Shown piece by piece: positions 1-59,700 of a stretch of DNA of 59,700 nt. This stretch comes from Chloroflexota bacterium (GTDB lineage: Bacteria > Chloroflexota > Anaerolineae > DUEN01): positions 1-59,700 of the forward strand of contig JAADGJ010000111.1 of assembly GCA_013152435.1 (NCBI GenBank), in the 5' to 3' direction. The notes beneath the pieces were generated by a model that searched no databases, was not told where the DNA came from, and saw nothing but the letters and a program-made list of their open reading frames with translations. The position numbers and the translations under genes are program-made. Position 1 is the stretch's first letter; every line of letters begins with the position of its first letter.

Positions 1-1889
1 CGCCGGATGCCGCCGGTGCGTCTCTCATCCGTGTCCAGTCGAAACGGCGGCGGTCCACACACGGAGATGAGCCCGGCCAGCCGCTCGTTCAGGGCGCCCA
101 GGTGTAGCCCGACCAGAGCACCCAGGCCGTATCCCAGCCCCCAGATCTGTTTCGGGTCGACATAAGGAAGCTGGGCGAGCGTATCCAGCGCCGCTCGGGC
201 GTCTCGCACCATCTTCCCAAGCAGTGACCACCGCGGGTGTCGCTCGTAGAAGCCCTCGGCCTCCTCCACGCGTCGGCCGAATCCGATCTGGTCGAAACAG
301 AAGACGACGAAGCCGGCGCGCGCCAGCGTGCGGAATACCTGCTCGCCGCGGCGGTACGAGGCGACGTAGCCGCTGGCGAAGGAGAAGGGGTGAAGCCAGA
401 GGATCGCTGGCGCCCGCTGGCCCGACTCGCTCAGCCCGGCGGGCATATACACGTCCCCGTTGATGTACTCGCCGAAGACGATCTGTGCCTTCTCCAATCC
501 CTCGCCAGCGTCCTCCCGCCCCAGCATGGCGGCGATATGTGCGGGCTCTTCGCCGTAGTGCCCGCCGGGACTGCCCGCCCGTGGCGGCGATTCGCCCAGC
601 ATCCATCGCACCTGAGCGCGTATCTCCTCCCGTCTCGCCTTCCACTCTGCCACAGTACGCACTGGGGCGCCATTCTCCCGGATCAGGACGTCGTCTAGAC
701 CGCGTGCGGGGAAGCTCGTGGGCTCTACCCGGTCGTCGTTGCGTTGACGCCATGTCTCCCAGTCCCAGGGATGCACGAATCGCTCAGGGAAGGCGTACTC
801 GCCGCGGCCGAAGTGCGTATCGCACCAGTCGAGGTACCGCTCGATGACGGTTGGCCACGTCTCGTGGCGGCCGGGGCGCCACAGGATGCGTAGCCGACCC
901 TCGACGCCCAGTAGCCTATACACCTCTCGGACGGCCAGGTAAGTTTGTTGCATGGCCCAGGTGCTCTCCACGCCGTCGTTCAGCGCGATGCTGAGCAGGC
1001 ACGGGCGTGGCGCGCTGAGGGCTACCAGCGCGTGGAGGTCCACGGGCAGCTTGTGCTCGCGGCCGACGAAGAAGCGCAGCCGAGGATGGAACCAGTCGGG
1101 GAACACGCGGGTGAGGAGCTCGATCCCCTCGCCGAAATGTTGTTCGGAGAAGTGACGCGTCGTCATCGTGCCGCCTGCCCCGGAACTGCTGGAGATGACG
1201 ACGGCGATGCGTTCGTCCAGCGCGGCGGCGATGAGGGACTGCTTGCCGTTGCGGGAGTGACCGGTGATGGCGATCCGCTCGATGTCCGCCTGCGGTACGG
1301 TGGCCAGGTAGTCCACGCACCGGCTGGCGGCCCAGGCACGGCGGGTCAGCCGGGACCAGTCGTACTCGGGATACGCCTCCGCGAACGTGTCCGTGTCATC
1401 CCGGGAATCGGAACCGGCGTAGACGCAGGCCAGATATCCTCGCCGCAGGGCGATCAGCGCCCAGGCCCGGTGGTTGTGCTGCGTCATGAAGACGGGGAAG
1501 GGCCCGTCGCCGGGTGGGATGAGCAGCTCCAGCCACAGCCGAGCGCGGTGTCCCGGCCCGAAGGCGAGCTGCACCTGGCGCACCGTCGCCTCATCTTCCA
1601 CTCGCTCGTCCAGGATATGGGCCTGTAGGTTGCCCGGCGGAGGCGGCACCTGTCCCAGCATCCACCGCTGCAAGCGGGTTTTCAATTCCTCCCGGCGCTC
1701 CCGCCACTCGTCTGCGCTCGTGACAGGTTGTCCGTCTTCGCGGGTCAGCAGGTCGGGCAGATCGGCGTGGGAGGGCAGCGCGTCGAAATCGGGGGGTAGC
1801 TCTCCCGTTCGCGCCAGCCATGCCTCCCATGGCTCGCTGGGTGGCAGGATGCGACGCAGTTGCTCCAGATACGCGTGGCGTTTCTCCAT
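1..1889 (-). CDS. Tandem-domain CE15-like alpha/beta hydrolase (3' end outside window)
   Basis: The frame opens at an ATG at 1889 and runs off the left edge with no stop, giving at least 629 residues. Two alpha/beta-hydrolase units follow each other. Both begin with the same segment (GQPVTSADEWRERREEL in unit 1, GAPVRTVAEWKARREEI in unit 2). Unit 1 has the nucleophile elbow GHSRNGK, a GREHKLPVDLHALVALSAPRP segment and a late GRHETW histidine. These match glucuronoyl esterases (CE15), which cleave ester links between glucuronoxylan and lignin. Unit 2 has GLGYGLGA where the elbow should be, so glycine replaces the serine, and it may be non-catalytic. The gene starts 12 bp after the UroD-like gene and is last in the sulfatase-UroD-esterase operon. 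The exact substrate is inferred; other plant-wall esters are possible. Confidence 0.75.
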   Translation of the reverse strand, partial: MEKRHAYLEQLRRILPPSEPWEAWLARTGELPPDFDALPSHADLPDLLTREDGQPVTSADEWRERREELKTRLQRWMLGQVPPPPGNLQAHILDERVEDEATVRQVQLAFGPGHRARLWLELLIPPGDGPFPVFMTQHNHRAWALIALRRGYLACVYAGSDSRDDTDTFAEAYPEYDWSRLTRRAWAASRCVDYLATVPQADIERIAITGHSRNGKQSLIAAALDERIAVVISSSSGAGGTMTTRHFSEQHFGEGIELLTRVFPDWFHPRLRFFVGREHKLPVDLHALVALSAPRPCLLSIALNDGVESTWAMQQTYLAVREVYRLLGVEGRLRILWRPGRHETWPTVIERYLDWCDTHFGRGEYAFPERFVHPWDWETWRQRNDDRVEPTSFPARGLDDVLIRENGAPVRTVAEWKARREEIRAQVRWMLGESPPRAGSPGGHYGEEPAHIAAMLGREDAGEGLEKAQIVFGEYINGDVYMPAGLSESGQRAPAILWLHPFSFASGYVASYRRGEQVFRTLARAGFVVFCFDQIGFGRRVEEAEGFYERHPRWSLLGKMVRDARAALDTLAQLPYVDPKQIWGLGYGLGALVGLHLGALNERLAGLISVCGPPPFRLDTDERRTGGIR

Positions 1890-1901
1890 GGCCTGTCTCC
1901 A

Positions 1902-2969
1902 TCACCATCTGCTATCCAGCACGGCTTGCCAGAAGGCCCGGATGTTCTCCAGCGGGGTATCCGGGATAATGGTGTTGCTGGTGAAGAACACCAGCGAGGC
2001 CCTATCCCGGCAGATCTCTATGGCCCGACGCACCTCGGCGCGCACGTCCTCCGGCGTGCCATGCGGCAGCGTGGTCGTCACCGACATGGGGCCAAAGATG
2101 AGCAGCGGGTCGCCGTCACGGGTGCGCAGATCGACGATCCACTCCAGCTTCATGCCGCATTCCCTCTGGAAACCCTGTAGCCCGCCGATGCCGCAGGCCA
2201 GCACGTCGTGGATCAGCGGACGCCAGTCGCCGTCGCAGTGCCACACGATCTTGGCCCCCACCTCCAGTAGCGGCTCCAGGGCGTACTCGACCCATGGGAA
2301 GTACTCACGGCGCAGGAACTCCGGCGAGACCATCGGCCCTTTTTGAGTGCAGATGTCCTCGCCGGTGAGGATGGCGCGCGGGTGGATCCCCTCCCGGATA
2401 GCCCGTGCCCGCAGGATGGCGTGCTGGCGGCCGCGCTCGGCGCTGAAGCGGATCAGCCTGCGGTAGCGCTCGGGATAGAGGGCCAGCGCCGTCAGCGCGC
2501 TCTCGTAGCCGAACTCGTGATACCATAGCGCCTTGGGGATCAGCTCCCAGTCGGCCGGGCACCACACGATGTCACCGCACTGGGCCTGTCTGGTCTGGAA
2601 ATCGGCCAGAAAGTATTCGTAAGCTTGTTCCTCGTCGAAGCTATCCTCCATCTCCTCTGGATCGGGCAACGCCTCGGTGGCGGCCAGCACGTCGTCCACG
2701 GTGTGGCTGCTTCGCTCCTCCAGGACGTTATGATCCACGCAGCGGTAGGCGCCTCGGGCGATGGGGACGAAGATGTCGATGACGCCGTCGGAGCCCAGGA
2801 CGCGCTCCGCCTCCAGCCCCCAGCGAAATGGATCGGCCCAGTACTCCTCCTCGGAGCAGCCGGTTAGCGCCTGGATGTGGTTCGGCGCCGCCAGCCAGCC
2901 GCCCAGGACCGGCGGCCGGTCGGGCCGTTCGAGGGCGAACGCTTTCGCCAATCGTTCCTTTTTCTCCAC
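1902..2969 (-). CDS. Uroporphyrinogen decarboxylase (UroD)-like protein
   Basis: The 355-residue product has the UroD/cobalamin-methyltransferase fold signature: an N-terminal RLAKAFALERPDRPPV segment and the conserved late segment IVWHCDGDWRPLIHDVLACGIGGLQGF. True heme-pathway UroD is unlikely because no other porphyrin gene is nearby. Family members also include MtaA/MtbA-type corrinoid methyltransferases and many uncharacterised proteins in sugar-degrading bacteria. The gene lies 4 bp after the sulfatase-like gene and 12 bp before the CE15-like esterase. A role in handling a methyl or methoxy group from plant polymers is therefore possible but unproven. The start is a GTG at 2969 with a GAGG ribosome binding site about 7 bp upstream. 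No signal peptide is visible, so the protein is probably cytoplasmic. Confidence 0.8.
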   Translation of the reverse strand: MEKKERLAKAFALERPDRPPVLGGWLAAPNHIQALTGCSEEEYWADPFRWGLEAERVLGSDGVIDIFVPIARGAYRCVDHNVLEERSSHTVDDVLAATEALPDPEEMEDSFDEEQAYEYFLADFQTRQAQCGDIVWCPADWELIPKALWYHEFGYESALTALALYPERYRRLIRFSAERGRQHAILRARAIREGIHPRAILTGEDICTQKGPMVSPEFLRREYFPWVEYALEPLLEVGAKIVWHCDGDWRPLIHDVLACGIGGLQGFQRECGMKLEWIVDLRTRDGDPLLIFGPMSVTTTLPHGTPEDVRAEVRRAIEICRDRASLVFFTSNTIIPDTPLENIRAFWQAVLDSRW

Positions 2970-2973
2970 GGGT

Positions 2974-4401
2974 CTACCTCGCTGATCTGCCCGAAGCTCG
3001 GTGCTGGAGGAAGAAATGCATAGGAGATGGTGCGGGGTGATCGCACACCTCGTTCAGTTGCGCCGGGAGGGGCTGCCCCACCACGGCCTCCAGCCGCGTT
3101 CGCTGCCTGGCCACAACCTCCGGATACCGATCGTGGACGTTGTTCCTCTCCTCGGGATCGCTGGGCAGGTGGTATAGCTCGGGCTGGGGATCCTCCTCGC
3201 CCACGCTGACCACGTAGTTCCACTCCGCGTCGCGCACGGAGGCCCGCCCGCCGGCGTTGCCGGCCACGAAATCGGCCCACCCGATCACGACGTGGTCTCT
3301 GATCACATCTCGCTCGCCGGTGACCAGCGACCAGGCATCCTCCCCATCGACGTTGGCGTAGGGCACTTCGAGCAGGCGCAGGGCTGTGGGCAGGAGGTCG
3401 TGGCTCTGCACGAAGGCGTCGATCTGTTTGCCTCGTGGGCCGTCGGGATGGCGGATATACCACGGGATCTGCGTGTTGAAGGGATGCAATTCATCCGGCC
3501 CCTTGCCGAAGCGCGTGTGATCCTGGAGCTGGGTGCCGTGGTCGCTGGTTACCATCACGACCGTGTCATCCCATAGCTTCAGCTCGTCCATCTTGTTCAG
3601 GAACGCGCCCACCCATTTGTCCACGAACGTTACCTCTCCCCAGTAAAGCGCCTTCATGCGCTCCTGTTCCTCGGGTGTGGTGTCCTCGTTGTTCGGATAG
3701 ATGAAGTCGATCCCATCGTAGGGATAGTAGCGATCGGCGTACGCTTTGGGAGGGTCCCAGGGCTCGTGGGGGTCAAAGGAGTCGATCCAGAGGAAGAAGG
3801 GGGCGTTGGCGACGTTGTCCTCCAGCCATCGCATCGCCGCGCGGAAGACCCGCGCGCATTGATAATCCTCCTCGCGGGCGCGGCCGCGCTGATTCCACAG
3901 GTATTGGACCAGGTGCAGTTGAGGCGAGTCCAGAGGCTGCCGGGTGTGCTTTTTGAGCTGTTCCTCGATCATCTCCAGCGTGCCGCCGCGCCAGTTGTCC
4001 GTCTCCTGGCCTCGGACGAACTCGTAGGTGCAGAATCCCCGGGTATAGTTCATGGTGGGCTTGAACATATGGTAAGTGTCGGCGATGAGACCCGTGAAGT
4101 AGCCGCGCTTCACGAGGATCTCGGCCAGGGTGTCCTGCTCGGGCGGGATCTTGTGCCAGCCCGGGGCGTGGTGCCAGTGTCCCCGGCGGTCGAAGTTGTA
4201 GCGCCACGGGAAGGATCGCCTGCCCGTGAAGAAGGCTCGGCGCATCTGCAACGTGGGCTGCCCTTCCCCAAAGGCCTGCTCGAAGGACACCGCCTCCCGG
4301 GCGAAGGCGTCCAGATTGGGCGTCTCGATGTGGCTCATCTTCTTGCCCGGGCCGATGATGTCGGCCCGGAAGGTGTCCAGGCAGATGACGATGAGGTTCA
4401 T
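2974..4401 (-). CDS. Sulfatase-like alkaline-phosphatase-superfamily enzyme lacking the formylglycine motif
   Basis: This is a 475-residue protein. The N-terminal metal segment is VICLDTFRAD (Asp9), and a second metal segment near residue 290 reads VTSDHGTQLQDH, both typical of the sulfatase/alkaline phosphatase superfamily. At the nucleophile position the sequence is PTLQMRRAFFTG. Thr50 stands where sulfatases carry the Cys or Ser of C/S-x-P-x-R that becomes formylglycine, and the proline is also missing. It may therefore use threonine as nucleophile, as some phosphodiesterases and phosphoglycerol transferases of the superfamily do. No signal peptide is evident. The ATG at 4401 is preceded by AGAAGGAG. 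It is the first gene of the sulfatase-UroD-esterase operon. The fold is certain; the reaction is not. Confidence 0.8.
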   Translation of the reverse strand: MNLIVICLDTFRADIIGPGKKMSHIETPNLDAFAREAVSFEQAFGEGQPTLQMRRAFFTGRRSFPWRYNFDRRGHWHHAPGWHKIPPEQDTLAEILVKRGYFTGLIADTYHMFKPTMNYTRGFCTYEFVRGQETDNWRGGTLEMIEEQLKKHTRQPLDSPQLHLVQYLWNQRGRAREEDYQCARVFRAAMRWLEDNVANAPFFLWIDSFDPHEPWDPPKAYADRYYPYDGIDFIYPNNEDTTPEEQERMKALYWGEVTFVDKWVGAFLNKMDELKLWDDTVVMVTSDHGTQLQDHTRFGKGPDELHPFNTQIPWYIRHPDGPRGKQIDAFVQSHDLLPTALRLLEVPYANVDGEDAWSLVTGERDVIRDHVVIGWADFVAGNAGGRASVRDAEWNYVVSVGEEDPQPELYHLPSDPEERNNVHDRYPEVVARQRTRLEAVVGQPLPAQLNEVCDHPAPSPMHFFLQHRASGRSAR

Positions 4402-4486
4402 GGCCGACTCCTTCTAGGAATCTGATGAAGATGCACCGTCGAGACGCAGAGAGCGCAGAGATTCTCAAAGCGAGTATGAGGATCTT

Positions 4487-4506
4487 TGTGTACATAACTG
4501 TACACA
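4487..4506. promoter_or_regulatory. Perfect palindrome TGTGTACA-N4-TGTACACA, operator-like
   Basis: Two 8-bp perfectly complementary arms are separated by TAAC. It lies 85 bp upstream of the start of the sulfatase-like gene and inside the left arm of the fold-back element. A near-identical copy sits 144 bp away. No regulator gene is adjacent, so the binding protein is unknown; it may simply be part of the repeat. Confidence 0.35.
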
Positions 4507-4630
4507 ACTGGAGTTTGGCCTTTTTCTTTGAGGCCCTATATATGCGGCCTCTTTTATGGCATCCCCCTATATCTTGGTATGGGTAGCGAAGGGCACTGCC
4601 CTTCGCTACCCAAAGGGCCAAACCAGAGTT

Positions 4631-4650
4631 TGTGTACATCACTGTACACG
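4631..4650. promoter_or_regulatory. Second operator-like palindrome TGTGTACA-N4-TGTACACG
   Basis: This is the same palindrome as at 4487, with TCAC as spacer and one terminal mismatch. It lies in the right arm of the fold-back element, downstream of the GH4 stop codon and upstream of the sulfatase-like operon. Two sites 144 bp apart could support DNA looping, but shared ancestry of the repeat arms explains them equally well. Confidence 0.3.
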
Positions 4651-4718
4651 AGAGATCCCTCTCAGCTTCGCTATTTCCTCTCTGCGTCCTCGGCGTCTCT
4701 GCGGTTTTCAGTGGACCG

Positions 4719-6041
4719 CTAGGCGAACTGGGGCAGGTGCTCGCGATGTGCCTCGAACAGCTCCCGCATGAGCTTCTCGATGTCCTCCATCGCCAGCCGT
4801 GCCTGCGTCTGTGGATCCTGGATGAAGGCCTGGAGCGCCGTCTTGTAGTCGCCGGTCAGCGCTGCCTCGGCGGTGAGCTGCTGCGTGGTGATGTGGTTGC
4901 GCAGGGTGGCGGCGAGCGGCTCCGGCAGCGCGCCGATGTGTACCGGCTGGATGCCGTAACCGCCGACCAGGGTGTTCACCTCCACGATGGCGTCGTCGGG
5001 CAGGTTCTCGACGGCTCCCTGGTTGGGCACGTTGACCACGTGGATCGCGTTGCCGTGGGTCAAGAGCGCTTCCATGATCTCCACGACCTCGATGGCCTCG
5101 GCGCTGGGGAGCACGTCCAGGGAGACCTCCTCCTCCTGGCCGCTGGTCCACGCCTGCACCAGGCGCTCCCACCGCTCGCTGCGCTCTCGTTCATGGCTCA
5201 TGTCGTGCACGTGGATGCCGTACTTCATCGCCAGACCCTGCAGCCGACCCTGATACGGCTCCTCCAACTGGCTCAGCGCCGGGAAGAACTCGGTCACGTG
5301 GCTCCAGCAGTAGGGGAGCACCCCGTACGTCTCCAGTCCCCAACGCACCACCGGCTGCTCGACGTGCTCCAGTATTAGAGGAAAGGCGCTGCGCCCGTCC
5401 CGGAGCCGCACGTCCAGCATGAAGGCGCAGTGGTTCAGCCCGGCGGCCGGGGCTGGGACCAGGATCTCCTCGGGATCGACCTGTGCCCATTCCGCCAAAT
5501 AGCGGGCATTGCGGGGGATGGAAGCACAGGTGCACAACCCTACGGATCTCACCTCCGGGCGATGACGGCGCAGGGCTGTGATGATGGCGCTCACCGGGTT
5601 CGAGTAGTTGAAAACCCACGCCCCAGGTGCCACCTGGCTGACGTCGTCGGCCACGCTGGCCAGCACGGGGATGTGGCGGAAGGCGCGCATGATCCCGCCC
5701 GGCCCGATGGAATCAGCGATGGCCATGTAGACCCCGTATTTGGCCGGGATCTCGATGTCCTTCTCCCAGGCGTCCATCCCGCCCACGGAGATGGCTGTGA
5801 TCACGAAGTCGGCGCCGACCAGCGATTCCCGTTGGTTCGTCGTGCTCTCGATGGTGAGATCGGCTCCCTCCCTCTCGACCAGGATACGGCACAACCGATC
5901 CATCACCTCCAGCCGATGCGAATCGATGTCCATGAGTGTGATGGTGCTGCCCGCCAGCACCTCGGAGCCGATGAACAGGCGCATGAGCTGGGGGACGAAG
6001 GTGCTGCTCCCGCCGCCGATGATGGTGATCTTCGTACCCAT
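4719..6041 (-). CDS. Family 4 glycosyl hydrolase (NAD- and metal-dependent)
   Basis: This is a 440-residue protein. The N-terminal Rossmann motif KITIIGGGSSTF binds NAD. The GH4 hallmarks follow: FNYSNPVSAI (about 144-153) and GLCTC with Cys170 and GLNH with His204, the expected metal ligands. GH4 enzymes act by redox chemistry at C3 with NAD and Mn2+. They include alpha-glucosidases, alpha-galactosidases, alpha-glucuronidases, alpha-galacturonidases and 6-phospho-glycosidases. The surrounding hemicellulose and pectin genes and the absence of a PTS favour a non-phosphorylated or uronic-acid substrate, which is an inference. The ATG at 6041 follows AGGAG. The gene is transcribed from its own promoter at 6201-6229 and diverges from the GH3 gene at 6393. 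Confidence 0.88.
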   Translation of the reverse strand: MGTKITIIGGGSSTFVPQLMRLFIGSEVLAGSTITLMDIDSHRLEVMDRLCRILVEREGADLTIESTTNQRESLVGADFVITAISVGGMDAWEKDIEIPAKYGVYMAIADSIGPGGIMRAFRHIPVLASVADDVSQVAPGAWVFNYSNPVSAIITALRRHRPEVRSVGLCTCASIPRNARYLAEWAQVDPEEILVPAPAAGLNHCAFMLDVRLRDGRSAFPLILEHVEQPVVRWGLETYGVLPYCWSHVTEFFPALSQLEEPYQGRLQGLAMKYGIHVHDMSHERERSERWERLVQAWTSGQEEEVSLDVLPSAEAIEVVEIMEALLTHGNAIHVVNVPNQGAVENLPDDAIVEVNTLVGGYGIQPVHIGALPEPLAATLRNHITTQQLTAEAALTGDYKTALQAFIQDPQTQARLAMEDIEKLMRELFEAHREHLPQFA

Positions 6042-6103
6042 GAGCTTCTCCTAGTGTGATGGAAATTTTGCGAAACAGCCCACGATGTCCATCGCAAGCC
6101 CTT

Positions 6104-6123
6104 GAGGGGCGCAGCCCCTCAAA
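6104..6123. repeat. Short hairpin repeat with GGGGC-nnn-GCCCC core
   Basis: The arms TTGAGGGGC and GCCCCTCAA are fully complementary around a 3-base loop. The hairpin lies in the 5' leader of the GH4 gene. Similar small hairpins occur near 16890 and 59598, which suggests a REP-like dispersed family. Confidence 0.5.
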
Positions 6124-6200
6124 GCCTCCCCGCCGTATTTCCACGCGAAAAGCATCCGCTGCCGCAGTAGAGACGCTGACTTTGCAGTTCTTTTGGTGAT

Positions 6201-6229
6201 ATAGTAGCCCAGGTTGACGGGAATATCAA
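6201..6229 (-). promoter_or_regulatory. Promoter for the GH4 gene (TTGATA-N17-TACTAT)
   Basis: Reading the minus strand, TTGATA (6229-6224) and TACTAT (6206-6201) are 17 bp apart, the ideal sigma-70 spacing. The start codon is about 160 bp downstream, leaving a leader that contains the 6104 hairpin. Confidence 0.5.
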
Positions 6230-6290
6230 GGAGCCCTGCGTGGAATACACGGATGAGTGAGGGGTCCCTTGGGCGCCTGTGCCGGGTCTG

Positions 6291-6319
6291 TTGACAGATC
6301 GCCGCCGCCGATCTAGGAT
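6291..6319 (+). promoter_or_regulatory. Promoter for the GH3 gene at 6393 (TTGACA-N17-TAGGAT)
   Basis: A perfect -35 box, 17-bp spacing and a good -10 box stand 74 bp before the GTG at 6393. Upstream in-frame start codons would lie before this promoter, so it supports the shorter start. Confidence 0.6.
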
Positions 6320-6392
6320 AGGTTCCGTCCGGGGGATGGCGGATCGGACGGCCGATCGGTCGCAAGTGATAGCCCGAAAGGAGCGGTGGTCC

Positions 6393-8444
6393 GTGAACAG
6401 GAACGAGATAGCCAACCGACTGGCGGAATATGATCGGCGGGCGGGGGAGCTTGTCGCCCGGATGAGCCTGGAAGAAAAGGTGGACCTGATGGGCGGGAGG
6501 AGGAGCCTGCTGAGCATACAGCTCCGGGACGGCGGGCGCTACAACAAGGTCCCCTATCCGGCTGGCGGCAATGAGCGTCTGGGGATCCCTCCCCTGCTGT
6601 TCTGTGACGGCCCTCGCGGGATGGTCCCCAATCACGGGACGTGTTTCCCGGTCTCCATGCAACGGGGCGCCAGTTTTGACGTGGAGTTGGAGGAGCGCGT
6701 CGGCGAGGCCATCGCCAAAGAGATCCGGGCGGTGGGTGGCAACTATTTCGGCGGCGTCTGCATCAATCTGTTGCGGCATCCGGCGGGCGGCCGGGCGCAG
6801 GAGACGTACGGGGAGGATCCGTTCCATGTGGGGCAGATGGGGGCGGCGCTGGTCCGGGGCGTGCAGAAGCACAACGTGATGGCGTGCGTCAAGCATTACG
6901 CCCTTAACAATCAGGAGACCACCCGGTTTAAGGTCGATGTCACCTGCGACGAGCGCACGCTGCGGGAGGTGTATCTTCCGCACTTCAAAGAGTGCCTGGA
7001 CGCCGGGGCGGCCAGCGTGATGGGGGCCTACAACAAGTTCCGGGGCGTGCACTGCTGCCATAACGCCTACCTGCTCCGGACGATCCTGAAGGAGGAGTGG
7101 GGCTTTTATGGGTTCGTGATCAGCGATTTCTTCTGGGGCGTGCGGGACACGGTGGAGGCGGCCAACGCCGGATGTGACGTCGAGATGGCGCACACGAAGT
7201 ACTACGGGAAGAGGCTGGTGCGGGCCGTCAGGCGGGGCGACGTCCTCGAGGCCGTGATCGCCGAGGCGGCGCGACGGATCGTGCGGACGATCTTGATGTT
7301 CACCGAGGCAGCCGATCCTCTGGGCGATTATCCGGAGTCGCTGCCCGCCTGTGAGGAGCACATCCGGCTGGCCCTAGAAGTCGCTGAGAAGTCGATCGTC
7401 CTCCTCAAGAATGAGGCGGGCACGCTGCCGTTCGACAGGGATCGGGTGAAGAGGGTGGCGTTGTTGGGCCGGTTGGGCGATTTCGCCAACATCGGTGATC
7501 ACGGCTCCAGCCGGGTGTTCCCGCCCTATGTGGTGACCCCGCTGGAGGGGTTGCGGAAGGTACTAGGGCCCTCCGTCGAGATTTTGTATGGCGAGGGTAA
7601 GGATCTGGAGGAGGCCCGGCGGATCGCGTCGAGGGCGGATGCGGTCGTGTTCGTCGTGGGCTATGACCATCGGGATGAGGGGGAGTACGTGGAGTTCCTG
7701 GGCGGCCTGATCAAGGTCGGAGGGGACCGAGACGATTTGCGGCTGCACAAAGGGGATGTGGATCTGATCCGGGCCGTGGCGCCAGCGAATTCGAACGCTG
7801 CCGTCGTGCTGATCGGCGGAAGCGCCATCGTGGTGGAGGAGTGGAGGGATCAGGTGCCGGCGATCCTGCATGCCTTCTATCCGGGCATGGAAGGGGGCAC
7901 GGCGATTGCCAGGGTCCTCTTCGGCGAGGTGAATCCGGGCGGGAAGCTGCCCTTTACGATCCCCGCCGATCCGGCTCATCTCCCCGAGTTCGACAAGTAC
8001 GCCACTCGCGTGGAATACGATCTCTATCACGGGTACACCAAGCTGGAGCGGGAAGGGCATGTCCCGGCCTTTCCCTTCGGCTTCGGGCTCTCCTACACGA
8101 CCTTCCGCCAGACGAATGCCTCCTTCGAGGTGGACGGCGATCAGGTGGTGGCCTCCGTGGACGTGACGAATATGGGGAAGCGCACCGGGGATCAGGTGGT
8201 GCAATTCTACGTGGGGTTTGAGAACTCCACCGTGGACCGCCCGAAGAAGCTCCTGCGGGGTTTCCAGCGGGTGACGCTGCAGCCGGGGGAGACGAAGAGG
8301 GTGCTGATCTCCTGTCCCATCGAGCGGTTGCGCTGGTACAATCCGGAGACCTCCTCTTGGGAGTTGGAGCGCATGGAGTACCAGGCTTATATCGGCTTCA
8401 GCAGCGATGAAAAGGACCTGCTGAGGGGCGCTTTCTCTCTTTGA
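6393..8444 (+). CDS. Family 3 glycoside hydrolase (beta-glycosidase)
   Basis: This is a 683-residue protein. An N-terminal TIM barrel contains KHYALNNQE and FVISDFFWG, where Asp245 is the expected nucleophile. An alpha/beta sandwich follows (VALLGRLGDFANIGDHGSS, FVVGYDHRDEGEYVE), then a C-terminal fibronectin type III-like domain (VDVTNMGKRTGDQVVQFYV). GH3 enzymes release terminal beta-linked glucose, xylose or arabinose. The order of domains and the HYALNNQE motif are those of fungal- and Clostridium-type beta-glucosidases. The GTG at 6393 has AAAGGAG 9 bp upstream and lies 74 bp after a strong promoter. No signal peptide is seen, so it probably acts on imported oligosaccharides in the cytoplasm. 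It is monocistronic; the next gene is on the other strand. Confidence 0.88.
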   Translation: MNRNEIANRLAEYDRRAGELVARMSLEEKVDLMGGRRSLLSIQLRDGGRYNKVPYPAGGNERLGIPPLLFCDGPRGMVPNHGTCFPVSMQRGASFDVELEERVGEAIAKEIRAVGGNYFGGVCINLLRHPAGGRAQETYGEDPFHVGQMGAALVRGVQKHNVMACVKHYALNNQETTRFKVDVTCDERTLREVYLPHFKECLDAGAASVMGAYNKFRGVHCCHNAYLLRTILKEEWGFYGFVISDFFWGVRDTVEAANAGCDVEMAHTKYYGKRLVRAVRRGDVLEAVIAEAARRIVRTILMFTEAADPLGDYPESLPACEEHIRLALEVAEKSIVLLKNEAGTLPFDRDRVKRVALLGRLGDFANIGDHGSSRVFPPYVVTPLEGLRKVLGPSVEILYGEGKDLEEARRIASRADAVVFVVGYDHRDEGEYVEFLGGLIKVGGDRDDLRLHKGDVDLIRAVAPANSNAAVVLIGGSAIVVEEWRDQVPAILHAFYPGMEGGTAIARVLFGEVNPGGKLPFTIPADPAHLPEFDKYATRVEYDLYHGYTKLEREGHVPAFPFGFGLSYTTFRQTNASFEVDGDQVVASVDVTNMGKRTGDQVVQFYVGFENSTVDRPKKLLRGFQRVTLQPGETKRVLISCPIERLRWYNPETSSWELERMEYQAYIGFSSDEKDLLRGAFSL

Positions 8445-8506
8445 CGAGGGGCAATGGGGGATGAAGCATCGCTTCGTCCTTCGCAGCGTTTCCCAGCCCT
8501 CTTCCC

Positions 8507-8640
8507 GTGAGTGCCCATATATACGGCTTCTTTTGTGGCGTAACCCTATATCTTGATGTGGGTGGCGGAGGGCGCTGCCTTCCGCCACCCGAAAAGCCAA
8601 ACTGGAGGGAGGCTTCGTCCCCTCCAGAAAAGGCCTTTCT
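8507..8640. repeat. Second copy of the fold-back element core, with added hairpin
   Basis: About 100 bases starting GAGTGCCCATATATACGGC align with 4528-4629. The central hairpin is GGGTGGCGGAGGGC, loop GCT, then its complement, against GGGTAGCGAAGGGC in the first copy. Two base pairs have changed on both sides, so pairing is kept. A second hairpin (CTGGAGGG and its partner, 8612-8637) follows. It sits between the GH3 and GH31 gene ends. Confidence 0.55.
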
Positions 8641-8684
8641 CCCGCCTGGCCTCGGCCCAGTTCCTTGTGGAGATCGAATAGAGG

Positions 8685-11600
8685 TCAGGTGGAAGCGGGC
8701 CGTGACGCGTACCGCAGATCGCTCACCGGCGTGCCGGCCTCGTCCACGAAACGGAAGTAGAAGCCGAACATGCGACCGGAGAACTCCTCCTGCGGGCCGC
8801 GCGTGGCCTTAACCAACACCTCGTTCCACCCGGCGCGCAGCGTGACCGGCGCCCGCAATGGCTCGATCACCCGTATGCCGTCCGCTGCGAATACGAGCTC
8901 CCCATTGCACCACAGCTTCAGCTGCTCCTCGCCGGACAGCTCCGCCCACACGGTCCGCTCGTCCGGGGACCACACGGCGCAGGCCGCGTAGGCCACCGCA
9001 TCGCGAATCGGTTGGGGAAGCCCGTCCTTCTTGGTCGACAGCAGATGCGTGAAGTTCACATATCCGAAGCTGTCCAGCACCTCGTGCTCCCGCCATCGCA
9101 TCCGGCCGTCCCGGCCTTCCATAGTCGCCTGGGGATCGACGCCGTGCTCCGGCGGGTACGCCGTTTCGAAGCCTTGTCCCCCGTTGGGGAAGGGCCCTGC
9201 GGTCAACCACGGGCTGGCGTAGGCATGAGTGAGCAGCGCCGTGCTTTGCAGCGTGTGCGTTGCGCCGCCCACCGAGGCCTCCGCTGTGACCTCGACCTCC
9301 GGGCTACACACCGTCGGCTCCTGAGTCCGCTCCAACGCCCACCACGCATCGGCGATGCCTCCGCTCCCGGCGGCGCTCTGTCCCTCACCCGTCGGAGACG
9401 CTCGCCATCCGGGGGGCGGCGTCAACGAGAACCGGGCCGTCAGATCGGGATTGCCCCAGGGATTCCGCACGTAGGCTCGCACCAGCAGGTGGCCCGGCTT
9501 GGCGCCCAGCGAGACCTCCACGCCTAGCTCGGGCGTCCGCACTGGCGCCTCCCGGGGTGTCCCCCCCGGCGTGATGATGACCTGAATCGGCGCTCGCACG
9601 GGGTGCTTGCCCAGGTGCACGGTCAGCAGCCGCCCAGCCGGATCGTAAACCCACCCTTCGCCCTCGGCCAGCGGCTCGCCGTTCACCTGCACCTCGGCCG
9701 GGGGATCGCTGTCGTGCAGGATCACGTGCCAGATCCGGGCGTTGGGCATGCCCTGGAACTCCCCTTCCGATGCGGCGATGGCGATCTCCGGCTTCTCCCC
9801 CTCACGGTACGTGATCCGTGTCCTGGCGTACTCGCCGCGTTCGTATGCATAGGTGTCGCCGTCATCCTCGTACAGATCGAACGTGGCGTCGCCGCCGGGG
9901 TAGACGTGCAAAGTGACCTCGTCTAGCGGACGCTGGTCGGCGAAGAGGACCTCGGGGCCCATGGGGATCAGGCTGCCGCCTCGCACGAACAGCGGCAGCG
10001 TGTCCAACGGCGCCTCCGCCTCGATCGTGCGGCCGCCCTCCCAGCGTCGCTCCGTCCAGAAGTCGTACCAGGTCCCGTCGGGCAGGTAGACCTCCCGGCG
10101 TCGGGCGCGCGGCTCCACCACGGGCGCGACCAGGAAGGCGGGGCCGAACATGAACTGATGTTCCGCCGCCACCGCGGCGGGGTCGTCTCCGAAGTCCAGG
10201 ACCATGGCTCGCATAAACGGCCGTCCCGTCTCGTGCGTCCGGCGAGCGCAGGCGTAGATGTACGGCAGGAGTCGGTAGCGCAACCGCATGTAGCGGGCGC
10301 AGATCGCCTCTACCTGCGGGCCGAAGGTCCAGGGCTCGTTGCCGGGCCGCGTGCCGTGGGTGCGGAAGATGGGGCAGAAGGCGCCCCACTGATACCAGCG
10401 GGCGTACAGCTCGCCGCCGAAGGAGGGCGTGAGGAAGAACCCGCCGATGTCGGTGGTCCAATACGGCTGGCCGGAGAGGCACACCTCCTGGCCGACGATC
10501 ACCTGATCGCGCAGCACATCCCAGTCGGCGTTGATGTCGCCTGACCACATGAGCGTGCCATATCGGGGGATCCCGGCCCAGGCCGTCCGGGCCAGCGCGC
10601 ACACGCGCAGATCGCTCTCCTGTCGCTGGTGCTCGTACAGGCCCCTGGACCAGAGGAGCGAGTAGATGTTGTGGACCCGCTCGCGAGGGCCCAGGAAGTG
10701 CTGAACGCCCTCGCTGTGTTTCTCCACCTCCCCCATGTCGGTCCAGTAGGCGCGTATCCCCTGGCGCCAGAGAGGGCGGACATGGGCCCACCACGCGGCT
10801 CGAGCCTGGGGATGGGTGTGATCGAACACAGCTCGGGGATCGGAGTCGATGTCCACCAGGAACCCTCGGCGATGGAACTCTTGGAAGGTGAGCGCCTGCC
10901 GGTCGATGAAGGGGTGCTGCGCCTGCATGACCCGGAAGCCCATCTCCCGCAGCGTCTGCAACATGGCGGCCGGGTCCGGCCAGTCGGCCGCGTCCCAGGC
11001 CAGATCCCCGAACCGCTTGAACCAATGCCAGTCGATGACCAGGACGTCGCATGGCAGGTTGCGATCCCGGTATCCCCGGGCGATGTGCATCAGTTCCTCG
11101 GCGCTGCGATAGCGATTCTTGCACTGGATCAGCCCCAGCGCCCAGCGCGGCGGCAGTTCCGGCTGGCCAGTGAGTTGGGTGTAGCTCTCCAGGATGCGAT
11201 CGGGGGCTGGCCCGTAGATGAGGAAGAGGTCCAGCTCGCCGTCGTCCAGCAGGATGGTGAGGCGTTCCGGGTGCTCCTCCCCGGAGGGCTGGGCGTGCGG
11301 CCAGGGGGGCGGGGCCCAATCCGGTCGCATGGGTGCCGGCATCGTCTTCCCCTCGGCGATCACCCAGCGGGATGGCCAGGAGGAGTTGAGGAAAAGACCG
11401 TATCCGGCGGTGGTGAACGCCAGTGGGATGCCGCCGTTGCCGCTATGCCGCCCGGCGTCCCACTCCTGCCACATGCGGCGCTCGCGGCCGCGCAGGTTGA
11501 GCTGCGAGAGGGCTCCCTGGCCCAGGCCGTAGACGCCCACACCCTTTGGGAGCGTCACCCGACACACCCTTCGGCTGCCTTCCCACTCGATGCCGGGCGC

Positions 11601-11918
11601 GTCCTCCGGTGTGGACGCCACGATGTTGCCCTGTGCATCCACCAGACGTAGCCGGAAGGGGTCCCGCCGGATCTCGGCCCGCAGCTCGGACGTGGCCAGG
11701 ATGATCGTCTCCTCCCCGACGGTGAGCGAGGTTTCCAGGTGCGGCGCCGGATCGACGGCCAGGGTGAACGTCTCCTCCGCCCGGAACTCCCCGTGGGGGG
11801 CCAGGCGAACGCGAAGGACGTTGGCCGCTGTGAATCGCACCTCCAGGAGTGCATCGTCCACCGAGAGCAGCGCGCCGCCCGGGATAGGCGTGGCTTCTTG
11901 CACTCGTGTGATGGTCAT
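8685..11918 (-). CDS. Family 31 glycoside hydrolase with C-terminal beta-sandwich modules
   Basis: This is a 1077-residue protein. An N-terminal galactose-mutarotase-like domain leads into a TIM barrel with VLVIDWHWFKRFG and YWTDMGEVEKHSEG, whose Asp near residue 394 is the GH31 nucleophile. WSGDINADWD near residue 460 carries the acid/base Asp. A proximal beta domain ends about residue 790. The last ~290 residues are extra: an immunoglobulin-like stretch, then a jelly-roll-like module starting WLTAGPFPNGG. GH31 members are alpha-glucosidases or alpha-xylosidases; the adjacent acetyl-xylan esterase and GH3 suggest alpha-xylosidase acting on xyloglucan. Two ATGs are possible. The one at 11918 has GGAGGGG directly upstream, while the ATG at 11933 overlaps that site, so 11918 is chosen. 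No signal peptide is seen. It is the last gene of the GH3-CE7-GH31 operon. Confidence 0.88.
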   Translation of the reverse strand: MTITRVQEATPIPGGALLSVDDALLEVRFTAANVLRVRLAPHGEFRAEETFTLAVDPAPHLETSLTVGEETIILATSELRAEIRRDPFRLRLVDAQGNIVASTPEDAPGIEWEGSRRVCRVTLPKGVGVYGLGQGALSQLNLRGRERRMWQEWDAGRHSGNGGIPLAFTTAGYGLFLNSSWPSRWVIAEGKTMPAPMRPDWAPPPWPHAQPSGEEHPERLTILLDDGELDLFLIYGPAPDRILESYTQLTGQPELPPRWALGLIQCKNRYRSAEELMHIARGYRDRNLPCDVLVIDWHWFKRFGDLAWDAADWPDPAAMLQTLREMGFRVMQAQHPFIDRQALTFQEFHRRGFLVDIDSDPRAVFDHTHPQARAAWWAHVRPLWRQGIRAYWTDMGEVEKHSEGVQHFLGPRERVHNIYSLLWSRGLYEHQRQESDLRVCALARTAWAGIPRYGTLMWSGDINADWDVLRDQVIVGQEVCLSGQPYWTTDIGGFFLTPSFGGELYARWYQWGAFCPIFRTHGTRPGNEPWTFGPQVEAICARYMRLRYRLLPYIYACARRTHETGRPFMRAMVLDFGDDPAAVAAEHQFMFGPAFLVAPVVEPRARRREVYLPDGTWYDFWTERRWEGGRTIEAEAPLDTLPLFVRGGSLIPMGPEVLFADQRPLDEVTLHVYPGGDATFDLYEDDGDTYAYERGEYARTRITYREGEKPEIAIAASEGEFQGMPNARIWHVILHDSDPPAEVQVNGEPLAEGEGWVYDPAGRLLTVHLGKHPVRAPIQVIITPGGTPREAPVRTPELGVEVSLGAKPGHLLVRAYVRNPWGNPDLTARFSLTPPPGWRASPTGEGQSAAGSGGIADAWWALERTQEPTVCSPEVEVTAEASVGGATHTLQSTALLTHAYASPWLTAGPFPNGGQGFETAYPPEHGVDPQATMEGRDGRMRWREHEVLDSFGYVNFTHLLSTKKDGLPQPIRDAVAYAACAVWSPDERTVWAELSGEEQLKLWCNGELVFAADGIRVIEPLRAPVTLRAGWNEVLVKATRGPQEEFSGRMFGFYFRFVDEAGTPVSDLRYASRPAST

Positions 11919-11954
11919 GGGGCACCCCTCCATTCGATAGGTGGGTGGTTCCGT

Positions 11955-12923
11955 CTATCCCCACAGACGGGTCAGGAACCGGATCTTTTCGACCGTTTGG
12001 TAGGGGCCGCCGCCCTCGTGGTTGTTGTAGCGGTAGATGCGGATGTCCTTGGGGCCGCCGTAATGGTTGTACGCGGCGAAGACCGTGGATGGCGGGCAGA
12101 CGAGGTCCATGAGGGCGACGGAGAACAGGGCCTGTGCCCGGGCCCGGGCTGCGAAGTTGACGCCGTCAAAGTAGGAGAGCGTGTGAAAGACGGTGTCGAT
12201 CTTATCCCGGTGCACGAGGCAGTATTTGGCGATCTCGGCGTAGGGCGTCGCGTCGGTGATCTCCGTGGCGCGGCGATAATGACATAGGAAGGGCACGTCG
12301 GGCATGACGGCCTGGACGTCGGGCACCAGGCCGCTGACGGCGAGGGTGACCCCGCCGCCCTGGCTCACGCCGGTAATGGCGATGCGCTCCGGATCCAGGG
12401 CCGGATGTGACCGGGCGGCCTCCACGGCTCGTGCGGCGTCCGTGAACACGCGACGGTAGTAGTAGGTCTTGGGGTCCAGGATGCCGCGGGTCATGAACCC
12501 AGGGTAGTGGGGATTGGACCCGTCCGGTTCGGGATCGGGCGTATCGCCGGGAGCCCAGGTGCTGCCTTGGCCCCGGGTGTCCATGACCAGATGGGCATAG
12601 CCGACGCTGCTCCATAGGAGCCAGTCGGTGGGAAAGCCACGACCGCCGCCGTAGCCGATGTACTCAACGACGCAGGGCAGCGGTTCCTGGCGATCCCGGG
12701 GCAGGAGCAGCCAGCCTTTAACCGGCTGGCCGCCGTAGCCGTTGAACGTGACATCGAAGGTCTCCACCGTGCGCAGCCCGTAGTCCACAGGCTCGAACCG
12801 GGCATCCAGCGGGGTTTGCCGTGCTTCGGCCAGGGTCTGTTGCCAGAAATCGTCGAAGTCGGACGGCTCCTCGCGGGCGGGCCGGTAGACTTTCAGTTGA
12901 TCCAGGGGCAGATCGAAGAGCAT
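11955..12923 (-). CDS. Acetyl-xylan esterase / cephalosporin-C deacetylase (CE7)
   Basis: The 322-residue length is typical for CE7. The signatures are all present: DTRGQGS (about 107), GVSQGGG with the nucleophile Ser (about 186), [10 protein letters not shown] carrying the catalytic Asp, and NNHEGGG carrying the catalytic His. CE7 enzymes remove acetyl groups from xylo-oligosaccharides, usually inside the cell, which fits the lack of a signal peptide. The ATG at 12923 follows GGGAGGA. The GH31 gene starts 36 bp downstream and the GH3 gene ends 154 bp upstream, so these three genes probably form one transcript. Deacetylation would free the chains for the GH3 and GH31 enzymes. Confidence 0.9.
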
Positions 12924-13077
12924 GGCCTATCCTCCCGGGGAAAGTTTGCCTGACGAGTGATCGCCTCGATCGCCACAAGGCGACTCAGGGACCCTCGGGC
13001 TACAGTATGGACTACGAGATCATGGTTTGTCAACTGACCCCTGCGGGGCTTCGTCAGTGATGTGGCGCTATCCTCGC

Positions 13078-15240
13078 CTACTCGACGACCTCGAACGACC
13101 CACGCAGGCCGTCCGCCGAGCTGCCGCCGATCCAGAGATGGAATCCCCCGGGCTCGGTGACGAACGCCATGTCCCGATTGTGGAAGCGCAGATCGTCCGT
13201 ATGCAGCGTGAACTGGATCGTGCGCCTCTCGCCGGGCTCCAGCCGCACCCGCTGGAAGCCCTTCAGCTCCTTTACCGGCCGAGTGACGCTGCCGACCAGG
13301 TCCCGCACGTAGAGCTGGACGATCTCCTCGGCGGCTACAGAGCCAACGTTCTGCACGTCTACGGACGCCACCAGGCTTTCGCCGAGGCGGATGCGCTCGC
13401 GGGACAGCCGCAGGTTCTCGTACTGGAATCGCGTGTAACTTAGGCCATAGCCGAAGGGGAACAGCGGCGTCGGCGCCACGTCCAGGTACGAGGAGAAGAA
13501 TCCAACCGGATCCAGCGGCGTCCCCAGCGGGATCTCCCGATCGACTTGCTGCGGCGGGCGGCCCGTGTTCTTGTGCGCGTAGTAGATGGGGATCTGTCCC
13601 ACGGCCCGAGGGAACGTGACCGGGAGCTTGCCCGACGGTGACTCGTCGCCGAACAGGAGGTCGGCGATGGCGGGGCCGCCCATGGTGCCCGGGTGCCAGG
13701 CGATCAGGAGCGCGTGCACCTTGTCGACCACGCGACTCAGGGTCAGCGGCCGCCCCGTCATGACCACGGCGATGGTCGGCTTGCCCTCCGCAGCCACGGC
13801 CTCGATGAGCGCCTCCTGCGCTCCGGGGAGGTCGAGGAACGCCCGGCAATGCGCCTCGCCGCTGAGGATGGCGTCCTCGCCCACGAACAGGAGGACGACG
13901 TCCGCCTTCCGGGCGGCCTCGATCGCCTCATCGAACTCCTTGCGGCCGTCGCTGCGCGGGCTCTCCAATCCGGGGGCGAAGAGGACCTCGGCCTTCCCCT
14001 TCAGCCGCTCCCGGATAGCTCGCAGCGGCGTGATCGTGTCCTCCGGCCGGCCATCGAAGACCCAACAGCCGAGCTGATCGGCAGGGGCGTCTGCCAATGG
14101 CCCGATGACGGCGACGGCGCGCACGTCCCCGGAGAGCGGCAACACGTCCTCCTCGTTCTTCAGGAGTACGACGCTCTCCCGCGCCAGTTGGCGGGCCACC
14201 TCCAGATGATCCGGGGCCAGCAGGACGGACTGGCGCGTTGGGTCCACGTAGGGGTTCTCGAATAGGCCCAGGCGCATCTTGACCCGCAGGATGCGGCGCA
14301 CGGCCTCGTCGATGAGCTCCAGAGGCACCTCGCCCTCGGCGACCAGCGCCGCCAGGTGCTGGCGATAGCTCTGGCTGACCATCTCCATATCGACGCCGGC
14401 CGTCACCGCCGCCCGCGCCGCGTCCTTCTCATCAGTGCAGAAGCCGTGGACGACCATCTCGGTGACGGATTGCCAGTCGCTAACGACGAAGCCGTCGAAG
14501 CTCCATTCGCCCTTCAGGATCTGGCGCAGGGTGAACGCGTTGCCCGTCGCCGGGATGCCATTGATCTCGTTGAACGCGCTCATCACGGTGGCCGTTCCGG
14601 CCTCGACGCAGGCCTTGAACGGCGGCAGGTACACGTCGCGCAACGTCCCTTCGGGGATCAGCGTCGTGTTGTAGTCACGGCCGCCCTCCGCCGCGCCGTA
14701 GCCGACGTAGTGCTTGGCGCACGCGGCGATGCGGTCGGGAGCGGACGGATCCTCCCCCTGGAAGCCGCGCACCATGGCCCGTCCGAGCTGCGATGTGAGG
14801 TATGGATCCTCGCCGCCGCCCTCGGCGATGCGGCCCCAGCGCGGGTCCCGGGCGACGTCCACCATGGGCGCGAAGGTCCAGTTGACGCCGACGCTGGACG
14901 CCTCCCGGGCGGCGATGGCGGCTGCCTGTTCCACGAGCTCGGGATGCCACGCGGCGGACTGTCCCAGCGGGATAGGGAAGACGGTGCGGAAACCGTGGAT
15001 CACGTCACGCCCCATGATGAGCGGGATGCCTAGCCGGCTCTCCTCCATCGCGATGCGCTGGTAGCGGTTGTACGTCTCCACGTCCACGACGTTGAGGAAG
15101 GAGCCGACCTGGCCTTGTCGGATGAGCTCCTCGCGCTCCTCCCCGGCCCCGCTGATCTGGGCCATCTGGCCGATCTTCTCCTCCAGCGTCATGCGGGCGA
15201 GCAGTTCGTTGGTCTTGGACTCAATCGCTTTCTCGTTCAT
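13078..15240 (-). CDS. bglX: Periplasmic-type beta-glucosidase BglX-like (GH3)
   Basis: This is a 720-residue protein collinear with BglX. It contains MTLEEKIGQMAQI, the segment IMGRDVIHGFRTVFPIPLGQ, KHYVGYGAAEGGRDYN, and FVVSDWQSV with nucleophile Asp255. The C-terminal sandwich and a fibronectin type III-like domain (VDVQNVGSVAAEEIVQLYV) are complete. GH3 enzymes of this group hydrolyse beta-glucosides and beta-xylosides. Unlike E. coli BglX there is no signal peptide, so cytoplasmic action on imported oligosaccharides is likely. The ATG at 15240 lies after AAAGGGGGAG. It is the first gene of the GH3-CE7-GH31 operon, downstream of a repeat-rich spacer. Confidence 0.9.
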   Translation of the reverse strand: MNEKAIESKTNELLARMTLEEKIGQMAQISGAGEEREELIRQGQVGSFLNVVDVETYNRYQRIAMEESRLGIPLIMGRDVIHGFRTVFPIPLGQSAAWHPELVEQAAAIAAREASSVGVNWTFAPMVDVARDPRWGRIAEGGGEDPYLTSQLGRAMVRGFQGEDPSAPDRIAACAKHYVGYGAAEGGRDYNTTLIPEGTLRDVYLPPFKACVEAGTATVMSAFNEINGIPATGNAFTLRQILKGEWSFDGFVVSDWQSVTEMVVHGFCTDEKDAARAAVTAGVDMEMVSQSYRQHLAALVAEGEVPLELIDEAVRRILRVKMRLGLFENPYVDPTRQSVLLAPDHLEVARQLARESVVLLKNEEDVLPLSGDVRAVAVIGPLADAPADQLGCWVFDGRPEDTITPLRAIRERLKGKAEVLFAPGLESPRSDGRKEFDEAIEAARKADVVLLFVGEDAILSGEAHCRAFLDLPGAQEALIEAVAAEGKPTIAVVMTGRPLTLSRVVDKVHALLIAWHPGTMGGPAIADLLFGDESPSGKLPVTFPRAVGQIPIYYAHKNTGRPPQQVDREIPLGTPLDPVGFFSSYLDVAPTPLFPFGYGLSYTRFQYENLRLSRERIRLGESLVASVDVQNVGSVAAEEIVQLYVRDLVGSVTRPVKELKGFQRVRLEPGERRTIQFTLHTDDLRFHNRDMAFVTEPGGFHLWIGGSSADGLRGSFEVVE

Positions 15241-15446
15241 CGGCGTTTACTCCCCCTTTCAGTCTAATGGATCTGAATCGGGCGCAGATCAGGCGGACGC
15301 GCCCGTCACACTTGGTGAGTGCCCCATGTTCCCGGGTAGTTTGCCAGTAAACGGGCAGTTCTTCAAGTCCGTCATCGAGCCAATCCCTGTGGGGTGGGCC
15401 TCACACTCGCCCATGGGCATCAATTTAAGCATCTCGCTCATGTTCC

Positions 15447-15623
15447 GTAGGGGCAACCCTTGTGGTTGCCCAGAACGATGGGATCGGTGATCTGGGGCGG
15501 GCGCCCACAGGGGACATTCCTACCATGGGGTTAGGCATCGTAGGGGCAGCCCCTTGTGGCTGCTCGAAACGGTGGGTGGGGGCGATGATCTGGGGGGCGG
15601 GCGCCCACAAGGGGCGCCCCTAC
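15447..15623. repeat. Two tandem ~80-90 bp fold-back units
   Basis: Unit 1 spans 15447-15524 and unit 2 15540-15623. Both start with GTAGGGGCA, carry a TTGTGG loop between complementary arms (GGCAACC/GGTTGCC in unit 1, GGCAGCC/GGCTGC in unit 2), share GATCTGGGG and CGGGCGCCCACA, and end CCTACC. Unit 2 begins GTAGGGGC and ends with its exact complement GCCCCTAC. Covariation in the inner stem suggests selection for folding or repeated spread of a hairpin element. Confidence 0.6.
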
Positions 15624-15637
15624 CGTGAGATAACACC

Positions 15638-15661
15638 AGCGGCGATTCATGAATCGCCGCT
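15638..15661. repeat. 24-bp perfect palindrome around GCGATTCATGAATCGC
   Basis: All 12 positions on each side pair without a loop. The inner 14 bases recur at 16925-16938, on the other side of the dehydratase gene. It could be an operator, a terminator or a dispersed repeat. Confidence 0.5.
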
Positions 15662-15669
15662 ACCAGTGC

Positions 15670-16821
15670 CTACATAGAGGTCTCTTCGAACCGCCGCAGC
15701 GCGTCGGTATCCACATCCACGCCCAGGCCCGGCGCGGTGGGGACGGCCACCATCCCGTCGCGGACTTCGAAGCGCGGCACGGTGAGTTCGTCCCGCAGCG
15801 GGTTCTCCGACCGATCCATCTCCAGCAGCGGCTCCGGCGCGAGCATGCGGCCGGGGAGCATGTCCAGCGTGCTGGCGAAATGCAGCGCGGCGGCGAAGGC
15901 GATGCCTGTGCCCCAGCAATGCGGCGTCAGGTTCGTCTCAAAGGCCCGTGCCAGCGCCGCGATGCGGCTGACCTCGGTCAGGCCGCCCGCGGCGCAGATG
16001 TCCGGCTGGGCGATGTCCACGCATCGCCGCTCGAACAGGCGCCGAAAGCCCGCGCACAGATACTCGCACTCGCCCCCGGCGATAGGGATGGCCGTCCGCT
16101 GCCGTAGCTCCGCGTATCCCTCGTAGTCCTCCGGCGACACCGGCTCCTCGAACCAGCCGATGTCCAGCGGCTCCAACGCTCGTGCCAGCGCCAACGCCTC
16201 CCACAAGGCGTACGCGTGGTTGGCGTCCATCATGAGCTTCACGTGCGGCCCGATCGCCTGGCGCACGGCCCGCACGTTCTCGACATCCTGTTCGATGCCG
16301 AGCCCCACCTTCATCTTCACGGCTGTGAACCCCTGGCGGACGTACTCCGCCGCCTCCTCCGCCAGGCGCCGCGGCAGGTTAGGCCCTTCGGTGAAGTACA
16401 TCCCCGTGGCGTAGACGCGCACGTGGTCGCGTCGCCGGCCGCCGAGCAGGACGGAGACCGGCTGTCCCAGCAGCTTGCCCTTCAGATCCCACAAGGCGAT
16501 GTCGATGGCGCTGATGGCGGCCACCAGGACGCCGCGTCGGGCGTAGTCCAGCGAGCGACGGTACATCTCCTGCCAGAGGGCCGCCTGATGTTGGGGATCC
16601 TTCCCGAGGATCAGCGGCGCCAGAAAGTGGATGCCTGCCTCCACGACCCGGGCGGGGCCGTATCCCTCGCCCCAGCCGTACGTCCCGTCATCGGCCGTAA
16701 CCCGCACGAGACATACCGCGCGGCGATCGTACTCCCATTGGGAGAAATAGAAGGGCCGCTGGAGCTGTTGTTCGACGACGAAAGTCTCGACCTTCGCTAT
16801 GTCTGGCAAGGTGATCTCCAT
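15670..16821 (-). CDS. Enolase-superfamily sugar-acid dehydratase (mandelate racemase/MLE family)
   Basis: This 383-residue protein has the full catalytic set: K169-M-K171 (base), metal ligands D199, E225 and E251, and H301 in TPHCWG. The N-terminal capping domain contains YGWGEGYGPARV. Enzymes of this type remove water from aldonic or uronic acids such as galactonate or rhamnonate, or isomerise lactones. Next to a rhamnogalacturonan-lyase-like gene, a pectin-derived acid is a reasonable substrate, but the family is too broad to name one. The ATG at 16821 starts the conserved domain; the longer frame back to 16932 adds an unconserved tail. No strong ribosome binding site is seen. A palindrome and a TATACAAT box upstream may control it. 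Confidence 0.85.
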   Translation of the reverse strand: MEITLPDIAKVETFVVEQQLQRPFYFSQWEYDRRAVCLVRVTADDGTYGWGEGYGPARVVEAGIHFLAPLILGKDPQHQAALWQEMYRRSLDYARRGVLVAAISAIDIALWDLKGKLLGQPVSVLLGGRRRDHVRVYATGMYFTEGPNLPRRLAEEAAEYVRQGFTAVKMKVGLGIEQDVENVRAVRQAIGPHVKLMMDANHAYALWEALALARALEPLDIGWFEEPVSPEDYEGYAELRQRTAIPIAGGECEYLCAGFRRLFERRCVDIAQPDICAAGGLTEVSRIAALARAFETNLTPHCWGTGIAFAAALHFASTLDMLPGRMLAPEPLLEMDRSENPLRDELTVPRFEVRDGMVAVPTAPGLGVDVDTDALRRFEETSM

Positions 16822-16924
16822 CGTGGGTGGCGCCACACGGAAACGCAAGATGTGGAAAAGGACGGTGCGGTCACCGTCGATCTGTTCCCCGGGAAGGCCT
16901 GGAGGGGCTTGCCCCGGGTGGAGG

Positions 16925-16954
16925 CGATTCATGAATCGTCTTTGCCATTGTATA
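16925..16954 (-). promoter_or_regulatory. Operator-like palindrome next to a TATACAAT box
   Basis: On the minus strand a TATACAAT (16954-16947) could serve as -10 for the dehydratase gene, although no good -35 is found. CGATTCATGAATCG (16938-16925) starts about 9 bp downstream, at the likely transcription start, where a repressor would act. The same palindrome lies just after the gene at 15638. Confidence 0.35.
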
Positions 16955-17004
16955 AAATGCCGTCAACCCGTGCGGTCGGCGAACGGTGGGCGCCGGCCTC
17001 CAGC

Positions 17005-18372
17005 TCACAGCCCGCCCAGGTTCACCAGGTTGTAGCCGACCCCCGTTAGACGCTGGTTGGCCGCATAGCACGGGTGGGCGTATCGTCTCAGCGCATCCGG
17101 CGTGTCCTCTGCATGGCGATCGGCCCATATTCGGATCGTCCCGTCGGGATAGTAGGCCAGGACTTGCTCGCCGGGGTGATCCATGAACTGGGAGCCCATC
17201 GCCATGGTGCCGCCGATCCGCCCCAGTTCGTTCCCGTGGCGATCCAGCACGGCCCCGTCCTGCCCGGGGAGGCCGCGGACGAGCTCGTGGTAGCCGTCGC
17301 CATCGAGGTCAACCGGCAACGTGCCGTAGACGCTGAAGGGCAGCGATATGGGCTTCCCCGTCAGCGCATCGAAGACGAACTCATCTCGCTCGTAGTGGAA
17401 CCGCCCGTCTGGGCCGCATGTCTTTCGGCCGATGCGGATGGCCATGGCGAGGAGCCGGTGCCCGTCGCCCAGCCGCGCAACCCAGCCCATGTCCATATGC
17501 CCGTGATCCACATCGCCCCACACTCGGCGCCCTGTCGCGTCGAACAGGGCCACCCGGGGCGTCGCCTCGGGGTCGCTCTCCCGGCAGGTGTAGATGTACC
17601 ACCGGCCGCTCGCGTCGTCTCGCACGGGCTGCACGATGTCGGAGTGGCCGCGGTAGACGTGACGATCGGCGCAGAACAGCTCACGTCCGGAGTCGAGCTC
17701 GATGCAACGCTCGCCCCACATGACCTCCTGTATGCCGTCGTCGTCCAAGTCTGTGATGGCGCACATATGGCTGCCGCGGGCTCCCGGCTCATCTTTGACG
17801 ATGTGATGTTCCCATCGGGGCGTCATGTCGGGGTTCCAACCCTGCAGGAACATATCCCCGTATGTACCCTGGGCGGTGACGAGCGTTGACGTGTCGCCCA
17901 CCTGTCCGCCGAGGATGAAGTTGCGGAACGTGTGGCTGAGGGATTGACCGTATCCTGCGTGATTGGGCCAGGGCCACCGGCCGGTCGTCTCGCCGGTGTG
18001 AGGGTCGAGTCGTTCAAGCACGTAGTGGCTGATGCCGAGGGGATGTTTCGGGTCCGTGTTGTTGACGAACCACACCTCGTCGACGCCATCCCGGTCCAGA
18101 TCGAAGGCGAACACGGGGCAGAACCAGACGCCGGGGATGACGCCAGGGCCCAGGTCACGTTTCCACAGGATATCGCCGTCGAGCGTGAAGAGAGCGAGCT
18201 TCAGCGTGTCCGTTGGGAAGAAGAACATCTCGATGTAAGGGTCCACATCGAAGTCGGCGCAGTAGGCGACCAGAATCGCTCGTTGGCCGCTTGCTCCCAT
18301 GGACACGGGGAGCGCTCGCAGTTGGCCCAACGGGGAGGATAGAGAGACTTCTAGCACTGGCTGCAGATCCAT
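17005..18372 (-). CDS. Beta-propeller protein resembling family 11 rhamnogalacturonan lyase
   Basis: This is a 455-residue protein. Several calcium-binding FG-GAP-like loops can be seen: FDLDRDGVDEVWF, TDLDDDGIQEVMWG and VDLDGDGYHELV. DVDHGHMDMGWVARL is reminiscent of the GHGDAMH-type loop of PL11 lyases. PL11 enzymes cut the galacturonate-rhamnose backbone of pectin on an eight-bladed propeller. This protein lacks a signal peptide and is shorter than secreted PL11 enzymes (about 600), so it may act on oligosaccharides or be a non-catalytic relative. The ATG at 18372 has GGGAG nine bases upstream; an upstream GTG at 18393 is possible. The dehydratase gene follows on the same strand after 183 bp. 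Confidence 0.5.
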   Translation of the reverse strand: MDLQPVLEVSLSSPLGQLRALPVSMGASGQRAILVAYCADFDVDPYIEMFFFPTDTLKLALFTLDGDILWKRDLGPGVIPGVWFCPVFAFDLDRDGVDEVWFVNNTDPKHPLGISHYVLERLDPHTGETTGRWPWPNHAGYGQSLSHTFRNFILGGQVGDTSTLVTAQGTYGDMFLQGWNPDMTPRWEHHIVKDEPGARGSHMCAITDLDDDGIQEVMWGERCIELDSGRELFCADRHVYRGHSDIVQPVRDDASGRWYIYTCRESDPEATPRVALFDATGRRVWGDVDHGHMDMGWVARLGDGHRLLAMAIRIGRKTCGPDGRFHYERDEFVFDALTGKPISLPFSVYGTLPVDLDGDGYHELVRGLPGQDGAVLDRHGNELGRIGGTMAMGSQFMDHPGEQVLAYYPDGTIRIWADRHAEDTPDALRRYAHPCYAANQRLTGVGYNLVNLGGL

Positions 18373-18700
18373 GACCCGTTGCTCCCAAACCACCTCTCAA
18401 TAACATCGTTGCATGAGCAGATCGCTCAACGGTGATTCCTCAGAAGATGATACACGGCCATTGCGGAGAGGGCAAGGAGGAGCGATGAATCGGTGGTCCA
18501 GGAAGAAGCGAGCGAAGACATCATCAGCGATGACATCTTCGCTATTGAAGATGAGACCACTACGAAGCCGTCGACACTTCTGCGGTATACTCCTTGGTGG
18601 GGCGAGGGAGGGGAAGTGACCCGACTCAAGCACTCTGCGGGCTCTGAAGGGAAGCGAGCATATCCGCCTATGCGCGCCCTGGATGAGCTTATCTATACTG
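18373..18700. other. Spacer between propeller gene and aldo/keto reductase gene
   Basis: The 328 bp contain no clearly conserved gene. A plus-strand ATG frame at 18485-18619 (44 codons, very basic, starting MNRWSRKKRAK) follows AAGGAGG at only 4 bp and ends near a second gene border; I cannot call it real. Minus-strand frames have hydrophobic pieces in two registers, as if a decayed membrane-protein gene were present. From here to about 23.1 kb the base composition is visibly less GC-rich. Confidence 0.3.
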
Positions 18701-19600
18701 TTACAGTTGCTCGATTTCGCGAATGAGGTCGGGCGGAAGACGCGTCCCGTCCGATACTGCCACGTTGCCCATGATTCGCTCCGGCTTTGTAGTAGCCGGG
18801 ATCACAGTGGCAATGTCTGGATCAGAGAGCAAGTAGCGGAGTGCAAAATGAGGTAGCGATTCTCCATATTCTGCGGCCATTTGTTCTACAGAATCAAGCT
18901 TGCGAATCATCTCTTCAGTCACAAACTCAGGTCGTTTTTGAACGAGCTTCTCTCGCAAGCTTCCCAAGAGTCCCATGTGGAGTGGGCTACCTAGAACGAC
19001 AGCCACATCGCGGGCTGCGGCGGTGGGGATCAAATGCTTCTTGGCTTGTTGGGTCACCAAGTCGTACTTGTTATAGGTCAGAACAGAGTCGAACTCTCCG
19101 GTTTCGAGTGCACGACTCAATAGATGAAGGTCTGCCCCAGTGATGCCAATCCCCTCTATCAGGCCTTGACTTTTCAGTTCTTGTAAGGCTTGCATTATGC
19201 CGCCTGGACGGAAAATTTGGTCCCAGCCGGCTATCTCTGCCTCATGAATTTGCAGTAACTCGATCTTGTCACGGCGTAGCCGCCTCAGGCTGCTCTCGAA
19301 ACTGCGCCAAACGCCGTCTCGCGTATAATCGGAGCGACCGCATGCAAGCATTCCCACCTTCGTAGCGAGGTAAATCTGTTCCGGCCAGTTTTGAAGCGCG
19401 TAGCCGATGATGTGCTCACTATAATTATGACCATAGAGAGGGGCAGTGTCGATGAAGTTGACTCCTAGCCTCAACGCAGCACGTACAGTTTCGGCAGCCT
19501 TTTCGATGATGATCTCATTATCGCGACCGCCCAACCATGCTCCTCCCAAGCCGACCTCGCTCACCTGCCAGCCTAAGCGGCCAAAGCGTCGATAACGCAT
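18701..19600 (-). CDS. Aldo/keto reductase
   Basis: This 299-residue protein has the AKR catalytic set: Asp and Tyr in DTAPLYGHNYSE, Lys in LATKVG and His in LLQIHEAE. NADP-binding segments lie at the C-terminus (VIPATTKPERIMGN). The closest characterised group, by look, is the D-threo-aldose / L-fucose 1-dehydrogenase branch, which oxidises aldoses at C1. It is encoded downstream of a sugar ABC importer, separated by 64 bp, so it may process the imported sugar. The ATG at 19600 is preceded by GAGGTG with only three bases between; a GTG at 19606 is the alternative. The protein is cytoplasmic and soluble. Confidence 0.85.
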   Translation of the reverse strand: MRYRRFGRLGWQVSEVGLGGAWLGGRDNEIIIEKAAETVRAALRLGVNFIDTAPLYGHNYSEHIIGYALQNWPEQIYLATKVGMLACGRSDYTRDGVWRSFESSLRRLRRDKIELLQIHEAEIAGWDQIFRPGGIMQALQELKSQGLIEGIGITGADLHLLSRALETGEFDSVLTYNKYDLVTQQAKKHLIPTAAARDVAVVLGSPLHMGLLGSLREKLVQKRPEFVTEEMIRKLDSVEQMAAEYGESLPHFALRYLLSDPDIATVIPATTKPERIMGNVAVSDGTRLPPDLIREIEQL

Positions 19601-19664
19601 CTTCACCTCGCTACTGGAGCGTCCCGGATTCTGTTCAAAGCCTGAGCTTGTCTTGGGTAGCAGT

Positions 19665-20531
19665 TTAGCCCTTCAGGGCACCTCCGGTTAGACCGGCGAC
19701 AAAGTAACGTTGGGCGAAAAGGAAAAGGAAGAAGATCGGCAAGGCTGAGATGAGTGAGGCCGCCATCAAGTCGGGCCAGAGAACATCTCCAGCTCCTGTC
19801 CCAGCAGGGCCTGCCATCTGGGTCGCTCGTGCGATCACCGTCTGCATCACCTGGAGCCTTCCCGACGGGGAGGTGATGATTAGGGGCCAAAGATAGGATT
19901 CCCAGCCTCCCAGGAAATGAAGCACACCAATGGTTGCCAGAGCCGGTTTGGACATAGGCAAAGCAATGTTGAAGAAGATACGGAAGCGGCCTGCGCCATC
20001 GATAAAGGCCGACTCCTCGATTTCATTGGGGATTGTGCTGAAGAATTGGCGCATCAGGAAAATGCTGAACGTCGAGGCCATGCCTGGCAATACGATAGCA
20101 GGAAAGGTGTCATACAACCCCAAACGTTTAATGATCAGAAACTCGGGGATCATCAAGACTTCGAATCCCAGCATGAGCGTTGCCAGAAACAAGGCAAAGA
20201 TGGCATTCTTTCCCGGAAACTCTGTCTTGGCGAACCCGTAACCGGCCATCGAATCGATCAGTAAGTTGCCAGCAGTCATTGTGATGGCGATAGCCGCTGT
20301 ATTTCCGATTACTTTCAGAAGATCAAAGGCCTTCCAAATTCGTCTATATGACTCAAAGGTCAAAGGAATTGGCAGCCAGATGAGGGGGCGTCGCACGAAC
20401 GTGGCCAAGTCGACGAGTGAGCTTCGCAGCATCCAGTATAGCGGGAAGGCGAAAACCACGAGGCCGATGGTCAGCAATACGATGTAGGCGACATGACTCA
20501 AGAATACTGTCCAGCGAATTCGAGCTGTCAC
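19665..20531 (-). CDS. Carbohydrate ABC importer, permease (MalG type)
   Basis: This is a 288-residue inner-membrane protein with six predicted transmembrane segments, the first at about residues 12-32. The EAA loop is EIEESAFIDGAGRFRIFFNIALPMSKP, where the ATPase docks. It forms the channel with the MalF-type partner encoded 15 bp upstream. The start is a GTG at 20531 preceded by GAGAGAGG. There is no ATPase gene in this cluster, so a shared MsmK-like ATPase from elsewhere must energise it. Confidence 0.92.
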   Translation of the reverse strand: MTARIRWTVFLSHVAYIVLLTIGLVVFAFPLYWMLRSSLVDLATFVRRPLIWLPIPLTFESYRRIWKAFDLLKVIGNTAAIAITMTAGNLLIDSMAGYGFAKTEFPGKNAIFALFLATLMLGFEVLMIPEFLIIKRLGLYDTFPAIVLPGMASTFSIFLMRQFFSTIPNEIEESAFIDGAGRFRIFFNIALPMSKPALATIGVLHFLGGWESYLWPLIITSPSGRLQVMQTVIARATQMAGPAGTGAGDVLWPDLMAASLISALPIFFLFLFAQRYFVAGLTGGALKG

Positions 20532-20546
20532 AGCGCAGCCTCTCTC

Positions 20547-21461
20547 TTAGTCTGCCCGGCTCAGGCGAAGTTGGATCAGTGAGATTAACAGAATAATGGC
20601 CAATAATACAAAAGATAGAGCACCAGCATAGCCGAACATACGATACTGAAAGGCGTTATTGTAGGTGTAGAGCGCAATAGTCCGCGTGGCGTTCTCCGGC
20701 CCACCTTGGGTAAGGACATAGGGCTCCGTGAAGACCCGGAATCCCCCGATAGTCCCAAGAACGACCACGAACGTGATTACCGGACGCAAGTGAGGCACGA
20801 TCACATTGAGGAAACGTTGCCATCCGTCGGCGCCATCCACCTTTGCAGCGTCGATGAGGTCACGCGGCGTGTCCTGCAAGGCGGCCAGGAAGATAATACT
20901 ATTGAAGCTTGTGCTCTTCCAAAGGCTCATGATCATGATGGAAATCAGAGCATAATGTTTGTCTCGATACCAGGCGATGGGTTCCAGACCGGCCGCTTTG
21001 AGCAGTTCATTGAAGACACCATCCGGAAACTCGTATAGGACTTTGAAAATCGTAACGGTAACGACCGCTGATACGACGACAGGAATGAAATAGATGGAGC
21101 GTATCAGGCGCATACCCACGAATTCTCGATTAAGAAGCATGGCGACTGCGAGAGAGAGGAGTACATTTAAAGGGACTGTGACCATTACGAAGATCAACGT
21201 GTTTCGAAAGGATTGCAGGGCAATGGTGTCGCGAAATACGTTGACGTAATTTCGAAGGCCAACGAATTGTGGTGGCTGGAAGCCTGAATAGTTCGTGAAG
21301 GAGAGGTAAAAAGCGTAGCCAGCCGCGAAGAGGACGAAGACTCCGATGATTAACGCAGATAGAGCAATGAACATATATCCGTCAATGGCTTCCCGTACCC
21401 TCATTGGGCGCCATCGCCGTCGGGAAGTGCTCTTACGCAGGTAACCTGTACGCGCAGCCAT
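20547..21461 (-). CDS. Carbohydrate ABC importer, permease (MalF type)
   Basis: This is a 304-residue membrane protein with a basic N-terminus (RKSTSRRRWRPMR), about six membrane spans and the coupling loop DTPRDLIDAAKVDGADGWQRFLNVIVPHLRP. It pairs with the MalG-type protein to form the translocation pore. The ATG at 21461 follows AAGGGAG. It lies 88 bp after the binding-protein gene and 15 bp before malG-like, so the three genes are one operon. Confidence 0.92.
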   Translation of the reverse strand: MAARTGYLRKSTSRRRWRPMRVREAIDGYMFIALSALIIGVFVLFAAGYAFYLSFTNYSGFQPPQFVGLRNYVNVFRDTIALQSFRNTLIFVMVTVPLNVLLSLAVAMLLNREFVGMRLIRSIYFIPVVVSAVVTVTIFKVLYEFPDGVFNELLKAAGLEPIAWYRDKHYALISIMIMSLWKSTSFNSIIFLAALQDTPRDLIDAAKVDGADGWQRFLNVIVPHLRPVITFVVVLGTIGGFRVFTEPYVLTQGGPENATRTIALYTYNNAFQYRMFGYAGALSFVLLAIILLISLIQLRLSRAD

Positions 21462-21549
21462 ACGGTTACTCCCTTATCTTACCATTGGTGCCTGCACAGA
21501 TGGTTCAGGGGGCCGCCATTCGCAGCCCCCTGTATGGACCCGCGAGACC

Positions 21550-22845
21550 CTATTTGGCTTCGCGACGCAGCATTTCGTTCGCCTCATCGTTGATCCGTTT
21601 GAGCTCAGCAGCAACATCAGCATTGGGGTCTGCGAAGATCTTCTGGAGGCCTCCCTGGAAGATCTCGAAATACCCTTTTGCGAATAACGGATGGACAGGC
21701 AGTACGGACGCATTAGCCACGGCATCCTTCAATCCCAAGAATTGAGAGAAGTCCCGCTTGGTCTCCTCCAGGTCGTAGGTGGCTAGATTGCCGGCTGGAG
21801 CCCCTCCTGTGACCTTCATCCATTTGTAAGCACCCTCGGGCGTCACCATTTTGGTTAGCAACTTGAACGCTATGTCGGGGTGTTGGCTGCTTTTGGCGAT
21901 CATCAGTGGTGAACCTCCAGCCACGTTTGCGCACTCTTTTCCACAGGGAAGTGCTGCCATGCGCCACTTGCCAATGGTCTCGGGATATTTTTGGTCCACG
22001 CTTCCTAGCTCCCACCCGCCGGCTTGCATGAAAACGACTTCGCCCTTTTGCCACAAGACCCAGCGTCCGTTTTCCATCTTCATGATATCCGGGTTTACAC
22101 ACTTGTACGTGTGTATGAGATCCCACATGAATTGGATAGCTTCAATGACTTCTGGCGAGTCGAAAGTAAAGGCGGTTCGTTCGGGATTCATCATATCGCC
22201 GCCGGCCTGAAAGATCCAATCTCCTGACCACCATGCAGGGCCGGGGCTGAAGGCAAAGGGATGCTCTAGCCCCATACTGTCCTGGAAGACTTTGCACACA
22301 GTCAGCAACTCATCCCAGGTCTTTGGGGGCTCGACCCCAGCCTGCTCAAACAAGTCAGTACGGTAGATCATGATGTTGGGTGAGATGTAGTATGGAAGTG
22401 CATAATGTTTCCCATTTCGAGTGGCGAATGCCAGGAAGCGCTTCGGGTACCAATTTAAATCGATGTTATACTGCTTGATGTAGTCATCCAGGGGTAGTGC
22501 CATGTCCGCGTCCAGGAGCATGGGGATCTGATTTTCGTCCTGGATAAAGAGATCGGGCAAATCACCTGCGGCCACTCGCGTTTGGAAAACATTGATCCAC
22601 TCACCATGTGCCAGGCTCAAGTCTCGCTTGATGTGCACGTTGGGATTTTCGGCTTCGAACTCGTCGGCGATTTGGTTGTAGTAATCACAACCTGGCCCGC
22701 CACAGTACGCGCTGAACTCGATTTCGATCTTCTCGGTGGGAGCCTTCTCCTTCTCGGCAGCCGGTGCTGGTGCTGGCGGGGCACAGGAGATCACCACGAG
22801 AACCACAATGGCCAATAAGCTGAGAGAATGTGTCATGCGTTTCAT
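21550..22845 (-). CDS. Sugar-binding lipoprotein of the ABC importer (family 1 SBP)
   Basis: This is a 431-residue protein. Residues 1-20 form a signal peptide and VISC places the lipidated cysteine at 21, followed by a short Pro/Ala linker. The mature part is a family 1 carbohydrate-binding protein (NVHIKRDLSLAHGEWINVFQTRVAAGDLPDLF, then IMIYRTDLFEQAGVEPPKTWDELL). It captures a sugar or oligosaccharide outside the membrane for the downstream permeases. The ATG at 22845 has GAGGAGGAGC immediately upstream; an earlier in-frame start at 22878 would disrupt the signal peptide, so it is rejected. Ligand unknown; the aldo/keto reductase at the operon end may hint at an aldose. Confidence 0.92.
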   Translation of the reverse strand: MKRMTHSLSLLAIVVLVVISCAPPAPAPAAEKEKAPTEKIEIEFSAYCGGPGCDYYNQIADEFEAENPNVHIKRDLSLAHGEWINVFQTRVAAGDLPDLFIQDENQIPMLLDADMALPLDDYIKQYNIDLNWYPKRFLAFATRNGKHYALPYYISPNIMIYRTDLFEQAGVEPPKTWDELLTVCKVFQDSMGLEHPFAFSPGPAWWSGDWIFQAGGDMMNPERTAFTFDSPEVIEAIQFMWDLIHTYKCVNPDIMKMENGRWVLWQKGEVVFMQAGGWELGSVDQKYPETIGKWRMAALPCGKECANVAGGSPLMIAKSSQHPDIAFKLLTKMVTPEGAYKWMKVTGGAPAGNLATYDLEETKRDFSQFLGLKDAVANASVLPVHPLFAKGYFEIFQGGLQKIFADPNADVAAELKRINDEANEMLRREAK

Positions 22846-22922
22846 AGCGCTCCTCCTCTTTACCTTAATACGGCTCACCGAGCGTGTGCCTTCGGTTGCC
22901 CATTATCGCTGTGATCTTCGTC

Positions 22923-22933
22923 TCTCACCTCCT
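22923..22933 (-). other. Perfect AAAGGAGGTGA Shine-Dalgarno sequence without an evident gene
   Basis: This minus-strand motif is a full match to the 16S anti-SD, 80-90 bp before the binding-protein start. The only frame near it starts GTG inside the motif and encodes 17 residues before a stop. It may mark a leader peptide or a lost gene start. Confidence 0.3.
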
Positions 22934-23057
22934 TTCCGGCGACCGAGTTCAAGGCAGCCTTGCTATTGGCCGCATACTGTCCCGATTTCTCTGAGCTGTT
23001 CTAGATGATGACTCAGCAAGGTCAGGCATCCCGCGCTCACGGACCATGCTTATGCTA

Positions 23058-23125
23058 TATAATTATAGAGTGAAAGTTTCAGAGATGGCACACTTGTAAC
23101 GTCGAATCTGTGACATCTTGTGTCA
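23058..23125 (+). promoter_or_regulatory. TATAAT box and TGACA-N5-TGTCA inverted repeat before the regulator gene
   Basis: TATAAT (23058-23063) is a consensus -10, but the matching -35 region is poor, as in activator-dependent promoters. The inverted repeat TGACA-TCTTG-TGTCA (23111-23125) lies 14 bp before the ATG at 23139 and could be an autoregulatory site. Both are unproven. Confidence 0.3.
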
Positions 23126-23138
23126 TGTGAGGGATATC

Positions 23139-24374
23139 ATGAGCTTGCCCAGAGCCGACTTTAATCGCTGGGTTGCTGATGCCTATCAACATCTATACGA
23201 TCTGGTCCACCTTCGCACCCATCCTCTGACGGGCATTCTGATCCCTGATCCCTCTCTCCGTCGCAAAGAGAAGGCTTGGCGGCTGCATCACATCCTCCTC
23301 GATGTGATCGACGAGCTGGACCCCGGGCCGCAGGCTCCGGCTTTCTCTCGTGAATGGCGCCGTCATCGGCTCATGGTGTTACGTTACGTGGACGGCCTCG
23401 ATCCGCAGTCCGTGGCGGATCAATTGGCCATCAGCCGCCGCCACTTCTACCGTGAACATGAGGCGGCCATCGAGGCGGTCGCCAGCATCCTCTGGGATCG
23501 CTACGTGGCCCGCATGGAGTCTCCCGCCGCGCAGCCGGAGGCGGTGAGCCAGGAACCTGCCGACCGGCTGGAACTGCTACGCCTGGAAGCTGCCCGGCTC
23601 AGCCAGGCTAATCGGTACTCCCACTTGGCCGATGTGGTCGAAGGAGCCGTCGAGTTAGTGCGGGAGATGGTAAAACAGAAGGAAATCCATCTGCTCCTCG
23701 ACATGGAGCCGAATCTACCCAACGTGGGCATGGATCGCAGCATGCTAAGACAACTTCTGCTCGAGGTGCTGAGTTATGTGATAGGGAGCCTTACAGGAGG
23801 GGAACTCCGAATCCAGGCGGTGCATGAAAGGGATCACGTACGACTGACCATATGCAGCCGAGGTGGGGAAAAGGAGCAGGAGAAAACCCAAACGGATGAG
23901 GAAGATGTGCGCATCTCCATGCTGCAGGAGCTGGCGACCGTGCAGAATGCTCGGCTCTTGCCCATCGCCGATGATGTGGGGAGGGGCGGCTTTGAGCTTG
24001 AACTGCCCACGGCGCCGCCTCGCACGGTCCTGGTGGTGGACGATAACAAGGACGTGCTGCAGCTTTTCCAGCGCTATCTTCAATCGCATCATTATCGGGT
24101 CGTCACGGCCCAGAGCAGTGCTGAGGCGATTCGATTGGCCCGGGAACTGCAGCCATATGCCATCACGCTCGATCTGATGATGCCGGAGCGTGATGGGTGG
24201 AATGTGCTGCAAACGCTCACTAACCAGCCGCGAACTCAGCATATCCCTGTCATTGTCTGTACCGTGCTTAGCGCGAAGGAGTTGGCGTTGTCGCTGGGGG
24301 CCACAGCTTTCCTGGAGAAACCGGTCACGGAAGAGACGCTTATATCCGTCCTGAGGGTGCTAGAGGGAAGATGA
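23139..24374 (+). CDS. Regulator with sigma-like HTH, degenerate HATPase and C-terminal receiver domain
   Basis: This is a 411-residue protein. Residues about 70-130 resemble a sigma region 4/HTH unit (MVLRYVDGLDPQSVADQLAISRRHFYREHEAAIEAV). The middle part (about 150-290) looks like a histidine-kinase ATPase module, ending GGFELELP. Where the N-box asparagine should be it reads LLLEVLSYVIGSLTGG, so ATP binding is doubtful, and no phospho-accepting His is seen. A full REC domain follows (VLVVDDNKDVLQLF, LDLMMPERDGW with the phospho-Asp, LEKPV with the conserved Lys). The ATG at 23139 has GTGAGGG upstream; the longer TTG start is less likely. Its last 15 bp overlap the 3' end of the hybrid kinase gene on the other strand, its probable partner. 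Confidence 0.7.
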   Translation: MSLPRADFNRWVADAYQHLYDLVHLRTHPLTGILIPDPSLRRKEKAWRLHHILLDVIDELDPGPQAPAFSREWRRHRLMVLRYVDGLDPQSVADQLAISRRHFYREHEAAIEAVASILWDRYVARMESPAAQPEAVSQEPADRLELLRLEAARLSQANRYSHLADVVEGAVELVREMVKQKEIHLLLDMEPNLPNVGMDRSMLRQLLLEVLSYVIGSLTGGELRIQAVHERDHVRLTICSRGGEKEQEKTQTDEEDVRISMLQELATVQNARLLPIADDVGRGGFELELPTAPPRTVLVVDDNKDVLQLFQRYLQSHHYRVVTAQSSAEAIRLARELQPYAITLDLMMPERDGWNVLQTLTNQPRTQHIPVIVCTVLSAKELALSLGATAFLEKPVTEETLISVLRVLEGR

Positions 24375-26600
24375 GGGGAGTTGCTGCTCAACGCGATCTG
24401 GGGTGCTCTTTACCGGGCGGATGGCCCCGATTGCGTTGGCTTTCAGAATGGCCTGGATCCATTGTAGCACTTCGCCCGGCATCAGCCCCTCGGCTTTGGT
24501 GATCACCATGCTCCCGCCCAGAGCTTCCACATGATCAAGCTCATCCTGCGCGGAGACGATGATGATGGGAGTGTCTCGCCACTGGCTTGATGATCGGAGG
24601 CGTCGGATCACCTGGGCGCCGTCCATGTCGGGCAGCATCAGATCCAGCAGGATCAGGTCGGGGCGGTGCAGCCGGATCATGTCCAGCGCCTCCTGGCCGC
24701 CATATGCGCTGAACACCTGGTACCTCCGAATCGGGCTATCCAGCATCCGGCTCAGAAGACGAACGAAATCGCGATCGTCGTCGACGACCAACACACGGGT
24801 TACATTCTCCCCGAATCGGCGCAGGACGTCCCACAGATCCTGATGGGACACTGGCTTGATCAGGTACCCATCTACGGCTAGTTGTTGCCGCAGTGGCCCC
24901 TCACCAGCCAGTGGACAGGCGATGAACGGCACCCGCAATCCCCAACTGTGGGCAGTCTCCTCCAGGTGCTCGGCCGGGATCGGCTCATCGCTGCTGTCGA
25001 ACAGAATAGCCTGTGGCATGAGCTGTCGTGCCATGTCCCGGGCCTGTTCCAGGCTGTAAACGGCCACGGTGCGGTACCCGCGTATGTGTCGAGCCAGCAG
25101 TCCGGCCGCCGATGGGCTATGGGTGACGGTCAGAAGTATGGGGACTTCTCCCCATTGGTCTGATGGGATGGGTTCCTGGGTGAGAGGGCGACTGCCATCA
25201 TTTGCGGCCAACTCCTGGACGGTTATGGGGAGACTGAAGTAGAAGGTGCTGCCTTTGCCTACTTCACTCTCCACCCAGATGCGTCCACCGTGCATCTCCA
25301 CGAATCGTTTGCTGATCGCCAGACCCAGCCCCGCACCTCCGTGGCGCCGACGCGTCGACCCGTCGGCTTGTCGGAACTCCTCGAAGATGCGAGAGATGTC
25401 CTCGGGGGCGATACCCACGCCTGTATCAGCTACCCAGAAGAGGATGTTGCCAGCCTCTTTCCGAACGCCCACGGTGACGCTCCCCTGCTCGGTGAAGCGA
25501 GCGGCGTTGTTCAGCAGATTGAAGAGTACCTGTCGTATGCGTGTGGAATCGACCCAAATTCGCGGCAGACCCGGTTCGATCCTCACATGCAGGGACAGAC
25601 CACGTGTCTCCACCAGGCTGCGGGCCGTGTTCACTGCCTCCTGAACCAGGACGGCCGGATCCACCTCTTCCGGCAGCAGGCTCATCTGTGCTGCCTCGAT
25701 GCGCGCCAGGTCCAGCACGTCGTTGACCAGCGTCTGCAGGTGGCAGGCGTTACGGTGCACGATACTCAGATCGCGCATATAGGAGGGCGGCAACGGCGCA
25801 CCATAGTATTCAGGCGATTGCGCCATCATTTCAGTGAACCCGACGATGAGGTTAAGCGGCGTGCGCAGTTCGTGGCTGATGGTCTGGGCGAATTGTTGCT
25901 TGAGCCGACGAGCCTCTTCTGCTTGATCGCGGGCCAGCGACAGCATATAGTTGACCCGTTCCAATCTATATGTGGCCTCGTCCAGCGCCTTCAGCACACG
26001 GCTCAGCTCGGCCTGTCGCTCTCGGGCGATCCGCTCATTACGACGGGCCTGCTCATAGCCGTTCCAGGCCCAGGCTAACGCGATGTAAAGGTTGCGAGCG
26101 GCCAGCCACGAGGCTAGCGTGGTCAGGAGGATAACCGCGATGGGGAGCCAGGTGTCCACGGAGAGGAAGGGCGTATGAAGATAGGATCGGTTGATCATGA
26201 TAGTCAGTGCGCTAGCCAGGAGAGCGATCAGGAACACGGCCTGCTGGCTCATGAGGACGCTGGCGAAGATCACAGGAAGGATGAATAGGTGGGAGAGCTG
26301 GCTGATACGGAAGGCGAGGACGGCGCACGCGATGGCAAGGAGTAAGCCTCCGGTGAAAAGGACGGAGGCGACGGAGAGAGCACGGTCCCGCAAGAGGTGG
26401 CCAAGGCCCCAACTCAGGATGAGCAGCAGACTGCCCAGCCACGCTTCCAGGGGGGCACTTTCCCCGGTCACTGGCCACACGAGAAGGGTCAGCCATATGT
26501 AGCCGATCGCCCCAATGAGAAGCGCGATGATCCTGAACGATTCAGCGCGCAATTGCATTAGATTGTCGCATAGATGAGACATCTCATGCGTCGCGCTCAT
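24360..26600 (-). CDS. Hybrid histidine kinase with membrane sensor and two receiver domains
   Basis: This is a 746-residue protein. Residues about 20-185 contain five to six hydrophobic segments with short loops, a membrane sensor without a clear ligand domain. A coiled coil leads to HisKA (FAQTISHELRTPLNL, phospho-His) and an intact HATPase (FNLLNNAARF, DTGVGIAPEDISRIFEEF, GAGLGLAISKRF). Two REC domains follow. The first (VPILLTVTHSPSAAGLL ... ILFDSSDEP) lacks the acidic pocket and is degenerate. The second (VLVVDDDRDFVRLL, LLDLMLPDMDG) looks active. The ATG at 26600 follows AGGAGG. It converges with the regulator gene at 23139, an arrangement that suggests one signalling pair; the signal is unknown. 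Confidence 0.88.
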   Translation of the reverse strand: MSATHEMSHLCDNLMQLRAESFRIIALLIGAIGYIWLTLLVWPVTGESAPLEAWLGSLLLILSWGLGHLLRDRALSVASVLFTGGLLLAIACAVLAFRISQLSHLFILPVIFASVLMSQQAVFLIALLASALTIMINRSYLHTPFLSVDTWLPIAVILLTTLASWLAARNLYIALAWAWNGYEQARRNERIARERQAELSRVLKALDEATYRLERVNYMLSLARDQAEEARRLKQQFAQTISHELRTPLNLIVGFTEMMAQSPEYYGAPLPPSYMRDLSIVHRNACHLQTLVNDVLDLARIEAAQMSLLPEEVDPAVLVQEAVNTARSLVETRGLSLHVRIEPGLPRIWVDSTRIRQVLFNLLNNAARFTEQGSVTVGVRKEAGNILFWVADTGVGIAPEDISRIFEEFRQADGSTRRRHGGAGLGLAISKRFVEMHGGRIWVESEVGKGSTFYFSLPITVQELAANDGSRPLTQEPIPSDQWGEVPILLTVTHSPSAAGLLARHIRGYRTVAVYSLEQARDMARQLMPQAILFDSSDEPIPAEHLEETAHSWGLRVPFIACPLAGEGPLRQQLAVDGYLIKPVSHQDLWDVLRRFGENVTRVLVVDDDRDFVRLLSRMLDSPIRRYQVFSAYGGQEALDMIRLHRPDLILLDLMLPDMDGAQVIRRLRSSSQWRDTPIIIVSAQDELDHVEALGGSMVITKAEGLMPGEVLQWIQAILKANAIGAIRPVKSTPDRVEQQLPSSSL

Positions 26601-26714
26601 GGCTGCCTCCTGACGCCAAAAGGGCCTGTAATCGCTACAATGCGAGCCTCCTTCTCCTACGCTTGGGAGAAGACGAGACTACATGTCTCTTCCGCCATGC
26701 GAAGCTCAATAAGA

Positions 26715-28457
26715 TCATGTGACCTGTTTGGCGCCGACGCGCTTCTCGATCTTGGCCCACGTGTCTCGCAACGTGACCGTGCGGTTGAACACGAGCCTGC
26801 CATCCGCCGAGTCCGGGTCTACGCAGAAGTACCCCTTCCGCAGGAACTGGTAGTGATCCCCGACCTTCGCGTTGGCCAGGCTGGGTTCCACCTTGCAGGA
26901 CGTGAGGATCTCCAGAGAGTTGGGGTTGATGTTCGCCTTGAAGTCGGCCCCCTCCTCGTCCACCTCGTCCGGGTTCGCCTTGAGGAACAGGCGATCATAC
27001 AGGCGCACCTCGGCGTCCAGCGCGTGGGCGGCCGAGACCCAGTGCAGCGTCCCCCGCACCTTGCGCCCGTCCGGCGTCACACCGCCCCGGGACTCGGGGT
27101 CGTAGGTGCAGTGGAGCTCGACGATCTCGCCGGCCGCATCCTTGACGACGTCCACGCACGTGACATAGTACGCGCCCTTCAGCCGCACCTCCCGGCCGGG
27201 AGCCAGGCGGAACCACTTCTTTGGCGGGTCCTCTCGAAAGTCATCCCGCTCGACGTACAGCACCCGGGAGAAGGGCACTTTGCGCGTGCCCATGCTGGGA
27301 TCCTCTGGGTTGTTCTCGATCTCGAACTCTTCCACCAGGTCCTCGGGATAGTTGTCGATCACCAATCGGAGCGGTCGCAACACCGCCATGGCCCGGGGAG
27401 CCCGCTTGTTCAGATCCTCCCGGAGGCAATGCTCCAGCAGGGCGATATCGATGACGCTGTTCGTCTTGGCCACGCCGATGCGGTCGCAGAAGTTTCGGAT
27501 GGCCTGCGGTGTGTAGCCTCGCCGCCGCATCCCCGCCAGGGTGGGCATCCGCGGGTCGTCCCAGCCGTTCACGTACCCCCCCTCGACGAGCTCTCGCAGC
27601 TTGCGTTTGCTCAGCACCGTGTGGCTGAGGTTCAGGCGAGCGAACTCGATCTGGCGTGGGTGGTGGATACCCAGCTGGTCGAGGAACCAGTCGTACAGGG
27701 GGCGATGGTCCTCGAACTCCAGCGTGCAGATGGAATGGGTGATCCCCTCGATGGAATCCGACTGGCCGTGAGCCCAGTCGTATGTGGGGTAGATGCACCA
27801 CTTGTCGCCGGTTCGGTGGTGACTGGTGTGGATGATGCGGTACATGACCGGATCGCGCAGGTTCAGGTTGGGAGAGGCCATGTCGATCTTCGCCCGCAGG
27901 ACGCGTGCGCCGTTGGGGAACTCGCCGGCGCGCATACGCTCGAATAGCTCCAGGTTCTCCTCAACCGAGCGGTTGCGATAGGGGCTCTCCTTTCCCGGCT
28001 CCGTCAGGGTCCCCCGATATGCCCGTATCTCCTCGGGGCTCAGGTCGTCTACATAGGCCTTGCCGGCCTTGATCAGCTGTATGGCGAACTCGTACAACTG
28101 GTCGAAGTAATCGGATGCGTAGTACAGGCGATCGCCCCAGTCGAACCCCAGCCAGCGAACGTCCTCGATGATGGCCTGTACGTACTCCTCGCTCTCCTTA
28201 AGAGGATTGGTGTCGTCGAATCGCAGGTTGCACAGGCCGCCGTATTCCTCGGCGATGCCGAAGTTCAGGCAGATGGACTTGGCGTGGCCGATATGCAGGT
28301 AGCCATTGGGCTCCGGGGGAAAGCGCGTGTGCACCTTCCCCCCAAAACGATTGGTCCGGATATCTTCCTCGATGATTTCTCGGATGAAATCGGTGGGTTT
28401 GGATTCGGCTGAAGCCTCGCCAGCGGCCTGGCTCTCACCTTTCCTCGGTTCTCCCAT
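26715..28457 (-). CDS. glnS: Glutaminyl-tRNA synthetase
   Basis: This is a 580-residue class I aminoacyl-tRNA synthetase. The HIGH motif is in [12 protein letters not shown] (about residue 50-60) and the KMSKS equivalent is VLSKRKL (about 283). [15 protein letters not shown] and the anticodon-binding beta-barrels ([36 protein letters not shown]) are complete. It charges tRNA-Gln directly, so the organism need not rely on GatCAB for glutamine. A short charged N-terminal tail (about 25 residues) precedes the catalytic core. The ATG at 28457 follows GAGGAGG. It lies 49 bp after gltX on the same strand and is probably cotranscribed. Confidence 0.97.
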
Positions 28458-28506
28458 AACCTTTCCTCCTCAGTGGGTTCGGTGAAGGGGTACATGGTGC
28501 GAGCAA

Positions 28507-30021
28507 CTACGTCGTCTCGGCGGCGACGAGTTGCTGCAGAAGCTCCATAGCCCGGTCACATCGGGCCAGGGCCTTCTCTCGCCCTACGGCCACGATGCTG
28601 ACGAACAGGGGCGGGGCCACCTTCTTGCCCGTGATGGCGATGCGCAGGATGCCGAAGAGGGGCCCTGCCTTGACGCCCAGCCGCTCGGCCAGGGCTCGCA
28701 TCTCCGCCTCCATGAGGTCGGGATCGAACTCCGGCAGATCGGCCAGGACCTGCCGTGCGGCCCGCAGTGCCTCCAGCGATTGCGCCGCCGTCATCTTGCG
28801 GCCGATCAACAGCTTCGGATCGTATTCGCCCGGCTCCTTGAAGACGAAATCCACGATCTCGGCCGCCTCAGACAGCTTTTTCACCCGCTCCTGGACGGCC
28901 GGCATCAGCACCGGCAGCCCGGGGTGGCGGGCGATCTCCTCCTCGGGGATGCCGAGCCCCTTGGCCAGGAACGGTAGTACTCGCCGGGTGAACTCCTCGG
29001 TCGGGAGCTCACGGATGTAGACGCCGTTCATCCAGTCCAGCTTCTCGTAGGAGACGACGGAGGGCTTGGGGTGGACATCGGCGATGTCGAATCGCTCAAT
29101 GGCCTGCTCTCGGGTGAAGAGGTCGTTCTCCGGGTCGTACGACCATCCCAGCAGCGCCAGGAAGTTGAACAGCGCCTCGGGAAGGTATCCCTCTTCTCGG
29201 AAGTCTCGGATCAGGGTTGGGTACTCGACGCCGTTGATCACCGGCTTGCGTTTGGACATCTTGCCCTTACCGCTAGGATCGAGCAGCAGCGGCAGGTGGG
29301 CCATGATCGGCGGCTCCCAACCGAAGGCCCGGTAGATCAGGATGTGGCGCGGTACGGAGGGGAGCCACTCGTCTCCTCGCAGGATGTGCGAGATCTCCAT
29401 CAGATGGTCGTCGATGACGTTGGCCAGGTGGTAGGTCGGGTACCCGTCGGACTTCAAGAGCACCAGATCGTCCAGGGTGTTCACGTCCACGGTGATCTCG
29501 CCCCGGATCACGTCGCGGAAGGTGATCTTCCCTTCGTCGGGCACCTTCAGGCGCACCACCGGGGTGATCCCTTGAGCCTCATATTCCGCTCGTTGGGCCG
29601 CCGTCAGATTGCGGCAGTGGCGATCGTAGCCGATCCGTTCCTTGCGTTTCCGTTGCTCCTCTCGCAGCGCGGCCAGGCGCTCCGGCGAGCAGTAGCAATA
29701 GTAGGCGTGCCCCTCCTCGATCAGCTTGCGAGCGTGTTCCTGATAGATGTCCAGCCGTTGGGATTGAAAGTAGGGGCCGTACTCGCCGCCGACCTCGGGC
29801 CCCTCATCCCAGTCGAGCCCCAGCCATCGCAGGGATTCCAGCAGATCGTCCAGCGCCTCCGGATGGTAGCGCGTTCGATCCGTGTCCTCGATGCGCAGGA
29901 TGAAGCGGCCGCCGGTGTGGCGGGCGTATAGCCAGTTGTAAATCGCCGTGCGGGCCCCACCCAGGTGGAAATAGCCGGTGGGGCTCGGGGCGATGCGCAC
30001 GCGTACGGGTCGGTGGGTCAT
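28507..30021 (-). CDS. gltX: Glutamyl-tRNA synthetase
   Basis: This 504-residue class I synthetase has RIAPSPTGYFHLGGARTAI (HIGH region) and GKMSKRKPV (KMSKS). The C-terminal anticodon-binding helical domain is full length. It attaches glutamate to tRNA-Glu. Because glnS follows directly, this GluRS is probably of the discriminating type, an inference from gene context. The ATG at 30021 is preceded by GGAGG at nine bases. The upstream spacer holds an array of CGCAATACG-like repeats. Confidence 0.97.
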   Translation of the reverse strand: MTHRPVRVRIAPSPTGYFHLGGARTAIYNWLYARHTGGRFILRIEDTDRTRYHPEALDDLLESLRWLGLDWDEGPEVGGEYGPYFQSQRLDIYQEHARKLIEEGHAYYCYCSPERLAALREEQRKRKERIGYDRHCRNLTAAQRAEYEAQGITPVVRLKVPDEGKITFRDVIRGEITVDVNTLDDLVLLKSDGYPTYHLANVIDDHLMEISHILRGDEWLPSVPRHILIYRAFGWEPPIMAHLPLLLDPSGKGKMSKRKPVINGVEYPTLIRDFREEGYLPEALFNFLALLGWSYDPENDLFTREQAIERFDIADVHPKPSVVSYEKLDWMNGVYIRELPTEEFTRRVLPFLAKGLGIPEEEIARHPGLPVLMPAVQERVKKLSEAAEIVDFVFKEPGEYDPKLLIGRKMTAAQSLEALRAARQVLADLPEFDPDLMEAEMRALAERLGVKAGPLFGILRIAITGKKVAPPLFVSIVAVGREKALARCDRAMELLQQLVAAETT

Positions 30022-30027
30022 GTTGAG

Positions 30028-30070
30028 AACCTCCGTTTCGTGTTCCGTATTGCATATTGCGTGTTACGTA
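30028..30070 (-). repeat. Array of degenerate CGCAATACG-type repeats (left side of four-helix gene)
   Basis: Read on the minus strand the spacer consists of AATACGTAACACGCAATATGCAATACGGAACACG-type units of about 10 bases. It fills the gap between the four-helix-bundle stop codon and the gltX start. A second array in the opposite orientation is at 30585-30648. Confidence 0.55.
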
Positions 30071-30565
30071 TTAAGGCGGTGGAAGCGGGACATCGGATAG
30101 CAGCCCTGATAGCTCTCCCTGGTATGAATCCAGATCGGCGTGGTAAGCGACTTGCTCTTCTTTGAAAACACGCTGACGTTGCCTTGGAATGATCGTCAGG
30201 AGCAGCCGGATGATCTGTGCCAGGAGGTTGAGCCGGTGCTCCATCACAGAATTTCCTAGAACATACCTGCTCTTGAAATACCAATCACGGCTTTCCCGGG
30301 CCGATCCAAGGGCGTATTCATAGAATCGGGCGCGGTCTCGGCCGGAGCCACGCGAGTAGCCTTCGGCGATATTCGCACTGATGGAGCATACTGCACGGTA
30401 CAATTGGTCCGACAGGCCATGAGTTCGCCGATCCTGCATGAGCTTTGTCGCGTCGAGCCACCCGAGGTCTGAGAGGAACAGGGCGAGCCGATACACCTGC
30501 ATCTTCCACAGGACATCCGTCGTGATGATCTCCGGCACTGTTTCAAGCCATTCCTCGTAGTTCAT
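30071..30565 (-). CDS. Four-helix-bundle protein (23S rRNA intervening-sequence protein family)
   Basis: This is a 164-residue protein. The family core is YRAVCSISANIAEGYSRGSG (about 62-81), then FYEYALGSARESRDWY, the typical helix-2/helix-3 boundary of S23/IVP proteins. The same fold is used by the Avd accessory protein of diversity-generating retroelements. The cellular role of stand-alone members is unknown; nucleic-acid binding is suspected. The ATG at 30565 follows AGGGGAGTGG. It is flanked on both sides by repeat arrays in inverted orientation, between gltX and an MFS gene, and no reverse transcriptase is in the window. About 45 residues at each end are less conserved. Confidence 0.8.
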   Translation of the reverse strand: MNYEEWLETVPEIITTDVLWKMQVYRLALFLSDLGWLDATKLMQDRRTHGLSDQLYRAVCSISANIAEGYSRGSGRDRARFYEYALGSARESRDWYFKSRYVLGNSVMEHRLNLLAQIIRLLLTIIPRQRQRVFKEEQVAYHADLDSYQGELSGLLSDVPLPPP

Positions 30566-30584
30566 GGCCACTCCCCTGCCTCCC

Positions 30585-30648
30585 ACGCATTACGCAATAC
30601 ATGACACGCAATACGCACCACGCAATACGCATCACGCATCACGCAACC
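30585..30648 (+). repeat. Array of degenerate CGCAATACG-type repeats (right side of four-helix gene)
   Basis: At least five units of the form ACGCAATACGC, ACGCATCACGC or ACACGCAATACG follow one another. The orientation is opposite to the array at 30028, and the array ends exactly at the MFS stop codon. Confidence 0.6.
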
Positions 30649-31845
30649 CTACTCCCTCCCCCCCAGCCACCTCGTCCCAAGCACCCCCAACGCCAGCGCG
30701 ACCCCTGCCGTGATCCCAAACATCGCCCGGATGCCGATGGCGTCGGCGATGGTACCGCTGAGCCCCGGCCCGCTGAACATGCCGATGGCGTAAACGGCCT
30801 GGTGCAGTCCCATGGCGGTGGTGCGCTCGGCGTCCTCTACGTTCTGGATGCTCAGCCCCATCAGCACCGGGTAACCGATGCCCATGGACATCCCGATGCA
30901 GAATTGAGCGGCGAAGACCAACGGCAGCGTTGGCGCCAGCGCGGCCCCTCCGATGCCCACGGCCAGGAGCAGGAAGCTGATGTAGACGAGCCGCCGGGCG
31001 CCGATGCGCTTGACGATGGCGGTCGCCGTCAGGTTGCCCAGCGTGAGGACGGCGATGTTCATGCTGGTGAGCATGCTGAGCATGACGTCCGTGGCCCCCA
31101 ACTGCCTGGCCAGGATGGGGATGAACCCGAAGGTGGCCGCCCAGTTTGCATATTGAGCCACGGCGCTGAGGACGGAGGGAAGCAGCACGTCCCGTCGGGT
31201 GATCAGGTGCCCGATGCCCTTGATCGATGGGCGCCGGCGGGAACGGCGCTCCTCCCGGGCCGGCAATACGATCAGGATGGCCAGAACGGCCGCGCCTGCG
31301 GCCAGGAAGAAGGGAAGGGAATACCCCCCCAGGTTGTTCAAAGAGCCAGTGATCCCTGTGGCCAGCATGCGCCCCACCGACCCGATGAGGGTGAGCATGG
31401 CGCTGGCACGTACGGCCTCCTCTGGCGGGAACAAGCTGCTGAACACGACGACCAGCGGCACCCAGGTGCCGGCCGCCAGCCCGGTGATGGCCCGCCCGAG
31501 GATCAGCCCGTTGACGTTGTCGGCGGAGCCCATGGTCCAGGCCCCCAGACCGGCCAGGGCGAACCCGCCGATGATAAACGGCTTGCGCCGTCCCAGCCAG
31601 TCGGCCGTGATGCCCAACGGCAGGCGGATGATCGCCTGCCAAAGCCCGTACATGGAGAGCACCACGCCGACCAGTGCCAGATTGTCGGTCTTGCTCGCGG
31701 TGTAGACGGGCAACGTCGGCACGTAAAGATACAGGGCGATCCAATACAGGAAGACGGCGATGATATACAGCGTAAGGGTCAGCCGCCGGGCGCCGGTCAT
31801 GGCCGGTGTAGCGACCGTCGAGCGGGTGGCCGCGGTGCGACACAT
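30649..31845 (-). CDS. Major facilitator superfamily transporter
   Basis: This is a 398-residue protein with twelve hydrophobic segments. The MFS motif A appears between helices 2 and 3 as GITADWLGRRKP, and a related motif occurs in the second half (AIVKRIGARRL). It looks like a drug- or sugar-efflux type antiporter; the substrate cannot be told. The ATG at 31845 has AAAGGAG ten bases upstream, and a shorter start at 31800 is possible. It follows the DUF362 gene by 16 bp and is probably cotranscribed with it. Confidence 0.88.
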   Translation of the reverse strand: MCRTAATRSTVATPAMTGARRLTLTLYIIAVFLYWIALYLYVPTLPVYTASKTDNLALVGVVLSMYGLWQAIIRLPLGITADWLGRRKPFIIGGFALAGLGAWTMGSADNVNGLILGRAITGLAAGTWVPLVVVFSSLFPPEEAVRASAMLTLIGSVGRMLATGITGSLNNLGGYSLPFFLAAGAAVLAILIVLPAREERRSRRRPSIKGIGHLITRRDVLLPSVLSAVAQYANWAATFGFIPILARQLGATDVMLSMLTSMNIAVLTLGNLTATAIVKRIGARRLVYISFLLLAVGIGGAALAPTLPLVFAAQFCIGMSMGIGYPVLMGLSIQNVEDAERTTAMGLHQAVYAIGMFSGPGLSGTIADAIGIRAMFGITAGVALALGVLGTRWLGGRE

Positions 31846-31861
31846 TGTGGCATGGCTCCTT

Positions 31862-32944
31862 TCACGATGTCGGCTGTCTGCGCATCTCGAAAGCCGTCGT
31901 TTCCGGCCCCCCGGTGATGATCTGGCGGAATCGTGCCTCCACGCGCTCGCTCCGCCAGTGACGTTGGCGTGGATAGGTGCTGTGACGGCGGAAGGGACGG
32001 CACAACGCCTCCAGGTCGCCGTTGCCCGTCATCTGGATCTGTTCCAGATCTCCCTGGCCCAGTCCGCCCTGGTGTGCATACCATAAGTAGCCGATCTCGA
32101 ACGGATCAAACCCCATGAGCTTGGCGGCCACCGCGTCCGCTGCCACAGGGTCCAGGCTGGCTACGGCGGCATGGAGCGGCACCGGATCGCCCCATGTCGG
32201 TCCCTCGCCCTCCATGGCCTCCCAGGCGTCCAGCACAGCCAGATGGGGACGGATCACCCGGGCCACCAGGAAGAGGTTGAGGTGCATGACCGGGTAGCTT
32301 TGATGCAGGCGTGCCTTATCGCTGGGAGATCTGCGGGCAAATGCGAATCGCATCTCATCGACGATGGGGAGCAGCTTGATCCGCAGTGGTAACATGTTAT
32401 AGGCCCGCCACAGGATGGAAGGGCTCGAGCGGGGCTGTAATGCCACCCGGGCAATGAGCGCTCCCATGGTTACATTCTTGATAGACGCCGTGATCAAGAC
32501 GAGATCGTGCGTTTTGGGCGGCCCTACGGAGATGATGAAGTCCGACTCCACCGCTGTGGCGGAGAGGGCCAGCATCTGCGGGCGTAGCCGATGGTCGTAC
32601 GTCTGAACGGGATATGTGCGCTCGTCCCTGTTGAAATCCACCAGCTGGACGTCGTAGGCATCCACCAGCGCGTCGTATCCGAAGTTGCGATATCCCACCC
32701 CGGTCGGCGCCAGCGCCGCTCCCTCACCGATGAGCACCGGACCGCTGTATCGTTCGCGTAGCCAATCCAGGGTGGCGCGCAGCGCATCCACATGGGTGGC
32801 GGCCAGCTGGCGTTTCACCGACACCAGGTTCGGCTTGATTAGCACACGCCGTTTCCCGCTTAAATCGATAGGCCCCAACGCCTCCAGGGCCGCTCTCACA
32901 GTTTCGTATCGGCTGTTCCCCGTCGTCAGTGCGACCGTGCTCAT
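31862..32944 (-). CDS. DUF362 family protein
   Basis: This 360-residue protein matches the DUF362 pattern: RVLIKPNLVSVK near the N-terminus, VLIGEGAAL, FIISVGPPKTHDLVLITASIKNVTMG in the middle and HLNLFLVARVIRPHLAVLDAWEAMEGEGPTWG near residue 240. DUF362 proteins are often linked to iron-sulfur or ferredoxin-containing proteins, but this one has no ferredoxin-type cysteine cluster. The biochemical role is unknown. The ATG at 32944 follows GAGGAGAAAGG. It is the first gene of a two-gene unit with the MFS transporter. Confidence 0.85.
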   Translation of the reverse strand: MSTVALTTGNSRYETVRAALEALGPIDLSGKRRVLIKPNLVSVKRQLAATHVDALRATLDWLRERYSGPVLIGEGAALAPTGVGYRNFGYDALVDAYDVQLVDFNRDERTYPVQTYDHRLRPQMLALSATAVESDFIISVGPPKTHDLVLITASIKNVTMGALIARVALQPRSSPSILWRAYNMLPLRIKLLPIVDEMRFAFARRSPSDKARLHQSYPVMHLNLFLVARVIRPHLAVLDAWEAMEGEGPTWGDPVPLHAAVASLDPVAADAVAAKLMGFDPFEIGYLWYAHQGGLGQGDLEQIQMTGNGDLEALCRPFRRHSTYPRQRHWRSERVEARFRQIITGGPETTAFEMRRQPTS

Positions 32945-33105
32945 CGCGTTCCCTTTCTCCTCTACACCCGCTCGATGGGGCTCATTATAGCATACCGTTG
33001 GTCTCAGGCAATCATATGTGGCTGCCCGTGTGCATTCCTCTCGGCCCTTGGCCTTGCCTGGTCCGGTCTGGAGGTGGTGGCCCCGGGGCGGGATAGGACG
33101 TCGGA

Positions 33106-33134
33106 TTGTTCACTTTCCTGGCGCATGCTATACT
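33106..33134 (+). promoter_or_regulatory. Promoter for the nucleotidyltransferase gene (TTGTTC-N17-TATACT, extended -10)
   Basis: TTGTTC (33106-33111) and TATACT (33129-33134) are 17 bp apart, with TGC in front of the -10 as an extended element. The start codon is 48 bp further on. Confidence 0.5.
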
Positions 33135-33181
33135 GGTTGTCGCAAGAACGTGGAAGATCTTCTCTGTTATGGAGGCCGTAG

Positions 33182-34567
33182 ATGGCGCCGATTCAGACCG
33201 CTGTCATCCTGGCAGCCGGCCAGGGCACCAAGTTCTGGCCGTATAACGTCGTGCGGCAAAAGGCCGCGTTCCCCATCGCCAACGTCCCGGCCGTTCGCCG
33301 GATCGTGAACGATCTCGTCGACCTCGGCGTGACACGTATTGCGGTCGTCGTGGGGGCAGGCGAGGCCAGCGTGCGGGCTGCCTTGCACGACGCTCCCGGC
33401 GACATCGTCTTCGTGCGACAGCCGGATCCTGACGGGACCGCGCCCGCCGCCCTGCTGGGTGCGCATGACCTGGGCGAGGACTTCCTGGTCGTGTCGGGCG
33501 ATGTGGTCACCGCCCGGGAGAATCTGGCCGCCTTGATGGAGCGCTTCTCTCAGGACCGCCCGTTGGCGGCCGCGCTTATCCAGCCGCTGGAGAAGGAGCG
33601 TCCGCAGGACTGGCTCGTCGCCTTCCCGGAGGGGGATGTCCTGCGCGGGATCGAGGGGCATGGCCGTGAGGGCGCGCATCGGCTGTGTGGGATCTACGCC
33701 TTTCGGCCGGAGGCGCTCCCGTACCTGCGGGACAACCCGGGATTGGTGACCCGGGTGCCGGTCGGCGGGATGCCGCCGTTGGAGGCGGAGATCGCCCAGT
33801 CGCTGCAGATGATGATCGACGCGGGACAGCCGGTGTTGGCCGTGGAGACGTCAGGGTACCACGTGGACCTGGACAAACCCTGGCATATCCTGGAGGCCAA
33901 CTATTATGCCATTCAAGATATGTCGTCTCGGCTGGAGATGGATGTTATCCCGGATTCGGCCCGGATCCACGGCGGAGCGGAGATTCACGGCCGGGTCGTG
34001 CTGGGGGAGAACGCCGTCATCGGCAATCGAGTGGTCGTGGAGGGTGATCTCTGGCTGGGGGATGGGGCCAGCGTCACCAACGGCGCCATCCTGAAGGGGC
34101 CGGTGGTTGTTGGGCGAGAGACCAAGGTCCGAGATTATTGCCAGATCGGGGGGTACAGCGCGCTGGGCGACCGGGGGGTGTATGGCCATGGGGCGGAGTT
34201 CAGCGGCGTGGCCCTGGATACCGTGTACGCCTATCACTACTGCGAGATCTGGGGAGTGGTGGGGCACGCCGTGGACTTTGGAGCGGCCACGGTGTGTGGC
34301 AATCTGCGCTTTGATGATGGCGAGACCGTATGGCGGATCAAGGGGCGGCCGGAGGTGCCCCCTACGCACGCCTCCAATGCGGCCTACTTCGGCGACTTCA
34401 GCCGCACGGGGGTGAACGCCATCATCATGCCCGGGCGGCGGATCGGCGTTTACTCCTGTGTGGGCCCCGGCGTGGTTCTGTATGACGACCTCCCCGACCG
34501 CACCTTGATCACCGTGAAGCAGGAGCTGATCACCCGCCCCTGGGGACCGGAACGATACGGCTGGTAG
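33182..34567 (+). CDS. GlmU-like sugar-phosphate nucleotidyltransferase with left-handed beta-helix
   Basis: This is a 461-residue protein. The N-terminal domain has the pyrophosphorylase signature AVILAAGQGTKFWPYN, where the usual RM after GT is replaced by KF. Segments VVSGDVV and GVTRIAVVVGAG follow the nucleotidyltransferase fold. From about residue 255 on, hexapeptide repeats (GGAEIHGRVVLGENAVIGNRVVVEGDLWLGDG) build a left-handed beta-helix like that of GlmU or GlgC relatives. It likely activates a sugar-1-phosphate with NTP; a second acetyltransferase activity is uncertain. The ATG at 33182 has GGAGG at six bases. It is transcribed alone, convergent with mgtE. Confidence 0.85.
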   Translation: MAPIQTAVILAAGQGTKFWPYNVVRQKAAFPIANVPAVRRIVNDLVDLGVTRIAVVVGAGEASVRAALHDAPGDIVFVRQPDPDGTAPAALLGAHDLGEDFLVVSGDVVTARENLAALMERFSQDRPLAAALIQPLEKERPQDWLVAFPEGDVLRGIEGHGREGAHRLCGIYAFRPEALPYLRDNPGLVTRVPVGGMPPLEAEIAQSLQMMIDAGQPVLAVETSGYHVDLDKPWHILEANYYAIQDMSSRLEMDVIPDSARIHGGAEIHGRVVLGENAVIGNRVVVEGDLWLGDGASVTNGAILKGPVVVGRETKVRDYCQIGGYSALGDRGVYGHGAEFSGVALDTVYAYHYCEIWGVVGHAVDFGAATVCGNLRFDDGETVWRIKGRPEVPPTHASNAAYFGDFSRTGVNAIIMPGRRIGVYSCVGPGVVLYDDLPDRTLITVKQELITRPWGPERYGW

Positions 34568-34634
34568 ACATTACGCACCTACGCAACACGCAATCCGCAA
34601 CACGCAACACGTAATACGCAACACGCAATACACA
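34568..34634 (+). repeat. Third CGCAATACG-type repeat array
   Basis: The whole spacer between the stop codons of the nucleotidyltransferase gene and mgtE consists of units such as CGCAACACGCAATCCGCAAC and ACGTAATACGCAACACGC. It is the same family as at 30028 and 30585, but no gene is enclosed here. Confidence 0.6.
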
Positions 34635-35984
34635 CTATATTCCCAAAATGAGCTTCGCCACATACAGGTAGATCAACAGCCCGGTCGCGTCCACTAGCGT
34701 GCTCATGAACGGTCCGGAGACGATGGCCGGGTCGATATGGAGCCGGCTGGCCAGGATGGGCAGGAGGGAGCCGACGATATTGGCCCAGAGCACGATCAGC
34801 AGAAGCGCGGCGGCGACGGCGCCCGCCACAGCGGGACTGGTCCCCCAGGCTAGGGCTCGCAGGTATCCGACAGCGCCCATGGCGATCCCCAGCACGAGCC
34901 CCACGCGCAGCTCGTGCCAGAGCACCCGGATAGCGTCGCCGGGCTCGATGTCCCCGATGGCCAGCGCCCGGATGATGGTGCTGATCGTCTGGGAGCCTGC
35001 ATTCCCTCCGGTGCCGATCAGCAGCGGGATGAAAAAGGTGAGCGAGACCACCATGGCCAGCTCGTGCTCGAATAGCCGGAGCACGGTGCCCGTCAGAGTC
35101 TCGGTCACGAACAGCAGGAGCAGCCATCCGATGCGGCTGCGGGCCACCCGGGTGACCCGGCTGTCCAGGTACGGCCCGGCCAGGGGCTGCGCACCGCCCA
35201 ATCGCTGGATGTCCTCCGTGATCTCCTCTTGCAGCACGTCCACTAGGTCGTCCACTGTGATGACACCCAGGAGCCGATGGTGGTCGTCCACCACGGGCAG
35301 CGCCAGCAGGTCGTATCGGTCCATCAGGCGGGCGCACTCCTCCTGGTCCGTGCCCGCGGGCACGCTGATGACCTCCGGGTCCATGATGTCCATCATGCGC
35401 TGGTGGGGCTCCGCCATGATGAGCTGGCGCAGGGTGACGGTGCCGCAGAGCACGCCGTTGCGGTCGATGACGAACAGCTGGTCGGCGACGTGGCCCTCGG
35501 GATGCCACCGCCGGACGGCCTCCAGCGCCTCAGCTACCGTCGTGCGGCGGCGCAACGCCAGGAACTCCGAGGTCATCAGGCCGCCGGCCGTGTCGTCCGG
35601 GTGCATCAGCAGCGGGCGCACCTCTTCCGGGTCCTCCAGGCTGGCCAGGATCGCCTCCGCCTGTTCGGGCGGGATGTCGCCCAGCAGATCGGCGGCCTCA
35701 TCCGGCTCCATTTCATCGACGATGCGGGTCAGCGCCTGGGGGGACAGAGTTTGCGCCAGCTTGGCCGCTTCCTCCTCGCCCAACTCCTCGAGGATGTCAG
35801 CCGAATCGGCCGGATTCAGTTGGGGGAGCAGCTTCGTCTGGTCTTCCCGCTCAAGCTCGGAGAACACCTCGGCCTGGTCGGCCGGGCGTAGGCTCTCGAT
35901 AATGGCGACAGCCTGGTCGAAGTCGTTGTTTTCCAGTGCGGCGCGCACGCGATCCAGCGCGCTCTCGATGAGCAGGCGCTCCAT
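34635..35984 (-). CDS. mgtE: Magnesium transporter MgtE
   Basis: This is a 449-residue protein with the full MgtE architecture. The N-terminal superhelical domain (1-130) contains LNPADSADILEELGEEEAAKL. Two CBS domains (about 135-255) contain LMTSEFLALRRRTTV and LPVVDDHHRLLGVITVDDLVDVL. Five transmembrane helices (about 285-449) include the pore signature GTGGNAGSQT. It forms a dimeric Mg2+ channel that closes when the cytosolic domains bind Mg2+. The ATG at 35984 follows AAGGAGG. A perfect promoter about 390 bp upstream and a long structured leader suggest RNA-level control. Confidence 0.96.
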   Translation of the reverse strand: MERLLIESALDRVRAALENNDFDQAVAIIESLRPADQAEVFSELEREDQTKLLPQLNPADSADILEELGEEEAAKLAQTLSPQALTRIVDEMEPDEAADLLGDIPPEQAEAILASLEDPEEVRPLLMHPDDTAGGLMTSEFLALRRRTTVAEALEAVRRWHPEGHVADQLFVIDRNGVLCGTVTLRQLIMAEPHQRMMDIMDPEVISVPAGTDQEECARLMDRYDLLALPVVDDHHRLLGVITVDDLVDVLQEEITEDIQRLGGAQPLAGPYLDSRVTRVARSRIGWLLLLFVTETLTGTVLRLFEHELAMVVSLTFFIPLLIGTGGNAGSQTISTIIRALAIGDIEPGDAIRVLWHELRVGLVLGIAMGAVGYLRALAWGTSPAVAGAVAAALLLIVLWANIVGSLLPILASRLHIDPAIVSGPFMSTLVDATGLLIYLYVAKLILGI

Positions 35985-36367
35985 GATAGCCTCCTTCCCT
36001 TGGCGGGGACCTCGCGCGAACGCACGGGATCTCGCCGCGTCAGACTCGCCGCCGATCCGATCGCCCAGGCGGCTTGCCGTCTGAGGCGGCGGTCACGTGT
36101 ATGGCTACGGCTTGCGAGAGATCTCCGGATGCGCGCTCCCCGAGAAGGGCGGAGCGGCCGGTCAGGAGGCGAGGGAGGTGGGCACGCGGCGGCCCTTCGG
36201 GGAGCGACGTATGAAGTTGTTCATAACGCCACGACCCCAGGCCGCACGGCCCAGATAGGGGCGAGGCCGGAGTCCGTGTTGGGTGCTTTGACCCGGACTG
36301 GGAGGTATCGAACTCTCGTCCATCGTGTCCTTTCTCACCGATCTTTATCCGATATCGGCGATGATCG
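35985..36367 (-). promoter_or_regulatory. Long structured 5' leader of mgtE
   Basis: Transcription from the promoter at 36375-36403 would give about 380 nt of untranslated RNA. It contains a hairpin at 36271-36299 (GTCC/GGAC and GGGT/ACCC stems). A long stem pairs 36133-36150 with 36192-36206 (CGCTCCCCGA..AGGGC against GCCCTTCGGGGAGCG). A 20-codon upstream frame runs from ATG 36224 to TGA 36162 and covers one arm of that stem. I do not recognise the M-box consensus. A Mg2+-sensing leader, by RNA fold or by leader-peptide translation as in mgtL, is a plausible inference. Confidence 0.5.
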
Positions 36368-36374
36368 TGGTGCC

Positions 36375-36403
36375 ATTATAGGAGTGGCTGTTGGGGTTGT
36401 CAA
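36375..36403 (-). promoter_or_regulatory. Perfect consensus sigma-70 promoter for mgtE
   Basis: On the minus strand TTGACA (36403-36398) and TATAAT (36380-36375) are 17 bp apart, matching the consensus at all 12 positions. It faces away from the Lon-like gene promoter at 36455. Confidence 0.75.
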
Positions 36404-36454
36404 TGATTTCAAGCCGGTTTCGGCACAGCCTGCGTGATTAAGGGGCGAATTCGG

Positions 36455-36483
36455 TTGACAACGGTACTTGTCGGACATACAAT
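36455..36483 (+). promoter_or_regulatory. Promoter for the Lon-like gene (TTGACA-N17-TACAAT)
   Basis: The -35 is perfect and the -10 differs from consensus at one position, with 17-bp spacing. It stands 63 bp before the GTG at 36546. The imperfect palindrome GTGTATCATGATTCAC (36493-36508) lies at the expected transcription start and may be a repressor site; it does not match CIRCE. Confidence 0.65.
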
Positions 36484-36545
36484 GGACGCAGCGTGTATCA
36501 TGATTCACGAAGGTCGTCAACGTTCATCGGAAAAGGAGGCAGATC

Positions 36546-38969
36546 GTGGCAGCCGTCAGAGAGTTGGGGCCTGATGCGTTGTGTCGACGGTGTGATCCCG
36601 AGCAATTCCCGTTTGAGACCACGGATGACATAGAGGACTTACACGAGATCATCGGCCAGCCGCGCGCGGTGGAGGCCGTCCAGTTCGGCATCGGCATGGA
36701 GCGCGAGGGGTATAACATTTTCGCTTTGGGGCCGGCCGGGACGGGCAAGTACACCCTCGTTCGGCAGGCCCTGGAGCAGCGGGCGGCTACGGAGCCGGTC
36801 CCCTTCGACTGGTGCTATGTGAACAACTTCGCCCAGCCGTATCGCCCTCGCGTGTTGCGTCTCCCACCGGGCACCGGCGTCAAGCTGCGGCGGGATATGG
36901 AGCAGCTGGTGGAGGAGGTCCGCACGGCTCTGTCCTCCGCCTTTGAGAGCGAGGAATATCGCACGCGTCGGCAGGTCATCGAGGAGGAGTTCAAGGAGCG
37001 CCAGGAACAGGCCTTCAACGAGCTGCGACAGCGGGCGCAGGAGCGGGGACTGGCTTTGCTCCGCACGCCGGTGGGCTTGGTCTTCGCCCCGTTGCGAGAT
37101 GGCGAGGTGCTCCCGCCCGAGGAGTTCCAGAAGCTTCCCGAGGAGGAGCGGAAGCGGCTGGAGGCCGAGGTGGAGGTCATGCAGGAGGAGCTGCAGAAGA
37201 TCATCCACCAGATGCCTCGCTGGGAACGGGAGATGCGGGAGAAGGTGCGGGAGCTGGATCGGGAGATCACCAACTTTGCCGTGGGCCACCTCATCGACGA
37301 GCTGCGGAAGAAGTACGAGGAGCTCCCGGATGTCGTGGAGTACCTGAACGCCGTGCAGCAGGATGTGATCGAGAATGTGCGGGATTTCCTGCGGCCGGAG
37401 GAGCCCCGACAGGGTGCCCCCATAGGGCCGGTCTCACACCTGATGACGGGGCCGCCGACGCTGCGTCGCTATCAGGTGAACGTGTTGGTGGATCACAGCG
37501 AGTCGAAGGGCGCACCGGTGATCTATGAGGACAACCCGACGTACCAGAACCTGGTCGGCCGGGTGGAACACATGGCCCAGATGGGCGCCCTGGTCACCGA
37601 CTTCACCCTGATCAAGCCGGGAGCGCTCCATCGGGCCAACGGCGGATACTTGATCCTGGATGCGCGCAAGGTGTTGCTGCAGCCGTATGCCTGGGAGGCG
37701 CTCAAGCGGGTCCTCCAATCGCGTCAGATCCGCATCGAGTCGCTGGGCGAGATGCTCAGCCTGGTGAGCACCGTCTCCCTGGAGCCCGAGCCGATCCCTT
37801 TGGATGTGAAGGTGGCCCTGTTGGGGGATCGGCTGCTCTATTACCTGCTGAGCTCCCTGGACCCTGACTTCGGCGAGCTGTTCAAGGTGGCGGCGGACTT
37901 CAACGAGGAGTTCGACCGCAGCGACGAGAACCAGATGCTGTATGCCCGGCTGATCGCCACCCTGGCTCGCAAAGAGGGTCTGCGCCCGTTCGATCGGGGG
38001 GCGGTGGCCCGGGTGATCGAGCACAGCTCCCGGCTGGCGGGCGATGCCGAGAAGCTCTCGACGCGCATGCGGAACATCTGCGATCTGCTCCGGGAGGCGG
38101 ATTACTGGGCCGGCCGATCGGGGAATGGAGCTGTGACGGCTCAGGACGTGCAGCGTGCCATTGATGCGCAGATCTATCGCTCCGACCGGGTGCGGGAGAA
38201 GCTCCAGGAGGAGATCCTGCGTGGCACGATCCTGATCGATACGGAAGGGGAGCGGGTCGGCCAGGTGAACGGGCTCTCCGTGATCCAGTTGGGGAATTTC
38301 GCGTTCGGTCGGCCCAGCCGGATCACGGCCCGGGTGCGGATGGGGCGGGGCGAGGTGATCGACATCGAGCGAGAGGTCGAGTTGGGCGGCCCCATCCACT
38401 CCAAGGGTGTGTTGATCCTCTCCGGCTTCCTGGGAGCGCGCTACGCGGCCGAGCGTCCCCTTTCGCTCTCCGCCAGCCTGGTGTTCGAGCAGTCCTACAG
38501 CGGGGTGGAGGGCGACAGCGCGTCATTGGCGGAGCTGTACGCGCTGCTCTCGGCCATCGCCGAGGTGCCCATCAAGCAATCGTTGGCGGTGACCGGCTCG
38601 GTGAACCAGCATGGCCAGATCCAGGCCATCGGTGGGGTCAACGAGAAGATCGAGGGGTTCTTCGACGTTTGCAAGGGGCGAGGGCTGACAGGGGAGCAGG
38701 GCGTGCTCATCCCGGTCTCCAACGTGAAGCATCTCATGCTGCGGTCCGACGTGGTGGAGGCCGTGGCGGCCGGGCAGTTCCATATCTATCCCATTGAGAC
38801 GGTGGATCAGGGGATTGAGCTTCTGACCGGGATCCCCGCGGGCGAGCGGGATGAGGAGGGGAACTACCCGGAGGGGACGATCAACTATCTGGTGGAGAAG
38901 CGGTTGGCGGAGCTGGCGGAGAAACAGGCAGCGTTTGCAAAGGCGGCCGAGGAGGAGGGGCATGAGTGA
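36546..38969 (+). CDS. Lon-related ATP-dependent protease (AAA plus S16 domain)
   Basis: This is an 807-residue protein of the Lon-like group related to archaeal LonB (COG1067). It has Walker A GPAGTGKYT with Lys68. A long coiled-coil insertion (about 105-290) is rich in Glu and Arg. ALHRANGGYLILD is typical of the AAA core. The C-terminal protease domain has GVEGDSASLAE with catalytic Ser658 and GGVNEKIEGFF with Lys701. It differs from classical Lon by lacking the N-terminal substrate domain. It degrades or remodels proteins in the cytoplasm or at the membrane. The start is a GTG at 36546 with AAAGGAGG six bases upstream. A universal stress protein gene overlaps its end by 8 bp. Confidence 0.92.
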   Translation: MAAVRELGPDALCRRCDPEQFPFETTDDIEDLHEIIGQPRAVEAVQFGIGMEREGYNIFALGPAGTGKYTLVRQALEQRAATEPVPFDWCYVNNFAQPYRPRVLRLPPGTGVKLRRDMEQLVEEVRTALSSAFESEEYRTRRQVIEEEFKERQEQAFNELRQRAQERGLALLRTPVGLVFAPLRDGEVLPPEEFQKLPEEERKRLEAEVEVMQEELQKIIHQMPRWEREMREKVRELDREITNFAVGHLIDELRKKYEELPDVVEYLNAVQQDVIENVRDFLRPEEPRQGAPIGPVSHLMTGPPTLRRYQVNVLVDHSESKGAPVIYEDNPTYQNLVGRVEHMAQMGALVTDFTLIKPGALHRANGGYLILDARKVLLQPYAWEALKRVLQSRQIRIESLGEMLSLVSTVSLEPEPIPLDVKVALLGDRLLYYLLSSLDPDFGELFKVAADFNEEFDRSDENQMLYARLIATLARKEGLRPFDRGAVARVIEHSSRLAGDAEKLSTRMRNICDLLREADYWAGRSGNGAVTAQDVQRAIDAQIYRSDRVREKLQEEILRGTILIDTEGERVGQVNGLSVIQLGNFAFGRPSRITARVRMGRGEVIDIEREVELGGPIHSKGVLILSGFLGARYAAERPLSLSASLVFEQSYSGVEGDSASLAELYALLSAIAEVPIKQSLAVTGSVNQHGQIQAIGGVNEKIEGFFDVCKGRGLTGEQGVLIPVSNVKHLMLRSDVVEAVAAGQFHIYPIETVDQGIELLTGIPAGERDEEGNYPEGTINYLVEKRLAELAEKQAAFAKAAEEEGHE

Positions 38970-39804
38970 GGGGGAGCGCGAGCGAGGGATTCGACGTATC
39001 CTGGTGGCGCTAGACGCTTCGCCGCACAGTCTGGCGGCGCTGGAGGCCGCGGCCGAGCTCGCCGCCCGCCTGGAGGCGGAGTTGTTGGGCCTGTTCGTGG
39101 AGGATATCAACCTGTTGCGGCTGGCCGGGTTCCCCTTTGCGCGAGAGGTCGGATCCCTGTCGGCGACGCCTCGTCCGTTGGACAGTCAGCACATCGAGCG
39201 AGAGCTGCGCGCGCAGGCGGACCGGGCGCGTCGGGCCATGGCGAGGGTCGCCGGGCGTGCCCGGGTGCGCTGGTCGTTTCGGGTCGTGCGTGGTCAGGTG
39301 GCGTCGGAGGTGTTGGCGGCGGCCTCGGAGGCGGATCTCGTCAGCCTGGGAAAGGCGGGATGGTCGTGGACCGTGCGGGGGGAGATGGGCTCCACCGCCC
39401 GTTGGGTGTTCTCGCAGGTCCGGTGCCATGCGTTGCTTGCACGGCAGGGCGGCCGGCTGGGCGCGCCCATGGTGGTCCTGTACGATGGATCTCCCTCGGC
39501 TCAGCGGGCTTTGGAGACCGCGGCGAGCCTGGCTCATGGAAAGGAGCCCCCGGTGGTCTATATCCTGGCGGATGACCAGGAGCAGATGAGGCAGCTGCAG
39601 GCTCGGGCCTCCGCCTGGCTGCAGGAACGGGAGATCGCGGCGCGTTACCGGTGGCTGACCAGCGCCGATCTGCCGCAGCTGGCCCGGATCCTCCGATCGG
39701 AGGGGGTCGGCTTGCTGGTATTGCCCGGCGAGAGCTCCGCTCTGCCCGGGGATGTGTTGCAAACCCTGTTGAACGAGATCGATTGCGCACTGTTGGTGCG
39801 ATAA
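38962..39804 (+). CDS. Universal stress protein family protein
   Basis: This is a 280-residue protein starting RRILVALDASPHSLAALEAAAELA, the UspA beta1-alpha1 unit, followed by a second partial UspA-like half (APMVVLYDGSPSAQRALETAASLA). The ATP-binding glycine loop (G-2x-G-9x-GS) is not intact, so ATP binding is doubtful. The ATG at 38962 lies within the end of the Lon-like gene (8-bp overlap) and has GGAGGAGGGG just upstream, so the two are translationally coupled. A stress-linked partnership with the protease is inferred from this coupling. Confidence 0.8.
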   Translation: MSEGERERGIRRILVALDASPHSLAALEAAAELAARLEAELLGLFVEDINLLRLAGFPFAREVGSLSATPRPLDSQHIERELRAQADRARRAMARVAGRARVRWSFRVVRGQVASEVLAAASEADLVSLGKAGWSWTVRGEMGSTARWVFSQVRCHALLARQGGRLGAPMVVLYDGSPSAQRALETAASLAHGKEPPVVYILADDQEQMRQLQARASAWLQEREIAARYRWLTSADLPQLARILRSEGVGLLVLPGESSALPGDVLQTLLNEIDCALLVR

Positions 39805-39824
39805 CATCGGAGGGAAGATCGTTC

Positions 39825-41450
39825 ATGTGTTCGGAGTACCTGTGGTGGCAGACCGGCGTCATTTATCAGATCTACCCGCGCAGCTTCAAGGACACGACGG
39901 GGAACGGCGTTGGCGACCTGGCGGGTATCATTGAGAAGCTGGATTATCTGACCGAGACGTTGGGGGTGGATGCGATTTGGATCTCGCCCTTCTATCCCTC
40001 GCCGATGGCCGACTTCGGTTATGATGTCGCCGATTACACGGACGTGGATCCGCTCTTCGGCGATCTCACCACGTTCGATGAGCTGGTGGCGGAGGCCCAC
40101 GCCAGGAATCTACGGATCATCATCGACTTCGTTCCCAACCATACCTCAGATCAGCATCCATGGTTTCTGGAGTCACGCTCCTCCCGTGAGAACCCCCGGC
40201 GGGATTGGTACGTCTGGAAGGATCCGAAGCCGGACGGATCGCCGCCCAATAACTGGCTCAGCGTGTTCGGGGGATCGGCCTGGGAATGGGACGAGACCAC
40301 CGGCCAGTACTATCTCCACTCGTTTCTCAAGGAGCAGCCCGACCTCAACTGGCGCAACCCGGCCGTGAAGGAGGCCATGTTCGATGTGGTCCGCTTCTGG
40401 CTGGACCGCGGAGTGGATGGCTTCCGGATCGACGTGGCGCATTTCATTATGAAGGATCCCCTGTTCCGTGATAATCCGCCCAATGCCCATCCGGGGGACA
40501 ACCCGTACAAGTCGTTGGGGGAATACGACTCGCAGCTCCATCTGTATGACAAAGGGCATCCGGACGTTCACGCGGTGTTCCGTGAGTTTCGCCGTATCCT
40601 GGACTCGTATAACGGGAATTGGCCCCGGATGTCCGTCGGCGAGATCCATGTCTTCGATTGGGATGAGTGGGCCAGCTACTACGGCGAGCACCTGGACGAG
40701 TTGCACATGCCCTTCAATTTCGGGTTGATCCATGCGGAGTGGACTCCCCAGGCCGTGCGCCGGGTGGTGGATTCCGTCGAGGCGGCGTTGCCGCCGGGCG
40801 CCTGGCCGAACCACGTGTTGGGCAATCACGATGAGCCTCGCATCGCCAGCCGCTACGGACGCACGCCGGCCCGGGTGGCCGCCATGCTGTTGCTCACGCT
40901 GCGTGGCACGCCCACGCTCTACTACGGTGATGAGATCGGCATGGTCAACGTGGATGTCCCTCCGGAGCGCCAACAGGATCCCTGGGGAAAGCGTGTGCCC
41001 GGCCTGGGCCGGGATCCGTGCCGCACGCCCATGCAGTGGACCCCTGGGCCCAATGCCGGATTCTCCCCTCCGGAGACGCCGGAGCTGTGGCTGCCGCTCG
41101 CGCCCGATTATCGGGAGGTCAACGTGGAGCGCGAGCTGGCCGATCCGACCTCGATCCTGAACCTGTATCGGCAGCTGCTGGCCTATCGCAGGCGGACGCC
41201 CGCGCTGCAGTGCGGAGGATATCGCCCCCTCGATGATGTGCCGCCGTCGTGCTACGTCTTCCTGCGCGCTGTGGACGATCAGCGGCTTTTGGTGGCTCTC
41301 AACTTCTCCGGCGAGGAGCAGAAAGTGGCCCTCCCGGCCCTGGGTGAGGGGAGGGTGGCCATTTCCACCTATCTCGATCGTCAGGGGCCGGTGAATCTGT
41401 CCGGATTATCCCTGCGGGGGCATGAGGGCGTGATCGTTGAGCTGCGTTGA
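39825..41450 (+). CDS. Alpha-glucosidase / oligo-1,6-glucosidase (GH13)
   Basis: This is a 541-residue protein with the conserved GH13 regions: IDFVPNHTSDQHPWF (region I), GFRIDVAHF with the nucleophile Asp (region II), VGEIHVF with the acid/base Glu (region III) and VLGNHDEPR (region IV). QIYPRSFKDTTGNGVGDLAGI at the start is typical of cytoplasmic oligosaccharide alpha-glucosidases. It releases glucose from alpha-1,4 or alpha-1,6 oligosaccharides. No signal peptide. The ATG at 39825 follows GGAGGG at ten bases. A longer frame from 39651 overlaps the stress-protein gene and is rejected. Confidence 0.92.
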   Translation: MCSEYLWWQTGVIYQIYPRSFKDTTGNGVGDLAGIIEKLDYLTETLGVDAIWISPFYPSPMADFGYDVADYTDVDPLFGDLTTFDELVAEAHARNLRIIIDFVPNHTSDQHPWFLESRSSRENPRRDWYVWKDPKPDGSPPNNWLSVFGGSAWEWDETTGQYYLHSFLKEQPDLNWRNPAVKEAMFDVVRFWLDRGVDGFRIDVAHFIMKDPLFRDNPPNAHPGDNPYKSLGEYDSQLHLYDKGHPDVHAVFREFRRILDSYNGNWPRMSVGEIHVFDWDEWASYYGEHLDELHMPFNFGLIHAEWTPQAVRRVVDSVEAALPPGAWPNHVLGNHDEPRIASRYGRTPARVAAMLLLTLRGTPTLYYGDEIGMVNVDVPPERQQDPWGKRVPGLGRDPCRTPMQWTPGPNAGFSPPETPELWLPLAPDYREVNVERELADPTSILNLYRQLLAYRRRTPALQCGGYRPLDDVPPSCYVFLRAVDDQRLLVALNFSGEEQKVALPALGEGRVAISTYLDRQGPVNLSGLSLRGHEGVIVELR

Positions 41451-41487
41451 TGGCGGAGACGGGGAAGCGAGGGGACAGGAGGAGCAC

Positions 41488-41934
41488 ATGGCGGACTCCG
41501 TTCAGACCCTGTTAGATGTCCTGGATCGCAATCTGCAGAGCATTTGGGATGGTGATGTGGAGACCTATCGGGCGACCACGGCCGAAGATGTCTCCTTCTT
41601 CGAGTGGTATATCTCGCCTCAGCGCATCGATGGCATCGACTTTCATCTGCGTGAGCTGAAGGTGCACGCCCGCGTGTTGGGCGGGGGCTCGGACGCGGTT
41701 CGCATCGAGCATGAGGTTCTCCAGCCGCGCGTGCAGATCTATGGGGACACGGCGATCATCACCTATACACTGCTGACCCGAGCCGTAAGCTCGGCTGGGG
41801 TCGTTCACAAGAGCCACAACGAGACCCGTGTCTTCCATAACTTCGGCACGGATGATGAGCCCCAGTGGAAGCTGGTGCATTGCCACAAATCACCCATCGC
41901 CACGGAGGAGAGCCTGGCGGCGTTACGTCGCTGA
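41488..41934 (+). CDS. NTF2/SnoaL-like small protein
   Basis: This 148-residue protein has the cone-shaped NTF2 fold pattern. A helical start is VQTLLDVLDRNLQSIWDGDVETYRATTAEDVSFFEW, and beta strands follow (RVQIYGDTAIITYTLLTR, HNETRVFHNFGTDDEPQWKLVHCHKS). The last segment resembles the CaMKII-association/DUF4440 group, whose WKLVHxHxS ending is common. The role is unknown; such proteins may be small enzymes or ligand-binding subunits. The ATG at 41488 has AGGAGGAG directly upstream. It follows the GH13 gene by 37 bp in the same operon. Confidence 0.75.
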   Translation: MADSVQTLLDVLDRNLQSIWDGDVETYRATTAEDVSFFEWYISPQRIDGIDFHLRELKVHARVLGGGSDAVRIEHEVLQPRVQIYGDTAIITYTLLTRAVSSAGVVHKSHNETRVFHNFGTDDEPQWKLVHCHKSPIATEESLAALRR

Positions 41935-41978
41935 CCCCTCTATGCCCCTTTCGGATGCGAGCGCATGGCAGGGATCTC

Positions 41979-42464
41979 GTGACCGACGAGCGGATGCTTC
42001 CTCGCAAGTGGACGCTGCGGGCGTATGACCGGCGGGTCGTCTTCATTAAGCGGCGCCATGAGCGCACTGAGCATGTGGTGATGAAGGCGCTCTTATGGGC
42101 GCTTTACCTGCCTCGGTATCCCGATCTTTCCGTGGAGGTCTCCATCGGCGATCGCTACAAACCGGATGTGGTGGCGGTGGATGCGTTCGGCCGTCCGCTC
42201 TTTTGGGGAGAGGCCGGTGAGATCGGCGTGGCCAAGATCCGGTCGCTGGCCAGACGCTATCGGCGCACGCATTTCGCCATTGCCAAGTGGGATACCCGTC
42301 TGGATCCTTTCATTGCCATCGTCGAGGGTGCGCTGGCGGGCCTTCGCCGTGAAGCCCCGTTTGACCTGATCTCCTTCCCCGCGGACAGCGCCGAGCGTTT
42401 CATTGACGACGAGGGTCGGATCCATATCCGGCATGCGGACGTGGAGTGGGTTCGGCTTCCCTAA
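41979..42464 (+). CDS. YaeQ-like protein with PD-(D/E)XK-type core
   Basis: This is a 161-residue protein. RHERTEHVVMKALLWALYLPRYPDLSVEV and GDRYKPDVVAVDAFGRPLFWGEAG resemble the E. coli YaeQ pattern, a restriction-endonuclease-like fold. The segment PD-x11-GEAG may hold the acidic residues. The function is unknown. The start is unsure: GTG at 41979 has AGGGA at four bases, while an ATG at 41955 has no ribosome binding site. It is the last gene of the operon that begins with the Lon-like gene; the next gene has a separate promoter region. Confidence 0.5.
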   Translation: MTDERMLPRKWTLRAYDRRVVFIKRRHERTEHVVMKALLWALYLPRYPDLSVEVSIGDRYKPDVVAVDAFGRPLFWGEAGEIGVAKIRSLARRYRRTHFAIAKWDTRLDPFIAIVEGALAGLRREAPFDLISFPADSAERFIDDEGRIHIRHADVEWVRLP

Positions 42465-42571
42465 TCCCCTTTAACCGCCTGCCTTTTGGCCGATAGGGAT
42501 GATTTATGCCGATGAGTTATCCGTACCATCCCGGAAAAGGCCCCCAAATTAGCCAAAGTCGGGTTTGATAT

Positions 42572-42651
42572 GGTAAGATATTACCGGAACTTCCCCCGAC
42601 AGCTTCGAGCTCCATGAAGTGGATGTAGGTCGAAACCCCATGTGGTATACC
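42572..42651 (+). promoter_or_regulatory. Candidate control region of the peptide-type SBP gene
   Basis: The inverted repeat GGTAA-GATA-TTACC (42572-42585) contains TGGTAAGAT, a possible extended -10, but no good -35 is seen. A second palindrome GGTATACC (42644-42651) lies just before the AAGGAGG ribosome binding site. Both are weak calls. Confidence 0.25.
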
Positions 42652-42670
42652 AAACAAGGAGGTTGGTACC

Positions 42671-44698
42671 ATGCCTAGATCCATGCGTCTCAATCGGCTA
42701 CTGCTCGTCCTCGTCATGGTGGTCGGTTTGTTGGCGCTGGCAGCGTGCGCTCAGCAGCCGACAGCGGCACCCGAGCCAACTCCTACACCCAAAGAGGAGG
42801 CTCCGGCCCCCGCTCCGGCCCAGCCGAAGCCGGAGGAGCGTGTCTCCAAGTACAACGAAGCTCCCATGTTGAAGGAGTTGGTCGAGAAGGGTGAGCTGCC
42901 CCCTGTGGATGAGCGGCTCCCCGAGGAACCCCTGGTCATCGATGTGGTGGAGGAGATCGGCCAGTACGGCGGCACGCTGCGTCGCGGGTTCCTTGGCCCC
43001 TCGGATCACAACAACTACACCCGAGTGGTCTATGACGCCCTGGTCCGCTTCTCGCCCGATGGCACGGAGGTGATCCCTCACATCGCCAAGGGGTGGGAGT
43101 CCAACGAAGACTTCACCGTGTGGAAGGTCTTCCTGCGGAAGGGGCTGAAGTGGTCCGATGGCCATCCGTTCACCGCTGACGACATCATGTTCTGGTACGA
43201 GTACATCCTCCTGAACAAGGACCTGACCCCGAGCGTCCCGATCTGGATGCAGAACCAGGATGGCTCGGTGGCCAAGGTGGAGAAGCTGGACGACTACACG
43301 GTCCAGTGGACCTTCAAGCAGCCGAACACCGCCTTCCTGCTGGAGTTGGCCAACAAGGACGGCGCTGACAAGTCCATCCACAACCTGGCCTTCGTCCCGG
43401 CGCACTACATGAAGCAGTTCCATCCGGCCTTCGTGGACGAGGCGGAGCTGCAGGCCAAGGTGGAGGAGGCGGGCTTTGATACATGGACCGAGCTCTTCGC
43501 CGTCAAGGCCATGCCGCACCTGAATCCGGAGCGCCCCAGCACCGCTGCGTGGATCCCGGACAACTCCTCCGTCTCCGATCAGGTCTTCGTCCTCAAGCGC
43601 AACCCCTACTACTTCGCCGTAGATCCGGAGGGCAACCAGCTGCCGTACATCGATTACGTGCGGTTCACCTTCTTTGCCGACAAGGAAGCCCTGAACCTGG
43701 CGGCGGTGGCTGGCGAGATCGATATGCAGGGCCGCCACATCAACATGAGCAACTATCCGGTGCTGGTGGAGAATCAGGAGAAGGGCGGCTATCGGGTGGT
43801 CACGTGGCCGACCTTCGGCGGCTCCGACGCCGTGCTGATGTTCAACCAGACCTACGTGGCGAAAGACCCGGCGGTGGGCGAGCTGCTGCGCAATCGGGAC
43901 TTCCGCATCGCTCTGTCCTACGCCATCGACCGGGAGAAGATCAAGGAGCTGGCTTTCCTGGGTCTGGGTGAGCCGCGTCAGGGTGTGCCGGCGCCCAACC
44001 ATCCCTACTATCCGGGCGACGAGTGGGCTTACAAGTACACCGAGCATGACCCGGACAAGGCCAACGAGATGCTGGACAGCATCGGCCTGACCGAGCGGGA
44101 TGAGGAAGGGTTCCGGCTGTTGCCCAACGGCGAGCGGCTGGACCTGGAGATCAGCGTCGTCCCGGCCTTCGCCAACTGGACCGACGTGGGCCAGATCGTG
44201 GTGGAGAACTGGGCGGATGTGGGCATCCGGGCCCATGTGGAGATCCGGGAGCGTGCCCTCCACTTCCAGATGCGCAACACCAACGATCTGATGATCGAGA
44301 TCTGGAACGAGGACACCACCGGCTTCCCCTTCAGCGGGCAGCCGAAGATGGATCCCCGCAGCGACCCGGCTCTGACCTTCGGCCCGCTCTATCGGAAGTG
44401 GTACCAGACCAACGGCGCCGAGGGCATGGAGCCGCCGCCCGAGGTCAAGAAGCTGGTCGAGATCATCGACGAGGCCAAGGTCTCCGGGCGTGAGCGGCAG
44501 ATCGAGCTGGCTCAGGAGCTGTTCCGCCACTGGGTGGACAACCTGTGGGAGATCGGGACCGTCGGTCTGACCCCCATGATCCAGGGTGTGATCGTGGTCA
44601 ACCAGGATCTCCACAACGTGCCTGAGACGGCTGGGAACGACTGGCCGCTGCGCACGCCGGGTAACACCCGCCCGGAGCAGTACTTCTTCAAGCGATAA
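42671..44698 (+). CDS. Extracellular solute-binding lipoprotein, family 5
   Basis: This is a 675-residue protein. A signal peptide (1-25) ends in LAAC with the lipidated Cys26, followed by a Pro/Thr/Glu-rich linker. The mature protein is a family 5 binding protein: YGGTLRRGF, ALVRFSPDGTEVIPHIAKGWE, WSDGHPFTADDIMFWYEYI, and FRIALSYAIDREKIKELAFLGLGEP. Members of this long variety, with LPPVDERLPEEPLV at the start, often bind plant oligosaccharides rather than peptides. It works with the two permeases and two ATPases downstream. AAGGAGG precedes the ATG by eight bases. Confidence 0.92.
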   Translation: MPRSMRLNRLLLVLVMVVGLLALAACAQQPTAAPEPTPTPKEEAPAPAPAQPKPEERVSKYNEAPMLKELVEKGELPPVDERLPEEPLVIDVVEEIGQYGGTLRRGFLGPSDHNNYTRVVYDALVRFSPDGTEVIPHIAKGWESNEDFTVWKVFLRKGLKWSDGHPFTADDIMFWYEYILLNKDLTPSVPIWMQNQDGSVAKVEKLDDYTVQWTFKQPNTAFLLELANKDGADKSIHNLAFVPAHYMKQFHPAFVDEAELQAKVEEAGFDTWTELFAVKAMPHLNPERPSTAAWIPDNSSVSDQVFVLKRNPYYFAVDPEGNQLPYIDYVRFTFFADKEALNLAAVAGEIDMQGRHINMSNYPVLVENQEKGGYRVVTWPTFGGSDAVLMFNQTYVAKDPAVGELLRNRDFRIALSYAIDREKIKELAFLGLGEPRQGVPAPNHPYYPGDEWAYKYTEHDPDKANEMLDSIGLTERDEEGFRLLPNGERLDLEISVVPAFANWTDVGQIVVENWADVGIRAHVEIRERALHFQMRNTNDLMIEIWNEDTTGFPFSGQPKMDPRSDPALTFGPLYRKWYQTNGAEGMEPPPEVKKLVEIIDEAKVSGRERQIELAQELFRHWVDNLWEIGTVGLTPMIQGVIVVNQDLHNVPETAGNDWPLRTPGNTRPEQYFFKR

Positions 44699-44749
44699 GG
44701 TCGTCTAAGCCAGACTCCTCAAGCGACGGATTATCGCTGACGGATCTCA

Positions 44750-44790
44750 GTCCACGTGGGCGGGCCGACCTGGCTTCTGCCCACGTGGAC
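44750..44790 (+). terminator. Hairpin between SBP and permease genes (partial terminator)
   Basis: The arms GTCCACGTGGGC (44750-44761) and GCCCACGTGGAC (44779-44790) pair perfectly over 12 bp. The following ATCTTT is only a weak T-run. Such stem-loops usually protect or partially terminate the binding-protein mRNA so that it is made in excess over the permease. Confidence 0.6.
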
Positions 44791-44896
44791 ATCTTTCGCC
44801 CACCCTAATACCACGGCATGAGTGGGGGCGAGGCATGCCTTTCCCCTGCTCTTCACGTTTCAGCGTGGCGCTATCACCCGATGAGGTGTATTGGAT

Positions 44897-45886
44897 ATGC
44901 TCCAATATATCGTCAAGCGTCTGTTGCTTCTGCCGTTCCTTCTGTTCATCTTCTCCGTCTTCGCCTTCTTCATCATCCAGGCGCCGCCCGGTGACTTCGT
45001 CACCAGCTACGTCGCCGAGTTGGCGGCCTCAGGGTCGTCCATGGATCAGGCCCAGATCGACGCGCTGCGGCAGATGTACGGCCTGGATCAGCCCATGTAC
45101 GTGCAGTATCTCAAGTGGATAGGCCGAATCCTGCGAGGGGATTTGGGCGTGTCCCTGGACTGGCAGCGCCCCAACCTGGAGCTGATCAAGGAGCGCTTGC
45201 TGTTGACGGTGATGTTGGGGGCCTTCACCTTTGGCTTCACCTGGGCGCTGGCCATCCCGATCGGCATCCTCTCCGCTACCCGTCAGTACTCATTTCTGGA
45301 TTATTTCTTCACCGTGTTCAACTACATCGGCGTCGCCACCCCCACCTTCATGACCGCCCTGGTGCTGATGTGGCTGGCCTTCAAATACTTCGGCATCAGC
45401 ATCACCGGCCTGTTCTCGCCGGAGTATGTGGACGCGCCCTGGAGCTGGGGCCGGGTGGTGGATCTGCTCAAGCACATGTGGTTGCCCGCCGTCATCCTGG
45501 GCATGGACGGCACGGCCCGGCTGGCTCGTATCATGCGAGCCAACCTGCTGGACGAGCTCAACAAGCCGTATGTGGAGATGGCCCGCGCCAAGGGGATGCC
45601 CGAATGGAAGCTGGTGCTGAGATATCCGGTGCGTCTGGCCATCAACCCGTTGATCAGCACCATCGGTTGGTATCTGCCCCTCCTCTTCTCCGGCAGCGTC
45701 ATCGTGGCGACGGTGCTGAATCTTCCCACCATCGGGCCCATGTTGCTCCGATCTCTGACGAACCAGGACATGTTCCTGGCCGGTGCGATCGTGCTGATCT
45801 ATTGTCTGTTGGCCATCATCGGCACGCTGATATCGGACATCTTGTTGGCCTGGCTGGATCCTCGTATCCGAATGGAGGGCTCCTGA
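44897..45886 (+). CDS. ABC importer permease, DppB/OppB type
   Basis: This is a 329-residue membrane protein with six predicted helices. The N-terminus YIVKRLLLLPFLLFIFSVFAFFIIQAPPGDF is typical of DppB. The coupling loop (ANLLDELNKPYVEMARAKGMPEWKLVLRYPVRLAINP) contains the EAA-like motif. The start is the ATG at 44897 after GAGGTG; a TTG at 44891 is the alternative. It forms the pore with the DppC-type protein encoded 3 bp downstream. Confidence 0.93.
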   Translation: MLQYIVKRLLLLPFLLFIFSVFAFFIIQAPPGDFVTSYVAELAASGSSMDQAQIDALRQMYGLDQPMYVQYLKWIGRILRGDLGVSLDWQRPNLELIKERLLLTVMLGAFTFGFTWALAIPIGILSATRQYSFLDYFFTVFNYIGVATPTFMTALVLMWLAFKYFGISITGLFSPEYVDAPWSWGRVVDLLKHMWLPAVILGMDGTARLARIMRANLLDELNKPYVEMARAKGMPEWKLVLRYPVRLAINPLISTIGWYLPLLFSGSVIVATVLNLPTIGPMLLRSLTNQDMFLAGAIVLIYCLLAIIGTLISDILLAWLDPRIRMEGS

Positions 45887-45889
45887 GGT

Positions 45890-47065
45890 ATGGCTCGGCC
45901 TCGCGAATCTGAATCCCTCACATCATCGTCGGCCGATAACCGGTTGATGAGGTCGATGGCCGACTGGACGGAAGAAGAAGACGCCTTTTATGTGGCCCCG
46001 AACTGGAAGCTGGTCTGGTGGCGCTTCAAGAAGCATCGGCTGGCGCTCATCAGCGGCGTGGTCATCCTCCTGGTCGCCATCGTGGCCCTGGTCCCCGATT
46101 TCTTCAGCACCCAGGACCCGAACGAGACCAGCACCATGGAATCCTTCATCCCGGTCCAGCATGTCCATTTCATCGACGAGGGCCGCATCCGCCCCTTTGT
46201 GTACGGCGTGGTTGGGAAGCGTAACCCGAAGACGCTGCGCATGGAGTGGCATATCGACGAGACCAAGAAGATCCCGGTTCGCTTCTTCGCCAAGGGTTAT
46301 TCGTACAAGCTGCTCGGGATCATCTCCACGGACATCCACTTCCTGGGGCCGGTCTCCCCGGACGAGGAGGAGAAGATCCACCTGCTGGGGACGGATCGGC
46401 TGGGACGGGATCAGTGGTCTCGACTGATGCATGGGACCCGGGTCTCCCTGTCCATCGGGCTGGTGGCCGTCTTCTTGAGCATCTTCCTGGGCATCCTGCT
46501 CGGTGGCATCTCCGGCTACTTCGGCGGCACCGTCGATCTGATCATCCAGCGCCTCATCGAGATCCTGCAGTCGCTGCCGCCGATCCCCATCTGGATGGCG
46601 TTGACCGCGGCGCTGCCCCGTGACTGGTCGGTGGAGCGGGTGTACTTCGCCATCACCGTGATCCTTTCGCTGATCGGCTGGACCACGCTGGCTCGCGAGG
46701 TGCGGGGGCGCTTCCTGGCCCTACGGGAGGAAGATTTCGTGGTCGCCGCCAAGCTCTCCGGCTGCGGGCGGGCCCGGATCATCTTCCGCCACATGTTGCC
46801 CACGTTCACCAGCCACATCATCGCCGCCAGCACCCTGGCGATCCCGGTCATGATCATCAACGAGACGTTCCTGAGCTTTCTGGGGCTGGGCCTCCGGCCG
46901 CCGGCCATCAGTTGGGGGGTGTTGCTACAGGAGGCGCAGAACCTGCAGTCGATCGCTCTGGCGCCCTGGCTGCTCCTGCCCGGCCTGGCCGTGATCATCA
47001 CCGTGTTGGCCCTGAACATCCTGGGCGATGGCCTGCGTGATGCAGCCGATCCCTATAGTCACTAG
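45890..47065 (+). CDS. ABC importer permease, DppC/OppC type
   Basis: This is a 391-residue membrane protein. A cytoplasmic N-terminus of about 55 residues precedes the first helix (LALISGVVILLVAIVALVPDFF). A ~100-residue extracytoplasmic insertion (FSTQDPNETS ... LLGTDRLGRDQWSRL) ends with the OppC-type GTDRLGRDQWSR signature. The coupling loop is LREEDFVVAAKLSGCGRARIIFRHMLP. The ATG at 45890 lies three bases after the preceding stop with GGAGGG upstream. Confidence 0.93.
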   Translation: MARPRESESLTSSSADNRLMRSMADWTEEEDAFYVAPNWKLVWWRFKKHRLALISGVVILLVAIVALVPDFFSTQDPNETSTMESFIPVQHVHFIDEGRIRPFVYGVVGKRNPKTLRMEWHIDETKKIPVRFFAKGYSYKLLGIISTDIHFLGPVSPDEEEKIHLLGTDRLGRDQWSRLMHGTRVSLSIGLVAVFLSIFLGILLGGISGYFGGTVDLIIQRLIEILQSLPPIPIWMALTAALPRDWSVERVYFAITVILSLIGWTTLAREVRGRFLALREEDFVVAAKLSGCGRARIIFRHMLPTFTSHIIAASTLAIPVMIINETFLSFLGLGLRPPAISWGVLLQEAQNLQSIALAPWLLLPGLAVIITVLALNILGDGLRDAADPYSH

Positions 47066-47090
47066 TTCCCGGCACAGAGGTTCTTCGTCG

Positions 47091-48131
47091 ATGGATACCC
47101 AAAGGACGTCGATCCTATCCGTACGGAATCTGAAAACTTATTTCTTCCTGGACGAGGGCACGGTCCGGGCGGTGGACGGGGTGAGCTTTGACGTGTTCCC
47201 CGGCCAGGTGGTGGGCATCGTGGGCGAGAGCGGCTGCGGGAAAAGCGTGACCATCAAGTCGATCCTGCGCATTGTGGAGAGGCCCGGCCGCATCGTGGGG
47301 GGGGAGATCCGCTTCCGCCCCCGGGCGAACGGGGTGGTGAAGGGGGAGAACGGGTTCATCGACCTGGCCCGGCTGAACCCTCGCGGCCCGCAGATGCGCG
47401 CCATCCGGGGGGGCGAGATCGCGTTGATCCCACAGGAGCCGATGGCGGCCTTCAGCCCGGTGCACACCATCGGCGATCAGATCGTGGAGGCCATCCTGTT
47501 GCATCAGAAGATGAGCAAGCAGGAGGCCTGGGAGATCGCCGTCGGGCGCCTGCGCGAGGTGGGGGTCCCCAGCCCGGAACAGCGGATGAATGCCTATTCG
47601 TGGGAGCTGAGCGGTGGGCTGCGCCAGCGGGCCATGATCGCCATGGCGCTGTCTTGCAATCCCAGGCTGCTCATCGCCGATGAGCCCACGACGGCCATCG
47701 ACGTCACCACCCAGGCCCAGGTCCTGAGCCTGCTCCGCTCGCTGCAGGAGCAGCACAACATGGCCATCATCTTCATCACCCATGACCTGGGGGTCATCGC
47801 GCAGATCACGGACTATGTCGTCGTGATGTATCTGGGCCGGGTGATGGAGACCGGACCGGTGGAGGGCATCTTCTATAACCCGCAACATCCGTATACGAAG
47901 GCTCTGCTCAAATCGATCCCCTCCATCCACTCGCCGCCCCGGACGCTGCTGCCCACCATCGAGGGGTCTATCCCGCCGCCGTTCAGTCGCCCGCCCGGGT
48001 GCCCGTTTCACCCGCGCTGCTCGGAGTTCATGCCGGACGTCTGCAATCGGCGCATCCCGGCCTTGCACCCGGTCAATGAGGAGCAGTCTGCAAGCTGCTT
48101 CCTGTACCACGACATAGCTGAGGAAGAGTGA
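47091..48131 (+). CDS. ABC importer ATPase, DppD/OppD type
   Basis: This 346-residue protein has Walker [11 protein letters not shown], signature ELSGGLRQR and Walker [13 protein letters not shown]. The C-terminal oligopeptide-ATPase domain ([10 protein letters not shown] ... C) has cysteines that bind an iron-sulfur cluster in some relatives. The ATG at 47091 starts the conserved domain; upstream in-frame starts overlap the permease gene. It forms a heterodimeric motor with the next gene. Confidence 0.94.
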
Positions 48132-48143
48132 GCGATCGCTGTG

Positions 48144-49235
48144 ATGGATACCGTGACCCGAGATGATCAGGTGCTGTTGGAAGTCAAGAACCTGAAGAAG
48201 TACTTCCCCATTCGGAAGGGATTCTTCAGGAGGGTGGTCGGCCAGATCCGGGCCGTGGATGACGTGAGCTTCTTCATCCACGAGGGTGAGACGCTGGGAC
48301 TGGTGGGGGAGAGCGGTTGTGGGAAGACCACCACGGCCCGGTGCATCCTGCGTGCTCTGGATCCCACGTCCGGGCAGATCCTGTTCCGCACCCAATCCGG
48401 CCGGGTGGTCGATGTGGCCACCCTCTCCGAGGATGAGATGCGCCCTCTGCGCCGTGAGATGCAGATGATCTTCCAGGATCCCTTCGCGTCGCTCAACCCC
48501 CGTATGAACCTGCTGGACATCGTGGGCGAGCCGCTGCTGGTGATCGAGGGGATCAAGAGCCGCAAGCAGCGGGCCGAGCGCGTCGCCGAGCTCCTGCGTC
48601 TGGTGGGCCTGCGCCCGGAGTACATGCAGCGCTTCCCGCATGCCTTCAGCGGCGGCCAGCGCCAGCGCATCGTCATCGCTCGGGCTCTGGCCCTGAATCC
48701 CCGCCTGATCGTGGCCGATGAGCCCGTGTCCGCGTTGGACGTCTCCGTGCAGGCACAGGTATTGAACCTGCTGTTGGAGCTGCAGCAGAAGCTTCATCTC
48801 ACCTATCTGTTCGTCGCCCATGATCTGAGTGTCGTGAAGCACATTTGCGATCGGGTGGCCGTCATGTACGTCGGAAAGATCGTGGAGATGGCGGCGACCG
48901 AGGAGATCTTCAGTACTCCCAGGCACCCGTATACGGCCGCGTTGCTCTCGGCCGTGCCGTTCCCGGACCCGAGGATTCGTCTGCGAGGCACCGTGCTGAG
49001 CGGGGAGGTGCCCAGCCCGGCCAACCCGCCGTCGGGATGCTATTTCCACCCGCGCTGCTCCTACGCCATGGATGTCTGCCGGACGGAGGCTCCTGTGCTG
49101 GAGGAGGTTTCGCCCAATCACTTCGTCAGCTGCCACCGGGCCCGTGAGCTGGAGCTTGTGGGCATTGGCGGCATGGAGATCCCCGGCCTGTCTGAGCATG
49201 CTTCCGGCGCTTCGGTTCATCCACCGTCGGGATGA
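48144..49235 (+). CDS. ABC importer ATPase, DppF/OppF type
   Basis: This 363-residue protein has Walker [11 protein letters not shown], signature FSGGQRQR and Walker [13 protein letters not shown]. It carries the same FHPRC C-terminal domain as its partner. The ATG at 48144 follows the DppD-type stop by 12 bp. The next gene, a membrane glycosyltransferase, starts within its stop codon (ATGA), so it is in the same transcript although it is not part of a transporter. Confidence 0.94.
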
Positions 49236-50764
49236 CGGCTGTGAACGTCCCCGGTGCGCTTCTTGGCATGATGTGGGGATTTGTGCAGGATGGGGCGCCA
49301 CGGCCTGCCGGGTCGTGGGGCGCTCGTTGGGATCGCTGGGCGCCTCGGGCGCTCATGGGCGCGTTGTTCGTGGCCCTGCTGGTGGCGGCGGGGCTATTCG
49401 CCTGGCACGGGGGGAATGCCATCCTCTTCCCGTATCCGGTGGATTACGGGGAAGGCCCTCTGCTTGACCAGGCCGTGCGGCTCTCCCGGCTGGAGAACAT
49501 CTACCGCCCCGATATCTCCACTCCGCCGTATACCGTCTCCAACTATCCTCCGCTCTTCGTGCTGCTTCAGGCCCCATTTGTTCGCTTGTTCGGCCCCGCG
49601 TTCTGGTACGGCCGGACCATCTCCTTTCTAAGCGTCCTGGCGGCCGCCGTGTTCATCGGGCTGACGATCCACGCGCTTACCGGGGATGGAGTCGCCGGGG
49701 CTGTGGGCGGCCTGTTGCTTTTGTCGATTCCCTATGTCCTGCATTGGGGGCCGCTTTGTCGTGTAGATTCGTTGGCCCTGGGGTTGAGCTGGGCCGGGCT
49801 GTGGGTGATCGTCCGTTGGCCGCACCGGCGCTGGGCGTTGGGCGGGGCGATCATGCTCCTGACGGCGGCCGTGTACACGCGTCAGTCGTACGCCCTGGCG
49901 GCGCCCGCGGCGGCCTTCCTGTGGCTGTGGGGGCGGCAGGGGCTCCGACGGGCGTTGGCGCTGGCGATCGGGGTCGGCGGCCTGGGCCTGGGGTTGTTCG
50001 CCTTGCTGGAGTGGGTCACGGATGGGGGCTTCTTCTTCCACATCGTGACGGCGAACGTCAATACGTTCTACATCCGGCGGGTGATCCGCCATGCGATCCA
50101 GATCGTGCGCTTCATGCCGGTGTTGTCGCTGGGAATGGGGATCACGGTGGGGTGGCTGGCCTGGTCTCGTTCCAGGGCGGGGTGGTTGGTGGGCCCCTAC
50201 GCGGTGGGCGGCGTTCTGACGGCGATGACCATCGGCAAGGTTGGGTCGTCGGTGAACTATCTGTTCGAGCTGTCGGCCGCGTTCGCCTTGGCGATGGGCG
50301 TGTTGCTGGCCGGACTGCGTGGACATCGCTGGCTGCGTCCCCTGTGGCTCCTGTTGCTGATCGTGCAGGTGAGCGCGCTGGTGATGCTCTCGCAGACGGA
50401 GTATGCCAGGTGGGTTCTGGACAAGGTGGCGCAGCGATCCGAGATCGAGCGGTTGATGCAGGTTGTGCACGAGGCTGATGGCACGGTATTGGCCGATGAG
50501 TACATGGGGCTGATCCCGCTGGACGGCCGACCGCTATACTTCCAACCGTTCGAGTTCAAGCAGCTCGCCCAGGCGGGGATATGGGATCAGCGGCCGTTCC
50601 TCGATGCCATCTCCCGTGGCGACTTCGCCGTGATCCTCATTTATGACGCGCCCGGGTGGCGCTCCCGTCGGGCCCGATGGACTCCGCAGATGTTACGAGC
50701 CATCTCCTCGCATTATCGAGCGGTGGATCGCGCCGCGTATACGACCGTGTATCGCCCCAGGTAG
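49232..50764 (+). CDS. GT-C fold membrane glycosyltransferase-like protein
   Basis: This is a 510-residue protein with about ten to eleven hydrophobic helices and a cytosolic or surface C-terminal part ([21 protein letters not shown]). The first extracytoplasmic loop has [16 protein letters not shown], the acidic motif position of GT-C (PMT/ArnT/GT87-like) enzymes that use lipid-linked sugars. It probably adds sugars to surface polymers or proteins; substrate unknown. ATGA overlap with the ATPase gene shows coupled translation. Confidence 0.7.
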
Positions 50765-50964
50765 ACGCCCCTGGAGGCGTCGCGCGGGAGTCTGGGTTGA
50801 GGGGGGTACGAGGGACGGCCCTCCCCGGGCCATTCCGGAGGGGCAGATCGGCGTTTCCGTGGGGACCCTGTTTATGGATAGGGCCGGAACCTCGCCGTGG
50901 CTGCATGGAGCCGCCGGCGAGCGTCCCGGCCCATGAGTGTCGAACCGGCGAGGCTTTGGCGTCC

Positions 50965-51165
50965 TTATGGCCTGGCCGGTTGATGGCGAGACTGCAGCCG
51001 CTGACCCGAGGAGATCAGCAGGTTGCCAAGGCTCACCGCAATGCGAGCCCAAAGCCCCGGCTTCTTCACTCGTCCCGCCTCAAAGCGGGCGAGGAGCTCA
51101 CCTCTTTTCACCCTCTCCTCGTAGTCCATTCGCCCCAGCTCCGCCGCCAACAGAGGGTTCATCAT
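50965..51165 (-). CDS. Small 66-residue protein of unknown function
   Basis: The product starts MMNPLLAAELGRMDYEERVKRGELLARFEAGR and ends with an amphipathic helix (ARIAVSLGNLLISSGQRLQS). It is basic and helical, with no membrane segment long enough to span. The ribosome binding site AGAGGAGGAC is five bases before the ATG at 51165 and supports a real gene. It stands alone between two plus-strand operons. No family is recognised with confidence. Confidence 0.55.
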   Translation of the reverse strand: MMNPLLAAELGRMDYEERVKRGELLARFEAGRVKKPGLWARIAVSLGNLLISSGQRLQSRHQPARP

Positions 51166-51474
51166 CGTCGTCCTCCTCTACCTGTCCACGAAAATTTCGG
51201 GCAAGACATGGCCCCACCCTGGCCAGATGCTCGGCGAGCCGGTGGGGCCTGTCGGTTATGCGATTTGCCCATGTGGGAGACCGGTCTCCTCTCGGCCGAT
51301 GCCCACGAGCGCCTACTGTACCCTTGTTTGCCCATTCCGTGTGTAAGCGATCCTACAATTTAGGCGAGATCTCCTATTCCTTGCACTTGTATGAAAGGAT
51401 GCGTTTAGGCATTGGCGTGGCGTCAAAATGATGCTACAATGAAAGGGCCTATTCTTCTCGGAGGCGATGGTCAG
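51166..51474. other. 309-bp spacer with promoter for the resB operon
   Basis: The only clear element on the plus strand is the promoter at 51412-51440. The small 66-residue gene starts divergently at the left end. No further gene is seen. Confidence 0.5.
51412..51440 (+). promoter_or_regulatory. Promoter for resB (TTGGCG-N17-TACAAT)
   Basis: The boxes at 51412-51417 and 51435-51440 are 17 bp apart. Transcription would begin near 51447, just before GGAGG and the GTG at 51475, so the earlier ATG at 51439 cannot be the start. Confidence 0.5.
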
Positions 51475-52560
51475 GTGGCACATCGTATCTTTCGTCGCGC
51501 ATGGTATTTTCTGGCCCGCATGGACGTGGCCGTCGTCCTGATCCTGGTCGTTGTTCTGCTGGCGATTGTGGGATCTTGCTTCCCACAGCTCCCTCCCAAG
51601 ACGGCCGCGGATCCAGATCTGCGGGCTCAGTGGGAGACCGTGACGCGCTCTCGATACGGCGCCTGGGCGAATCTGCTGAGTGCGATCGGCGTCTTCCGCT
51701 TTTTCCGGTCCCCTCCCTTCCTGATTGCTTCCGGCCTGTTGCTTCTGGCCACGCTGGTGTGCACACTTCAGCGCTGGCCGGGGATCTGGCGTCAGGTCTC
51801 CCGTTGGTCCATCCGGGGCTCCGATGCCATTTTCCGGTCGGCCCCCTTCCGTGCCCAGTGGTGGGTGGCTCCAGATGCGTTGCTGCCTGATCCGATCCAT
51901 GAGCTCTTATGGAAACACGGGTTTCGTGTATCGGTGGAGATGATGGGCGATGGCGTCTATCTGCGGGGAGATCGCAATCAGTGGACGCCTTTGGCGACCG
52001 TGGTCACCCATCTGGCGGTGTGGGTGTTGTTGCTGGGGGTGGTGATCAGCGGGGCGCTTGGCTGGCGTGAGGAAGTGGTTGTGCGTCCCGGTGATGTGGT
52101 GACGTTGAAGCACCATCGGGATCTGGCCGTGCGCCAGGAGGGCTTTGAATTCGTGCGCTATCCGGACGGCAGCCCCGCCGATTACGAGGCCCGGATCGCC
52201 TTGTTGGAGCGGACGCGTGTGGTGAACGAGGGCTCGGTGCGGGTGAACCATCCGCTGAAATATGAAGGGATCCGTTTTTACCTACATGGCTATGCGGGGC
52301 AGGGAGGGGCTTACCTGGTGGCTTTGCAGGCCGTGTATGATCCCGGCTATCCGGTGATCGTCGTTGGGGGGATCCTCTTGTTGATCGGCATGATGGTGAG
52401 TTTCTATTTCCCGCATAGCTGCGTCTGGGTTCGGATGGGGCGAGACGGGGAGCTTCGCATAGCGGGCAGGGCGGGGCGATATGCTTACGCCTTCGACCGG
52501 GAGTTCGCGACCCTGGTGAGAGCTCTCCGGGCGAGGCTTGGCGTGGAGGGCGTGGAGTGA
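51475..52560 (+). CDS. resB: Cytochrome c biogenesis protein ResB (Ccs1)
   Basis: This is a 361-residue protein. Three or four membrane helices frame a large outer domain, as in ResB/Ccs1. Features are FLARMDVAVVLILVVVLLAIVGSCFPQLP at the N-terminus, HLAVWVLLLGVVISGALGW, and a late helix VIVVGGILLLIGMMVSFYFPHSCVWVRM typical of the family. With ResC it handles heme delivery to apocytochrome c outside the membrane (system II). The GTG at 51475 has GGAGG ten bases upstream. It is shorter than Bacillus ResB (about 540). The next gene starts within its stop codon. Confidence 0.88.
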   Translation: MAHRIFRRAWYFLARMDVAVVLILVVVLLAIVGSCFPQLPPKTAADPDLRAQWETVTRSRYGAWANLLSAIGVFRFFRSPPFLIASGLLLLATLVCTLQRWPGIWRQVSRWSIRGSDAIFRSAPFRAQWWVAPDALLPDPIHELLWKHGFRVSVEMMGDGVYLRGDRNQWTPLATVVTHLAVWVLLLGVVISGALGWREEVVVRPGDVVTLKHHRDLAVRQEGFEFVRYPDGSPADYEARIALLERTRVVNEGSVRVNHPLKYEGIRFYLHGYAGQGGAYLVALQAVYDPGYPVIVVGGILLLIGMMVSFYFPHSCVWVRMGRDGELRIAGRAGRYAYAFDREFATLVRALRARLGVEGVE

Positions 52561-52997
52561 CCACGCGCTTTCAGCTTTCCGCGGGTGGTGTGGTCTGTCG
52601 TCGCTCTCCCGAGGGCGAGATCGAGGTGGCCCTCATCGCTACGAAGGGAGGGGAGCGATGGGGACTGCCGAAAGGGCTGGTCGAGAAGGGGGAATCGCTG
52701 GAGGAGACGGCCCTGCGCGAGGTGCGGGAGGAGACGGGGCTGGAGGCCGAGATCGTCGATCGGTTGGAGCCCATCGAGTATTGGTACTGGTGGGAGGAGG
52801 AAGGGGAGAAGGTCTGCTATCATAAAAAGGTGTACTTCTTCCTGATGTGCCACCGTGGCGGGGATGTGTCCCGACATGACTTTGAGGTCGATGACGTGCG
52901 GTGGTTTCCCATCGACGAGGCGATTGAGCGGGCCTCGCACAGGACGGAACGGCAGGTACTGCGTCAGGTGAAGGATCGAGGAAAGTTGCCGTGTTGA
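52557..52997 (+). CDS. Nudix hydrolase
   Basis: This 146-residue protein has a complete Nudix box, G40-x5-E46-x7-R54-E-V-R-E-E-T-G-L. The motif RWGLPKGLVEKGESLEETALREVREETGL resembles Ap4A or (di)nucleotide-polyphosphate pyrophosphatases. It hydrolyses a nucleoside diphosphate linked to another group. The GTG start overlaps the resB stop (GTGA), and its end overlaps the resC start by seven bases. The gene is thus embedded in the resB-resC operon, which is unusual; the functional link is unknown. Confidence 0.9.
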   Translation: MTTRFQLSAGGVVCRRSPEGEIEVALIATKGGERWGLPKGLVEKGESLEETALREVREETGLEAEIVDRLEPIEYWYWWEEEGEKVCYHKKVYFFLMCHRGGDVSRHDFEVDDVRWFPIDEAIERASHRTERQVLRQVKDRGKLPC

Positions 52998-53797
52998 TCG
53001 GTTTTGCCTATGTGGCACTGTGGGCCGCGGTGATGATGTACTTCGTGTACCTCAGGAGGGGATGGGAGTGGGCAGGGCAGACGGCAACCGGGTTGTCGCT
53101 TGTCCTGTTGGGGCTGCTGGCGGCCGCCCTGGTATCCCGTGGGATGGCGGCCGGACGCTGGCCCCTGGTCAACCATTATGAGGTCTCGCTCCTGTTCACG
53201 TGGATGATCGTGGCCGCTTATCTGCTTTTGGAGGCCTCCTGGCGTGAGCGGCGGGCTGGCGCTTTCGTGTTGCCGATCGCCCTGGCGATGGCCACGTATG
53301 CCGTGACCCGCCCTGCCGCCGATCAGGCGATCGCGCCGCTGCCCCCGGCGTTGCGCTCCCCCTGGTTCCAGGTGCACGTGCTCAGCGCCATGATCGGGTA
53401 CGGGACCTGTGGCGTGGCGGCGGGGTTGGGGGTCATGTGGTGGGTGCAGCGAGCACCGGGAGATGGGGACCAGGAGAGCTTCGCCGACACGGTGGAGCGC
53501 ATGATGGTCCGGGCCGTGGTCTGGGGATTCCCCTGGCTGACGCTGGGCATCCTGGCGGGGGTGATCTGGGCGCAGGACGCCTGGGGGCGCTATTGGGGAT
53601 GGGATCCTAAGGAGACGTGGGCCCTGATCACGTGGCTGTGGTATCTCTTGATCCTGCACGCGCAGGCGCTCCGGGGATGGCGCGGCCGCAGAATGGCCGG
53701 CCTGGCGATCGTCGGCTTGGGGATCGTGCTGTTTACCTTCGTTGGGGTGCCCTGGCTGGTGCGCGTGGTGCGTCTGGAGAGTTTGCACACCCCTTGA
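52991..53797 (+). CDS. resC: Cytochrome c assembly protein ResC (CcsB/CcsA)
   Basis: This 268-residue membrane protein of the heme-handling family has the tryptophan-rich WWD segment WAQDAWGRYWGWDPKETWALITWLWYL (about 195-220). His residues in NHYEVSLLF and QVHVLSAMIGYGTCG are the expected axial ligands for heme. It has about eight helices. The GTG at 52991 follows GAGGAAAG and overlaps the Nudix stop. With ResB it attaches heme to CXXCH proteins; it implies that c-type cytochromes exist. Confidence 0.92.
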   Translation: MLIGFAYVALWAAVMMYFVYLRRGWEWAGQTATGLSLVLLGLLAAALVSRGMAAGRWPLVNHYEVSLLFTWMIVAAYLLLEASWRERRAGAFVLPIALAMATYAVTRPAADQAIAPLPPALRSPWFQVHVLSAMIGYGTCGVAAGLGVMWWVQRAPGDGDQESFADTVERMMVRAVVWGFPWLTLGILAGVIWAQDAWGRYWGWDPKETWALITWLWYLLILHAQALRGWRGRRMAGLAIVGLGIVLFTFVGVPWLVRVVRLESLHTP

Positions 53798-54019
53798 AGG
53801 CGCCCGAAGGGCCATCGCCGCCGCCATCGGCCTGTCTTCCGGGCAGGCATGGGTGTCCCGATGGATATGAGTCGCACCTTCCGAGGAGAATAGGCGACGT
53901 TCAGTGGGTCTCCGTCGACCGTTGTGGTGGATACACGAGGAGATCCCGCCTCTACGCCCGAAGCGCATATCTCATGGCAGAGGGGAGATCCCTCGCTGAG
54001 TTGGATGGCTTTGGGGTGA

Positions 54020-55330
54020 ATGGCGATGAAGAGAGTGTCCCGACGCCGGTTTTTGCTCAAGTTAGGGGCATTGGGGGGCATTGGCCTCGGCATGGCAGCG
54101 GGCTTCATCGATCATCGCTGGTGGGAACGCCGTGTGAGCGGAGCTACCGTCCGGCCGACCCCCTCCCCTCCCTCGCGTTGGGCCATCGAGGCGCGTCACT
54201 ACACCTCCTTCGTGGGTGAGGGGACCCTGAACTGTTCGGCCTGTCATAAGGAGACGGGGGAGTCGCTGGAGGTCTCCTACTGTCACACGCCGCACTCGGG
54301 CACATACGTGCGGTGCGACCTTTGCCCGCATCAGTGCGTCATCGCCGACGGCAGGCGGGGGCGCTGTCGGGTGCGGGAGAATCGGGGTGGCCGGTTGTAC
54401 TCCATGGTCTACGGCAACCCCTGTGCCGTGCATGTCGACCCCATCGAGAAGAAGCCGTTCTTCCACTTCCTGCCTCGCGCACCTGCCTTCTCCCTGGCCA
54501 CAGCTGGTTGTAACCTGCGGTGCCTCTATTGCCAGAACTGGACGATCTCTCAGGTCCCTCCGGAGGAGACGCAGAACATCGATCTCTCGCCGGAGGACGT
54601 GGTGCACTTCGCGAAGCGCGATGGCGCGCCGGTCATCGCCTATACGTATTCCGAGCCGGTCGTCTTCTATGAGTACATGTTAGAGACAGCGCGACGCGCC
54701 CGGGAGGCGGGGCTGCGGAACGTGGTGATCTCCGCCGGCTTCATCGCCACGGAGCCATTGCGAGAGCTGTGCGCTGCGGTAGACGCCATCAAGATCGATC
54801 TGAAGGGCTATGATGAAACCTTCTATCGGAAGGTGTGCAGCGCTGAGCTGGGGCCGGTGCTGGAGGCGATCCGTACCATCTATGAGTCCGGGACGCATCT
54901 GGAGATCGTCAATCTGGTAGTGCCCACGTTGAACGATGATCTGGAACAGCTGCGATCGTTGGCTCGGTGGGTTGTGCGAGAGCTGAGCCCGGATGTTCCC
55001 CTGCACTTCAGCCGGTTTTACCCTCAGTACAAGCTGACGAATCTCCCGCCGACGCCTGTGGAGACGTTGACCCGGGCGCGAGAGATCGCGTTGGAGGAGG
55101 GGGTGCGGTTCGTCTACGTGGGGAACGTGCCGGGCCATCCGGGGAACAACACCTACTGCCCCGGATGCGGCCGCCCCATCATCGTGCGCCAGGGATTCGC
55201 CGTGCTGGAGTACCGCCTGAAAGGGGGCGCTTGCGCCTATTGCGGCGAGTCGATCCCGGGCGTGTGGTGGCCTGGTGAGCCCCCGAGATCCTCGATCATA
55301 CCCATACCTTTGGGGCGCCCCGACTATTGA
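54020..55330 (+). CDS. amrS: AmmeMemoRadiSam-type radical SAM protein with Tat signal and CXXCH motif
   Basis: This is a 436-residue protein. The radical SAM cluster motif is C164-x3-C168-x2-C171 (AGCNLRCLYCQNW). A Cys-rich N-terminal segment (C99, C102, C106, C116 in VRCDLCPHQCVIADGRRGRC) and C-terminal zinc-ribbon-like CPGCG and CAYCG pairs are those of the AmrS/COG1180 group. Unlike typical members, the first 30 residues form a twin-arginine signal: S7-R-R-R-F-L-L-K, then LGALGGIGLGMAAG. Residues 72-76 (CSACH) in the added stretch fit a c-type heme motif. The ATG at 54020 has only a weak GGGGTGA upstream. The Memo-AMMECR1 gene follows after 55 bp. Export of a radical SAM enzyme is surprising and remains an inference. 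Confidence 0.85.
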   Translation: MAMKRVSRRRFLLKLGALGGIGLGMAAGFIDHRWWERRVSGATVRPTPSPPSRWAIEARHYTSFVGEGTLNCSACHKETGESLEVSYCHTPHSGTYVRCDLCPHQCVIADGRRGRCRVRENRGGRLYSMVYGNPCAVHVDPIEKKPFFHFLPRAPAFSLATAGCNLRCLYCQNWTISQVPPEETQNIDLSPEDVVHFAKRDGAPVIAYTYSEPVVFYEYMLETARRAREAGLRNVVISAGFIATEPLRELCAAVDAIKIDLKGYDETFYRKVCSAELGPVLEAIRTIYESGTHLEIVNLVVPTLNDDLEQLRSLARWVVRELSPDVPLHFSRFYPQYKLTNLPPTPVETLTRAREIALEEGVRFVYVGNVPGHPGNNTYCPGCGRPIIVRQGFAVLEYRLKGGACAYCGESIPGVWWPGEPPRSSIIPIPLGRPDY

Positions 55331-55385
55331 GCCGATCCCCGTCCCGTGGTCTTCCAAGATGCGTCCTGTTGGCGAGGTGGCCGAT

Positions 55386-57134
55386 ATGATGTATGCGCTT
55401 CACAGGCTAACGCTCTGGCTTCTGGTGGTGGGGTGTACGCTCTTCTGCTGTGGGTGTGGCCGACCTGAGCCTTCGCCCACGCCGGAGGGGACGGAGGTCG
55501 CGTCGCCCGTCGTGACGACGATCGCCCCGGGAACGCCGGCGAGTGGCAGAATCCGTTCACCCGCTGTGGCTGGGAGCTGGTACCCCGACGACCCGGACGA
55601 GCTCGCCCGGATGATTGATGATATGCTGGCCCCCGTGGAGCCGGTGGATGGCGCTCCCATCGGGCTGATCGTCCCGCACGCAGGCTATGTCTATTCCGGG
55701 CCGGTGGCTGCTTATGGGTTCAAGCAGTTGGAGAACGGGCGATACGATGTCGCCGTGATCATCGCCGCCGATCATCAGGCGCCTGTCTCCGCCCCCATCT
55801 CCGTCTGGGCCGAGGGCGGTTTTGAGACGCCACTGGGGGTTGTGCCGGTGGACGAAAGACTGGCGAAGGCGCTGGTGGAGGCTGATCCGCACATCGTGTT
55901 CGATCCTGCCGCTCACGAGGGGGAGCATCCTATCGAGATCGAGTTGCCCTTCCTGCAGCGGGTCTGCCCGGCCTGCCGTATTGTGCCGATCCTGATGGGG
56001 GCGGATGATGAGGGGACGGTGCGGATCCTGGCCGATGCCCTGCTGCAGGTCCTGCCCGGTACCCGCTCGGTCATCATCGCCAGCTCTGATCTCGCCCATT
56101 ATCCCTCCTACGAGGATGCGATGCGCGTGGATGGGGCCACGCTGGGGGCGATCGAGACGGGGGATCCGGGACGGGTGCGGGAGACCATCCGGGATCTTAT
56201 GGCGTCTCGCGTTCCCAACCTGGTCACCTGTGCCTGTGGCGAGGGGCCGATCCTGGTGACGATGCGCGTCGCGGCCGGCCTGGGGGCGGACACGGTGACC
56301 GTCCTGCGTTATGCGAATTCCGGTGATTCGCCCTACGGGGATCGGGATCAGGTTGTGGGCTATGGCGCCGTGATGCTCTGGCGCTATGAGCCGCCCGATC
56401 TGACGGAGGGGCGGAGGGACGCGCTGTTGGCGATGGCTCGCTCGGCGATTGAGGGGTATCTGCGGACGGGCCGTATTCCCGAGGGGGGAACGGATGACCC
56501 GGTGCTCAATCGCCGGGCGGGCGCTTTCGTGACGTTGAAGAACCACGGCGAGCTGCGGGGGTGCATCGGCCACATCCGGGCGGATACACCGTTGTTTCGG
56601 GTGGTGCAGCGGATGGCGGTGGCGGCGGCCACCCAGGATCCCCGGTTCCCTCCCTTGACCTTGGAGGACCTGAGTGGTGTAGATATTGAGATCTCCGTTC
56701 TCTCCCCCTTGCATCGGGTGACGAGCGTGGACCGAATTCGGGTGGGGGTGGATGGCCTGATGATCGTGAAGGATGGCCATCGGGGGCTGCTCCTGCCGCA
56801 GGTGCCGGTTGAGCAGGGATGGGATCGAGAGGCGTTCCTGGAGGGCTTGTGTCAGAAGGCTCTCCTTCCCAGGGGGTGCTGGAAGGAGGGGGCCAGCCTG
56901 TACACGTTCACGGCGATCGTGTTTGGAGAGAGGGCGAGACGGGGTGAAACCTTCTATATATCGTGGTTGGTGTTGGTTTTTATCGCATATATTGTGTTTC
57001 CACTTTTGAGGTGGAAGGGCGGAGGAGATCCCCTCCGCCCTTTTCTGTCCGATGCGATCGCTTTTGGATATGGAAGGATGGCAGGCTACGTGCGGACGAC
57101 GGAATCCAGCTCCCCATATGGGTTGATCTCGTAA
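55386..57134 (+). CDS. Lipoprotein-like Memo-AMMECR1 fusion (AmmeMemoRadiSam proteins B and A)
   Basis: The open frame gives 582 residues. A hydrophobic signal (about 5-22) ends in cysteines; LVVGC (Cys17) and CCGC (Cys24) are possible lipobox sites, followed by a Pro/Thr linker. The Memo domain (about 58-325) has VPHAGYVYSGPVAAYGF, AHEGEHPIEIELPFLQ, SSDLAHY and a late CACGEGP cysteine, the metal-site positions of Memo/LigB proteins. AMMECR1 (about 340-515) has GAFVTLKNHGELRGCIGHI. The last 60 residues run through an AT-rich stretch and a terminator hairpin and are probably not native; a one-base indel near 56930-56950 would give a stop at about 56952. The ATG at 55386 follows GAGGTGG. Memo and AMMECR1 are usually separate or fused cytoplasmic proteins. 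Confidence 0.85.
   Translation: MMYALHRLTLWLLVVGCTLFCCGCGRPEPSPTPEGTEVASPVVTTIAPGTPASGRIRSPAVAGSWYPDDPDELARMIDDMLAPVEPVDGAPIGLIVPHAGYVYSGPVAAYGFKQLENGRYDVAVIIAADHQAPVSAPISVWAEGGFETPLGVVPVDERLAKALVEADPHIVFDPAAHEGEHPIEIELPFLQRVCPACRIVPILMGADDEGTVRILADALLQVLPGTRSVIIASSDLAHYPSYEDAMRVDGATLGAIETGDPGRVRETIRDLMASRVPNLVTCACGEGPILVTMRVAAGLGADTVTVLRYANSGDSPYGDRDQVVGYGAVMLWRYEPPDLTEGRRDALLAMARSAIEGYLRTGRIPEGGTDDPVLNRRAGAFVTLKNHGELRGCIGHIRADTPLFRVVQRMAVAAATQDPRFPPLTLEDLSGVDIEISVLSPLHRVTSVDRIRVGVDGLMIVKDGHRGLLLPQVPVEQGWDREAFLEGLCQKALLPRGCWKEGASLYTFTAIVFGERARRGETFYISWLVLVFIAYIVFPLLRWKGGGDPLRPFLSDAIAFGYGRMAGYVRTTESSSPYGLIS
57015..57045 (+). terminator. Rho-independent terminator after the Memo-AMMECR1 gene
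   Basis: The arms AAGGGCGGAGG (57015-57025) and CCTCCGCCCTT (57032-57042) pair over 11 bp with a 6-base loop, followed by TTTTC. It lies inside the nominal reading frame of the upstream gene and antisense to the nominal end of the CBM48 gene. Confidence 0.7.
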
Positions 57135-57378
57135 TCATCGGCGTGATCGTCATTGATCCATTGTCGTCCACGATATAGCGAAAGCGGTAGGTCCGACCCG
57201 CTGGTAGATCGATGCTGATGTGCCAATCCTCGTCGTCTCTCGTCTGCTCCAGGAGATGACTGTGGGTGCTCCAGTCGTTGAACTCGCCCGCCAGGGCGAT
57301 GTGGTCCGCCCAGATATGCTGGGAGAGGCGGAAGGTCACCCGCACCATCCCATTGCCCAGATCCTTTTTCTCCAACAT
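57086..57378 (-). pseudogene. CBM48 (isoamylase N-terminal/glycogen-binding) protein gene with a frameshift
   Basis: The N-terminal part starts MLEKKDLGNGMVRVTFRLSQ and contains GEFNDWSTHSHLL and LPAGRTYRFRYIVD. It is a CBM48/AMPK-beta-type glycogen-binding module, with ATG 57378 after GGAGGAGGGA. The expected ending (WINDDHADDYEINPYGELDSVV) is encoded in another frame and stops at 57086. One base appears to be missing within about 57158-57166. Without correction the frame continues to 56980 with an unrelated tail. It follows the tandem stress-protein gene by 30 bp. Whether this is a true mutation or a sequence error cannot be told from the sequence. Confidence 0.75.
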
Positions 57379-57408
57379 CGGGAGTCCCTCCTCCCAGGAA
57401 GATCGTGC

Positions 57409-58242
57409 TCAGGCTATCAACACGGACACGGTGGTGTCGCGTAGCACTCGATCCACGGTACTGCCGACAAGCCATTCCAGCAACGCCGTGTGACGATAGC
57501 TTCCCATGACGATGAGATCGATCTGATTCTCGTCTGCGGTCTCCACGATCTCGACGGCCGGCTGACCGTACCGGGCCAGACAGTCGGCGGTGGTGTGTTC
57601 CTGTACCTCCGTCAACCATCGTTCGATAGGGGCCGTATCCTCTTCCTTCACGGCCAGCGCGATCACCTCGGCTGACAGCGTGCGTTGCAACAAGGCCGTC
57701 CAGTTCAAGGCGTGGCGGGCGCGCTCGCTGCCGTTATAAGCCAGCAAGATCCTCTGCACGGGGCGCTGCATGTCCCCTCCCGCCAGGACGGGGCATCGGG
57801 CGTGGTGGGCGATCGCCCGAAAGTTGCGTCCCAGATACCCGGGGGCGTCGGCGTGAGTGAGGCCCCGGCGCCCCAGGGCCAGGAGCTGTGCCTCCGTCGC
57901 CGCCTGGGTGATTAGCTCTGACACGCCGCCGAACATCATCTCCGTGGTGACGGGGACGTGATTCTCCCGGCAGCGAGCCTCCAGCCACTGCAAAACCGTT
58001 TCCCCCCGTTCCCCGAACCACTTGACCAGCTCGGCGCGAGAGGCCGGCTCGTCGGAACGGCCCAGCTCTGCGCTGTAGCTGGCGTAGGCGTCCAGAGTGA
58101 GCGAATCGTCGATCACGTACAGGCCATGGATCCTCCTCCTCTGGCTTTGAGCGATTTGAATGGCGAGGAGGGCCGCCGATCGGGCCGTGGCCGATCCATC
58201 GTAAGCGACCAGGATCGGGTGTTTCACCTGGGTTTCCGCCAT
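57409..58242 (-). CDS. Tandem universal stress protein
   Basis: This 277-residue protein has two UspA domains. The first begins HPILVAYDGSATARSAALLAIQIA and ends GYLGRNFRAIAHHARCPVLAGG. The second begins QRILLAYNGSERARHALNWTALL and ends MGSYRHTALLEWLVGSTVDRVLRDTTVSVLIA. The second has most of the ATP-binding loop (G-SY-R-x9-GST), with Arg instead of Gly at the second position. The ATG at 58242 follows AGGAGGT. It is transcribed with the CBM48 gene, perhaps under energy or starvation stress. Confidence 0.9.
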   Translation of the reverse strand: MAETQVKHPILVAYDGSATARSAALLAIQIAQSQRRRIHGLYVIDDSLTLDAYASYSAELGRSDEPASRAELVKWFGERGETVLQWLEARCRENHVPVTTEMMFGGVSELITQAATEAQLLALGRRGLTHADAPGYLGRNFRAIAHHARCPVLAGGDMQRPVQRILLAYNGSERARHALNWTALLQRTLSAEVIALAVKEEDTAPIERWLTEVQEHTTADCLARYGQPAVEIVETADENQIDLIVMGSYRHTALLEWLVGSTVDRVLRDTTVSVLIA

Positions 58243-58293
58243 AAAAGTACCTCCTATGCTCGATGTCTTGCTGGGATATTCGCCTGGGGCGGG

Positions 58294-59415
58294 CTAGCCT
58301 TCGAGCTCTTGTAGGGTGCGTAGATAGTTGATCACGTCCGCCCGGGTGAGCATGCCCTGGATCTTCCCGTCGGTCATGACCGGGAGCTGGTTAACCCCGT
58401 CACTGGCCATCTCTTTTGCGGCCTCCCACAGGTCCATATCAGGCCGGGTTCGCTTCAGCTGCGCCATGGGGATCATGACCTGGGATACCGTGGTGGTGGC
58501 CCACTGGTCACGCGGCACCTCTTTGAGACGGTGCAGGGTCAGCAGGCCGAGCATTTGCCCATCCCGCTCGACGATGAAGCTCCTCTGCCCACCGCCCAGG
58601 ACGTGGTCGTCCACCAGGCGTTGCAGGGTGAGGTCGGCGTTGACGGATGCATACTGGCGGCTCATGGCGTCCGCCACCTTGTGTCCGGCCAGCAGCCCCT
58701 GGATCTTCTGCTGTTGCACCTGGGCCATGGCCGCGCTTTCCAGGAACCAGCCGATGAAGGCGATCCACAGGCCGTTGCCCAGGTTGCCGGCGAAGATCTG
58801 CCACACGCCCACGAGGATGAACAGGAAGGCGATGGCCCGGCCCAGGTTGGCTGCCATGAGCGTGGCACGGCGCAGATCCCGGGTGATGCCCCAGACGGCG
58901 GCTCGGAAGACTCGCCCCCCGTCCAGCGGGAAGCCGGGGATCAGGTTGAACAGCGCCAACATGCCGTTGATGTAAACCAGATACTGAACGACCGCCAGCA
59001 GCGGGGCGACTGCGGCGACGATGGGCTTCAGCAGGCTGAAGATCACCGCCAGGGCGAGGCTCACGGCCGGCCCTGCGATGGCGATCCGAAACTCAGCCAT
59101 CGCGCTGGTGGGCTCGGCGCCGATCTCGGACACGCCGCCGAAGATGAACAGGGTGATGCTGCGCACCGGGATCTTATAGCGCATGGCCACCACGGAGTGC
59201 CCTAGCTCATGGAGCAGCACGCTCACGAAGAGCATGATGGCCGTGATCGCACCTGCTCCCCAGTATTCGACGGTGGGCCACCCTTTGAACGTCGCCGGGT
59301 AATAACCAACCGCTAACGTCCAGGTGAGCAGGATGAAGACCAGGAACCAGGAGTAGTCTAGCTCGATTGGAATCCCCAGGATACGTCCCAGGGGGATCGC
59401 TTGTCGTTTGATCAT
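58294..59415 (-). CDS. M50 membrane zinc protease with CBS domains (site-2 protease family)
   Basis: This is a 373-residue protein. Six hydrophobic helices carry the zinc motif HELGH (in SVLLHELGHSVVAMRY) and the distal LDGG (IPGFPLDGGRVFRAAVW). Two CBS domains follow (about 235-370: VADAMSRQYASVNADLTLQRLV and VSQVMIPMAQLKRTRPDMDLWEAA), which likely sense adenylates. Such rhomboid-like site-2 proteases cleave membrane anchors of regulators. The ATG at 59415 follows GGAGGT; the longer frame to 59523 is a non-conserved extension. Its target is unknown. It lies 51 bp upstream of the stress-protein gene on the same strand. Confidence 0.92.
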   Translation of the reverse strand: MIKRQAIPLGRILGIPIELDYSWFLVFILLTWTLAVGYYPATFKGWPTVEYWGAGAITAIMLFVSVLLHELGHSVVAMRYKIPVRSITLFIFGGVSEIGAEPTSAMAEFRIAIAGPAVSLALAVIFSLLKPIVAAVAPLLAVVQYLVYINGMLALFNLIPGFPLDGGRVFRAAVWGITRDLRRATLMAANLGRAIAFLFILVGVWQIFAGNLGNGLWIAFIGWFLESAAMAQVQQQKIQGLLAGHKVADAMSRQYASVNADLTLQRLVDDHVLGGGQRSFIVERDGQMLGLLTLHRLKEVPRDQWATTTVSQVMIPMAQLKRTRPDMDLWEAAKEMASDGVNQLPVMTDGKIQGMLTRADVINYLRTLQELEG

Positions 59416-59597
59416 CTCGTGTACCTCCGTGTCTCTGTCGTTGTCAGATGGTTTTCCGCTTTGCCCGGGTCGGCAGTGGAGAGGACCTCCCCTCCACGGA
59501 AATCCCACTTTTCCGGCCTGCACCTGCCTTCCTCGGCTCTTTCCACAGAGATCCAGGCCGTGGCCGGGCAGGTTGAAGGCGGAAGAAGGGCTTTTTT

Positions 59598-59616
59598 CGG
59601 AGGGGCGGAGCCCCTC
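59598..59616. repeat. Short GGAGGGGC-nnn-GCCCCTCC hairpin
   Basis: Eight-base arms pair perfectly around a 3-base loop, like the hairpin at 6104. It lies upstream of the M50 protease gene in a gene-free stretch (59416-59700) in which I see nothing else convincing. Confidence 0.5.
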
Positions 59617-59700
59617 CCTGGACTTTGGCGTTTTGAACCGGCTCCTTGCGTATGCAGGGAGCTTTCTGACGTCCAGAGAGGGCTCTGAAGAGGCTTCCAG

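Follow-up and report, generated by a model that had tools for sequence, protein, structure and literature searches.

The AmmeMemoRadiSam system (TIGR04335/TIGR04336/TIGR04337) combines Memo (AmrB), AMMECR1 (AmrA) and the radical-SAM protein AmrS. Memo and AMMECR1 are conserved from archaea to humans. We are aware of no radical-SAM enzyme with demonstrated activity outside the cytoplasm, and a description of an extracytoplasmic radical-SAM enzyme or of exported AmmeMemoRadiSam members was not found in the open-access literature searched. In MEMO1, the metal ligands are H49, H81 and C244 (PMC11081632). The bacterial System II cytochrome c synthase CcsBA (ResB/ResC) attaches heme to CXXCH peptides (PMC8112865), and its active site lies on the external side of the membrane (PMC10663686). 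The locus described here departs from the ordinary AmmeMemoRadiSam system: its AmrS has a CxxCH linker behind a Tat signal, its Memo and AMMECR1 form a single protein with predicted export, and resB and resC lie in the same operon.

The window, i.e. the whole analysed stretch of 59,700 nucleotides, harbors these genes tightly spaced on one strand (the forward strand, to which all positions refer). They are resB, encoding a cytochrome c synthase subunit (51412..52560; PF05140, 189.6 bits), a Nudix hydrolase gene whose product lacks a signal (52557..52997; PF00293, 76.4 bits), resC, encoding the heme-handling membrane protein of the synthase (52991..53797; PF01578, 148 bits; TIGR03144, 202.8 bits with a cut-off of 187.6), the gene for an AmrS of 436 aa (54020..55330; TIGR04337, 365.5 bits, cut-off 220) and the gene for the Memo-AMMECR1 fusion (55386..57134; TIGR04336, 238.8 bits, cut-off 26; TIGR04335, 178 bits, cut-off 99). 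All three AmmeMemoRadiSam families thus scored above their curated cut-offs, AmrB and AmrA residing in one protein. By sequence reading, resB probably starts at the ATG at 51439, and the promoter scan reported a promoter-like sequence TTGGCG-17-TACAAT at 51412-51440. Both synthase subunits were recognized; in contrast to CcsBA, a Nudix gene separates them, as is the case at the equivalent position of locus L039 in the gene-order comparison. The order resB-nudix-resC upstream of the pair, which the original prediction had described, was confirmed by the open reading frames and profile matches.

AmrS begins with MAMKRVSRRRFLLKLGALGGIGLGMAAGF; its residues 1-30 (54020..54109) comprise a twin-arginine motif (SRRRFLL) followed by a hydrophobic helix. 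The signal scan also classed 8% of unrelated open reading frames of at least 250 aa as Tat-like, and many of these evidently encode membrane proteins. Comparison of codons 7-30 with the sister genome G086 (locus L037) revealed 11 identical codons, 12 codons with synonymous changes only and a single amino acid change. This pattern indicates that the signal is translated and is maintained by selection. A conserved downstream start that removes the signal was not detected in this comparison. The window's genome possesses a TatC gene and belongs to the 18 out of 20 CxxCH genomes in which TatC was found. AmrS therefore shows in silico what is expected of a Tat substrate, namely a conserved RR motif, a hydrophobic run and a genome that encodes a Tat translocase, and we consider it very probable that the protein is carried outward by the Tat pathway. 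The Tat signal originally predicted for the radical-SAM protein is thus corroborated by its conservation at the protein level.

To determine how widespread such signals are, AmrS proteins were collected by a search of the window's class and of genome contigs and from a systematic sample of the phylum of L107 (Desulfoferrobacter). Our own rule-based classifier assigned the 196 non-redundant proteins to the classes Tat (86), probable Tat (10), Sec-like (16) and signal-less (84). A signal was consequently present on 112 of the 196 proteins, and the signal-bearing forms came from at least 16 named phyla. Cultured organisms that carry the exported form include Desulfoferrobacter suflitae DRH4 (L107) and Dethiosulfatarculus sandiegensis SPR (L144). 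Within the systematic sample of the single phylum, about a third of the proteins (15/41) carried one. In a phylogeny of the AmrS core (190 rows), the signal label required 9 changes, compared to approximately 61 when it was shuffled. Judged by the predicted signals, exported AmrS is a coherent subfamily with few transitions, which occupies largely one part of the tree. The original assumptions that members of this family lack signal sequences and that the locus represents an isolated new setting were not upheld, since exported AmrS forms a widespread subfamily.

The catalytic core of AmrS contains a four-cysteine site (C99-C102-C106-C116; 54314..54367) that is invariant in exported and signal-less AmrS, and the radical-SAM motif CxxxCxxC (residues 164-171; 54509..54532), invariant in all AmrS classes. 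C164, C168 and C171 of the cluster motif and the SAM-site residues E212, D260 and K262 are invariant or nearly so. An AlphaFold2 model of AmrS had a mean pLDDT of 88.7, with residues 79-89 falling below 50. Its nearest fold was pyruvate formate-lyase activating enzyme bound to SAM (PDB 3cb8, 8fo0), with which it shares the CxxxCxxC motif and the radical-SAM barrel (TM 0.80 on target). At 18% identity, however, this enzyme lacks the N-terminal signal, the four-cysteine site and the C-terminal CxxC pairs, and the partner of AmrS is no known glycyl radical enzyme.

For the Memo-AMMECR1 fusion, the ATG at 55386 (GAGGTGG upstream) is better placed than the GTG at 55275. From this start the protein begins with MMYALHRLTLWLLVVGCTLFCCGCGRPEPSPTPE; the N-terminal sequence is also given as MMYALHRLTLWLLVVGCTLFCCGCGRPEP. 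The signal, covering approximately residues 1-25, is of the Sec/lipoprotein type. A lipoprotein-like signal had been proposed for the fusion; the signal is indeed present and orthologues exhibit clear lipoboxes (LPAC, LSAC, LAAC, LTAC), but the lipobox of the window's own protein, either VVGC (early) or FCCGC, is imperfect relative to the pattern [LVI][ASTVI][GAS]C. We are confident in predicting that the fusion is exported by Sec and probably becomes a lipoprotein anchored in the membrane. Among fused Memo-AMMECR1 proteins whose start could be read, almost every one bears a signal, whereas the unfused Memo and AMMECR1 proteins compared with them have none; a few unfused Memo proteins elsewhere possess a signal or anchor.

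The Memo part (approximately 55560-56372) gave a nearly full-length profile match to MEMO1 (PDB 7kq8; 122 bits), and residues H98, H130 and C284 of the fusion are conserved and align to the metal ligands of MEMO1. The window's Memo differs from MEMO1 (PMC11081632) by its fusion to AMMECR1 (approximately 56430-56924) and its predicted export. Homologues of the fusion end with ...FGEE, while the open reading frame in the window is about 55 aa longer and runs through a terminator-like hairpin, GGGCGGAGG-AGATCC-CCTCCGCCC-TTTT (57017..57044). The hairpin was read from the sequence and was not reported by the scan that gave the resB promoter. As the reading frame overruns the ends of its homologues through this hairpin, the last approximately 55 residues are doubtful. 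The C-terminal tail is probably not functional, the functional end lying near 56955.

Memo proteins adjoining a signal-bearing AmrS were predicted to be exported in 41 out of 42 pairs, and in the three non-adjacent cases that were checked, a lipoprotein fusion was encoded elsewhere in the genome. Memo was also predicted to be exported in 11 out of 13 pairs with a signal-less AmrS, and the association between the two signals was not significant (Fisher p = 0.14). Strict co-export of AmrS and Memo was therefore not supported; co-export is common but not obligatory. As regards the original prediction, both proteins of the window look exported as it had stated, and the proposed co-occurrence of the signals held for the signal-bearing AmrS but did not set them apart significantly from the signal-less ones. 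In loci L103, L108, L145 and L146, AmrS begins right at the core and is signal-less, although Memo is predicted to be exported, and L205 is another such case. These loci, which run against our main reading, suggest that AmrS need not always be located outside.

Between its signal and its core, AmrS contains the sequence CSACH (residues 72-76; 54233..54247), a candidate attachment site for heme c that is invariant in 20 Anaerolineae sequences. CxxCH was found in 26 of the 112 signal-bearing AmrS, every one of them Tat-bearing, and was absent from all 84 signal-less AmrS (p 1e-7, for an association shared by descent). His92, a candidate distal heme ligand (54293..54295), lies seven residues before Cys99 of the core. 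A histidine at this position occurred in all 26 CxxCH proteins, in none of the 84 other signal-bearing AmrS and in one of 83 signal-less AmrS. The pair of CxxCH and His-7 is present in Acidobacteriota, Calditrichota and Latescibacterota as well (L130, L132, L153, L156). On the AmrS core tree, well-supported branches require the CxxCH label to have changed three times or more; the three independent contrasts all agree in linking His-7 to CxxCH and are too few for significance. With c-type cytochromes AmrS has in common a CxxCH motif in an export-predicted protein and a heme-attachment system in the genome. A Pfam cytochrome domain was not matched in the CxxCH stretch up to E = 10, for which reason we do not assign AmrS to a cytochrome family. 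The CxxCH motif, like the spermidine-synthase-like partner described below, was absent from the original prediction.

Without duplicates, the window's clade comprises 22 CxxCH loci, and in 15 of them resC lies immediately upstream of the AmrS gene, usually together with resB (the window and L037-039, 043, 045, 047-050, 053, 054, 059, 078 and 079). The proposed link to resB/resC thus proved real and recurrent across the loci of this clade. Among the AmrS neighborhoods compared, ResC was never found beside an AmrS without CxxCH. Clade members without an adjacent resC contain resB elsewhere in the genome, and several of them also resC. Cytochrome c assembly genes are likewise present in the CxxCH genomes of the three other phyla. 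In two related genomes whose AmrS lacks CxxCH, we found neither ResB nor any PF01578 protein (G024, 79% complete) or only a weak ResB match along with a PF01578 protein (G059). The data moderately support a heme that ResB/ResC probably attach to Cys72 and Cys75 of AmrS and whose axial ligands would likely be His76 and His92. Unlike in CcsBA as described, the presumed substrate encoded alongside the synthase, although it bears a signal and CxxCH, would be a radical-SAM protein and not a cytochrome.

A further neighbor is a polytopic protein in which a spermidine-synthase domain (PF01564) is flanked on either side by a group of membrane helices. It was encoded near 41 of 112 signal-bearing and 3 of 84 signal-less AmrS. 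When flanks of 2.5 kb were required, the counts were 29/70 and 2/42 (p = 2e-5, uncorrected for relatedness); as the signal is a clade-level trait, such signal-versus-neighbor counts lack independent contrasts. In G086 (L037) and L039 its gene follows that of the fusion, past a cytochrome b561-like/SagB-like protein. The window's genome has this gene away from the AmrS locus, on contig C82, and its product shares 71% identity with that of L039. As a general neighbor, the cytochrome b561/SagB-like nitroreductase fusion itself was rejected; the window's genome gave only weak partial matches to it. Membrane-bound polyamine aminopropyltransferases (PRK03612; fused MFS/spermidine synthase NF037959) resemble the recurrent neighbor, which has its domain between membrane segments. 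The neighbor differs by scoring below the curated cut-offs, except for NF037959 in some members, by having helices on both sides of the domain and by its linkage to exported AmrS. The terms 'spermidine synthase' and 'AMMECR1' were not found jointly in the open-access literature searched.

On balance, the gene content and motifs lead us to favor an extracytoplasmic AmmeMemoRadiSam machine at the membrane face, which in the window's lineage would be wired by heme. AmrS would fold and acquire its iron-sulfur cluster(s) in the cytoplasm, be exported in folded form by Tat and stay at the external face of the membrane, where the Sec-exported Memo-AMMECR1 would work with it. In the window's lineage, ResB/ResC would fit a c-type heme onto AmrS. 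Tentatively, this heme could accept electrons from the membrane quinone/cytochrome b pool and hand them on to the AmrS cluster, a task that flavodoxin or ferredoxin performs inside the cell. Just as tentative is the suggestion that the reaction modifies a target at the membrane surface, with the spermidine-synthase-like membrane protein perhaps taking part. That all these elements, an extracytoplasmic radical-SAM enzyme with operon-fitted c-heme as its electron route, a lipoprotein Memo-AMMECR1 and the spermidine-synthase-like protein, make up one surface pathway is rather doubtful. A c-heme is usually too oxidising for direct SAM cleavage, which counts against a heme-driven AmrS, and to our knowledge there is no source of SAM outside the cytoplasm, which counts against an extracytoplasmic machine as such. 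AmrS may use SAM bound before export for a single turnover, or have a role without SAM cleavage.

The difficulty of supplying SAM and a low-potential reductant outside also favors the idea that exported AmrS is no longer a radical-SAM enzyme and that its clusters and heme, a combination that would suit electron transfer, make it an electron carrier or a sensor that serves Memo-AMMECR1. The cluster and SAM-site residues are, however, retained in exported AmrS as strongly as in signal-less AmrS, and the model matches an activating enzyme with bound SAM, so that we regard this explanation as unlikely. To the same degree improbable is that AmrS is exported but CxxCH and His92 form a zinc or mononuclear iron site, the proximity of resB/resC being incidental. 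Cys88 and His89 are also invariant in Anaerolineae and would provide enough ligands for a metal site, and no cytochrome domain was recognized. Cys88 is missing, though, in the members from Acidobacteriota, Calditrichota and Latescibacterota (L130, L132, L153, L156), which keep CxxCH and His-7; this favors heme over zinc, as do the restriction of ResC adjacency to CxxCH AmrS and the lack of heme-attachment genes in G024.

Less probable still is an AmrS that is active in the cytoplasm, either prior to export or without being exported at all, its N-terminus being an anchor, and that modifies Memo-AMMECR1 or a product exported later. This would agree with the five loci in which signal-less AmrS adjoins an exported Memo(-AMMECR1), but most members of the exported clade have conserved Tat signals of the RRxFL type, positive charges before the hydrophobic run favor an N-in/C-out topology, and processing of CxxCH sites is confined to the outside. 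Mis-called starts, finally, could have produced apparent signals, as several reading frames run upstream by chance and alternative GTG/TTG starts exist. Such an artefact was rejected as extremely improbable, since it is contradicted by the codon comparison with G086, by the invariant CxxCH downstream of the signal and by the recurrence of signals across phyla.

If the extracytoplasmic reading is correct, an enzyme class would be at work in a location where none was known, and it becomes a question how SAM and low-potential electrons reach the outside of the cell. The exported form and its additional partners, i.e. heme attachment and the membrane spermidine-synthase-like protein, narrow down the possible sites and targets of the trio and provide testable handles. 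The window's genome encodes a second, ordinary set on contig C104 (L072), in which AmrS bears no signal and Memo and AMMECR1 are separate, likewise signal-less proteins. A comparable signal-less set exists in G086 (L076), and genomes of family f10 contain separate signal-less Memo and AMMECR1 proteins, too.

A gene for a polytopic protein with a spermidine-synthase domain recurred near predicted-exported AmrS, being found in the sister genome (L037, 8502-10919), in L039, a locus of another family (7255-9468), and at approximately 40 further loci from many phyla. Directly 3' of Memo-AMMECR1, both L037 (7609-8739) and L039 (6119-7246) contained a gene in which a cytochrome b561-like membrane part is fused to a SagB-type nitroreductase. 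At L065 (G059:C131), three clustered AmrS genes (3046-7880), all encoding a signal-like N-terminus, were adjoined by a membrane spermidine-synthase-like gene (7995-10349). The signal-less Nudix hydrolase encoded between resB and resC in the window (52557-52997) had a conserved counterpart at the same place in L039.

Residue C251 of AmrS (window 54770-54772) was invariant in CxxCH AmrS and occurred in about half of the other predicted-exported AmrS proteins; in signal-less AmrS, cysteine was not the common residue at this position. At five loci (L103, L108, L145, L146 and L205), AmrS lacked an N-terminal extension (e.g., start MGKTVQC...) and adjoined a predicted-exported Memo or Memo-AMMECR1. 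There, AmrS may reside inside the cell and its partner outside.

The terminal stretch of the Memo-AMMECR1 ORF of the window (56955-57134) continued across a terminator-like hairpin and overlapped a convergent ORF on the minus strand (56980-57378). This read-through is probably due to a lost stop codon or an assembly error.
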